A stretch of DNA of 39,007 bases from Cytophagales bacterium (GTDB lineage Bacteria > Bacteroidota > Bacteroidia > Cytophagales > CCMP332): NCBI GenBank assembly GCA_028279065.1, contig JANQSY010000081.1, positions 1 through 39,007 of the forward strand, given 5' to 3'. The notes beneath the pieces were generated by a model. That model was not told the DNA's origin. It did not search any database and was given only the letters and a program-made list of their open reading frames with translations. The translations under genes and the position numbers were made by a program. Positions 1 through 39,007 of the stretch are shown here, piece after piece (the first letter of the stretch is position 1; the number at the start of each line of letters is the position of its first letter).

Positions 1-13
1 GACAATAACTTTT

Positions 14-520
14 TTAGCCATTGATATTTGTCAACAAGGACTGCAACTCCTTTCTGGCGTAAAAGATCCTGGTCTTTACCGTACCCAAAGGAATCCCTAG
101 TTTCTCAGCTATCTCGTTGTATTTATAACCATTGTAATGCATCTCAAATGGAATACGGAACTCTGCCTTGATACCACGCACCAGAGAAAGGAGCTCATCG
201 TACTGCATTTTATCCTCCGGTGCTCCATCAAGGGAATCGTCCTTTACAGGAACCATATAGTTCTCATCATCCGATTCCGAATGAAAAGTAAACCTCGATA
301 ATTTTCTGTAATTATTAATGAAGGTATTTTTCATGATGGTGAAGAGCCAGGCCTTCAGGTTTGTATCATGACGAAATTTCTGTCTGTACCTGAATGCTTT
401 CAGCATGGTCTCCTGAACCAGATCAGCAGCCTCATCGGGGTCCTTTGTAAACTTCCTGGTGAATTGCTCAAGGCTTCCGTACATCGATCCGACTCTGGTG
501 TTAAACTCTATTGCGGTCAT
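14..520 (-). CDS. ECF-type RNA polymerase sigma-70 factor
   Basis: 168-residue alternative sigma factor of the extracytoplasmic-function class. Region 2 spans about residues 25-75 (DEAADLVQETMLKAF, then KAWLFTIMKNTFINNYRK) and region 4 about 110-162 (PFEMHYNGYKYNEIAEKLG, then GTVKTRIFYARKEL), the usual two-domain layout at normal family length. No anti-sigma gene is visible beside it. It lies 160 bp downstream of, and in the same direction as, a B12-binding MerR regulator; this gene pair commonly precedes phytoene desaturase/synthase genes in Cytophagales, so control of carotenoid or light-stress genes is inferred. The ATG at 520 is preceded by a candidate -7 element (544-551 on the opposite strand) embedded in repeated TTGTTYAAC sites, so transcription is probably controlled by the MerR protein. 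Family call is secure; the target genes are not visible. Confidence 0.93.
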   Translation of the reverse strand: MTAIEFNTRVGSMYGSLEQFTRKFTKDPDEAADLVQETMLKAFRYRQKFRHDTNLKAWLFTIMKNTFINNYRKLSRFTFHSESDDENYMVPVKDDSLDGAPEDKMQYDELLSLVRGIKAEFRIPFEMHYNGYKYNEIAEKLGIPLGTVKTRIFYARKELQSLLTNING

Positions 521-535
521 AACTTTTGTCTTATG

Positions 536-665
536 TTGTTCAACAAATTTATATAAAGGTTAAACAAAAAGCCAAGAATTTGTTCAACTTTTTTCTTCAT
601 AATGTTAAACAAAGCAATCGAAATCGGCTATAACTACCTGTAAATCAACAAAGTGATTGTTTAAA
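536..665. promoter_or_regulatory. Array of TTGTTYAAC half-sites upstream of the sigma factor gene (putative MerR operator)
   Basis: Half-sites read TTGTTCAAC at 536-544 (+), GTTAAACAA at 559-567 (the minus-strand copy), TTGTTCAAC at 580-588 (+), GTTAAACAA at 604-612 (minus copy), and a weaker TTGTTTAAA at 657-665 (+). They alternate in orientation and form two inverted pairs with 14- and 15-bp spacers, starts being 21-24 bp apart, about two helical turns. The region lies between the MerR gene and the sigma factor gene. Binding by the MerR/CarH-like protein is inference. Confidence 0.6.
544..576 (-). promoter_or_regulatory. Candidate Bacteroidetes promoter for the ECF sigma gene
   Basis: On the minus strand a perfect TAnnTTTG -7 element (TAAATTTG, 544-551) lies 21 bp downstream of CTTG (573-576), a partial -33 element. 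Transcription would start near 538, leaving a leader of about 18 nt before the ATG at 520. The -7 box overlaps one TTGTTCAAC half-site, and a second half-site falls between -7 and -33, so a bound regulator would directly affect polymerase. Confidence 0.45.
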
Positions 666-680
666 GAAAAACAAAAAAAA

Positions 681-1571
681 CTAAACAGTTTTTTTCAAGG
701 AAAGGAGATAATCCTTGAATTCGGCAGCGGTTTTCACATAATGGACCCCATGCTTGGCAGCTTCTTCTGGTCCAATACCCGAGCCGGAGCATATGACTTT
801 TTTGACTGACGCTCTTTTATGACATTGCTGAAAAAACATTTTACCCCCATCGTTGAACTGAGGAGTTGTCATGCTGATCACCACATAGCTTGGCATAAGC
901 TGGTCAAGCGTTTCAAGAGCATCTTCCTGGGGAACGATCTGCCCAAGATAAAACACCTTAAACCCTTGCTTCTTGGCTAAATAGTATTGAAACAGCAAAC
1001 CGATCTCATGCATTTCTTTTTCCGGAAGGAACATGACCATGCTTGGAAGCTTTCTATCCATATGGGTAGGCAGGCCGTCGATAGCAACAAGGATCTTCTG
1101 TCTGATAAGGTTGGTAACAAAATGTTCCTGGGCTGGAATAATGCTTCCTGTAAGCCATAAAACCCCGATCTGATCCAGGAATGCATAAAGGACATTGGTG
1201 ACCAGATCTTCAAAACCAATTTTCATAGTGACCTCGTGAAGCACTTCTTGGAATTTGAACTCATCCAGATCGACCATGGCAATGGTCAATTGATCAATGT
1301 AATACTTATAGCTTCTGGAATGACCTGCAATCCCTTTAACAGTATCTTCGATCTGGCCCTTGGACATGTTGGCGATCTGAGAGATCTTCATGCCCTGCTC
1401 ATTAAGGATCGAAATGCTGAGAATCCTTTTTAGCTGGTCATCATCGTAAAACCGGATATTGGTCTTGGTCCTCTTTGGTTTCAGAAAGGCGTACCTCTTC
1501 TCCCAGATTCTCAAGGTGTGAGCCTTAATGCCTGAAAGCTTCTCTAAATCCTTAATGGAATAGTTCGCCAT
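681..1571 (-). CDS. MerR-family regulator with B12-binding domain (CarH/LitR-like photoreceptor)
   Basis: 296 residues. The N-terminal MerR winged helix covers residues 1-70 (YSIKDLEKLSGIKAHTLRIW, then NIRFYDDDQLKRIL). A helical-bundle B12-cap domain (about 90-165) carries the CarH signature W-x9-EH (W139, E149, H150). A Rossmann-type cobalamin-binding domain (about 175-296) carries ExHxxG at E186-H188-G191, where H188 is the expected lower cobalt ligand. CarH proteins of this family are adenosylcobalamin-dependent repressors released by light, typically controlling carotenoid synthesis. Oddities: the residue after the tryptophan is L140, where Thermus CarH has the His that ligates cobalt after illumination, and the late Gly-Gly motif reads GSGIG. 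The gene is divergent from rdgB and precedes the ECF sigma gene. Light sensing is inference from the motifs. Confidence 0.9.
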   Translation of the reverse strand: MANYSIKDLEKLSGIKAHTLRIWEKRYAFLKPKRTKTNIRFYDDDQLKRILSISILNEQGMKISQIANMSKGQIEDTVKGIAGHSRSYKYYIDQLTIAMVDLDEFKFQEVLHEVTMKIGFEDLVTNVLYAFLDQIGVLWLTGSIIPAQEHFVTNLIRQKILVAIDGLPTHMDRKLPSMVMFLPEKEMHEIGLLFQYYLAKKQGFKVFYLGQIVPQEDALETLDQLMPSYVVISMTTPQFNDGGKMFFQQCHKRASVKKVICSGSGIGPEEAAKHGVHYVKTAAEFKDYLLSLKKTV

Positions 1572-1662
1572 TTCTGAATAATTCTACTCTATAACCCTTA
1601 AAATCCAAATTGGTTTTATTTTTCGGGCCCTATTTCCAAAGATTTTATGAACATTTTCTCGC

Positions 1663-2244
1663 ATGGAGCTAATCATCGCTTCAAATAATAAGAATAAACA
1701 GGAAGAAATCCTGTCCATTTTGCCCCACAGTGTGAAATTGTTGACTCTGAAGGACATAGGGTTTAAGGGGGAAATCGAAGAAACAGGTACCACTTTGGAA
1801 GAGAATGCAAAAATAAAATCTTCACATATCGCACGACTTTTTGGCAAGCCTTGCCTTGCTGACGACACGGGCCTTGAGATCGCTTCTTTGGCAGGCCGAC
1901 CGGGGGTTTATTCAGCGCGATACGCAGGACTACCACCTGACCCGATCAAGAATATGGAAAAAGTTCTCTCGGAGCTCGAAGGAAAGGATAACCGGGAGGC
2001 AAGATTCCGAACTGTTCTTTCCTACTTTGACGGTTCAGCGTATTGGGAGTTTGAAGGTGAAATCCGGGGTCAAATTACAGGATCTCCCAGGGGTAAGCAG
2101 GGATTTGGATACGATCCCATTTTTGTTCCAGAGGGATATGAAAAGACCTTTGCTGAAATGGAAGCCCGTCAAAAAAATGCGCTTAGCCATAGATCAAGGG
2201 CCCTGGAAAAATTCCAAAATTTTATCAATGAAAAATCGGAATAA
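1663..2244 (+). CDS. rdgB: Non-canonical purine NTP pyrophosphatase (RdgB/HAM1, dITP/XTP diphosphatase)
   Basis: 193 residues, normal for the family. It hydrolyses dITP, ITP and XTP to monophosphates plus pyrophosphate, keeping deaminated purines out of nucleic acids. Visible motifs are the nucleotide-binding ASNNKNK near the N-terminus, the metal-binding ADDTGLEI, RPGVYSARYAG, the GFGYDPIF loop and the C-terminal SHRSRAL, which are diagnostic. The ATG at 1663 places the first strand (ELIIASNN) at residue 2, as in homologues. It is the first gene of a plus-strand run with uridine kinase (17-bp overlap) and a TrkA-type protein, and is divergent from the MerR gene across 91 bp. Confidence 0.96.
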   Translation: MELIIASNNKNKQEEILSILPHSVKLLTLKDIGFKGEIEETGTTLEENAKIKSSHIARLFGKPCLADDTGLEIASLAGRPGVYSARYAGLPPDPIKNMEKVLSELEGKDNREARFRTVLSYFDGSAYWEFEGEIRGQITGSPRGKQGFGYDPIFVPEGYEKTFAEMEARQKNALSHRSRALEKFQNFINEKSE

Positions 2245-2851
2245 ACCATTCGTAGTTGGAATTACAGGGGGAAGCGGCTCAGGGAAGACCTATTTCATCA
2301 ACCAACTAAAACAGCAATTTCAGCCGGAAAGTATAAGCCTGATCTCTCAGGACCATTATTATAAACCAATAGGCAAACAGCCAAAAGATGAGAAGGGGAT
2401 CGAAAATTTCGACACTCCCCAATCCATAGATCTGGAGCATTACGAGAAAGACCTTCAGAGCCTGATAGAAGGGAAAAAAATTAAAAAGGAGGAGTACAAT
2501 TTTAACTACCGTGATCTAAAACCGGGGATCATTACCATAACCCCAGCCCCGATCATTCTGGCCGAAGGGATCTTTAGCCTTTATCTGAGCTCACTTCGGG
2601 CCATATATGATTATAAGATATTTATCCAGGCTGACGAAGAGGTTAAGTTGAAGCGAAGGATCAGAAGGGATGAAATTGAACGTGGGTATGATAAGGAGGA
2701 TGTGATCTACCGATACAGGCACCATGTGGCACCAGCATTTTCAAAGTACATAGAGCCTCAAAAAGAAGAGGCCGACCTTGTCATCATCAACAACAAATCT
2801 TTTGAAAAGGAGCTTTCCTTGGTAACTTCGTACCTGAAATCAAAGATCTGA
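2228..2851 (+). CDS. udk: Uridine kinase (uridine/cytidine kinase family)
   Basis: 207 residues from the ATG at 2228, which overlaps the last 17 bp of rdgB and suggests coupled translation; a longer upstream reading would run far into rdgB and was rejected. It phosphorylates uridine/cytidine to UMP/CMP in pyrimidine salvage. Evidence: P-loop GITGGSGSGKT at residues 11-21, the substrate motif QDHYYKP, NFDTPQSID, the AEGIFSLY strand, and an arginine-rich lid RRIRRDEIERGYD. Length and order match bacterial Udk. A related P-loop kinase such as phosphoribulokinase-like is less likely given the DHYY and NFDTP motifs. Confidence 0.88.
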   Translation: MKNRNKPFVVGITGGSGSGKTYFINQLKQQFQPESISLISQDHYYKPIGKQPKDEKGIENFDTPQSIDLEHYEKDLQSLIEGKKIKKEEYNFNYRDLKPGIITITPAPIILAEGIFSLYLSSLRAIYDYKIFIQADEEVKLKRRIRRDEIERGYDKEDVIYRYRHHVAPAFSKYIEPQKEEADLVIINNKSFEKELSLVTSYLKSKI

Positions 2852-2852
2852 C

Positions 2853-3545
2853 ATGGCTCAGCGCTACGCAGTAATAGGATTAGGAATTTTTGGGACCTCG
2901 ATCGCAAGGAATCTTGCGTCCAGAGGTGCTGAGGTCCTGGCAATTGATTGGAATCTCGACAAGGTGGAAGCACTAAAAGATGAGGTCGCATATGCGGTAT
3001 CTATGGATTCCACCGACATCAAAGCCCTGATGGCCCACAATATCCCCGATATGGATGCCGTGGTTGTAGCAATAGGAGAAAATTTTGAAGGGCTATTGAT
3101 GACCACGGTTCTCCTTTTAGAGCTCAAGGTTAAGAGGGTGATTGCAAGAGCTGCCAGCCTGCAACAGTACAAGATCCTTGAAAAGGTTGGGGTAAAGGAG
3201 ATCCTTTCTCCTGAAGGTGAGGTAGGCAGGACAGTTGCTGAGATGCTCATACACCCTAACATGAAGACCTTCCTTCCCCTGCCAGACAATTTTGAGATCG
3301 TTGAGATCAACAACCCACCAAAAACCCATAACAAGTCCTTGAAGGAAATAGGGTTGAGGGAAAATTATAATCTCAATCTGATAACCATCAAAAGAACCTT
3401 TGAAGAAAAGGTCAATGGCCAATTTCAAAATGTTCAGCACATAGTTGGAGTCCCAAGAGGCGAGACCCTACTCAGCGATACGGATGTCCTGATCCTTTTA
3501 GGCAAGCATCAGGACGTCAATAAGTTCGTGGAGATCAATTCCTGA
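2853..3545 (+). CDS. TrkA/KtrA-family potassium uptake regulatory subunit
   Basis: 230-residue cytosolic RCK protein. The N-terminal Rossmann domain has the dinucleotide motif GLGIFG at residues 9-14 and an acidic residue (D32) at the end of the second strand; a TrkA-C domain follows at about 140-225. Such proteins bind NAD(H) or ATP/ADP and gate a KtrB/TrkH-type K+ channel in the inner membrane; no channel gene is present in this window. It starts 1 bp after the uridine kinase stop. Its stop codon directly abuts the stop of the convergent T9SS gene. Confidence 0.9.
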   Translation: MAQRYAVIGLGIFGTSIARNLASRGAEVLAIDWNLDKVEALKDEVAYAVSMDSTDIKALMAHNIPDMDAVVVAIGENFEGLLMTTVLLLELKVKRVIARAASLQQYKILEKVGVKEILSPEGEVGRTVAEMLIHPNMKTFLPLPDNFEIVEINNPPKTHNKSLKEIGLRENYNLNLITIKRTFEEKVNGQFQNVQHIVGVPRGETLLSDTDVLILLGKHQDVNKFVEINS

Positions 3546-6500
3546 TCAATTCTTCTGTATCGGAATGGTCAAGGTGCCGCTTTGATCGCTAAGATTCAGG
3601 AAGTAACTACCAGCAGGCAACTCTCCAAGTTTCACTACCGTTTCCCTGGAATTCTTGGCGATTTCCACCTCTTTGATCATCCTTCCAAGTGGGTCATAGA
3701 TCAACCCCTTTACAATATCATGATCGAAATCCATTTTAATAATTATCTCCTCATCAAAAGGGTTGGGAAAGACCTGAACAGAAGAAGAACCCAGTTCGCC
3801 GCCAAGGCCAACTGAAATAACGGGCACGTCCCGGCAAAAGGTATTTAAACACCCTTCAAATGAGCTTACCGACAAGCAGACCTGATAGGTCCCCTGGCTA
3901 GCATAGGTATGAAACGGGTTTTGTCCAAGTCCCGTAGAGCCATCTCCAAAATCCCAGGACCAGGAAGCAGCATTGCTTGATAGATCATGAAAACTCACTG
4001 TGGGTCCATTGACGGTATAATCGAAATTGGCCCCCGGATCGCTGAAAACAGGCGCATCAAACTGCGCGCTATTTGTACAATTATTGGCATTTGAATACGT
4101 GTATGTCAGTTGGTGCAGTCCGGGCCCTGCAATGGAAGGGTCAAAGATTCCCCCACTTACCCCTGGGCCTGAATAGCTGCCGCCAGAAGGTGTTCCACCT
4201 GTCAGAGTCACAGGAGGATCGGCAGAACAATGCCCTACAAGGTTCGGGTGGGCCACATTGGGAGGGGCCAGTACCTCAATAGTGTTTGTATCAGAATTCA
4301 CGCAACCATTAATATCTACGTGGGAATAAACGATCTGGTAAATCCCCACCCCGACTTGTTGTGGGAAAAAGGAGCCATTGGAAACCCCTGGTCCAGAGTA
4401 TGTTCCTGGTGCAGGTGATCCTCCGGACAATATCACCGGGCCTGAATTGACGCAAGCAGAGCCCAAATTGGGAAGATTAACATTGGGAAGAGGCAGAACC
4501 TCGATAGTGTTCGTGTCAGAATTCACACATCCGTTATTGTCTGTATGGGAGTACACGATCCGATGGATCCCAATCCCGGCTTGCTGGGGGAAAAAGCTGC
4601 CATTGGAAACCCCAGGTCCTGTATATGTTCCCGATGCCGGGGTTCCTCCGGTTAGGGTCACAAACCCTGAATTGACGCAAGTGGTTCCCAAATTGGGGAG
4701 CGTCACATTTGGAGGCGCGAAAACCTCAATTGTGTTTGTATCTGAATTCATACACCCATTATTGTCAGAAAAGGAGTATACGATCTGATGCATCCCAACC
4801 CCAGCCTGTTGCGGGAAAAAGGAGCCATTAGAAACACCTGGCCCAGAATATGTTCCTGGTGAAGGGGTTCCTCCGGAAAGAGTCATGGGTGCTGAGTTTA
4901 GACAAGTGGTGCCCTGATTGGAAAGCGTGACATTTGGCAGGCCGGAGACCTCAATTGTGTTGGTATCCGAATTCGAGCAACCTTGAGCATTGGTATAGGA
5001 ATAAACAATTTGGTGGATCCCAATACCAGCAATTTGAGGGTCAAAACTACCGTTAACAACCCCCGGACCACTGTAGACCCCAGAAGAGGGGGTCCCTGCA
5101 GTTAAAAGCTGTTGGGGGCCATTGATACAGGTTCCGGCAAGATTTGAAAGGGTTACAGCTGGTTTTGGACCAACCAGAATACTATCAAGTCTCCTTGTGG
5201 CACAACCACTCAGGTCGGTAAAGTCCCATTGATAAACGAACCAAGTAGGAACTGAGACCTGGTTGATCGGGTTGGTTAGACTTTGTCCCGGAACAAAGCT
5301 TATTGAGTTTTTGAATTCCAATCCTGTGGAGATATACACCACACCCTGGCTAAATGGAGACATTGGTGGATTGGTTCTAACTCTTGTAACCGTATGCGAA
5401 AAACTTTGCGCTGGCAGGTTCAAGAAATTCATGTTTATAGTATCCTCTCCTATGCATACTTGGTTTTGATCCAATTGAACATCGGCGTTGGGATAAGGAG
5501 ATATAAAAACCTTCACGGCTTTGACTGCAGCACAACCGTTGGCATCCTCGACAACCAGGTTCAAGGTTGAAACCAGCGAATCCGGATCAGGAGAAAAGGT
5601 GGCCGGAGAACCTTGAGGTCTATTTGACCCGTTGAGCATGGATCCTCCACTAAGGCTAGTCCAGCTCCCGAGCACAGGTGGGGTAAGGCTGCCTATGTTG
5701 TCAGCGAGGAAATAAAGGGATACAAGAGGAGTGCCTGGATTGCTTAGACAAGCGTAGATCGTATCTCCCGAGGCAGGGGTTGCTCCATCGTCAGAGGCAG
5801 AAATATCCGGAAGAGGTGCAACCGTAATTGTTCCCGAATCCAATCCGGAGCATCCTACACCATCATTATAGGAATAATAATAAGTATGAACACCGATTCC
5901 CGCAGCCTGGACATCAAACTGGCCACCGCTCACAAATGATCCAGAGAAAGACCCCCCTGATGGCTGGCCACCTGAAAGGGATATTGAGGAACTTCCCATA
6001 CAGCTTGTCTGATGCTGGCTGGAAGTTGAAATGCTGACCTGTGGACAAACAGCAGTGTCCTTGATGTCGACTGTATAATCCTCTGTTTCCCCATAAGAAT
6101 AGGTTCCACAGGCTTGAATAGGATTAAATTCAGAGCAAACGATCCTAAGCCCAGATCTTCCCAAAACAGCATTGCTTGGAACCGAAATAGCGGTAACAAA
6201 GGTACCCGAAGCCTGAACTGGAGAAGAGAACACCATTTCCGAAACCTCATCGAATTCATTGTTGGAATCCCAGTCGATGTATACCTTGAATCCTTTAGAA
6301 TAAGTTCCTCCACCATCGCAATCATCGGTTGTAACAGAGATCAGATAGGTGCTATCGCGGTAGAGGCCTGTCTCAAGGTGTGAAAAATCTGAATATGTGG
6401 CACAGCTTAGATCCGTGTTATCTATACTTCCCAGTTGTACTCTTCTGATATAGCTGTCTATACTATTTGTGGCCTCAGAGCTGCAGTATCTCTTAACTGT

Positions 6501-8960
6501 TATCAAATCGGTTTGGGTAATGCTATCCGAGCCTATGGAATTTCCGACCTCGAGGCTAACATCATAAATGCCCGGGGTATGGTAAATCACGGATGGACTC
6601 GCTTGGGTTGAGGAAGGTGGGTTTCCTCCAGGAAAATCCCAAAGCCTTGAGGTAGGGCTTCCTAAGGAGAGGTCGTTGAAATGGACGGTATCACCCACCA
6701 CTATCTCGGTTGCGCTTGCAGAAAGATTCGCTATAGGGGCTGCCGAACCAGAAGGATAAACAGGGGATTCCCATAGTCCACGTCCATAGGTTCCAGCTCT
6801 GATCATTTGTGCCTGCTCCTGGATCTCCAATTCGTATACCCTGACTCTTGGCAGGCCAGACATAAAGGACACCCAGTTCGCCAATGAATCGTCCGTGTAA
6901 TACACCGCTCCCTGCATACCTACATAGATCCCTCTTCTTGAGGTCTTATCCAGGAGGACGCAGTTGGCTCCGATGCTTGGAAGGTTGGAGGTGTGATTCA
7001 CCCAGCTAGACCCTCCATTGGTACTGATCAAAACCTTTGATGAACTCGCTGATGTAGCCAAAGCAACTCTGTTTGGATCATTTGGATCAACACTTATATA
7101 ATTCACAAATCCTGAAACACCACTTGAAATATTTGTCCATGTGGTTCCTCCATTTGTGGTTTTGTAGACCGTTGAATTGTTTGCCACATAGATCACCTGG
7201 TTGTTGGAAGGGGCAATTGCGACCTCATCCAGATTTCCAATGTTGATGTTGGAAATAGCCGTCCAGTTGGATCCTGAAGCAGTCGACTTATACAATTCAT
7301 CGAAACCCACATAAATGGTGGTTGGAACTATTGGGTCCTGCTCAAAGGGAGTTACCCAATTTCCGTTTCCAACCCCTGCTGGTTTGGAGATAGAGAATCT
7401 GCTATTTCCTTGGTTGACTGATCTATACATGGAACCGTACTGGCTGGTTCCGAATAAGTTGTTGGCGTTGGAATGATCTACAAAGGTTTCCATTCCATCG
7501 GCCCCTAGCCAATCCACCCAACTGCGCGTGGCACCCCTCATTACGGAGGTTCCGTTATCCTGAGCTCCTCCTGAAACCACATTGATGTCGGTCTTGGCAC
7601 AACCAATTCTATAAAACTCCCTTATACCTAACCCAGCTGAGAGGTCGGTAAAGTTGTCGGCGTTGTCCGTACTTATATATATTCCTCCATCTGTACCTGA
7701 ATAGATGTTGTTCCCAACAAATTGAAGGACCTCAACATCCGCGTGATTATATCCAATAGAATTGGGTAAGTACCAGGCGGTGGTAACAGAAAAACTACTT
7801 CCCCCATTAAGGGATTTCCAGCAGGCGATTCCTGCTATGTGGACCTCTTCTTTGTTTGTTGGAGAAACGCAGATAGCCATATCTCTCCAAGCCTGTCCTT
7901 GAGTATCATTTCCGGTTGTGGAATAACCAAGAAAATTGGTACCTGTTCCAGGTCCCTGATAGGCGATCCTAGTCGTAAAACTCGTGCCACCATTTGTAGA
8001 TCTGAATAATGCTCCGAAAATACTACCTGATCTTTGTATCAAATAGACATAGTTTGGATCATGAGGGGTAACAGCCATTTTCATTCTTTGACCATTACTG
8101 CCTGCTACCGTGACTGTAGAAAAACTGGTTCCATTGTTTGTCGACCTGAAGAACGAACTCCCACAGGCATAGACCACATTCTCGTTCCCAGGCCTGAAAT
8201 CCATGTCCTCTACCCCTGAAAAATGGACCTTGGTCCAATTGCTTCCCGCATTGGTACTTCTCCATACCCCATTTGAGGATGCAGCGAAGACAAGGTTTGA
8301 ATTTGTAGGGCTGATCAGTATTCTTCTCACCGCTCCGGAAGGTCCTGGCAGAGAAGTCCAGTTGGCGCCTCCATCTGTGGATTTCATTACCCCGCCACCA
8401 GCAGTGCCCATATAAACCGTGCTGGTATCTCCGGGGTCTATACTAACCGACCAAACATCCATTACGGCCATATCATCCGAAAGCGGTCTCCAGGTGCTTC
8501 CGGCATTGGTGGTTTTCCAAAGGCCTCCTTTGGGGGCGCCTACATAGATCAATTGCTGAGCAACGGGTTCAACGGCTATACACACTACCCTTCCAACACC
8601 GGGATTCCAACCGGATGTGCGGTTCCAGTTTGTTGGTCCCAAAGGCTTCCAATCCCCGGTAAGATTTGTGGACTCAGGAGAGGGGTAATTGCTTTGGAAG
8701 GACGCCAACTCAGACCAGACCTGAGTAGCGGGAATAACATAACCCTCGGGATCAAGCTCTCGTTGACTTTGGTATTCCCACCTTTTGAATTGTTTATATC
8801 CGGAACCCCTTCCCCTATCTTTTCCTTCAAAATATTCCTCCGCAGCTTTCTGAACTTCAAAGAAGTTTACTCTTTCCCGGTTCATCAGATCGAGGTAGTG
8901 CTGGGGAAAAACAACTAATGGGAATAGGGACAGCAGTAATAGGCTATAGAAAAATTTCAT
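3546..8960 (-). CDS. Giant secreted beta-propeller/PKD/GEVED protein with T9SS sorting domain
   Basis: 1804 residues. Order: signal peptide (1-20); sortilin/BNR-type propeller repeats (about 95-735, with recurring STNGGTTW/STDGGANW Asp-box-like motifs); PKD domain (about 741-822); cysteine-containing GEVED domain (about 827-967, YIDWDSNNEFDE, then GETEDYTVDI); an Ig-like region; five tandem 75-residue modules (1268-1642, GTYSGPGVSNGSF and NSDTNTIEV), with a more diverged module earlier (from CPQVSIS); a second PKD domain (about 1643-1715, WDFGDGS); and a T9SS type A sorting domain (about 1720-1804, VFPNPFDEEI, then GSYFLNLS). The family is exported by Sec, then across the outer membrane by T9SS and anchored or released. 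Propellers and PKD modules suggest adhesion or polysaccharide contact; no catalytic residues were recognised. Single gene between M28 peptidase and trkA. Confidence 0.93.
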   Translation of the reverse strand: MKFFYSLLLLSLFPLVVFPQHYLDLMNRERVNFFEVQKAAEEYFEGKDRGRGSGYKQFKRWEYQSQRELDPEGYVIPATQVWSELASFQSNYPSPESTNLTGDWKPLGPTNWNRTSGWNPGVGRVVCIAVEPVAQQLIYVGAPKGGLWKTTNAGSTWRPLSDDMAVMDVWSVSIDPGDTSTVYMGTAGGGVMKSTDGGANWTSLPGPSGAVRRILISPTNSNLVFAASSNGVWRSTNAGSNWTKVHFSGVEDMDFRPGNENVVYACGSSFFRSTNNGTSFSTVTVAGSNGQRMKMAVTPHDPNYVYLIQRSGSIFGALFRSTNGGTSFTTRIAYQGPGTGTNFLGYSTTGNDTQGQAWRDMAICVSPTNKEEVHIAGIACWKSLNGGSSFSVTTAWYLPNSIGYNHADVEVLQFVGNNIYSGTDGGIYISTDNADNFTDLSAGLGIREFYRIGCAKTDINVVSGGAQDNGTSVMRGATRSWVDWLGADGMETFVDHSNANNLFGTSQYGSMYRSVNQGNSRFSISKPAGVGNGNWVTPFEQDPIVPTTIYVGFDELYKSTASGSNWTAISNINIGNLDEVAIAPSNNQVIYVANNSTVYKTTNGGTTWTNISSGVSGFVNYISVDPNDPNRVALATSASSSKVLISTNGGSSWVNHTSNLPSIGANCVLLDKTSRRGIYVGMQGAVYYTDDSLANWVSFMSGLPRVRVYELEIQEQAQMIRAGTYGRGLWESPVYPSGSAAPIANLSASATEIVVGDTVHFNDLSLGSPTSRLWDFPGGNPPSSTQASPSVIYHTPGIYDVSLEVGNSIGSDSITQTDLITVKRYCSSEATNSIDSYIRRVQLGSIDNTDLSCATYSDFSHLETGLYRDSTYLISVTTDDCDGGGTYSKGFKVYIDWDSNNEFDEVSEMVFSSPVQASGTFVTAISVPSNAVLGRSGLRIVCSEFNPIQACGTYSYGETEDYTVDIKDTAVCPQVSISTSSQHQTSCMGSSSISLSGGQPSGGSFSGSFVSGGQFDVQAAGIGVHTYYYSYNDGVGCSGLDSGTITVAPLPDISASDDGATPASGDTIYACLSNPGTPLVSLYFLADNIGSLTPPVLGSWTSLSGGSMLNGSNRPQGSPATFSPDPDSLVSTLNLVVEDANGCAAVKAVKVFISPYPNADVQLDQNQVCIGEDTINMNFLNLPAQSFSHTVTRVRTNPPMSPFSQGVVYISTGLEFKNSISFVPGQSLTNPINQVSVPTWFVYQWDFTDLSGCATRRLDSILVGPKPAVTLSNLAGTCINGPQQLLTAGTPSSGVYSGPGVVNGSFDPQIAGIGIHQIVYSYTNAQGCSNSDTNTIEVSGLPNVTLSNQGTTCLNSAPMTLSGGTPSPGTYSGPGVSNGSFFPQQAGVGMHQIVYSFSDNNGCMNSDTNTIEVFAPPNVTLPNLGTTCVNSGFVTLTGGTPASGTYTGPGVSNGSFFPQQAGIGIHRIVYSHTDNNGCVNSDTNTIEVLPLPNVNLPNLGSACVNSGPVILSGGSPAPGTYSGPGVSNGSFFPQQVGVGIYQIVYSHVDINGCVNSDTNTIEVLAPPNVAHPNLVGHCSADPPVTLTGGTPSGGSYSGPGVSGGIFDPSIAGPGLHQLTYTYSNANNCTNSAQFDAPVFSDPGANFDYTVNGPTVSFHDLSSNAASWSWDFGDGSTGLGQNPFHTYASQGTYQVCLSVSSFEGCLNTFCRDVPVISVGLGGELGSSSVQVFPNPFDEEIIIKMDFDHDIVKGLIYDPLGRMIKEVEIAKNSRETVVKLGELPAGSYFLNLSDQSGTLTIPIQKN
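4035..5159 (-). repeat. Five in-frame 225-bp tandem repeats within the T9SS protein gene
   Basis: The segment encoding NTIEV recurs at exactly 225-bp intervals (plus-strand marker CTCAAT/CTCGAT at 4275, 4500, 4725 and 4950), giving modules of 75 residues at protein positions 1268-1342, 1343-1417, 1418-1492, 1493-1567 and 1568-1642. The middle three are most alike, with the first and last diverged. Each has one conserved Cys near position 11 and another near 61, plus the YSGPGV turn, which suggests an Ig-like fold with a possible disulphide. The nearly identical middle copies suggest recent duplication or gene conversion. Confidence 0.9.
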
Positions 8961-9028
8961 ACGGTTTATTCAGGCTGGTACTGTCATGTTTTATTCCTTT
9001 TAACGGGCTTTTGTAACTAAGGATTCAT

Positions 9029-10429
9029 TTATTCCAGACCATACTTATCAATAAGATAGATCATGGAGGCCATTGCTCCGGCGCCAAGATGAAGTTCCCG
9101 GTCATTCACCTTCTCAAAAAGGTCATCAGAAGTATGGTGATAATAGAAATATCGTTGAGAATCTACATAAAGGCCAAACAAAGGAACATTCTGGTTCCTA
9201 AGTGGCCCAATATCCGCTCCGCCTCCTCCTCTTCTCAAAACATGCATTTCTCTTCTTTCAAACAATGGCTTCCATAGTTGGATCCTTTCTTCCATTGTGG
9301 AGTCAGGAAGGGTATACCCAAACCCATAAGGGGTAAAACCACCTCCATCGCTTTCCATAGCTGCGACATGGAACTCCCTATTTTCTTCCGCCAGCTGAGC
9401 GTATTTCTTCCCCCCCCTTAATCCGTTCTCCTCATTCATGAACATCACCGCTCGAAGGGTATTGTTTGGTTTTTGGTCCAGGGCTTTGAATATCCTTAAT
9501 ACCTCTATGGCCTGCATGCAGCCTGTTCCATCATCGCTTGCTCCCTCTCCCAGGTCCCATGAGTCCAGATGGCCCCCTACCACTATTATCTTCTCCGGGT
9601 CTCTGACTCCTTTGATCTCCCCGACTACATTATGGGAAAGCACCTCTCCCTCCATTCCACAATCCATATGAAGTGATATTTCCAGATCAGGCTCTTTTTC
9701 CAATAGTTCGTGCAGCATTTCTGCATCTCTGGTGGAAATAGCTGAAGCAGGGATCTTTGGAAGATTAAGCTTGTATCCAGTACTCCCGGTGTGAGGGAAA
9801 TCATCTATGGAGGAGCCAAGGCTTCGGTTCATTGAGGCGATAGCTCCGTATTTAGCAGCTTCCGATGGCCCAGACCAGCGTTGAAAACCCGCCGTGCCAT
9901 AGGCCCTTCCTGTCCGAATGAAGGTAGGGTCCATAGCTTGATTATAAAAGACGATCTTGCCTTTAACATTTTCTTTTCCAAGCTTTTCCAATTCCTCAAA
10001 AGATGTGACCTCTACCACCTTGCCCCTGATCGTTCCCTCGGTTCCTACTGAATTTCCAAGGGCGCAAACATTCAACTCCACCCGGGTATCTGATAGGTAA
10101 GCAAAGGCCTTGGCCCTTTCTCTCCTGACCCACTTAGGCACCATGACCTCTTGAAAGTAAACGGTATCAAAGCCGGATCTCCGCATCACCTCTGCCGTGT
10201 ACTCCACTGCCTGTTCTGCTTGGGGAGAACCTGAAAGTCTGGGACCAATTACCTTACAGAGATGTCTAAGATTGGAGTAAGCCTCTCCATTTCGAAGGAC
10301 CTCATCGAAGATTGATTTGACCACCTTTTCATCTTCCTCAAGATCGACCCTTACTTCCTTGGAAGCCTTTTCTAAATTTTGGGTGCAGGACAGGAAAAGA
10401 CCAATAAAGGCGGTCAATAGAAACCTCAT
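9029..10429 (-). CDS. M28-family zinc carboxypeptidase (carboxypeptidase Q-like) lipoprotein
   Basis: 466 residues from the ATG at 10429, chosen because it overlaps the upstream stop as ATGA and yields a clean signal sequence MRFLLTAFIGLFLSC (candidate lipid-anchored Cys15); an in-frame ATG 36 bp earlier lies inside the preceding gene. A PA-like insertion covers about 115-235. Di-zinc ligands fit H287 (GGHLDSWDLG), D299 (SDDGTG), E333/E334 (MNEENG), D361 (ESDGG) and H432 (YYHHTSDD), the set expected for M28 exopeptidases. Probably a periplasmic or surface peptidase that trims peptides. Cotranscribed with the MazG-like and TrmH genes; the functional link is unclear. Confidence 0.92.
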   Translation of the reverse strand: MRFLLTAFIGLFLSCTQNLEKASKEVRVDLEEDEKVVKSIFDEVLRNGEAYSNLRHLCKVIGPRLSGSPQAEQAVEYTAEVMRRSGFDTVYFQEVMVPKWVRRERAKAFAYLSDTRVELNVCALGNSVGTEGTIRGKVVEVTSFEELEKLGKENVKGKIVFYNQAMDPTFIRTGRAYGTAGFQRWSGPSEAAKYGAIASMNRSLGSSIDDFPHTGSTGYKLNLPKIPASAISTRDAEMLHELLEKEPDLEISLHMDCGMEGEVLSHNVVGEIKGVRDPEKIIVVGGHLDSWDLGEGASDDGTGCMQAIEVLRIFKALDQKPNNTLRAVMFMNEENGLRGGKKYAQLAEENREFHVAAMESDGGGFTPYGFGYTLPDSTMEERIQLWKPLFERREMHVLRRGGGGADIGPLRNQNVPLFGLYVDSQRYFYYHHTSDDLFEKVNDRELHLGAGAMASMIYLIDKYGLE

Positions 10430-10812
10430 GAGTCCAAAATACTTTTTAGGTCCGGAGGTGTCCATAATCGGCTCTTGAGGACCTTTCCGTCCTCCCTGTA
10501 TATCGCATTTCCATCTTCATCCAGTTTGCTCATATTGCTTCTTTGCACCTCAGCAAAAAGCTCCTCAAACTTGGCCTGAAGGCCGAACTCAAGCACGCTG
10601 CCAAAAAGTACATATTGAAGATCAGTCAAGGCATCTGCCACCTCGACCATATCTCCGGCCTCGAACGCCTGCTTGAATTCTTCCAGCTCTTCTCTGATCA
10701 GACTATATCTGAGAGCACATCGTTCTTTTGAGGGAATCACAGGACCATCATTTTCCACGGGTATCTTGAATGCCTCGTGGAAATCCTTCACATCATTGAT
10801 CTGCTTAATCAT
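10426..10812 (-). CDS. MazG/HisE-like nucleoside triphosphate pyrophosphohydrolase family protein
   Basis: 128-residue all-alpha NTP-pyrophosphohydrolase-like protein. The metal-binding pattern is visible as EELEEFKQAF (ExxE), followed by DMVEVADALTDLQYVLFG (ExxDxxxD), the hallmark of the MazG/phosphoribosyl-ATP pyrophosphatase superfamily. The C-terminal extension KLDEDGNAIYREDGKVLKS resembles the subgroup of small Cof/PRA-PH-like enzymes found in phages and many bacteria. Substrate is unknown; it may clean nucleotide pools. The stop codon overlaps the ATG of the M28 peptidase gene (ATGA). Confidence 0.85.
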   Translation of the reverse strand: MIKQINDVKDFHEAFKIPVENDGPVIPSKERCALRYSLIREELEEFKQAFEAGDMVEVADALTDLQYVLFGSVLEFGLQAKFEELFAEVQRSNMSKLDEDGNAIYREDGKVLKSRLWTPPDLKSILDS

Positions 10813-10902
10813 AAATTGGATTTGGAAAAAAATTCTGACCCCAAAAAAACAAGGATTTCCGGCTTGTTCAAATTTGATGCTGGATCTGAGGCCGGGATTA
10901 AC

Positions 10903-11439
10903 CTACTCCTGGCCGGAAAAGTGCAGGAAGAAGTGCCAAAGAGCTATTCCCATACTAATGGCGATGTTCAAAGAATGTTTATGGCCAAATTGGGGGATCT
11001 CAATTGATCCATGGCATTCACTCAAAACCTTATCTTCAACTCCAAAAGCCTCGTTTCCAAAAACAAATGAATAAGCCTTCCCCTTTTCAGGAATGAATTC
11101 ATGGAGGGGGGTTGAGTGGTGGACCTGTTCCACTGCAAAGACCAGCTTCTCATCAGATTTTTGCTTGTTGATCGCATCAAGTGTATTTTCCTGATAAACC
11201 CATCTGACCGATTCGGTAGAACCCAAGGCGGTCTTCATGATCTCTCTGTGGGGGGGACAAGCGGTAATACCCCCCAACCAAATGCTTTCAAGCCCAAAAG
11301 CATCCGCGGTTCTAAAGCAGGAACCCACATTGTAGGCACTCCTGACATTATCCAGGATCACAGAAACCGGAAGTTTTTTTGAACTCAGGGAATCACCGGG
11401 ACTAAGCCTTCCCAGTTCTTCCATAGATTTTTTCTTCAT
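10903..11439 (-). CDS. TrmH/SpoU-family RNA 2'-O-methyltransferase
   Basis: 178 residues from the ATG at 11439; a TTG 15 bp upstream is the only longer option and looks spurious. SPOUT knot enzymes transfer methyl from SAM to ribose 2'-OH of tRNA or rRNA. Motif 1 is PVSVILDNVRSAYNVGSCFR, with the N and R expected at the active site; motif 2 is SFVFGNEAFGVE; motif 3 is IEIPQFGHKHSLNIAISMG, the SAM-binding knot with SLN. Short, lacking the N-terminal RNA-binding domain of rRNA-specific members, so closer to the TrmH/TrmL type. Divergent from mutS across 74 bp. Confidence 0.92.
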   Translation of the reverse strand: MKKKSMEELGRLSPGDSLSSKKLPVSVILDNVRSAYNVGSCFRTADAFGLESIWLGGITACPPHREIMKTALGSTESVRWVYQENTLDAINKQKSDEKLVFAVEQVHHSTPLHEFIPEKGKAYSFVFGNEAFGVEDKVLSECHGSIEIPQFGHKHSLNIAISMGIALWHFFLHFSGQE

Positions 11440-11513
11440 GTGGAAAAAGAACAATTTACATGATTGCTAAGCCAGTCCAAAATCAACATATTTGTTGACC
11501 TCCCAAATTTTTA

Positions 11514-14120
11514 ATGGCAGCAAAGAAAGCTATTTCTCAGACCCCCTTGATGAAGCAGTATTATGCTATAAAATCAAAACATCCAGGGGCGATCCTTCTT
11601 TTTAGGGTAGGCGACTTTTATGAGACCTTCGATGAAGATGCCAAGAGGGCAAGTGAGGCCTTAGGAATAGTTCTAACAAAAAGGTCTAATGGAGCTGCTT
11701 CCGAGGTGGATCTTGCTGGATTTCCCCACCATGCCTTGGAGGCCTATCTTCCAAAGTTGGTAAAAGCCGGTTTCAGAGTAGCCATTTGTGACCAGCTGGA
11801 GGATCCTAAGCAAGCAAAGGGCGTGGTAAAAAGGGGCATCACCGAATTGGTAACCCCAGGCCTGAGTTTCAATGATGAGGTCTTGACCGCAGGCTCAAAT
11901 AATTATCTTGCTGCAGTGCATCAGATCAAAGAGGGCTGGTCCATAGCTTTTCTTGATGTTTCGACAGGCGAATTCTTTATTTCGGAGGGAGGCAGTGCGT
12001 CCATTGCTAAAAACCTTAAAGCATTTTCACCTTCAGAGGTTCTTTTACAAAAGAAAGAGGAAGCCGATTTCCAAAGTCTTTTTGGTCAGGGTTATAATCT
12101 TTTCAGATTGGATGATTGGGCATTCACCCATGATTTTGGTTATGAAAAACTGACCCATCAATTCAATGCAAAAAACCTAAAGGGATATGGCATTGAGGAA
12201 CTTCAGGGAGGGATAGGATGTGCAGGGGCCATCCTCCATTATCTAGAGGAAACCGAACACCGTCATACCGATCATATCAACACCATTTCAAGGATCGATG
12301 ATCAGGATTTCGTATGGATGGATCAGTTCACCATCGAGAATTTAGAGATCCTTCATTCCAGGCAGCAGGATGGAACTCCTCTGGTGGATATAATCAACAA
12401 GACGGTTTCTCCAATGGGAGGTCGTTTGATCAAAAGGTGGCTGGTCATGCCTTCGAAGGATCTGGAAGAGATCGAGAAAAGGCAGGAAGGAGTAAAGGTT
12501 TTCTACGAAGATGAGGAATTCTCAGATGACCTTTCCAGGTTGATCAAGAATTGTGGTGATCTAAGCCGATTGATCTCCAAGGTTGCTGCCAAAAGGGTGA
12601 ATCCGAGGGAAATGAAAGCCATTTCGATCGCATTGGAAAGCATTCAGGCCATAAGGGAATACGCACAATTCGAAAAGGGGGCCTTAAGCCGTTTTCATGG
12701 AGCGTTGAATCCATGCACAGAGCTTCAGAAAAGGATCAATGAGACCCTTGTAGATGAGCCGGGATTTCAATCCAACCTTGGTGGAATCATAAGGGATGAA
12801 TTCTCAGCTGACCTTGACGAACTGAGGAAGATCGCCAACTCCGGAAAGCAACATCTTGAAAACATCAGGGAAAGAGAAGCGGAAAGGACAGGTATCCCAA
12901 AACTTAAGATCTCCTTTAACAAAGTATTCGGTTATTACCTGGAAGTCTCCAACGCCCATAAAGAAAAGGTTCCTGAGGAGTGGATCCGGAAGCAGACACT
13001 GGTCAATGCGGAGAGATATATCACTGAAGAGCTGAAGAATTTTGAGGAAAAGATCCTAAACGCTGATGAAAAGATCCGGGAACTGGAGTTTTCTTTTTTC
13101 CAAGAATTGATTGAGGACAGCCAGCCGTATGTAGCCTCCATACAATCTGCAGCCCTTGCAATTGGAAATCTCGACTGCCTCATTTCTTTCGCAAAAGTTG
13201 GAAGGGGAAGGAGTTATTGTTTCCCCGAGCTGGATGAAAGCCTGAGGATAGAGATCGATGCCGGACGTCATCCCGTAATAGAAAACCAATTACCTCCAGG
13301 GGAAAAATATATCCCGAATGATGTAGTTCTTGATCCGGAAAACTCCCAGATCCATATCATTACCGGCCCAAATATGGCTGGAAAATCAGCCTATTTGCGG
13401 CAAAACGCTCTGATATGCGTTTTAGCCCAGGTAGGGAGTATGGTTCCCGCCAATAACGCAAAAATAGGTCTCGTAGATAAGATCTTTACCCGGGTAGGAG
13501 CTTCGGATAATCTAAGCAAAGGGGAGTCCACCTTCATGGTTGAGATGAGCGAGACCGCCAGCATTCTAAATAATCTCAGCCCCCGGTCCCTGGTGATCAT
13601 GGACGAGATCGGTCGTGGTACCAGCACTTTTGATGGCATTTCCATAGCCTGGTCGATCGTGGAATATCTTCATAACAACAATAAGTTTCACCCCAAGACC
13701 TTATTTGCAACTCATTATCATGAATTGAACGAGTTATCATCCAAGCTGGACAAAGTGAAGAACTTCAATGTCTCAGTAAAAGAACTCGGGAAAAAAGTAG
13801 TATTCCTTAGAAAACTTGAGGAAGGAGGCAGCGAACACAGTTTCGGGATCCATGTGGCGCAGATGGCCGGTATTCCCAATCCGGTGGTCCTAAGGGCTCA
13901 TGAAGTCCTGATGCAAATGGAGGAAACCAAAACCCTGAAGTCGGCAAGGGAGGAAGTCAAGAAACTAAAATCCCAGAGCTACCAGATGAGCGCCTTTGAG
14001 GCGAATGATCCTAATTACCTGAAAGTCAAAGACCTACTTGAAAAAACAGACATCAATCTGATCTCCCCTGTAGATGCGCTGCTCAAATTGAATGAGATCA
14101 AAAAGCTGATGGGGAAATAA
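11514..14120 (+). CDS. mutS: DNA mismatch repair protein MutS
   Basis: 868 residues, full length. The mismatch-reading motif is GDFYETF (Phe-x-Glu) near residue 33, followed by connector, lever and clamp regions (SFNKVFGYYLEV around 464). The ATPase domain has Walker A GPNMAGKS near 617 and Walker B with signature VIMDEIGRGTSTFDG near 693, then the ATHYHEL His switch and a C-terminal dimerisation helix-turn-helix. Binds mispairs and small loops and recruits MutL. GPNMAGKS replaces the common GPNMGGKS, a variant in the family that keeps the Lys-Ser. Single gene ending in a strong hairpin terminator. Confidence 0.98.
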   Translation: MAAKKAISQTPLMKQYYAIKSKHPGAILLFRVGDFYETFDEDAKRASEALGIVLTKRSNGAASEVDLAGFPHHALEAYLPKLVKAGFRVAICDQLEDPKQAKGVVKRGITELVTPGLSFNDEVLTAGSNNYLAAVHQIKEGWSIAFLDVSTGEFFISEGGSASIAKNLKAFSPSEVLLQKKEEADFQSLFGQGYNLFRLDDWAFTHDFGYEKLTHQFNAKNLKGYGIEELQGGIGCAGAILHYLEETEHRHTDHINTISRIDDQDFVWMDQFTIENLEILHSRQQDGTPLVDIINKTVSPMGGRLIKRWLVMPSKDLEEIEKRQEGVKVFYEDEEFSDDLSRLIKNCGDLSRLISKVAAKRVNPREMKAISIALESIQAIREYAQFEKGALSRFHGALNPCTELQKRINETLVDEPGFQSNLGGIIRDEFSADLDELRKIANSGKQHLENIREREAERTGIPKLKISFNKVFGYYLEVSNAHKEKVPEEWIRKQTLVNAERYITEELKNFEEKILNADEKIRELEFSFFQELIEDSQPYVASIQSAALAIGNLDCLISFAKVGRGRSYCFPELDESLRIEIDAGRHPVIENQLPPGEKYIPNDVVLDPENSQIHIITGPNMAGKSAYLRQNALICVLAQVGSMVPANNAKIGLVDKIFTRVGASDNLSKGESTFMVEMSETASILNNLSPRSLVIMDEIGRGTSTFDGISIAWSIVEYLHNNNKFHPKTLFATHYHELNELSSKLDKVKNFNVSVKELGKKVVFLRKLEEGGSEHSFGIHVAQMAGIPNPVVLRAHEVLMQMEETKTLKSAREEVKKLKSQSYQMSAFEANDPNYLKVKDLLEKTDINLISPVDALLKLNEIKKLMGK

Positions 14121-14121
14121 A

Positions 14122-14147
14122 AAAGCCCCTCCGAAAGAAGGGGCTTT
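14122..14147. terminator. Bidirectional hairpin terminator between mutS and the convergent lipoprotein gene
   Basis: Perfect 9-bp stem AAAGCCCCT (14122-14130) / AGGGGCTTT (14139-14147) with an 8-nt loop, directly after the mutS stop. A-rich upstream and T-rich downstream sides allow function on both strands; the convergent gene ends at 14169. Confidence 0.85.
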
Positions 14148-14168
14148 GACTCATAAAGAGCTATATCA

Positions 14169-15329
14169 TCATTTTGGAATAAGATGGAATTCGAAGGTTG
14201 CATCTTCAAAGAATTCATCGTCAAAACCAATTACAGAAATAACAATTTTGTTTGGCGATTGTGAGACCACCTTCACCTGCTGTATGTAGGGTGAAATATA
14301 GTTGCCAAATTCATCGTAATATCCATCATAGGTAATGCTCATGATCTTTGTGGCAGGATCATATCCCCATCCAGCCATGTCCGAATCTGTACCGGAATCA
14401 TCAATGTAAACCGCATTGGTGCAATCAGAGTTAGCCCAGTCAAGCTGACGGTCTTCCCATTCTTCTTCAAAGGTGGCATCGCCATTTGAATAAAACCGCA
14501 GGTATTGGTTTTCCTGATCCCATTCGATTACCTCAAGTATACCGGTACCTCCCCCGGGGCAAGGAAACTGGTAATACCCCGTATCATAGTCCTTCATTCC
14601 AAAGAACTCTATCTCTTCAATAGTAGTATCTCTTCCTGTAATGGGATTGGTAAATGTAAAACTGATCACCGATTTTTCAGACTTCCACCATTTTGAGGTC
14701 AGGGTTCCCACACCGTTTCCTCCCCTTTGGACGATCTGGATACATACAGTAATATAATTACTGATATCACCTGCGCCATTCTTCACAGCAAATCTGATCA
14801 GAAATTTTCCGGACTTAACAGAAGAAGGAATATTGAATACAAACAAATAACCATTGTTAGCATTTCCTTGCCTGTCCACGCCGGTTTTTGGAATAAGCTT
14901 AGCATCAAAAAACCTTGATTCTCCAACTCCTCCCTTTCTCAACATACCATACCTCCCATCGGGATCCACAGGAACCTCATAGTGGGCATTGGCATTTTGC
15001 ACCTCGAATAGAATTGATGGATCGGTGGTATCACCAAATGCTATATTCAGGTCGATAGCTGCTGTTCTTCCATTTGTTACAGGTACGGTATCGGCATCCA
15101 TAAATGAAGTAACACCAATAGTTCCATTCGATGCAGGAGCTGTTCCGGTTTTGGCAGTCCAGGTGGGGTTGCTGACTCCCATCTCAACGGTCACCGCATT
15201 GGCATCGCTTGGGTCAACTGTTGCTTGAGGAATTGTAGATCCTCCTCCCGTGCTGGGATTGTCGTCATCATTACAGGCCCAGAAAACCAGACCTAAGCAC
15301 AATAAGATAAGTGAAATTCTTTTCATCAT
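14169..15329 (-). CDS. Uncharacterised lipoprotein with acidic export signal
   Basis: 386 residues. The signal sequence MMKRISLILLCLGLVFWAC ends in a lipidation Cys followed by NDDDNP. An acidic cluster right after the Cys resembles the Bacteroidetes lipoprotein export signal, so surface exposure is inferred. The first half contains Ig/cadherin-like strand-rich sequence with VTVEMG-type strands; the C-terminal half has WWKSEKSVISFTF and FEEEWEDRQLDW, recalling lipocalin-like sensing or binding domains, but no family was confidently recognised. Acidic and rich in Asp, Gly and Thr. A second Met at 15326 is an equally possible start. A -7 element TAATTTTG (15346-15353, minus strand) precedes it closely. 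Divergent from the propeller-SpoIIE gene. Confidence 0.8.
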   Translation of the reverse strand: MMKRISLILLCLGLVFWACNDDDNPSTGGGSTIPQATVDPSDANAVTVEMGVSNPTWTAKTGTAPASNGTIGVTSFMDADTVPVTNGRTAAIDLNIAFGDTTDPSILFEVQNANAHYEVPVDPDGRYGMLRKGGVGESRFFDAKLIPKTGVDRQGNANNGYLFVFNIPSSVKSGKFLIRFAVKNGAGDISNYITVCIQIVQRGGNGVGTLTSKWWKSEKSVISFTFTNPITGRDTTIEEIEFFGMKDYDTGYYQFPCPGGGTGILEVIEWDQENQYLRFYSNGDATFEEEWEDRQLDWANSDCTNAVYIDDSGTDSDMAGWGYDPATKIMSITYDGYYDEFGNYISPYIQQVKVVSQSPNKIVISVIGFDDEFFEDATFEFHLIPK

Positions 15330-15345
15330 TGGGTAGTTTAAACTT

Positions 15346-15353
15346 CAAAATTA
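15346..15353 (-). promoter_or_regulatory. Candidate -7 element for the lipoprotein gene
   Basis: Minus-strand TAATTTTG matches TAnnTTTG exactly, 16 bp upstream of the ATG at 15329. No good -33 TTTG is present at the expected distance; instead a large inverted repeat (15364-15399) occupies that position, so an activator may be required. Confidence 0.4.
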
Positions 15354-15363
15354 AAAAACAGTG

Positions 15364-15399
15364 TTCAATGAGGCATGCAATCCATGCATTATCATTGAA
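15364..15399. promoter_or_regulatory. 36-bp compound inverted repeat in a divergent promoter region
   Basis: Outer arms TTCAATGA (15364-15371) and TCATTGAA (15392-15399) are perfect complements; inner arms GCATG (15373-15377) and CATGC (15383-15387) flank a 5-nt loop. It lies between the divergent lipoprotein and propeller-SpoIIE genes, about 25-60 bp upstream of the lipoprotein start of transcription inferred from the -7 box. It could be an operator for a dimeric regulator; it has no T-run, so a terminator is unlikely. Confidence 0.4.
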
Positions 15400-15489
15400 A
15401 AACAATCTGATTTGGGAGCCATAAAAGACCCATCCCTCAACCATATACGCTTATGAGCAGTTTTCGTTTTCAAAAGCCTCATTTTTGGA

Positions 15490-15497
15490 TATTTTTG
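15490..15497 (+). promoter_or_regulatory. Candidate -7 element deciding the start of the propeller-SpoIIE gene
   Basis: TATTTTTG matches TAnnTTTG exactly. If used, transcription begins near 15503, after the TTG at 15485 and before the GTG at 15518, so it favours the GTG as translation start with a leader of about 15 nt. The -33 element is poor. Confidence 0.35.
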
Positions 15498-15517
15498 GCT
15501 ACACATCGCCCTGGCTT

Positions 15518-18500
15518 GTGAATTCTATCCTCAAATCCCAAATCAACAATCGCTTACTCTATTTCTTTGGAATAGCAGGACTCCTGATACTTTCTTATCG
15601 ATCCGTTGCCCAGGAAGGCCGTCCGTTTATCAGGCATTACAGCAATGAGGAGATCGGGGCTACAACCATTTACTGGTCCATGGAGCAAGATTCCACCGGA
15701 TGGATGTACTTTGGGAGCTCAGTGGGCCTGGTGATTTTCGATGGAATAAACTGGTCACTGGTCCCGGTTGAGAATAGCTCGACCATCCGATCGCTCGCTT
15801 ATGATGAGGAGAATAATCGGATCTATGCGGGTGCACAGGGGGAACTGGGATTCTTCGACCTCGATTCCATGGGGAACAGGATCTACCATTCACTCATGCT
15901 TCATATTCCGGAGGAAGATCGGGGCTTCAAGGATATATGGAAGACATACGTCCGCCCTGATGGGGTTTATTTTCAAACCTGGTCCCAGGTGTTCAGGTGG
16001 AATGGAAAGGAAATGGATATTTGGAAGGCTGAAGCAAGATTTCATCAATCCTTTTTTGTCAACAATACCTACTGGATCAAGGAAAATGGGGTCGGGCTCC
16101 TCTTGATGGACCACGATACATTGCACCTGCCAAAGGGCTCGGATATTCTTGCTAACCTCAGGATCTATTCCCTCCTTCCATGGAAAGATGGAAAAATGAT
16201 AGCAGGAACAAGGGAAGAAGGATTCAAGATCCTGCATTACCGGCCATTTCAGGACAGCCTCGTGGTACATGATCTCCCAACAAATGATCAGGAATTCCTG
16301 CTCAGCAGCAATTTCTATGGCGGATTAAGATTAAAGTCCGGAGGCTACCTATTTAACACAACCATCCATGGTATTTTCTTCCTGGATGAGGAAGGGCGTA
16401 TTCATCGGAAATTAAACAAGCAAACGGGTCTGCCAATTGACAATGTCAAGTCGATGTTTGAGGACAGGGAGGGGTCGGTATGGCTCGCAACCAACAATGG
16501 GATCATCAGGGTAGATTTCACTGACCCGATCTCCTTCTTTGGAGAGACTGAGGAGCTTTTCGGTAGAGTTTACGCCGTAAATATCTTCAAGGATAAACTC
16601 ATTGCCGGAAATGGTCAGGGGATCTTTGAATATGATGGCCAAAACTTTAAAAATCTTGAAGGCCTCGAAGGACTATGCTGGGATATAGAAAAGGTAGAAT
16701 TTAAGGGTCAGGAGTCCCTGCTGGTTTCAAACGACAAGGGGATCTTTTATTGGGACCAGAATAGGGCTGTGCAGATCTCGGATCAAAATGCGTATGACCT
16801 GGAGTCCTCGAAAGCCCACCCAGGACATGTCCTTGCAGGGGGACTGATCCTTAAGAACAAAAATGGGAAGTGGGAGGCTGCATATAAATTTGAAGATATG
16901 GTGGGAGATATTCTTGTCAACACCGAGGATTGCCATGCCAATCTTTGGTACTCAACCAGGCGGCACGGAGTATACCAGGTTGGAGCCCACGATTTCAATA
17001 CAGCCGCGTACAGGATCCACCATTACGACACAAATATGGGCCTTCCAAATCTGATCTTTCCCAGGGTAATAATCTGGGCATGCGATGTTCTGCTTTGGAC
17101 CACCGAAGGCATCTACAAATTCGATGTGGAATCTCATCACTTTTTCTACGATTCCCTGTTAAATAAGGAGCTTACCATTGAAGGTGGAACACTTTCCAAT
17201 CTCACCGTTGATAAGGATGGGGGGCTTTGGGCATATTCATTACTTGACAGGATAGAGGAGTTTCAGATGATCAGGGCCACCATGGATCAGGATGGGAACC
17301 TGATCACCCAAAACCTTAGCTCTCTGAAAAAAAGCTCTTCCTTATCACTGAACAATCTTCACCAGGAAGAAAACGTCTATTGGTTCAGCTCTCCAAATGG
17401 AGTTGTTCGCTATGACTATGATCTGGAAGACAAGTTCTCCAAGGGTCCTGGTTTCGTTACACAGATCGACTGGTTGCCCCTCGATGTCGAAAATGAATCC
17501 CAAGTGATCGGGGATTTCTCTTCCGGAATGAAGCTTAAGATCCTCAAGAACCAGTTGGAAATAGATCAGGAGTATCTAAAGCCCCCAACCGAAAGGCAGG
17601 TACTCCCGTTTAAGCACAACTCCCAGATCTTCGATGTCACTTCGATCTATTTCAAAAGCCCTGAAAAACTCAGTTACCGTTACCGATTGGAAGGGAAAGA
17701 GATGGAGTGGTCGGATTGGGTTTCCGATAATTCTCAGATCTATTTTAATCTCAGAGAAGGCGATTATGAACTCATGGTTGAAACCAGGAATGTATATGGA
17801 GAGAGGGGCCGATCTATCAGCCTGGCCTTTGAAGTGCTTCCTCCATGGTACAGAACCATTCCCGCTTTCATATCATATCTGTTCTTATTCGGCCTCTCCC
17901 TTTTCGCCGCTGCCAGGATCTCGGCAATAAGGTTGAGAAGACAAAAGAAAATGCTCGAAAAGGTAGTCAACGAAAGGACCAGTGAGATTCGACACCAAAA
18001 AGAGGAAATTGAGAAGAAGAACACTGAACTGGAGCAACAAAAGGAGGAGATACAGGCAACCGCTGAAAATCTGAAAATGGCGAATGAATCCATAGCTGAT
18101 CAAAAGTCCATCATTGAGAAAAAGAACCTTGACATCACGGACAGTATCCAGTACGCTAAGTACATCCAGGAGGCCATGCTACCCCAATTGGGAGAGATCA
18201 AACGATCCCTAAAGGACTCCTTCATTCTTTTCAAGCCAAAGGACATTGTCAGCGGAGATTTCTTCTGGTATGCAGAAGCCAGGGGCCTCAAGATAGTGGC
18301 GGCGGTGGATTGTACCGGACATGGAGTTCCCGGAGCCTTTATGAGTATGCTTGGTAGCACACTTCTGCAACAGGTGATCTTCGAGAAACACGCCACCGAT
18401 GCAGGGGAGATCCTGACCTTATTGAACGAAGGGGTCAGGGAGTCCTTGTCACAACAGGATTCACATAATCGCGACGGAATGGACCTGGCACTTTGTGTTA

Positions 18501-18886
18501 TAGACGAGAAAAAGAAAACCGTTAATTACGCAGGAGCAAAGAATCCCCTGGTATTTATCGATAAATCCAATGGCATTCAAACCATTCGTGGTGACAAGTT
18601 CCCAATTGGGGGCTTTCAGGTGGAGGGAGAAGTTCGCTTTAATAGCCATAAACTGGAAATAAAGGAACCAACCACGATCTATATGTTTTCAGATGGGTTC
18701 CAGGACCAGTTCGGGGGGCCAAAGGGAAAGAAATATATGATCAAGCAGTTAAAGGGAGATTTCGAAAGGATCTGGAACAAGGAAGGCTTCGATCAACTGG
18801 CCTATCTGGAAAAGAAATTCAATGACTGGAGGGGACGCCATGAGCAGCTGGATGATATCCTGGTCATGGGCTTTAAACTTGAGTAA
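15518..18886 (+). CDS. Propeller/Y_Y_Y sensor fused to SpoIIE-type PP2C phosphatase
   Basis: 1122 residues from a GTG at 15518, chosen over a TTG at 15485 because a perfect -7 box lies between them and the GTG gives a typical signal peptide; no ATG exists in the open frame before the propeller. Order: signal sequence (1-32), two-component-regulator propeller repeats (about 45-680, including DREGSVWLATNNGI), Y_Y_Y domain (about 695-775, YRYRLEGKEMEWSDW), one transmembrane helix (about 783-803), coiled coil (about 815-885, KKNTELEQQKEEI), then SpoIIE/PP2C phosphatase (about 890-1122) with SGDFFWY and VDCTGHGVPGAFM carrying metal-binding Asp. It should sense a periplasmic ligand and dephosphorylate a cytosolic Ser/Thr target, typically a STAS protein. 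No kinase or receiver domain is present. Confidence 0.93.
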   Translation: MNSILKSQINNRLLYFFGIAGLLILSYRSVAQEGRPFIRHYSNEEIGATTIYWSMEQDSTGWMYFGSSVGLVIFDGINWSLVPVENSSTIRSLAYDEENNRIYAGAQGELGFFDLDSMGNRIYHSLMLHIPEEDRGFKDIWKTYVRPDGVYFQTWSQVFRWNGKEMDIWKAEARFHQSFFVNNTYWIKENGVGLLLMDHDTLHLPKGSDILANLRIYSLLPWKDGKMIAGTREEGFKILHYRPFQDSLVVHDLPTNDQEFLLSSNFYGGLRLKSGGYLFNTTIHGIFFLDEEGRIHRKLNKQTGLPIDNVKSMFEDREGSVWLATNNGIIRVDFTDPISFFGETEELFGRVYAVNIFKDKLIAGNGQGIFEYDGQNFKNLEGLEGLCWDIEKVEFKGQESLLVSNDKGIFYWDQNRAVQISDQNAYDLESSKAHPGHVLAGGLILKNKNGKWEAAYKFEDMVGDILVNTEDCHANLWYSTRRHGVYQVGAHDFNTAAYRIHHYDTNMGLPNLIFPRVIIWACDVLLWTTEGIYKFDVESHHFFYDSLLNKELTIEGGTLSNLTVDKDGGLWAYSLLDRIEEFQMIRATMDQDGNLITQNLSSLKKSSSLSLNNLHQEENVYWFSSPNGVVRYDYDLEDKFSKGPGFVTQIDWLPLDVENESQVIGDFSSGMKLKILKNQLEIDQEYLKPPTERQVLPFKHNSQIFDVTSIYFKSPEKLSYRYRLEGKEMEWSDWVSDNSQIYFNLREGDYELMVETRNVYGERGRSISLAFEVLPPWYRTIPAFISYLFLFGLSLFAAARISAIRLRRQKKMLEKVVNERTSEIRHQKEEIEKKNTELEQQKEEIQATAENLKMANESIADQKSIIEKKNLDITDSIQYAKYIQEAMLPQLGEIKRSLKDSFILFKPKDIVSGDFFWYAEARGLKIVAAVDCTGHGVPGAFMSMLGSTLLQQVIFEKHATDAGEILTLLNEGVRESLSQQDSHNRDGMDLALCVIDEKKKTVNYAGAKNPLVFIDKSNGIQTIRGDKFPIGGFQVEGEVRFNSHKLEIKEPTTIYMFSDGFQDQFGGPKGKKYMIKQLKGDFERIWNKEGFDQLAYLEKKFNDWRGRHEQLDDILVMGFKLE

Positions 18887-18889
18887 AAC

Positions 18890-19309
18890 CTATATCTCTA
18901 TCCTTGCGAACAAGTTAAGCCATTCCTCGGCTTTGGGTTGACTGGTGAAAAGTCGGGTCTGATAACTGGCGTTGGGATCCTCCGCAAAGTAGAAGGTCAG
19001 CAATTGCTTTTCAACCGGTCTTTTTGATAAAAAAGCGATCACCTTGGTATTCTTAACATTTTCAGGGGATTCAAAGATCTTCCAGGCATTAGAATCCGAG
19101 GACTTGATTGGCCTGGTGTCAACCAGTACGCTTTGTTTTTTCCCTTCAGCCAGCAGGGATGTCCTTGCTTCCTGGATTTCCAAATTATCCTCTACCTGAA
19201 CATGAACGCCTTCTTTGAACTCAACTACAACAATTCCATCCTTTCTGCACCAAACCCTGGCGGATCTGGTTTCAATTGCATTGATATTGTCTAGCACGCC
19301 TGTTTTCAT
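18890..19309 (-). CDS. STAS/SpoIIAA-like DUF7793 family protein
   Basis: 139-residue cytosolic protein. The pattern ETRSARVWCRKDGIVVVEF followed by LVDTRPIKSSDSNAWKIFES and a C-terminal RLFTSQPKAEEWLN resembles the Bacteroidetes DUF7793 group, which is predicted to have a SpoIIAA-like (STAS-type) fold. Role unproven. It ends 3 bp from the stop of the SpoIIE-phosphatase gene and faces it, which invites a partner-switch hypothesis; however it is not in the same operon and its phosphorylatable Ser is not obvious (several Ser lie near the LVDTRPIKSSDS loop). Family assignment is from memory of the sequence pattern and is moderate. Confidence 0.75.
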   Translation of the reverse strand: MKTGVLDNINAIETRSARVWCRKDGIVVVEFKEGVHVQVEDNLEIQEARTSLLAEGKKQSVLVDTRPIKSSDSNAWKIFESPENVKNTKVIAFLSKRPVEKQLLTFYFAEDPNASYQTRLFTSQPKAEEWLNLFARIEI

Positions 19310-19400
19310 AATTTTTACAAGGATAGCATAAAGTTAGAAATAATGATGAGCAGGCCCAGCCTTATTAAATGAAAAAAAGTCAAAGTAACTTTACCCTAAT

Positions 19401-21071
19401 ATGCGGTTGATCAAAATATTACCTTCAGTCCTGATCTTGCTTTCAGGTCTCCTGCTTTCATCCGGGTTTTCTGAGAATCGGGAGGAGCTTTATGTTAAGA
19501 TCCTTAAGCCTGAATCCAACCTTGATGCGGAGCTCTTGACCAGAGTCTCTATCGACCACCGGAGTTCTCAGGAACTTTACGCATACCTAAATGCCAGCAC
19601 GAAAGCCCTGCTGGATCAGGCTGGAATCCAATACGAGGTTCAAACACATCCTGGAAAGGCCACTCCCAGAACCCAGGTAAAGATGGGTTCAACAGGACCA
19701 CCCTGGGACCAATATCCAACCTATCAGGAATACCTTGATCTGATGCAGGCTTTGGAAGATAGTTTCCCAAACCTTTGCCAGAGGATAGATATCGGCAATT
19801 CGGTTAATGGTAAAAAACTTTTGTTCCTTAAGATCTCGGACAATGTAACTGTAGACGAGGCTGAGCCAGAGTTCCTTTATTCCTCTACCATGCACGGAGA
19901 TGAGACAGCTGGCTATGTTTTTCTTCTGAGATTGGCGTATGAACTCCTTCATGATTATGGCGCCGATCCTCTGGCAAAAAAACTGGTTGACAGTTTGGAG
20001 ATCTTCATAAATCCCTTGGCAAACCCTGATGGGATTTACGCTACATCGGATACCAGTATATGGGGAGCAACCAGATTCAATGCCAACGGTTTCGACCTAA
20101 ACCGGAATTTCCCAGACCCTGATAACGGCTTTCTTCCCGGGGGGCCCAGGCAGATCGAAGCCCTGAAAATGATGAACTTCATGGAGGGCAGGAACATCCA
20201 CCTCTCAGCAAATATCCACTCGGGGGCAGAAGTCATGAATTATCCCTGGGATACCTGGCAAAAAAGGCATACAGATAATGATTGGTTCATATATATCTGC
20301 AGAGAATACGCCGATACTGCTCAGGCAAACAGCCCTGCAGGATATATGACCTATTTAAATAATGGGATCACAAATGGATGGGACTGGTATGAGATCGCAG
20401 GCGGAAGGCAGGATTACGCAACCTATTTCCTGAGGGGAAGAGAGGTAACCATTGAATTGAGTAATACCAAGGTCCTGCCCTCATCCCAATTGGATTCATA
20501 TTATAACTACAACAGGGCTTCCATGCTCAATTTTATGGAGCAGGCTCTTTTCGGACTACAGGGATCCGTTACTGATTCAATCACAGGGAGTCCCCTTTAT
20601 GCAAAAATTGAGATCCCCGGAATAGATAAGGATCAGAGTTCGGTCTTCAGTGATTCGGTATATGGGTTCTATGCACGTTATCTCGACTCGGGAAACTATA
20701 CTCTTGAATTCTCCGCACTGGGTTATGAAACCAAGGTTGTTCAGGGAGTACAGTTGGACCTAAACAAAAAAAACATCCTTGATGTGCAATTATCGCCAGC
20801 TATTGTTGGTCTCATTTCGGAAACCATCGAGGAACCAAAAATCTGGCCTAACCCCTCGACCGGAAGGATCAATATTGCTTTTCAGGAAAATATGAAGGAT
20901 CAAATCCTGGAGATGCACATTTACTCCAACACCGGGAAGGTTGAGATTATCAGGAAAGGCCAGACTTCTGATCTAAGCATGCTGGACCTGGACCTTAAGC
21001 CCGGGATTTACTTTGTCAAATTATCCTGCCTGGGAGTGCAGTGGACCAGGAAGCTGGTGATCAGCCCCTGA
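19401..21071 (+). CDS. Secreted M14 zinc carboxypeptidase with T9SS sorting domain
   Basis: 556 residues. Signal peptide 1-22; prodomain-like segment 28-100; M14 catalytic domain about 105-380 with zinc ligands H165 and E168 (HGDE), substrate-binding N234-R235 (DLNRNF), third zinc ligand H273 (NIHSGAE) and catalytic E352 (VTIELSN); a carboxypeptidase-regulatory-like beta domain about 385-465; T9SS type A tail about 480-556 ([12 protein letters not shown], then [12 protein letters not shown]). It removes C-terminal residues from peptides outside the cell. All catalytic residues are present. The 3' end overlaps convergent aspS by 11 bp. Confidence 0.95.
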
Positions 21072-22806
21072 CCTTTAGGTTGAGCTCTTTTAATTGTTCC
21101 TCTGAGATCATTGAAGGGCTGTTCAGCATTACATCCCTTGCCGCGTTATTCTTAGGAAAGGCTATGTAATCCCTGATGGATTCTGAGCCTCCCATAATCG
21201 AACAAAGCCTGTCAAAACCAAAAGCAATCCCGCCGTGCGGAGGAGCACCATATTCAAGGGCCTCCATCAGAAAACCAAACTTTTCGTTTGCTTCTTCCTC
21301 GGTTAGTCCCAGGGCTTTAAAAACCTTCTCCTGAACATCCCTTTTGTGGATCCTGACAGAGCCGCCACCAACTTCCACTCCATTGATCACCATATCATAT
21401 GCGTTGGCTAAAAGGGATCCAGGATCGGTTTCGATCAATGCCAAGTGCTCTTTTTTGGGAGAGGTAAAGGGGTGGTGGATGGCATTGAATCTTTTTCCTT
21501 CCTCATCGTATTCGAACATCGGAAAATCATAGACCCATAGGGGTTTGAATTCTTCCTTCTTCCTAAGGCCAAGACGATCGCCCAACTCCAATCTCAACTC
21601 CGAAGCAGCAAAGAGGGTCCGATTGGCTTCTCCGGCAAGGATCAACAACATATCCTCCTTCCCAGCATTGGCATGGTCCATCCAGGATCGAAGTTCTTCT
21701 TTCGAGAAGAATTTATCCACGGATGATTTCAGCTCACCATCATTATACTTCACATAAACCAGCCCGCCGGCCCCAACCTGGGGGCGCCTCACGAAATCGG
21801 TCAGCGCATCGATCTGCTTTCTTGAGTAAGAGCTTCCACCCTCCAGGACCACTCCAACGACCCTTTCGGAATCATCAAAGACCTTAAAACCTTTTCCTTT
21901 TGCATGTTCCTCCAGGTGGACCAATTCCATCCCGAATCTCATATCTGGACGGTCTGTCCCAAACCTGTGCATTGACTCTGAATAACTGATCCTTTCATAT
22001 TCAGGGAGTTCTGTCCCGAGGACATTTTTGAACAACTCCTTAATAAGTCCTTCAAAGGTTTCCATTACATCCTCCATGCTAACGAAGCTCATCTCACAAT
22101 CGATCTGCGTGAACTCCGGTTGCCTGTCCGCCCTGAGATCCTCATCCCTAAAACATTTGACGATCTGGAAATACCGGTCATAACCGGAGATCATCAATAG
22201 TTGCTTGAAGGTTTGTGGAGATTGCGGCAAAGCATAGAATTCTGAGGGATGTAGTCTGGATGGCACCACATAGTCCCTTGCCCCTTCTGGGGTGGATTTG
22301 ATCAAAAATGGGGTTTCAATCTCGGTAAACCCAAAACCATCCAGGCATTTACGGGTCTCCTGAAGGAGCTTATGCCTAAGGGTTATATTCCTTTGCAGGG
22401 GGGGTCTCCGGAGATCCAAATACCTGTATTTCATCCTCAATTCCTCTCCACCATCACTTTCCTCCTCAATTGTAAAAGGGGGCGTTTTGGATTCGTTGAG
22501 GACCTCGATCTTTTCCGGTCTGATCTCGATATCACCGGTTGATAATTCTGGATTCTTTGAAAACCTTTCGCTTACCTCACCTTCCACCTGGATAACGAAT
22601 TCCCGTCCAAATCCCTTAGACATCTCGATCAATGCAGGATCGGAGACCCCCTCTTCAAGTATCATCTGAGTTAAACCAAACCTATCTCGAAGGTCCACCC
22701 ACTTGATCGATCCCTTATCCCGGACCCTTTGAATCCAGCCGGAGAGAACCACTTTTTTGCCTTTATCGGCAATTCTCAGCTCCCCACAATTATGCGTTCT
22801 GTACAT
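21061..22806 (-). CDS. aspS: Aspartyl-tRNA synthetase
   Basis: 581 residues from the ATG at 22806 ([11 protein letters not shown], the usual N-terminus); a TTG at 22827 would lie within a -7 promoter box and is rejected. N-terminal OB-fold anticodon-binding domain ([14 protein letters not shown]), class II core motif 1 ([10 protein letters not shown]), motif 2 ([16 protein letters not shown]), bacterial GAD insertion (about 290-410) and motif 3 ([10 protein letters not shown]). Charges tRNA-Asp with aspartate. Whether it also charges tRNA-Asn cannot be told from this window. Divergent from the lipoprotein-ABC-glycosyltransferase operon and convergent with the M14 gene. Confidence 0.98.
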
Positions 22807-22824
22807 TCCTTTGAATTTGTGCCG

Positions 22825-22832
22825 CAAAATTA
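22825..22832 (-). promoter_or_regulatory. Candidate -7 element of aspS
   Basis: Minus-strand TAATTTTG is an exact TAnnTTTG match, predicting a start near 22819 and a leader of about 12 nt to the ATG at 22806. No clear -33 TTTG lies 19-21 bp upstream. Confidence 0.45.
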
Positions 22833-22866
22833 GAATAACTTAGCCCTCCTCATTAATTTTCGGATA

Positions 22867-22898
22867 TTGATATTTCGCATATTAAAAGGTTATTTTTG
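22867..22898 (+). promoter_or_regulatory. Candidate promoter of the lipoprotein-ABC-glycosyltransferase operon
   Basis: TTG at 22867-22869, a 21-bp spacer and TATTTTTG at 22891-22898, an exact TAnnTTTG. The -7 box covers the TTG at 22896 that would be the longest start of the first gene, arguing that translation begins further downstream. Confidence 0.45.
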
Positions 22899-22913
22899 GG
22901 GAAAGCCAATATT

Positions 22914-24446
22914 TTGAAATTGCTCTTTTTAACGAATTTCAGGAGAAGGGACGTCGCACTAATCGCAGTTTGCCTAGCTATTCTTTTTTCCTCCTGCTCA
23001 AAGAAGAAGCACCCTGAAAAATATATTCCAAGGGATGCTGCCATAGTTACCACACTGGATATTCAAAGCATGGCGGTTAAGGTCATGGACCTTAACCTCC
23101 TTTTCGATGAGCATATGTTCTGGAATATAACACCTCAAGCTGACCCTGGAATAGTGTCAGACACTATTGGAGAAATCCCCATCATCGAATCAGGATTGGA
23201 TTTTGTAAGTAGGTTCTACCTTGTTTCCGGATTCTCTGAAGGTGAGGTTCCCAGTTATATGGGTTTGATCCTTCCCCTCGCCGACCATAGGGCATTCAGA
23301 AAGTTTGCCGTTTCCAGGTCTGACCAGAAAATGACGGTCTCCCCAAATAATGTTCATTACACCTACCTGAGGAGAGGAGGTATCATGGGTTGGAACAAGG
23401 AGGTGGCGATCTACCTTGTTGCCGGAGAAAGAAGACTTGATTCATCCCTTGAAGGGGAATTGTTCAGGATGTTCTCACTTCGAGAGGATCATATGCTGGT
23501 AAATTTTTACCCAAGCTTTGGTCAACTACAAGAGAGATCTTACGATATAGGCTTTTGGATGAACCTCAAGCATTTAAAACATTCACCTCTTCCTATAACC
23601 CGTTATCTTGCCCAAGGAACTCTGGAGGACGGTACCTATACCGGGGTTGTAAACTTCAATGATGGGGCTGTAGATATAACCACAACACTGGAAACTTCAG
23701 AAAAAGGGGAAGAAGTCCATGTTTTGAAGAACAGCATTGATCTGGAGGTTTGGGATCATATTGCCAGCGAAAAGATCTCCGCCGCTGCATGCCTGGGCTT
23801 GAATATGGAAACCATCTACGAAGAGTTCAAGGCAGATGGGATCTTCAACCAGGCAAACAGTTATCTGAGCTTCCTGAATATCACCTTGGAGGACCTTATA
23901 GGGCATCTTTCAGGAGATATATCGGCAATTCTATTGGAGCCAAAGGAAGAGGGCGAGGACCATCGATTCTTCATAGAACTAGGAATGAAGGACCAGGAGG
24001 TTTCCGATCAGATTATCAATAGGTTAAAAGAGCTTGGTGTACTAAGCCCTAACCGGGATGCATATCTATTGATGAACAAGTTCACTCTTGTAGAAAAGAA
24101 AAAGAAACTCTTGCTGACCAATGATTCCGATCTCAAGGATACCCAATTCGATCCCGGATCAGATGCTATGACATTTAAGAATAAGGCTGATCAGAATTCC
24201 CTGATCTTCTTTTTGCATTTTCCTTCTATTCCAGACTACCTGCTAAACCAATATGGAAATCAACTTCAATCGTTCAGTCTGAATGTTGACCAGCTGGAAA
24301 GCATTCAGGTATTGCAGGGGTCATTGATGGACCAGAAAGCCGAGGGCTCTGTTAAGATCCAATTCCTGGATCATGAAACCAATAGCCTTCTTCAGATCGT
24401 TAATTACGTCAAGGAAATGTCATCTTCCGAGGAAGAAGGGGCTTAA
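22914..24446 (+). CDS. DUF4836-like lipoprotein, first gene of envelope operon
   Basis: About 510 residues. No ATG or GTG exists in the open frame before the signal sequence; TTGs at 22896, 22914 and 22920 are candidates, and 22914 is preferred because the promoter -7 box covers 22896. Signal sequence with FRRRD, hydrophobic stretch and LFSSC lipidation site, then SKKKHPEKYIPRDAAIVTTL, resembling the start of Bacteroidetes DUF4836 lipoproteins (KYIPxDAxxV). The rest is soluble and alternates strand and helix; function unknown. Seven bp separate it from the ABC ATPase gene, so it heads an operon of ABC transporter and glycosyltransferases and may be a periplasmic or outer-membrane partner of that exporter. 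Confidence 0.8.
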   Translation: MKLLFLTNFRRRDVALIAVCLAILFSSCSKKKHPEKYIPRDAAIVTTLDIQSMAVKVMDLNLLFDEHMFWNITPQADPGIVSDTIGEIPIIESGLDFVSRFYLVSGFSEGEVPSYMGLILPLADHRAFRKFAVSRSDQKMTVSPNNVHYTYLRRGGIMGWNKEVAIYLVAGERRLDSSLEGELFRMFSLREDHMLVNFYPSFGQLQERSYDIGFWMNLKHLKHSPLPITRYLAQGTLEDGTYTGVVNFNDGAVDITTTLETSEKGEEVHVLKNSIDLEVWDHIASEKISAAACLGLNMETIYEEFKADGIFNQANSYLSFLNITLEDLIGHLSGDISAILLEPKEEGEDHRFFIELGMKDQEVSDQIINRLKELGVLSPNRDAYLLMNKFTLVEKKKKLLLTNDSDLKDTQFDPGSDAMTFKNKADQNSLIFFLHFPSIPDYLLNQYGNQLQSFSLNVDQLESIQVLQGSLMDQKAEGSVKIQFLDHETNSLLQIVNYVKEMSSSEEEGA

Positions 24447-24453
24447 GCCCGGT

Positions 24454-25083
24454 ATGTTCTCAATTCATTCTTTAAAACCCAAATTTTTCGAACCCAACCC
24501 GGAATCACAGGTATGGGGAAAGGAACTTTTGTTTGAAAAGGGCAATAGCTACCGTGTGATTGCACCCTCCGGATCAGGCAAATCAAGTTTTATTCTCTTT
24601 TTATCTGGTCTGAGTGATCAATACTCCGGTGACATCCAGATTTCATCAAAAGGTCTAAAGAGATGCTCACATAGGGAAAAGTCAAGGCTTCGGGCGACCA
24701 GCATCTCCACAGTATTCCAGGACCTCAGGTTGATCAATTCATTGAGCTTGAGAGAGAATCTCCTTTTAAAGGCAGGGCTGGGAAAAGCTCAAATTGAGGA
24801 TATCGAGGACCTTCTAAGGTTTTTTGAACTTGAGGGGATGCAGGATAAAAAGGTGAAACTTCTAAGCCAGGGAGAAAAGCAAAGGGCAGCAATAATTCGG
24901 GCGCTCCTTCAGGATTTTGATTTCCTTCTCCTGGATGAACCATTTTCTCATCTGAATGAGGGCTGGCATTCAAAGACCTGGGACCTTATCAACTCGCAAT
25001 GCAAATCCCGTGGTGCCGGCATAATGCTCACCTCTTTGGACGGAAGTGAAAACTGGGCTTTTGACCATGATCTGATCCTATGA
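24454..25083 (+). CDS. ABC transporter ATP-binding protein (LolD/MacB-like)
   Basis: 209 residues from the ATG at 24454, 7 bp after the preceding stop; a longer reading would overlap the upstream gene. Walker A APSGSGKS (37-44), Q-loop VFQDLRL, signature LSQGEKQRAA and Walker B FDFLLLDEPF are present. Paired by ATGA overlap with an FtsX-like permease, so an envelope lipid or lipoprotein-extracting type of transporter is likely. Oddities: short for the family; the expected switch-loop histidine (TH-D) reads TSLDG, and the D-loop reads SHLN rather than SALD, so ATP turnover may be altered. Substrate unknown. Confidence 0.9.
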   Translation: MFSIHSLKPKFFEPNPESQVWGKELLFEKGNSYRVIAPSGSGKSSFILFLSGLSDQYSGDIQISSKGLKRCSHREKSRLRATSISTVFQDLRLINSLSLRENLLLKAGLGKAQIEDIEDLLRFFELEGMQDKKVKLLSQGEKQRAAIIRALLQDFDFLLLDEPFSHLNEGWHSKTWDLINSQCKSRGAGIMLTSLDGSENWAFDHDLIL

Positions 25084-26258
25084 AATACAGGATAATTGGT
25101 CGATTGCTTTTTGGAAGAAGGGTTCCCCTTGTTCTTTTGATTGGAATACTGATCCTGAGCCTCGGAGCAGGACTGACCACGGTTTTCCTCGGTACCTTGG
25201 ACAGGTACCAACTTCTTTCAGGAAAAAACGAGGAAGAGGGTGAGTTCTTTATTCTCACCAAGGAAGTAGGAATATTCAATACCCTGCTGAACGCACCGGT
25301 CAAATTTTCTGAAGAAGAATTGAAGACGATCCGTTCTTCTGAGCATTTTGCCGAAGTTGGGGAGTTCACGCCTTCAATGTTCAGGGTGGAAGCCAAGCTT
25401 GATATCAATTACGGTATGCGAACGAGCCTTTTTCTTGAATCGGTTGAAGCAAAATACTTGGAGTCGGATCTTCAGGATCTGAGTTGGGAGCCTGGTGATA
25501 AGACCATCCCTCTGGTGATCTCTTCGGATTTTGTTGATCTATACAACTTTGGATTTTCCATGGCAATGGGATTCCCACAAATCAACCCTTCAAATATCCA
25601 AAATATCCCGATCGAGCTTACCATTTCGGGCAAATCTAAAAGAGAGGTCTATAAGGCAAGAGTCATCGGTTCCACCCGGAGGATACAATCGATTCTTGCT
25701 CCACATTCGTTTATTGAATGGGCCAACGAAAACATTGCTGGCGCGAAGAACATCAAGCCATCAAGGATCATCGTTAAGGTTTCAGATCCGGGGGTTGATG
25801 TCAAGGAATTTTTGGAAGAGAACAAGTGGGAAACAAACCAGGATTCCTTTAGGATTGATAGAATGAAGGTCTTGGGAAAATGGGTTTTGGCCTCCTTTTC
25901 AGTTTTCTGTATCGTTTTCGGAATTGTGGTCTTCATGCTACTTTTATCCAATATCAGGGTCTCGATCTTTGCCCGAATTGAAGAATGGAAGAGGCTTGTC
26001 GAGATGGGATACCAACCTGCGGTCTTTTCAAATCTAATTCTTGTTTTCCTGTTGATGATTTCGGCACTGAGCCTGATCCTGTCCCTGATGTTCTCGGGGC
26101 TTTTTCATGCCTGGATAGCCGATCAGTTGTGGGAAGCGAGGATCTTCTGGCCTACCGGATTCAGGTTCTCCGATCTACTCTACTCTTTTCTTTTTCACTT
26201 GTTGATACTGGGATCTGCATATGTGATCCTAAAACTGGATCAAAAAAAGGTTGTTTGA
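25080..26258 (+). CDS. FtsX/LolE-like ABC transporter permease
   Basis: 392 residues, inner membrane. One N-terminal transmembrane helix (about 15-38), a periplasmic domain of about 230 residues (40-270), and three C-terminal helices (about 272-300, 322-350 and 365-385): the four-helix FtsX/LolCE/MacB topology. The motif ARIEEWKRLVEMGYQPAVF between helices 2 and 3 matches the coupling region of FtsX-type permeases. Starts inside the ATPase stop (ATGA, 25080-25083). One permease gene only, so probably a homodimer. Could move a lipid-linked glycan, glycolipid or lipoprotein made by the downstream enzymes; that is inference. Confidence 0.85.
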   Translation: MKYRIIGRLLFGRRVPLVLLIGILILSLGAGLTTVFLGTLDRYQLLSGKNEEEGEFFILTKEVGIFNTLLNAPVKFSEEELKTIRSSEHFAEVGEFTPSMFRVEAKLDINYGMRTSLFLESVEAKYLESDLQDLSWEPGDKTIPLVISSDFVDLYNFGFSMAMGFPQINPSNIQNIPIELTISGKSKREVYKARVIGSTRRIQSILAPHSFIEWANENIAGAKNIKPSRIIVKVSDPGVDVKEFLEENKWETNQDSFRIDRMKVLGKWVLASFSVFCIVFGIVVFMLLLSNIRVSIFARIEEWKRLVEMGYQPAVFSNLILVFLLMISALSLILSLMFSGLFHAWIADQLWEARIFWPTGFRFSDLLYSFLFHLLILGSAYVILKLDQKKVV

Positions 26259-26953
26259 TTACAGATGTGATCATACCTGCATTGAATGAGGAAGGGTCTA
26301 TCGGAAAGGTGGTTGGTGCGATTCCAAAATCCCTTGTCAGAAAAATAATCGTTGTTGACAATGGATCCATTGATCGTACCGGCGAGGTGGCATCTTCCTA
26401 TGGAGCTGAGGTGGTCTTAGAAAAGGAAAAAGGATATGGAGCGGCATGTTTAAAAGGAATTGATCTTCTGAAGGGCCTGGAAGAAAAGCCCGAAGCCGTT
26501 CTTTTTTTAGATGCAGACTTTTCAGATCACCCAGAAGAATCCGGTTCGATCCTTGAACCAATGGATAATGGAGATTGCGACCTTTGCATCGGGTCCAGAG
26601 CATTGGGTCCAAGGGAAAGGGGTTCGATGACCCCTGTCCAGATTTTCGGCAATTGGTTGGCAACAAGACTAATGAAATTGATTTATGGTGGGAATTTTAC
26701 AGACCTGGGACCATTCAGAGCTATTCGATGGGAATCATTAATGGCCCTGGAAATGTCTGACAGAAACTTTGGGTGGACCATTGAAATGCAAATCAAAGCC
26801 TTAAAAAAAGATCTTAGGATTTTGGAAGTACCGGTAAGTTATAGGAGAAGAATAGGAAGCTCCAAGGTTTCTGGAACCATCAAGGGCTCTGTCCTTGCCG
26901 GGTATAAGATCCTGTTCACCATTTTCAAATACTCCCTTAAATGGAAGTCATAA
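26255..26953 (+). CDS. GT2 glycosyltransferase, dolichol-phosphate-mannose-synthase-like
   Basis: 232 residues starting with TTG at 26255, overlapping the permease stop as TTGA; this gives the typical N-terminus (ITDVIIPALNEEGSIG). GT-A fold: VVDNGS nucleotide site, GYGAACLKGI, the metal-binding DAD in FLDADFSD, and YGGNFTDLGPFRAIRWESL typical of DPM1-like enzymes. No transmembrane helix at the C-terminus, like DPM1 type III soluble enzymes. Expected to transfer a sugar from a nucleotide sugar to polyprenyl phosphate at the cytoplasmic face. The downstream GT-C enzyme is of the kind that uses such a donor. Confidence 0.88.
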   Translation: MITDVIIPALNEEGSIGKVVGAIPKSLVRKIIVVDNGSIDRTGEVASSYGAEVVLEKEKGYGAACLKGIDLLKGLEEKPEAVLFLDADFSDHPEESGSILEPMDNGDCDLCIGSRALGPRERGSMTPVQIFGNWLATRLMKLIYGGNFTDLGPFRAIRWESLMALEMSDRNFGWTIEMQIKALKKDLRILEVPVSYRRRIGSSKVSGTIKGSVLAGYKILFTIFKYSLKWKS

Positions 26954-28419
26954 GCTGGGTAATCATATCGATATACACCCTTTGCCTGGTATTCATCCTT
27001 ATGTATAGCATAGGTCAATTCACTTTGAGCATTTTGGGAAGGAAAAAGAAGGCAGCTGACCCCTCATTGGAGGAAAAGGCATTTGCCTTACCCATGGTCA
27101 CGATTCAACTACCCATTTATAACGAGAAGTATGTGGCTTCAAGATTAATAAAGGCATGCGCAGAGATCGACTATCCGAAGGACCGCCTTGAGATCCAGGT
27201 TCTGGATGATTCCAATGACGAAACCATCGGAATAGTCCATGGGGAGGTTCAAAAATATAGGTCCATGGGGGTGGATATAGAACAGATCAGGCGTACAGAT
27301 AGGTCGGGTTTTAAGGCAGGGGCGTTAAAATACGGCCTTGAAAGAGCTAAGGGAGACCTTATTGCCATCTTTGATGCTGATTTTGTGCCTCCCAAAAAGT
27401 TTGTAAAAAAGGCTATAACCAATTTCCTTGAACCTGAAGTGGGTATGGTCCAGTTTGCTTGGGGGCATATCAATTCAGAGTATAGCAAGCTTACCCGGCT
27501 TCAGGCCTTTGGACTTGAAGCTCATTTCCACGTGGAACAAAAAGGAAAGGCTCAGGGGGGGCTATTCCTGAATTTCAATGGGACTGCAGGAATGTGGAGA
27601 AAGGAATGTATCATAGACGCCGGAAACTGGCATTATGATACTTTGACCGAAGATCTTGACCTCAGTTACAGGGCCCAGCTAAAAGGTTGGAAATTCAAAT
27701 ATGTAGATGATCTTGAAGCTCCCGCAGAATTGCCGATCGAAATGAATGCCTTTCGCTCTCAGCAATTCAGGTGGACCAAGGGTGCTGCTGAAACCTCAAA
27801 GAAGATGCTTCCAAGAGTCTTGAGCGCGAGGCTTCCAGCACGGATCAAGCTCTTTTCAGCTCTCCACCTTTTGAATTCGGTTGTTTTTATCAGCTCTTTT
27901 CTTCTAGCAGTCCTTTCGGTTCCCGCTTTAGGAATAAAACATATGGACCAGTCATACTCCATGTTTTTCGATCTGGCCAATGTTTTCCTTGTCAGCCTTT
28001 TGCTCCTGGGAGTTTACTTTTTTTCGGCTGCAAAAAGATCCAGGTATTTTAACGGGAGCCTTAGAAATTTTATTCTGGAGTTCCCTGTCTTCCTTTCCGC
28101 AATGATGGGTCTTTCTTTTCATAACAGCGTGGCGGCTATTGAAGGGTGGATAGGAAAGAAGTCTCCCTTCATCAGAACCCCAAAATTTGACGCTATCAAT
28201 AGTGGAAGCAAAAAGGGAAATAAATATGTGAATACAAGAATTCCTCTTATCGCTTACTTCGAGGTGGTACTGGTCTTCTATTTTGCCGGAGGGGTGCTTT
28301 TGGGTTTTTGGCTGGGCGATCTGGCACTATCACCTTATCACCTACTTTTGGTCCTTGGGTTTTCGATGATCTCTTATTGGTCATTTCGGGATGCAAGGAT
28401 CTTCAAACAAAAAGCATAG
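26941..28419 (+). CDS. Membrane GT2 glycosyltransferase (CslA/ceramide-glucosyltransferase-like)
   Basis: 492 residues. N-terminal helix (about 5-30), cytosolic GT2 catalytic domain (about 50-290) with TIQLPIYNE, VLDDSND, FDADFVPP (D,D motif), TEDLDLSYRAQ (catalytic base) and QQFRWTKG (Q-x-x-RW), then four or more helices (about 300-490). The D, DxD, TED, QxxRW set is that of processive or membrane-bound GT2 enzymes related to cellulose synthase and glucomannan synthase. No PilZ domain. Product unknown; a glycolipid or short polysaccharide is likely. Overlaps the preceding gene by 13 bp and the following by 29 bp. Confidence 0.9.
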   Translation: MEVISWVIISIYTLCLVFILMYSIGQFTLSILGRKKKAADPSLEEKAFALPMVTIQLPIYNEKYVASRLIKACAEIDYPKDRLEIQVLDDSNDETIGIVHGEVQKYRSMGVDIEQIRRTDRSGFKAGALKYGLERAKGDLIAIFDADFVPPKKFVKKAITNFLEPEVGMVQFAWGHINSEYSKLTRLQAFGLEAHFHVEQKGKAQGGLFLNFNGTAGMWRKECIIDAGNWHYDTLTEDLDLSYRAQLKGWKFKYVDDLEAPAELPIEMNAFRSQQFRWTKGAAETSKKMLPRVLSARLPARIKLFSALHLLNSVVFISSFLLAVLSVPALGIKHMDQSYSMFFDLANVFLVSLLLLGVYFFSAAKRSRYFNGSLRNFILEFPVFLSAMMGLSFHNSVAAIEGWIGKKSPFIRTPKFDAINSGSKKGNKYVNTRIPLIAYFEVVLVFYFAGGVLLGFWLGDLALSPYHLLLVLGFSMISYWSFRDARIFKQKA

Positions 28420-29731
28420 TTTTTGGGCTTTTCTCCTCTTGGGACTAGCCTCCCATACCCTTCTGGGCAATTTTGTTGACCGGGCAGACTTCTTTTTTCT
28501 TCTGATCTGCTACTTTTTATGCTTTGCTTCCTGGTTTGGAATGTGGAAAAATTCACCTGTGGAAAACCAAAAGTTCCTTCTGATCCTCATTATCGCTGGG
28601 GTGGGGTTGAGATCGATCTGGTTTTTTTCCCCTCCAAGCTTTTCAGATGACTACCAGCGCTTCATATGGGATGGAAATCTGATCCATAACAACATCTCTC
28701 CCTATTCCTACAAACCGGTCGAGATCATCCGGAAGGGGATACTGGAAAGTGACCAAAATGTGGAAAAGATCGTCCAGGAGATGAATTCTCCACAGTATTT
28801 TTCAATATATCCACCTATAAATCAAGCTTTCTTCTGGATATCAACATTCTCAGGTGTACAAGATGTTGGTAGTTCGATCCTGATCCTGAGACTGCTTTTT
28901 CTTGGAGTGGAACTCATCGGGTTGTTTTTCATCCTGAAAATCCTAAATGGTCTGGGAATGGCGGGAAAACAATTCCAGCTCTTTTGGCTGAACCCAATGG
29001 TGATCATGGAAGGGGTCGGGAACCTTCACTTTGAAGTTATAGCTGTTTCTTTTTTGGCAATGGGACTATTCTATCTTTTGAAAGAAAAGCCTATGTCCTC
29101 AGCACTTGGTTGGGCACTTGGAATCGGGGTTAAGCTAAATCCCTTGATCCTGCTTCCCATGAGTTATGGATGGCTCGGGCTAAAGAGATCTCTAACTTTC
29201 ACCATTTTGATCTTTGTCATTACGGTGATCTGCTTGCTGCCGATTTTGCCCGATCTTCCACAATTCCTAAGCTCGATCGACCTCTACTTCCACAAATTCG
29301 AGTTCAATGCCAGTATTTATTATGTCCAAAGGGAGCTGGGGTTCCTAATAAAGGGCTACAACACCATAGGCACCATTGGAACCCTGAATCCGGTTTTTTT
29401 CATGTTGTTCTGGGGCTTGATCTCTTGGTGGGCTTTTCAGAGGAAAGATTTCCATCGTCTTTTGCTTGGCAGTGTTTTGATTTATTCGGTGTATCTGGCC
29501 CTGGCTACCACAGTGCACCCTTGGTATGTTATACCATTACTATTGTTCGGGATGTTTTCCAGACTCTGGTTTCCATTTCTTTGGTCTTTCCTGGCCATAT
29601 TTAGTTATTATGCCTATTCACAACACCCCATTAAAGAAAATGCCTGGTTCCTCCTGTTGGAATATCTTCCTGTCTATTTCTTTGCCATCTATGAGATCCG
29701 AAAAAAATTAAGATCCCATGAATCAGGATAA
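28391..29731 (+). CDS. GT-C type polyprenol-linked-sugar glycosyltransferase
   Basis: 446 residues with about ten to twelve hydrophobic helices. The first large loop carries PPSFSDDYQRFIWDGNL, an Asp-rich motif expected at the GT-C active site, and IYPPINQAFFW, a pattern seen in mannosyltransferases using polyprenyl-phosphate-mannose (MptB/PIG-M-like group). It would glycosylate a lipid or glycan on the periplasmic side. Its donor could be made by the DPM-like enzyme two genes upstream. Starts with ATG 29 bp before the stop of the membrane GT2 gene. Sugar and acceptor unknown. Confidence 0.85.
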   Translation: MQGSSNKKHSFWAFLLLGLASHTLLGNFVDRADFFFLLICYFLCFASWFGMWKNSPVENQKFLLILIIAGVGLRSIWFFSPPSFSDDYQRFIWDGNLIHNNISPYSYKPVEIIRKGILESDQNVEKIVQEMNSPQYFSIYPPINQAFFWISTFSGVQDVGSSILILRLLFLGVELIGLFFILKILNGLGMAGKQFQLFWLNPMVIMEGVGNLHFEVIAVSFLAMGLFYLLKEKPMSSALGWALGIGVKLNPLILLPMSYGWLGLKRSLTFTILIFVITVICLLPILPDLPQFLSSIDLYFHKFEFNASIYYVQRELGFLIKGYNTIGTIGTLNPVFFMLFWGLISWWAFQRKDFHRLLLGSVLIYSVYLALATTVHPWYVIPLLLFGMFSRLWFPFLWSFLAIFSYYAYSQHPIKENAWFLLLEYLPVYFFAIYEIRKKLRSHESG

Positions 29732-30398
29732 TAGGGAAACTTATACCGGGCTGGAAAAATGGATACTGGAGAACCGAAAGTTCAATCCCCTGGTGCTGTT
29801 CATCATACTTTGCCTCATTAAAGCGGTATTGATCTTTTTGCAAGAGGACCTGCTGGGCTATAGGGCAGATTTCTTTGTGGATATTTCTTCACTTGGAGAT
29901 GAGGAAACTTCAGCCATGCTCTCCCTGATGTGGAGCATTAAGATCTTTCTGGGCTATGCTTCGATCCCTTTATACTATATCTCAAAGTTTTCTGTTGTTG
30001 CCCTCATCCTATGGTTAGGCTCATTTGGCTTCGGCTACAGGATACCCTACCCTTTCCTTTTTAAGTTGGCCATGGGTGCACAGGTGGTGTTCTTCGTCCC
30101 TGAGCTGGTTAAGATCCTTTACTTCGGATTTGCCTCCTCCCAATATGGGGTTGATGAATTCAATGCCTTCCAACCGCTGTCTTTTCTGGTATTCATAGAT
30201 GTTTCTGAAAGCTCCCCATTTATAATCAACCTCCTCGAATGGCTCAGTATCCCGCAGGTCCTTTATGTCTATTTGCTTTCTGTGGGTATTCGCCTTAAGT
30301 ATCGAAGAACCCTAAAGCAGGCCTTTGCGGTTGTTGGGGGGAGTTATGTCCCCGTATCCCTATTTTGGATCTTCTTCTATTCGGTTGTTTTTGCCTAG
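29718..30398 (+). CDS. Uncharacterised multi-pass membrane protein, last gene of the operon
   Basis: 226 residues. Hydrophobic segments at about 25-42, 68-100, 112-135, 150-172 and 205-225 suggest five or six helices. No family confidently recognised; spacing of helices loosely recalls Yip1-like proteins. Starts 14 bp before the end of the GT-C gene, so translational coupling is likely and a role in the same pathway (export or acceptor handling) is inferred. Its 3' end overlaps a convergent small ORF by 39 bp. Confidence 0.8.
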   Translation: MNQDNRETYTGLEKWILENRKFNPLVLFIILCLIKAVLIFLQEDLLGYRADFFVDISSLGDEETSAMLSLMWSIKIFLGYASIPLYYISKFSVVALILWLGSFGFGYRIPYPFLFKLAMGAQVVFFVPELVKILYFGFASSQYGVDEFNAFQPLSFLVFIDVSESSPFIINLLEWLSIPQVLYVYLLSVGIRLKYRRTLKQAFAVVGGSYVPVSLFWIFFYSVVFA

Positions 30399-30626
30399 AG
30401 AGCCTATGCCCTTCTCACTTCCAAGCTCCAGACCCAGCAAGAACACATAGCAGGCCAGGGAAAGGACAGAAATGGAAAGAGGCCTGAGGAAGTATAACTG
30501 ATAATTCATTCCCTGCCTTTGAAGGAAGTAGATGACGATCAGCAAAGAGAACCCGGACAGCAGGACAAACAGATCCTTTACCTTGCCAAACATTTCCAAC
30601 ATGGATCTCTCTTTATCAGGCTGCAT
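30360..30626 (-). CDS. Small hypothetical membrane protein
   Basis: 88 residues from the ATG at 30626; an upstream TTG at 30647 is less likely. Two predicted transmembrane helices (about 20-38 and 48-68) and a charged C-terminus (SEKGIGSLGKNNRIEED). The start overlaps the stop of the upstream unknown gene by 11 bp, suggesting an operon of two. The 3' 39 bp overlap the last gene of the convergent operon. Not recognised; it fills an otherwise empty 217-bp gap, which is part of the reason to accept it. Confidence 0.55.
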   Translation of the reverse strand: MQPDKERSMLEMFGKVKDLFVLLSGFSLLIVIYFLQRQGMNYQLYFLRPLSISVLSLACYVFLLGLELGSEKGIGSLGKNNRIEEDPK

Positions 30627-31446
30627 GGAAAACAGGAGTTCTGACAATCCCTGGATTGTCCTTTCGTACCTGAAGGGAGGAAGGCAATTCGCTTTCGATC
30701 AATCCTTTGAGGAAGCCAAGGCAATGCTGTTCAAGGGGAGATAAGAATTCACTCCAGTAGACCTTTGGCCAAAGCTCCAGATCATTGATATCATTCTTGG
30801 TGATCCCATGGTTCCATAAGGCATTGTAACCTTTTCTTGCAAAGAACAGGACCGGCAAAACAGGATTGGTTTCAGAAAAGGAAAAGATCCCATTACCCCA
30901 GATCTCACCTTCTGCAGTAGTACCTTCAGAGAAGATCCCATGAACTTCCATTTTCCTTTTTCCGAATTTATCAGACAGAGCGGAATCAACGATAGCGAAC
31001 AACCTGGATTGCTGAATATTCAGGCCCAAGCTCTCATTGATTGCTTTTGCAAAGGAAAAGGACTCCATGAATCTGTTTTGAAAGATCCCATGATCATCCA
31101 GATGGATCAAAATATCCAGGCCTTCCACCTTATGGCCGAGAGCGATTAGCTTTCTGAGTATCTTGACCTCGATCCATTCATGATCTCTTTCTGGGCTGTA
31201 CAATACCGTTAATGGGATCTCAAAGAATTCGGACCTGCCCGGGTAACCGACCCAGATACTTTTCTGACCGTTTCTGATCCCGGAAAAAGCAACCTTTCCA
31301 AGACCTTGCAATTCCGGAAGGTGTTTGATAGGATTATTGCCGGCCTTTTGATCGGTGCTGAATGGCTCCAGGACCTCTCCGAGAAAGGTGTTTTTGGCCT
31401 TTTGGATCGGCTCTTTAAAATGATTTCTGTTTCTGAATGAAAACAT
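30616..31446 (-). CDS. Hypothetical protein of unknown function
   Basis: 276 residues, ATG at 31446, no signal peptide and no transmembrane helix, so probably cytosolic. Mixed alpha/beta sequence with recurring strands (KSIWVGYPGRSEFFEIPLTV, GLDILIHLDDHGIF). No catalytic motif or known family recognised. Codon use and composition look like neighbouring chromosomal genes. It precedes a small two-helix membrane protein, with which it overlaps, and lies 101 bp downstream of the polyphosphate phosphotransferase gene on the same strand. Confidence 0.75.
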   Translation of the reverse strand: MFSFRNRNHFKEPIQKAKNTFLGEVLEPFSTDQKAGNNPIKHLPELQGLGKVAFSGIRNGQKSIWVGYPGRSEFFEIPLTVLYSPERDHEWIEVKILRKLIALGHKVEGLDILIHLDDHGIFQNRFMESFSFAKAINESLGLNIQQSRLFAIVDSALSDKFGKRKMEVHGIFSEGTTAEGEIWGNGIFSFSETNPVLPVLFFARKGYNALWNHGITKNDINDLELWPKVYWSEFLSPLEQHCLGFLKGLIESELPSSLQVRKDNPGIVRTPVFHAA

Positions 31447-31547
31447 GGCTTTCAGATTTATTTACAATCCGAATTTGCCATTGGAGCCCGGGTGGGCCAA
31501 TAAATCTGGAGTGAACCGGAATTATCCGGGAGCGATCGGGAAGATCT

Positions 31548-33044
31548 TTACGTCAGGTACTCTTTGATCCTTTGAATTGCCCTATTGATAACCTCTACAC
31601 GGGCAAAGCGCTTGTCGTTTCCGGGGATGAGGTTCCAAGGAGCCTGAGGTGTGCTTGTGTTCATCACCATTTCCTGGACGGCATCCTTGTATTCATTCCA
31701 TTTTTCCCTGTTTCGATAATCCTCATCCGTGATCTTGAAATTCTTATAGGGGGTCAGTTCACGTTCCTTGAATCTCCTTAGCTGCTCCTCCTTGCTGATA
31801 TGGATCCAATATTTGTGGATTATGAATCCGTCTTCCACCAATTGATTTTCAAAGATGTTGATCTCATTATAGGCCCTTTGCCATTCGAAGGGTTGGGCAA
31901 ATCCTTCTACTTTTTCGACCAAAACCCTCCCATACCAGCTGCGGTCAAAGATCGATATGAATCCTCTGGGCGGTATCCTGGTCCAAAAGCGCCAGAGGTA
32001 ATGGTATCCTTTTTCTTGGTCAGTAGGTGCGGCAATTGGGTAGATCCGATAAAGAAAGGGGTCGAAACCAAGTGCCAACCGTCTGATGGCACCTCCCTTT
32101 CCGGCAGAATCCCAGCCTTCAAATACGAAGATCTGTCCAAGGCCACTTTTATGGATCTTATTTCCAAGCTTGGAAAGCTCCGAAAGCGAGGTTTCCATCC
32201 GCTCCTTGTACTCCGCCTTTTCCAGTTTTTGTTCCAAATCCAGCTTTTCCAGGACGTTCTCTGTTACCCCATGGATATAGGGACCGGTCTCATTGCGGAT
32301 AATGGAATCCTTTCTTTGCTGGACATCCCTGTCCCCTTTTTGAATTATACTCTCAAGTGATTCGAGGATCTTCTTACCTATAACCAGATCCCGGTATTTT
32401 TCCTTTGTGCTATCAAGGATCACCCATGGTGCCTCTATCTGGTTAGATCCTGAGACCACCTTTTCCGAGATCTCCTTTATCTCTGAATAAAACTTCAACA
32501 TCTCGGCATCCCTCTTGTTGATCCACCAATATTGATCGGGATCCTCCTTGGCCTTCTTCAGCTCCTTTTTCATGTTCCCCTTTCCCTGGTGGAGCCAGAA
32601 CTTCAGAATATAAGCCCCGTCATCATACAGGATCTTCTCGTATTGATTGATAACTCTTATCCTGTTGTCCAGCTTGGCTTCGTCAGTATGGTCGAGTTGG
32701 CTTGCGATCACATTAGCGTACCAGGCTCTATGGTATAGTCCTATAGCGCTCTTTGGAGGCATCGCTCTCCAGAATCTTTGGAAAAATGGGCCTTTGAGTT
32801 CTTTAGGGTTTGTTTTGATCTGGAAAACCCTGGTTACCAGGAATCTGGGATCTAGCCATCCATGAAGCCTACTGATCACTTTGCGAATTGCAAATCGGTC
32901 ATTGCCTTCGAGGACCACGATCAACTGGGAGGGGCGGTGTTTCAGGATCTCCTGAGCTTCAATTAGTTTGGCCCGTAGCTGAGGCTCAGCGTTTGAAAAT
33001 TCCTTTTTGCTTATGTCCTTCTTTACCAGGGCCTCATCAAACAT
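31548..33044 (-). CDS. pap: Two-domain PPK2-family polyphosphate:AMP phosphotransferase
   Basis: 498 residues built of two tandem PPK2 kinase folds. The C-terminal copy (about 270-498) has an intact P-loop FEGWDSAGKGGAIRRL near 308, Walker B-type DRSWYGRVLVEKVEG and a lid RRFKERELTPYKNFKITDED. The N-terminal copy (about 15-240) keeps the fold but its P-loop is decayed (LEGNDRFAIRKVI, no GK), as expected for the class II PPK2 (PAP) enzymes that use polyphosphate to make ADP from AMP. Links stored polyphosphate to nucleotide energy. A partial promoter (TTTG-N19-TATTTTAA) is visible upstream. Followed downstream by an unknown gene. Confidence 0.93.
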   Translation of the reverse strand: MFDEALVKKDISKKEFSNAEPQLRAKLIEAQEILKHRPSQLIVVLEGNDRFAIRKVISRLHGWLDPRFLVTRVFQIKTNPKELKGPFFQRFWRAMPPKSAIGLYHRAWYANVIASQLDHTDEAKLDNRIRVINQYEKILYDDGAYILKFWLHQGKGNMKKELKKAKEDPDQYWWINKRDAEMLKFYSEIKEISEKVVSGSNQIEAPWVILDSTKEKYRDLVIGKKILESLESIIQKGDRDVQQRKDSIIRNETGPYIHGVTENVLEKLDLEQKLEKAEYKERMETSLSELSKLGNKIHKSGLGQIFVFEGWDSAGKGGAIRRLALGFDPFLYRIYPIAAPTDQEKGYHYLWRFWTRIPPRGFISIFDRSWYGRVLVEKVEGFAQPFEWQRAYNEINIFENQLVEDGFIIHKYWIHISKEEQLRRFKERELTPYKNFKITDEDYRNREKWNEYKDAVQEMVMNTSTPQAPWNLIPGNDKRFARVEVINRAIQRIKEYLT

Positions 33045-33119
33045 GGAGTTAAAATAATTTTAATGCCGACATAATCAAATGAGAAAGCTCAGATTCAGCA
33101 GGTAAATGAGGCATCAGGG

Positions 33120-33150
33120 TTTGCAAACTCTGTTGCAATGCCTAATTTTG
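33120..33150 (+). promoter_or_regulatory. Bacteroidetes-type promoter of the tRNA-Gly gene
   Basis: TTTG (33120-33123), a 19-bp spacer and TAATTTTG (33143-33150): an exact match to the -33/-7 consensus TTTG-N19-TAnnTTTG. The start would be near 33157, about 33 nt upstream of the mature tRNA. Confidence 0.7.
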
Positions 33151-33189
33151 CGCGGCCTTCTAAATCCATGAAGGCTTTGAAAGGCAATA

Positions 33190-33262
<73 letters not shown>

Positions 33263-33266
33263 CAGG

Positions 33267-33299
33267 AAAGTGAGGTGAAAGTCTCACTTTTTCTTTTTT
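33267..33299 (+). terminator. Hairpin with T-run between tRNA-Gly and tRNA-Leu
   Basis: Stem AAAGTGAG (33267-33274) / CTCACTTT (33283-33290), 8-nt loop, then a T-rich run to 33299 directly before tRNA-Leu. It has the shape of an intrinsic terminator, though A/T-rich; it could instead be a processing stem for the tRNA precursor. Confidence 0.5.
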
Positions 33300-33384
33300 G
33301 CTCGGATGGTGGAATTGGTAGACACGCAGGACTTAAAATCCTGTGGCCGTTAAGGCCGTGCGGGTTCAAGTCCCGCTCCGAGTA
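33300..33384 (+). tRNA. tRNA-Leu (anticodon UAA)
   Basis: 85 nt with a long variable arm. Acceptor stem GCTCGGA (33300-33306) / TCCGAGT (33377-33383) with a G-T first pair, discriminator A. Anticodon stem CAGGA/TCCTG with loop CTTAAAA (anticodon TAA), variable stem GGCC/GGCC, and T arm GTTCAAG. No encoded CCA. Its 3' end is duplicated several times downstream, suggesting use as an integration target. Confidence 0.96.
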
Positions 33385-33622
33385 CTCTTAAAAGACTAAC
33401 GTAAGAAACATCTCCCCTTCAGCCTCTTAGAAGTCGCAATTTCAAATTCTTGTTCGTCCGGCTAACACTAACTCTGAGAGAATCGAAGAGGTAGTTGTTG
33501 CCGGGCTCCGAGTACTCTTAAGGGTCGAGAGTGAGAAACGGGACCCGAGAATCTACTTAAAAGACTTAGATCCCAATTCTTGTTCGTCCTTCAAAGCTTC
33601 AGCGGAGAAGGGCTCCGAGTAC
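33375..33622 (+). repeat. Serial copies of the tRNA-Leu 3' end
   Basis: The 17-mer GCTCCGAGTACTCTTAA occurs at 33375-33391, spanning the end of tRNA-Leu, and again at 33505-33521; the 11-mer GCTCCGAGTAC recurs at 33612-33622. AATTCTTGTTCGTCC is also repeated at 33445-33459 and 33575-33589, with the same 130-bp offset as the first two copies. So a unit of about 130 bp starting in the tRNA 3' end was duplicated and has diverged. The pattern fits attachment-site remnants or tandem duplication. Confidence 0.75.
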
Positions 33623-33726
33623 AAATAAATTCCACCATCCTTCCTTTATCACAAATTCTCAATCCTTCTGATTGGAATATTTCCTAAAGCAGATAGACCC
33701 TAAAAAAAGCTTCACTTTATTTAGGG

Positions 33727-33790
33727 CAGGCTCCGGACCTAAAATCCTGTGACCATTGCGGTCGTATGGGTTCAAGTCCCGTCCCGGGTA
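33727..33790 (+). pseudogene. Decayed 3' half of a tRNA-Leu
   Basis: From about 33735 the sequence follows tRNA-Leu from the anticodon arm: CCGGA-CCTAAAA-TCCTG, a variable arm ACC/GGT, and a T arm GGGTTCAAGTCCC, ending in GGGTA. It lacks the D arm and the 5' acceptor strand, and the 3' acceptor strand no longer matches tRNA-Leu, so it cannot be a functional tRNA. The remaining parts of 33385-33863, about 480 bp, carry no gene. Confidence 0.75.
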
Positions 33791-33807
33791 CAACTAAACA
33801 ACATATC

Positions 33808-33838
33808 CTAAAATCAATCTTTCGATTGAAAGTTTTAG
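33808..33838 (-). terminator. Hairpin downstream of the sulfatase gene
   Basis: CTAAAA-TCAATC (33808-33819), loop TTTC, GATTGA (33824-33829), a 3-nt bulge and TTTTAG (33833-33838). It lies 26 bp beyond the sulfatase stop on the minus strand. The stem is strong but no long T-run follows, so a role in termination or mRNA 3' protection is tentative. Confidence 0.4.
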
Positions 33839-33863
33839 CCATTCCAATTTTATCCAAAATGAA

Positions 33864-35492
33864 TTACTTCTTCATCCGATACTCAAAGGCATCTCTGTAA
33901 TTCTCAACATACTTCTTGGATTCTGGGCGGAGATTTTCAATCCCACCGAATGGAATACCATGGGTAACAGGTCGGTCCGGAAATTTTTTCTTTAAACCCA
34001 TATGACGCGATTTTATCATGTCAAATGGCCCCCAAGCCCATAGAAACTGTGCCATCATTGGTCGCATTTCTCTTGGGTCATTGTAAAGATCAAAAAAGGA
34101 AGCCCCCACCAATCCGGGGTGATCGCCAATCCAAACCCTTTTATACTGTTGCTTAATTGTTGCAGCGTGAATCGGACCGGTATAAACATGATAATAATCC
34201 CTTCTGCTATTGCCGTCGCCCTCCACGAAAACCGCCGTCTGATCAATTCCGTCGATTACCCTGTCAGTTGGAATATACTTCGTTCCGCCACCGATAGAGG
34301 CAAAAGTTGTAAATAGGTCATGAACGGTGATCATATCACCCACTACTTCTCCTGCTTCTATCATACCATCCCATTGAGCAAAGGCAGCTACCCTGATTCC
34401 ACCTTCTTTATAATCCCCCTTGCCTCCATTGAATACCACCTGGTACATTGCGTTTGGAGCTTCTTTCATGGGACCATTATCAGCCATACAAATCACCAAT
34501 GTGTTTTCCGATATGCCTTGAGCCCTTAATTCGTCCATGATCTGCCCAATGTATTTGTCAAGCAACTCGATATTCTGTGCAAATGGGGTGCTGTTGCTTG
34601 TGGTAATTTCCATGTCCTTCTGGATGAGATCGTAGACGTGGGGCCAATAAGCCAGATAAAAGGGCTTGTCATCTTTGGCTTTTCGACGAATGAAGTCTAA
34701 GGCTTTGGCCTGGTGTTGCTTCATAGTCTCTCTATGGTTCTCAATACTTGTAGGCGGAAGGGTTTCTCTGGCCAATTCGCCCTTTTTACCTTCAATGTCA
34801 GCTATATATCCATAAGGTCTGAAGTTTTCATCCACCAAATATTTCTTTTCTGTCATTTCCGGTGTATACCCAATTGTTAGAAGCGCCTTTTCACCCTCCC
34901 TATGCCAGAAAATCGGTGGGAACTGATTGTATAGGCTGAACTGAGCCTCGTCAAATCCCTGATTATGCATATACGATTGTTCTAGATCACCTTGGTGGGC
35001 TTTACCAAAGAAAGCGGTATTGTACCCAGCCTGAGAAAGCACCTCGGCTATGGTCACTTCATCGGCATGAAGTCCAGCCCCTTCGGGAGGGAAGGCTACA
35101 GTATGCATTCCGCATCGAACAGACAGTCTGCCTGTCAATGCCGCAGCCCGAGTTGGTGTGCAAGACGGCTCGGTGTACATCCGGGTGAAGGTCATTCCCT
35201 CATCAGCCATCCTGTTCAATCGCGGGGTTTCAAAACCACGGATCTTGTTGAACTCTTCAATCCCAACCTCACCAAAGCTATTATCATCCCACATGATATG
35301 AATGATATTTGGTTTCTTTCCAAATTTCTTTTCAAGGGCGGCCAGCTTTTTCTGAACTTCTTTATCCTGCTTGGCCCACTGCTCTCCAAATTGTTCTTCT
35401 AATAGAGCTTGCTCAGCATCATGGATGATCTCTTGGGCTTGAGAAGAAAGAGCTAAAAAAAGTCCCAGGAAAAGGGATATTACTTTAAACAT
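33864..35492 (-). CDS. Secreted arylsulfatase (formylglycine-dependent sulfatase)
   Basis: 542 residues. Signal peptide 1-20 (ending SSQAQ). The sulfatase core has metal-binding WDDNS at 68-72 and the maturation signature CTPTRAAALTGR with Cys111 as the residue converted to formylglycine. Further alkaline-phosphatase-fold metal site CMADNGPMK and HVYDLIQ follow. A segment at about 22-60 is helical and charged, unusual before the first strand. It removes sulfate from esters; the substrate (for example algal glycans) cannot be named. No anaerobic or FGE maturase gene is in the window. First gene beyond the tRNA-Leu repeats. The 35493-35885 gap upstream has no supported gene. Confidence 0.93.
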   Translation of the reverse strand: MFKVISLFLGLFLALSSQAQEIIHDAEQALLEEQFGEQWAKQDKEVQKKLAALEKKFGKKPNIIHIMWDDNSFGEVGIEEFNKIRGFETPRLNRMADEGMTFTRMYTEPSCTPTRAAALTGRLSVRCGMHTVAFPPEGAGLHADEVTIAEVLSQAGYNTAFFGKAHQGDLEQSYMHNQGFDEAQFSLYNQFPPIFWHREGEKALLTIGYTPEMTEKKYLVDENFRPYGYIADIEGKKGELARETLPPTSIENHRETMKQHQAKALDFIRRKAKDDKPFYLAYWPHVYDLIQKDMEITTSNSTPFAQNIELLDKYIGQIMDELRAQGISENTLVICMADNGPMKEAPNAMYQVVFNGGKGDYKEGGIRVAAFAQWDGMIEAGEVVGDMITVHDLFTTFASIGGGTKYIPTDRVIDGIDQTAVFVEGDGNSRRDYYHVYTGPIHAATIKQQYKRVWIGDHPGLVGASFFDLYNDPREMRPMMAQFLWAWGPFDMIKSRHMGLKKKFPDRPVTHGIPFGGIENLRPESKKYVENYRDAFEYRMKK

Positions 35493-35661
35493 GGCTGATT
35501 TTTTGTTATAGATGTGAATACGTCACAAATAAAAGATAACCCCTCTCTTGATAGAAATGTTTCTCTATTATTCCAACGCCTATCGGAAATTAATCCTAAG
35601 CCCAATCCTTTAAAAGAAAAACTCTTGGTTCCTTCAGCTTTTTCAACTCGCGTTCGAGAAT

Positions 35662-35677
35662 CCAGCCGGCCGGCTGG
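35662..35677. repeat. 16-bp perfect GC-rich palindrome in intergenic region
   Basis: CCAGCCGGCCGGCTGG is identical to its reverse complement, sitting in an otherwise A/T-rich 393-bp gap (35493-35885). Nearby (35700-35760) is a purine-rich stretch of GAGA-type repeats with a short hairpin (GACT-GAA-AGTC). Could be a regulator site or a remnant of an interspersed repeat family. Confidence 0.6.
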
Positions 35678-35846
35678 TAGGAAAGAATTATGGGTTCTTT
35701 TTAAGAGACGAGTCCCGACTGAAAGTCAGGAGAGAAGTGAGAGCGGGGAGCAAGCGCGACATATTCTTAGGTTTTTTTTGAGACTTGATTTCCGACCTCC
35801 CAAGACTACCGGCTCTATTATTAAACCAAAACCAACCCTTCGTCAT

Positions 35847-35876
35847 TTTGTTATTTAGGCACAACAATCAATTTTG
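35847..35876 (+). promoter_or_regulatory. Candidate promoter of the amidinotransferase-like gene
   Basis: TTTG (35847-35850), an 18-bp spacer, and CAATTTTG (35869-35876), one mismatch from TAnnTTTG. It covers a TTG at 35874, so it supports the ATG at 35886 as start; the leader would be only a few nt. Confidence 0.4.
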
Positions 35877-35885
35877 ATACATCTT

Positions 35886-36965
35886 ATGAAAAACCATTCA
35901 GGATTAACCCTCTTTCTTTGTTCAATCCTTCTGGTTGGATTGAGCCATTGTGTTCCAAAAAATGAATCCGATAATCTTTCTAGTCAATCTTTATCCGAAA
36001 TGAATACAAAACCCCAAATCAATAATCAGCATGAATGGGACTCACTGAAAGAAGTTGTGGTCGGCAGATGGGTTCGTGGCACATTGAATACTACCTCGAT
36101 CGACCAATCGATGAAGGAAATGTTCCCTTATATTCCTTTAAATGCCTGGGATTATTTAAAGAAAGCCGAAAACCAATTACTATCAGATGTATATCCTCAG
36201 GATGACCAAGAATACTATGAGGAGCAGGAAGACCTCGTTAAGACACTTGAATCTTTAGGGGTAAAGGTCAGGAGACCGGATGAAATTGAATTCGCCATAA
36301 CAATGACCACCCAGTGCTATTCAAGGGACCCAATCATCACGGTAGGGAACAAGTTCATTGTGACCAATATGAACTTTGAAGGAAGAAGACAGGAAACCGG
36401 AAATTATAGAAGGATCGCTCTTGAGTTAGCAAAAACCTATGAAGGAGAAGTTGTCAGTATGCCACCGAATAAGCCTGGTTACCCTGAAGAAAATGCCTAT
36501 CTGGAAGGAGGGGATGTCTTCGTCGATGGATATCACGTATACGTAGGGATGACCGGAAATGCTAGCAATGACCGGGGAATTGAATGGTTAAGAAACGAAC
36601 TTGGAAGTGATTATACAGTCCATAAAATACCCTTGAACTCCAATGTTCTTCATTTGGATTGTGCCATGATGCTGATTAATGAAAACCTGGGAATCATCTG
36701 CAAAGAAGACTTTGTTGATTTTGAAGCTCTTCCTGCCAGGTTAAAAAACAGGGAGTGGGTAGAAGTGGAACCCGAGCAGGCACAAATAATGGCAACAAAT
36801 GGAGTCGTTGTTAACCCTGGAACGGTCATCCTAATCGATCATTTTCCTGATGTGATCGAAAGAGTTCAGGATATGGGAATAGAGGTGATTAAGATCCCCT
36901 TTAAAAAAGGTAACTACTTCGGTGGGGGATTGAGATGTAGCTATCAGCCCATAACCAGAATTTGA
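35886..36965 (+). CDS. Exported amidinotransferase/arginine-deiminase-fold protein (AGAT/DDAH-like)
   Basis: 359 residues from the ATG at 35886. N-terminal signal sequence (1-21) with Cys22 as a possible lipidation site (the residue before it is His, atypical), followed by a Ser/Asn-rich linker, then the guanidino-group-modifying fold. Active-site pieces are visible: YSRDPIITVGN, LEGGDVF (Asp for guanidine), NVLHLDCAMML (His-x-Asp) and GGGLRCSYQPITR with the nucleophilic Cys. These fit glycine amidinotransferase, DDAH or peptidyl/free arginine deiminases. Family members are usually cytosolic, so export is unusual. Whether it deiminates arginine derivatives or transfers amidine cannot be decided. 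No arginine-pathway genes beside it. Confidence 0.88.
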   Translation: MKNHSGLTLFLCSILLVGLSHCVPKNESDNLSSQSLSEMNTKPQINNQHEWDSLKEVVVGRWVRGTLNTTSIDQSMKEMFPYIPLNAWDYLKKAENQLLSDVYPQDDQEYYEEQEDLVKTLESLGVKVRRPDEIEFAITMTTQCYSRDPIITVGNKFIVTNMNFEGRRQETGNYRRIALELAKTYEGEVVSMPPNKPGYPEENAYLEGGDVFVDGYHVYVGMTGNASNDRGIEWLRNELGSDYTVHKIPLNSNVLHLDCAMMLINENLGIICKEDFVDFEALPARLKNREWVEVEPEQAQIMATNGVVVNPGTVILIDHFPDVIERVQDMGIEVIKIPFKKGNYFGGGLRCSYQPITRI

Positions 36966-37198
36966 GAAACGCGGTTTTCATCGATTTAGCCAAGGTGGGC
37001 TCCTATTATTGTGGCAAGTGAATCATAATAATAGCCTCTTATTAGCTTCATTAAACCCTAGATTTTCTCAACCACAAAAAAGCAGCTTGCAACTAAGAAT
37101 CCAATTAAGACCTAAATATCATTGTTAGGGAAATTGTTTCGCATATTCCTAAAATTGGGTAATACTAAACTGATCAGATACAGTAAAGCCAGATTGAT

Positions 37199-38041
37199 AT
37201 GTCTATAAGAGAGTTAATGCAAGCAACCACATCGCCTCGCATTTACGAAAAAGGAAATTCGTTCATGTGGGATGATCCACACATTTCCAAACAATTATTG
37301 GATATCCATTTGAGCCAAGAGGTGGATCTTGCAAGTCGTAAGGAATCCTCTATCAAATCCACAATTGATTGGATCCTAAATCAATGCCCAACAAAAAAAA
37401 TGACCGTTCTTGATCTTGGTTGTGGCCCTGGTCTATACTGCGAAAAAATATGCGAAAAGGGGCATGATGTTACAGGAATAGATATTTCAAGAAATTCACT
37501 TGACTACGCCAGGTCAAAGGCCAAAGAAAGATCCCATACAATAGAATATATTAATTCAGATTACCTGGACATTAAACTTTCCCCAAACAGGTATGACCTT
37601 GTATTCATGGTTTATACGGACTTTGGAGTCTTGAATCCTGCCGAACAACGGACTATTCTTGAGAAGATATATCAAGCCTTAAAGCCAAATGGACTGTTCA
37701 TTTTTGATGTAATAAATGATAAGGACCTAGAAGCGAAGGTGACTCCCTTAAATTGGGAAATAGCTAAAGATGGTTTTTGGTCCAACAAACCATATATGGT
37801 CTTATCCAATAGTTTTCTATATCCTGCAGAAAAGGTCATTCTTTATCAGCATATTGTTGTATCAGATAATGATAAGATAAAAACCTACCGTTTTTGGACC
37901 CAGCATTTTTCAGAAAGGGATATTTCCGAACTTATATCAGGAACCGGCTTCAGCTTACTCAAATCAGAAACAGGTGATTATCCTGAATCAGTTCTTGGAA
38001 CTGAGAAATATGTAAGCTTCTTTACCTTGTCAAAGCATTAA
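37199..38041 (+). CDS. Class I SAM-dependent methyltransferase
   Basis: 280 residues, ATG at 37199. SAM-binding motif I is VLDLGCGPGLYC near residue 70, motif II acidic end is GIDISRNSL, motif III NRYDLVFMVYTDFGVLN, and motif IV LKPNGLFIFDV. No signal peptide, so cytosolic. The C-terminal region (about 180-280) is mostly beta, like small-molecule methyltransferases (Methyltransf_11/25 clan). Substrate unknown. Base composition is A+T-rich compared with the left part of the window. The 233 bp before it hold no gene; an A/T-only hairpin (37003-37010 / 37027-37034) may end the upstream transcript. Confidence 0.9.
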   Translation: MSIRELMQATTSPRIYEKGNSFMWDDPHISKQLLDIHLSQEVDLASRKESSIKSTIDWILNQCPTKKMTVLDLGCGPGLYCEKICEKGHDVTGIDISRNSLDYARSKAKERSHTIEYINSDYLDIKLSPNRYDLVFMVYTDFGVLNPAEQRTILEKIYQALKPNGLFIFDVINDKDLEAKVTPLNWEIAKDGFWSNKPYMVLSNSFLYPAEKVILYQHIVVSDNDKIKTYRFWTQHFSERDISELISGTGFSLLKSETGDYPESVLGTEKYVSFFTLSKH

Positions 38042-38077
38042 CAGAAAACGGCTTTAAAGGCATTTCATGCTCAAAAG

Positions 38078-38770
38078 TCAACTAACGGAATTGAAGAAAT
38101 TCATTAGTTTTTCTTCGTCTAAGCTTCCGTTTGTTCGAACTCCACTGCATAAGTCAATTCCAAAAGGCTCCACTTCTCTTATAGCTTGATTGACATTGTC
38201 CTTATTAAGACCCCCAGCTAAAAAAAGAGGAATATTTATAGCTTCTCTTATTTCCCTGCTCAATTTCCAATTATGAGTTCGGCCGGTACCCCCCAGTTCC
38301 TTGATCGCCAAATTGGGGTTTCCACTATCCAAGAGAATTGCATCTACATATTTGGATATTTCAATGGCCTTTAACACGCTGGAATTGTCAATTACATGGA
38401 TGACCTGAACCAGCTTTACATTTGGAAGACTCTTTCTTAGTACCTCCAATTCATTGGACTCTAGCTCATCAACCAGCTGAATCGTAGTCGTTTGAGCCTG
38501 TTCATAATCAGAAATTATCTCCCTGGACTTTGTTTGGCTGGTTAACAAAAAGGAAGATACTGCGGGAGGGATCCATTGTGCGATTTCCCTAATTTTTTGA
38601 ATTCCAATCACTCCTGGGCCGCTTGGCATTTGACTGACCAACCCAATAGCTGCAGCCCCATAATTAATGGCCATTTGGGCCTCTGCTATGTTTTCTATGC
38701 AACAAATCTTTACTCTTGGTTTCAAATTCAATCTGGTTAACAAATGGAAAACTCCAGGCAATTGATTCAA
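38078..38770 (-). CDS. Divergent phosphoribosylanthranilate isomerase-like protein (TrpF family)
   Basis: Up to 230 residues. The open frame has no ATG; TTGs at 38770, 38731 and 38725 are possible, and the last two give the usual short N-terminus (KPRVKICC). (beta/alpha)8 barrel with catalytic Cys in VKICCI, catalytic Asp in ILLDSGNP, GGTGRTHNW, phosphate-binding PLFLAGGL-NKDNV and GIDLCSGV. Family norms differ: KICG is KICC here, and SSGVE is CSGVR, so the substrate pocket is altered. Real TrpF acts in tryptophan synthesis, but no trp genes are near, so this may be a paralogue with another role. Lies convergent with the methyltransferase gene. Confidence 0.82.
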   Translation of the reverse strand: MNQLPGVFHLLTRLNLKPRVKICCIENIAEAQMAINYGAAAIGLVSQMPSGPGVIGIQKIREIAQWIPPAVSSFLLTSQTKSREIISDYEQAQTTTIQLVDELESNELEVLRKSLPNVKLVQVIHVIDNSSVLKAIEISKYVDAILLDSGNPNLAIKELGGTGRTHNWKLSREIREAINIPLFLAGGLNKDNVNQAIREVEPFGIDLCSGVRTNGSLDEEKLMNFFNSVS

Positions 38771-39007
38771 AGGAATGCAAAAAGGATGTTTGATTTATTT
38801 CGATCTACAAATCATTGGATCAATCTTACATTTCTTCTGCGACCCCTTCCATCTTTTATCGAGTCTAAGAAACCGACCAATGGTAGGCATAAGTCCCGCT
38901 TCGACAGAGAATATCAGTTTTAAGAGTTAGGCCAACGTTTGAATGGCAAAAATGATCTTAAACTCACTCCATTATTAGCTTCTCCAAGTACTGCCTCTCC
39001 TTATCTG

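Follow-up and report, generated by a model that had tools for sequence, protein, structure and literature searches.

A candidate CarH-like operator array of alternating inverted repeats at a sigma factor-carotenoid operon of Cytophagales

Two groups of described operators come closest to the site considered here. CarH operators of Thermus thermophilus, Bacillus megaterium and myxobacteria consist of tandem 11-bp direct repeats of the form nnnnTnnACAn, and the recognition helix of known CarH proteins reads RxWERRY (PMC9304148). The class II LitR proteins PplR1 and PmlR2 of Pseudomonas recognize sites of the pattern T(G/A)TACA-N12-TGTA(C/T)A, and in this genus class II LitR depends on a LOV partner for its switching (PMC9758184). 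Among the Bacteroidota, Chryseobacterium lacus produces a light-induced pigment by a light-regulated mechanism that its authors call unknown (PMC7064467). Neither a characterized CarH operator in Bacteroidota nor a report of the present operator was found in the open-access literature searched.

The window, that is, the whole stretch of DNA that was analysed, comprises 39,007 nucleotides from a Cytophagales bacterium. An earlier note, made from its letters alone, had claimed that an array of alternating TTGTTYAAC half-sites overlaps the promoter of an ECF sigma factor gene and may serve a CarH-type MerR protein encoded just upstream.

The array and the genes around it

The window contains four exact TTGTTYAAC half-sites, all within 77 bp (536-612), and they have the positions and orientations given in the earlier note. 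Those at 536-544 and 580-588 lie on the forward strand, and those at 559-567 and 604-612 on the reverse strand. As that note held, they form two inverted pairs with spacers of 14 and 15 bp. The proximal dyad, TTGTTCAAC-N14-GTTAAACAA, spans 536-567 over the sigma factor promoter (arms 536-544 and 559-567, spacer 545-558). The distal dyad, TTGTTCAAC-N15-GTTAAACAA, spans 580-612 (arms 580-588 and 604-612, spacer 589-603) and is offset from the proximal one by 44 bp. Both match the consensus TTGTTYAAC-N14/N15-GTTRAACAA exactly. A fifth, weaker half-site claimed at 657-665 is present as well; it belongs, as the stronger arm, to a degenerate third dyad (657-688), which overlaps the stop codon of the MerR gene and, with four mismatches, is weak evidence.

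In 100 shuffles of the window the mean number of exact half-sites is 0.60 and the maximum three, so that none reaches four. Single half-sites with one mismatch occur in the window at chance level (21 against 19.7), and the evidence therefore lies in the exact, clustered pairs. The 3.59-Mb genome of the same organism holds two exact dyads, both at 536-612, and no match to a reversed-pattern control. The earlier note had named an equal, chance frequency of the motif across the genome as an outcome that would speak against it. Shuffles, genome scan, reversed-pattern control and spacing all put the exact dyad far above chance, and the array is real.

The promoter of the sigma factor gene is interleaved with the proximal dyad. 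Its -7 element, TAAATTTG (551-544, reverse strand), matches TAnnTTTG and lies inside the dyad, and a TTG -33 element (575-573, reverse strand) lies 21 bp upstream of it. These are the features of a Bacteroidota housekeeping promoter, which combines a TAnnTTTG -7 box with a TTG at -33 across a gap of about 19-21 bp. The -7 box shares one base with the arm at 536-544, on the promoter-downstream side, and the arm at 559-567 falls between the -7 and -33 elements. The sequence thus confirms the claim that one half-site overlaps a perfect TAnnTTTG box and another separates the two promoter elements.

The sigma factor gene (14-520, reverse strand) encodes 168 amino acids with Pfam Sigma70_r2 and Sigma70_r4_2 domains. 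Its stop codon is overlapped by the first codons of crtI (MAKKVIV..., 1-21, reverse strand, read from the translation). The window starts at the contig end with a break inside crtI, and contig C167 begins inside the same crtI; next on it comes a second crt ORF, where relatives have crtB. The overlap and this continuation together indicate a sigma-crtI-crtB operon that was split by the assembly. The suggestion that the sigma factor is the output of the system thus stands in that its gene lies in the operon under the array, but the output is the sigma-crtI-crtB operon and not the sigma factor alone. On the other side of the array, a gene on the reverse strand (681-1571) encodes a CarH/LitR-like MerR regulator of 296 amino acids with B12-binding domains, as assigned by Pfam, PDB and fold comparisons. 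A cobalamin adenosyltransferase gene is present in the genome; AdoCbl synthesis by the host is predicted from it, and the host can probably make this cofactor.

When three mismatches are allowed in the genome of this organism, background swamps the signal, and only a one-mismatch site on contig C174 stands out. This site (C174:4092-4123; L074:1501-1532) precedes a DUF4397 gene, and a fasciclin gene is close by. In a same-genus genome (L075) the matching place holds a two-mismatch dyad, and fasciclin-type genes also adjoin dyads at L101, L106 and L108. Sites of this fasciclin/DUF4397 type are possible further targets.

Conservation of the dyads and the genes they precede

Exact dyads are found in 34 of 194 genomes of the order, and the reversed-pattern control finds none. 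When spacers of 0 to 29 bp are scanned (lengths tallied by hand from the list), 26 of 42 dyads have 14 bp, eight have 15 bp, and eight are scattered over the remaining 28 lengths. Among 29 dyad loci from other genomes of the order, 15 are at a sigma factor gene and six more at a CarH-like gene. Two further families of the class Bacteroidia also carry exact dyads. Half-site conservation among relatives, which the earlier note had offered as a check through comparison of the intergenic region, is thus borne out both in the order and in other families.

To avoid circularity, loci were also picked by regulator homology alone. Twelve of the 15 such loci with a linked sigma factor gene carry the dyad (at most two mismatches, no more than 150 bp from the sigma start), for which dinucleotide shuffles give an expectation of 0.01. 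Regulator loci from named genomes, including Algoriphagus, Roseivirga, Marivirga, Fulvivirga and Bacteroidales MAGs, have a sigma factor match in 51 of 80 cases. The dyad is present at 33 of these 51 loci with up to two mismatches and at 42 with up to three, in a set that partly overlaps the 15 loci and in which, as there, related genomes are non-independent samples. Spacers in the named genomes have a single peak at 14 bp, which accounts for 35 of the dyads with up to two mismatches. Most loci that fail at two mismatches keep a core resembling TGTTTAA...TTAAACA, as read by eye. The same layout occurs in type strains of Algoriphagus and Roseivirga.

The nearest relatives retain different parts of the array. 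In the closest genome (G028, same genus), the proximal dyad is exact, the distal dyad, likewise offset by 44 bp, has one mismatch, and the promoter is kept. In the next closest (G009, same family), the proximal dyad (one mismatch) and the far weak dyad are kept but the distal dyad is not. Counterparts of the third dyad lie at -174 from the sigma start in the former (three mismatches) and at -170 in the latter (two mismatches).

In a logo of 48 proximal dyads, TGTTYAA and TTRAACA hardly vary, and their G and C do not vary at all; the sites were picked at up to three mismatches, a rule that adds to the sharpness of the logo. At loci with two dyads, the distance to the second, upstream one is 43-46 bp in 20 of 30 cases, with a peak at 44 bp, and this arrangement is seen in other families too. 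As 44 bp make four units of 11 bp, the offset suggests that binding is cooperative and on the same DNA face. In 28 loci with N14 proximal dyads the TAnnTTTG box begins at dyad offset +15 or +16, and most of the other loci have it at +5 or -5, so that nearly everywhere the -7 box touches or overlaps an arm. Across relatives the gap from TTG to TAnnTTTG peaks at 19-21 bp.

Elsewhere the dyad precedes MerR-crtI operons, crtI, a rhodopsin gene followed by crtY, and photolyase and photolyase-like genes. It also precedes folE with msrA, an SDR gene and pterin genes. At L012, L015-L017, L028 and L029 it stands beside the regulator gene even where no sigma factor gene is present. A variant operon at L034:4056-8903 and at L054 is composed of a CarH-like gene, dyads, and genes for a sigma factor, a FolE-like protein, an SDR protein and a flavin reductase, without crt genes; that at L034 additionally has a photolyase-like gene. 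In another genome of the order, at L006:683-1532, an exact dyad precedes a bacteriorhodopsin-family gene, which is divergent from a gyrB-like gene and has a lycopene-cyclase-like gene after it. If the assignment is true, a rhodopsin there would be under the control of a B12 light sensor. No light link is evident among the adjoining genes at L008 and L019-L022. At three of these loci, from three genomes of one genus (L020-L022), an N15 dyad is flanked on one side by a patatin-like gene and on the other by a 198-aa ORF that matches nothing in Pfam.

The regulator and its predicted mode of action

The claim that a CarH-type MerR protein is encoded just upstream proves right to the extent that domains, key residues and fold are all CarH-like. 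Pfam detects MerR_1 (4.6e-17), B12-binding_2 (5.8e-10) and B12-binding (5.3e-5, below its curated cut-off). The nearest PDB relatives by sequence are Thermus CarH structures (3whp, 5c8d), and a fold search with the predicted structure (pLDDT 88) ranks Thermus CarH 5c8e first. The NCBIfam CarH equivalog NF052513 scores 96.6 bits against a cut-off of 400, and the protein is therefore termed CarH-like and is not assigned to that equivalog. MliR, a MerR-like iron regulator of Bizionia, was considered and set aside, as it has no effector domain.

The Wx9EH motif, which caps the adenosyl group, and the lower axial histidine (W139, E149, H150 and H188) are invariant in 53 homologues. The light signature of the family comprises GxxW, EH, GxxH and GxxxP (PMC11796333). 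Here GxxW, EH and GxxxP are present, and GxxH keeps its histidine with the glycine replaced by Lys185; this glycine is found in 34 of the 53 homologues. The position of Thermus His132 is occupied by Leu140, and all 53 homologues lack the histidine and mostly have glutamine. An equivalent of His132 is present in many CarH proteins and serves as the upper cobalt ligand in the light state, though it is not a universal trait (PMC11796333). The H132A variant of Thermus CarH responds poorly (PMC10442372). CtMerR, with arginine at this position, still passes from tetramer to monomer in light (PMC11796333), so that light sensing is compatible with the missing histidine here. By alignment, the Arg176-Asp201 dimer pair of Thermus CarH is replaced by methionine and isoleucine, and both glycines of the tetramer interface are retained. 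The recognition helix reads RxWE[Q/K]RY, and this change may lie behind the changed sequence of the arms.

The preferred reading, with a probability of roughly 0.78, is that the array at 536-612 acts as the operator of the CarH-like regulator, which would keep the sigma-crt operon repressed in darkness and release it in light. In the dark, the AdoCbl-bound regulator would occupy all four arms. One pair of DNA-binding domains would probably sit on each dyad, giving two dimers in tandem; a single tetramer across both dyads is the alternative. Bound in this way, the regulator would cover the -7 box and the stretch between the -7 and -33 elements, and RNA polymerase with the housekeeping sigma factor would be kept from starting sigma-crtI-crtB. 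Light would then break the Co-C bond, and the complex would fall apart or leave the DNA. The released promoter would allow expression of the carotenoid genes and the ECF sigma factor. For this locus we infer binding by the regulator, repression, tetramer binding, and light and B12 as the signal; the fit of the layout to a CarH tetramer, put forward in the earlier note, holds only with DNA-binding domains that are placed differently.

The regulator might bind the dyads yet respond to a signal other than light, either AdoCbl supply or some other cue such as redox state. Such a signal would suit the lack of His132 in 53 of 53 homologues and the lysine in the GxxH motif of this protein. Precedents are Myxococcus CarA, which binds without B12 (PMC9304148), and the Pseudomonas class II LitR proteins, whose switch is the LOV partner (PMC9758184). 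However, Wx9EH, the axial histidine and GxxxP are kept, and CtMerR responds to light with arginine in place of His132 (PMC11796333). The predicted targets (crt, photolyase and rhodopsin genes) are also photoprotective, and a signal other than light is accordingly judged unlikely.

MerR proteins mostly act as activators from dyads located between promoter elements. The arm at 559-567, located between -7 and -33 as are typical activating MerR dyads, would be in keeping with a regulator that activates this promoter in the classical style. The -7 box is found inside the dyad in three registers (-5, +5 and +15/16), however, which fits occlusion and not a fixed activating geometry, and the described CarH and LitR members are repressors (PMC9304148, PMC9758184). 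Activation is thus quite improbable.

A different regulator could act on the dyads, for example a CRP/FNR-type protein like Thermus LdrP or one encoded by some other conserved gene, with the CarH-like gene a mere neighbour. Dyads do occur at loci with no regulator gene nearby, and many regulator-bearing genomes lack an exact dyad. Nevertheless, the dyad repeatedly adjoins the regulator gene even where no sigma factor gene is present, each arm contains the CarH TnnACA core, and a CarH-like gene is found in 31 of 33 dyad-bearing genomes. The corresponding count is 119 of 157 among other genomes (Fisher p 0.019), an association that is only moderately strong because most genomes have the regulator and many have imperfect dyads. 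The two dyad-bearing genomes without the gene are 81-82% complete. The involvement of a different regulator is very improbable on these grounds. Chance repeats in an AT-rich intergenic region, with which the background level of one-mismatch half-sites in the window would agree, are refuted by the shuffles, whole-genome controls, spacer spectrum and cross-family conservation.

A broader picture with about an even chance of being right can also be drawn. Bacteroidia may possess a separate branch of CarH-like B12 photoreceptors without His132. This branch would have its own code, with TGTTYAA arms in inverted orientation, spacers of 14/15 bp and a repeat of 44 bp, read by a tetramer or by two dimers with alternating DNA-binding domains. 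Its regulon would reach beyond carotenoids to an ECF sigma factor, photolyases and folate genes, and to rhodopsin in some species. A motif this precise and conserved would be a ready predictor of the light regulon in many genomes, in one of which a rhodopsin would be included. It also poses two structural questions: how a CarH protein of the tandem-repeat type reads widely spaced inverted pairs, and how light is answered without the second cobalt-binding histidine. The array would furthermore be a distinct promoter part for green-light optogenetics.

Comparison with known systems

At the protein level, the regulator resembles Thermus CarH (5C8D, 5C8E) in domain order, as top structural match, and in Wx9EH, the axial histidine and the tetramer-interface glycines. 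It differs in having only about one quarter identity, an RxWE[K/Q]RY helix, no His132 and no Arg176-Asp201 pair. It shares with CtMerR, a CarH-like light sensor, the lack of an equivalent of His132, a position at which CtMerR has arginine (PMC11796333).

The array has much in common with class II LitR sites, namely hexamer-like arms at a fixed spacing and two sites per promoter. Class II LitR represses light-inducible genes, among them photolyase, folE and SDR genes, which is the role predicted here, and LitR regulons of Pseudomonas contain the same kinds of genes as those preceded by dyads (PMC9758184). In contrast, the arms here read TGTTYA/TRAACA and not TGTACA, 18 and not 12 bp separate the hexamers, and the Pseudomonas proteins have a LOV partner. 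The hexamers of the first dyad, TGTTCA and TAAACA at 18 bp, accordingly depart from TGTACA-N12-TGTACA.

Like CarH operators, the array adjoins a MerR-B12 gene and overlaps promoter elements of carotenoid genes, with the -7 box (544-551) inside the dyad at 536-567. Every arm contains a TnnACA core, and there are several elements, which in CarH are bound together (PMC9304148). In and around the array, TnnACA cores lie at 540, 561, 606, 645 and 682 on the forward strand and at 537, 581, 603, 639 and 658 on the reverse strand. No cores of the same orientation are 11 bp apart, and a reading of the array as tandem 11-bp CarH repeats was rejected. Whereas CarH operators use such tandem direct repeats, the arms here are 9 bp long (core TTRAACA), alternate at steps of about 22 bp and form inverted pairs with 14/15-bp spacers, the pairs being about 44 bp apart. 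Judged by its sequence, the array is a new predicted operator layout within the CarH/LitR kind.
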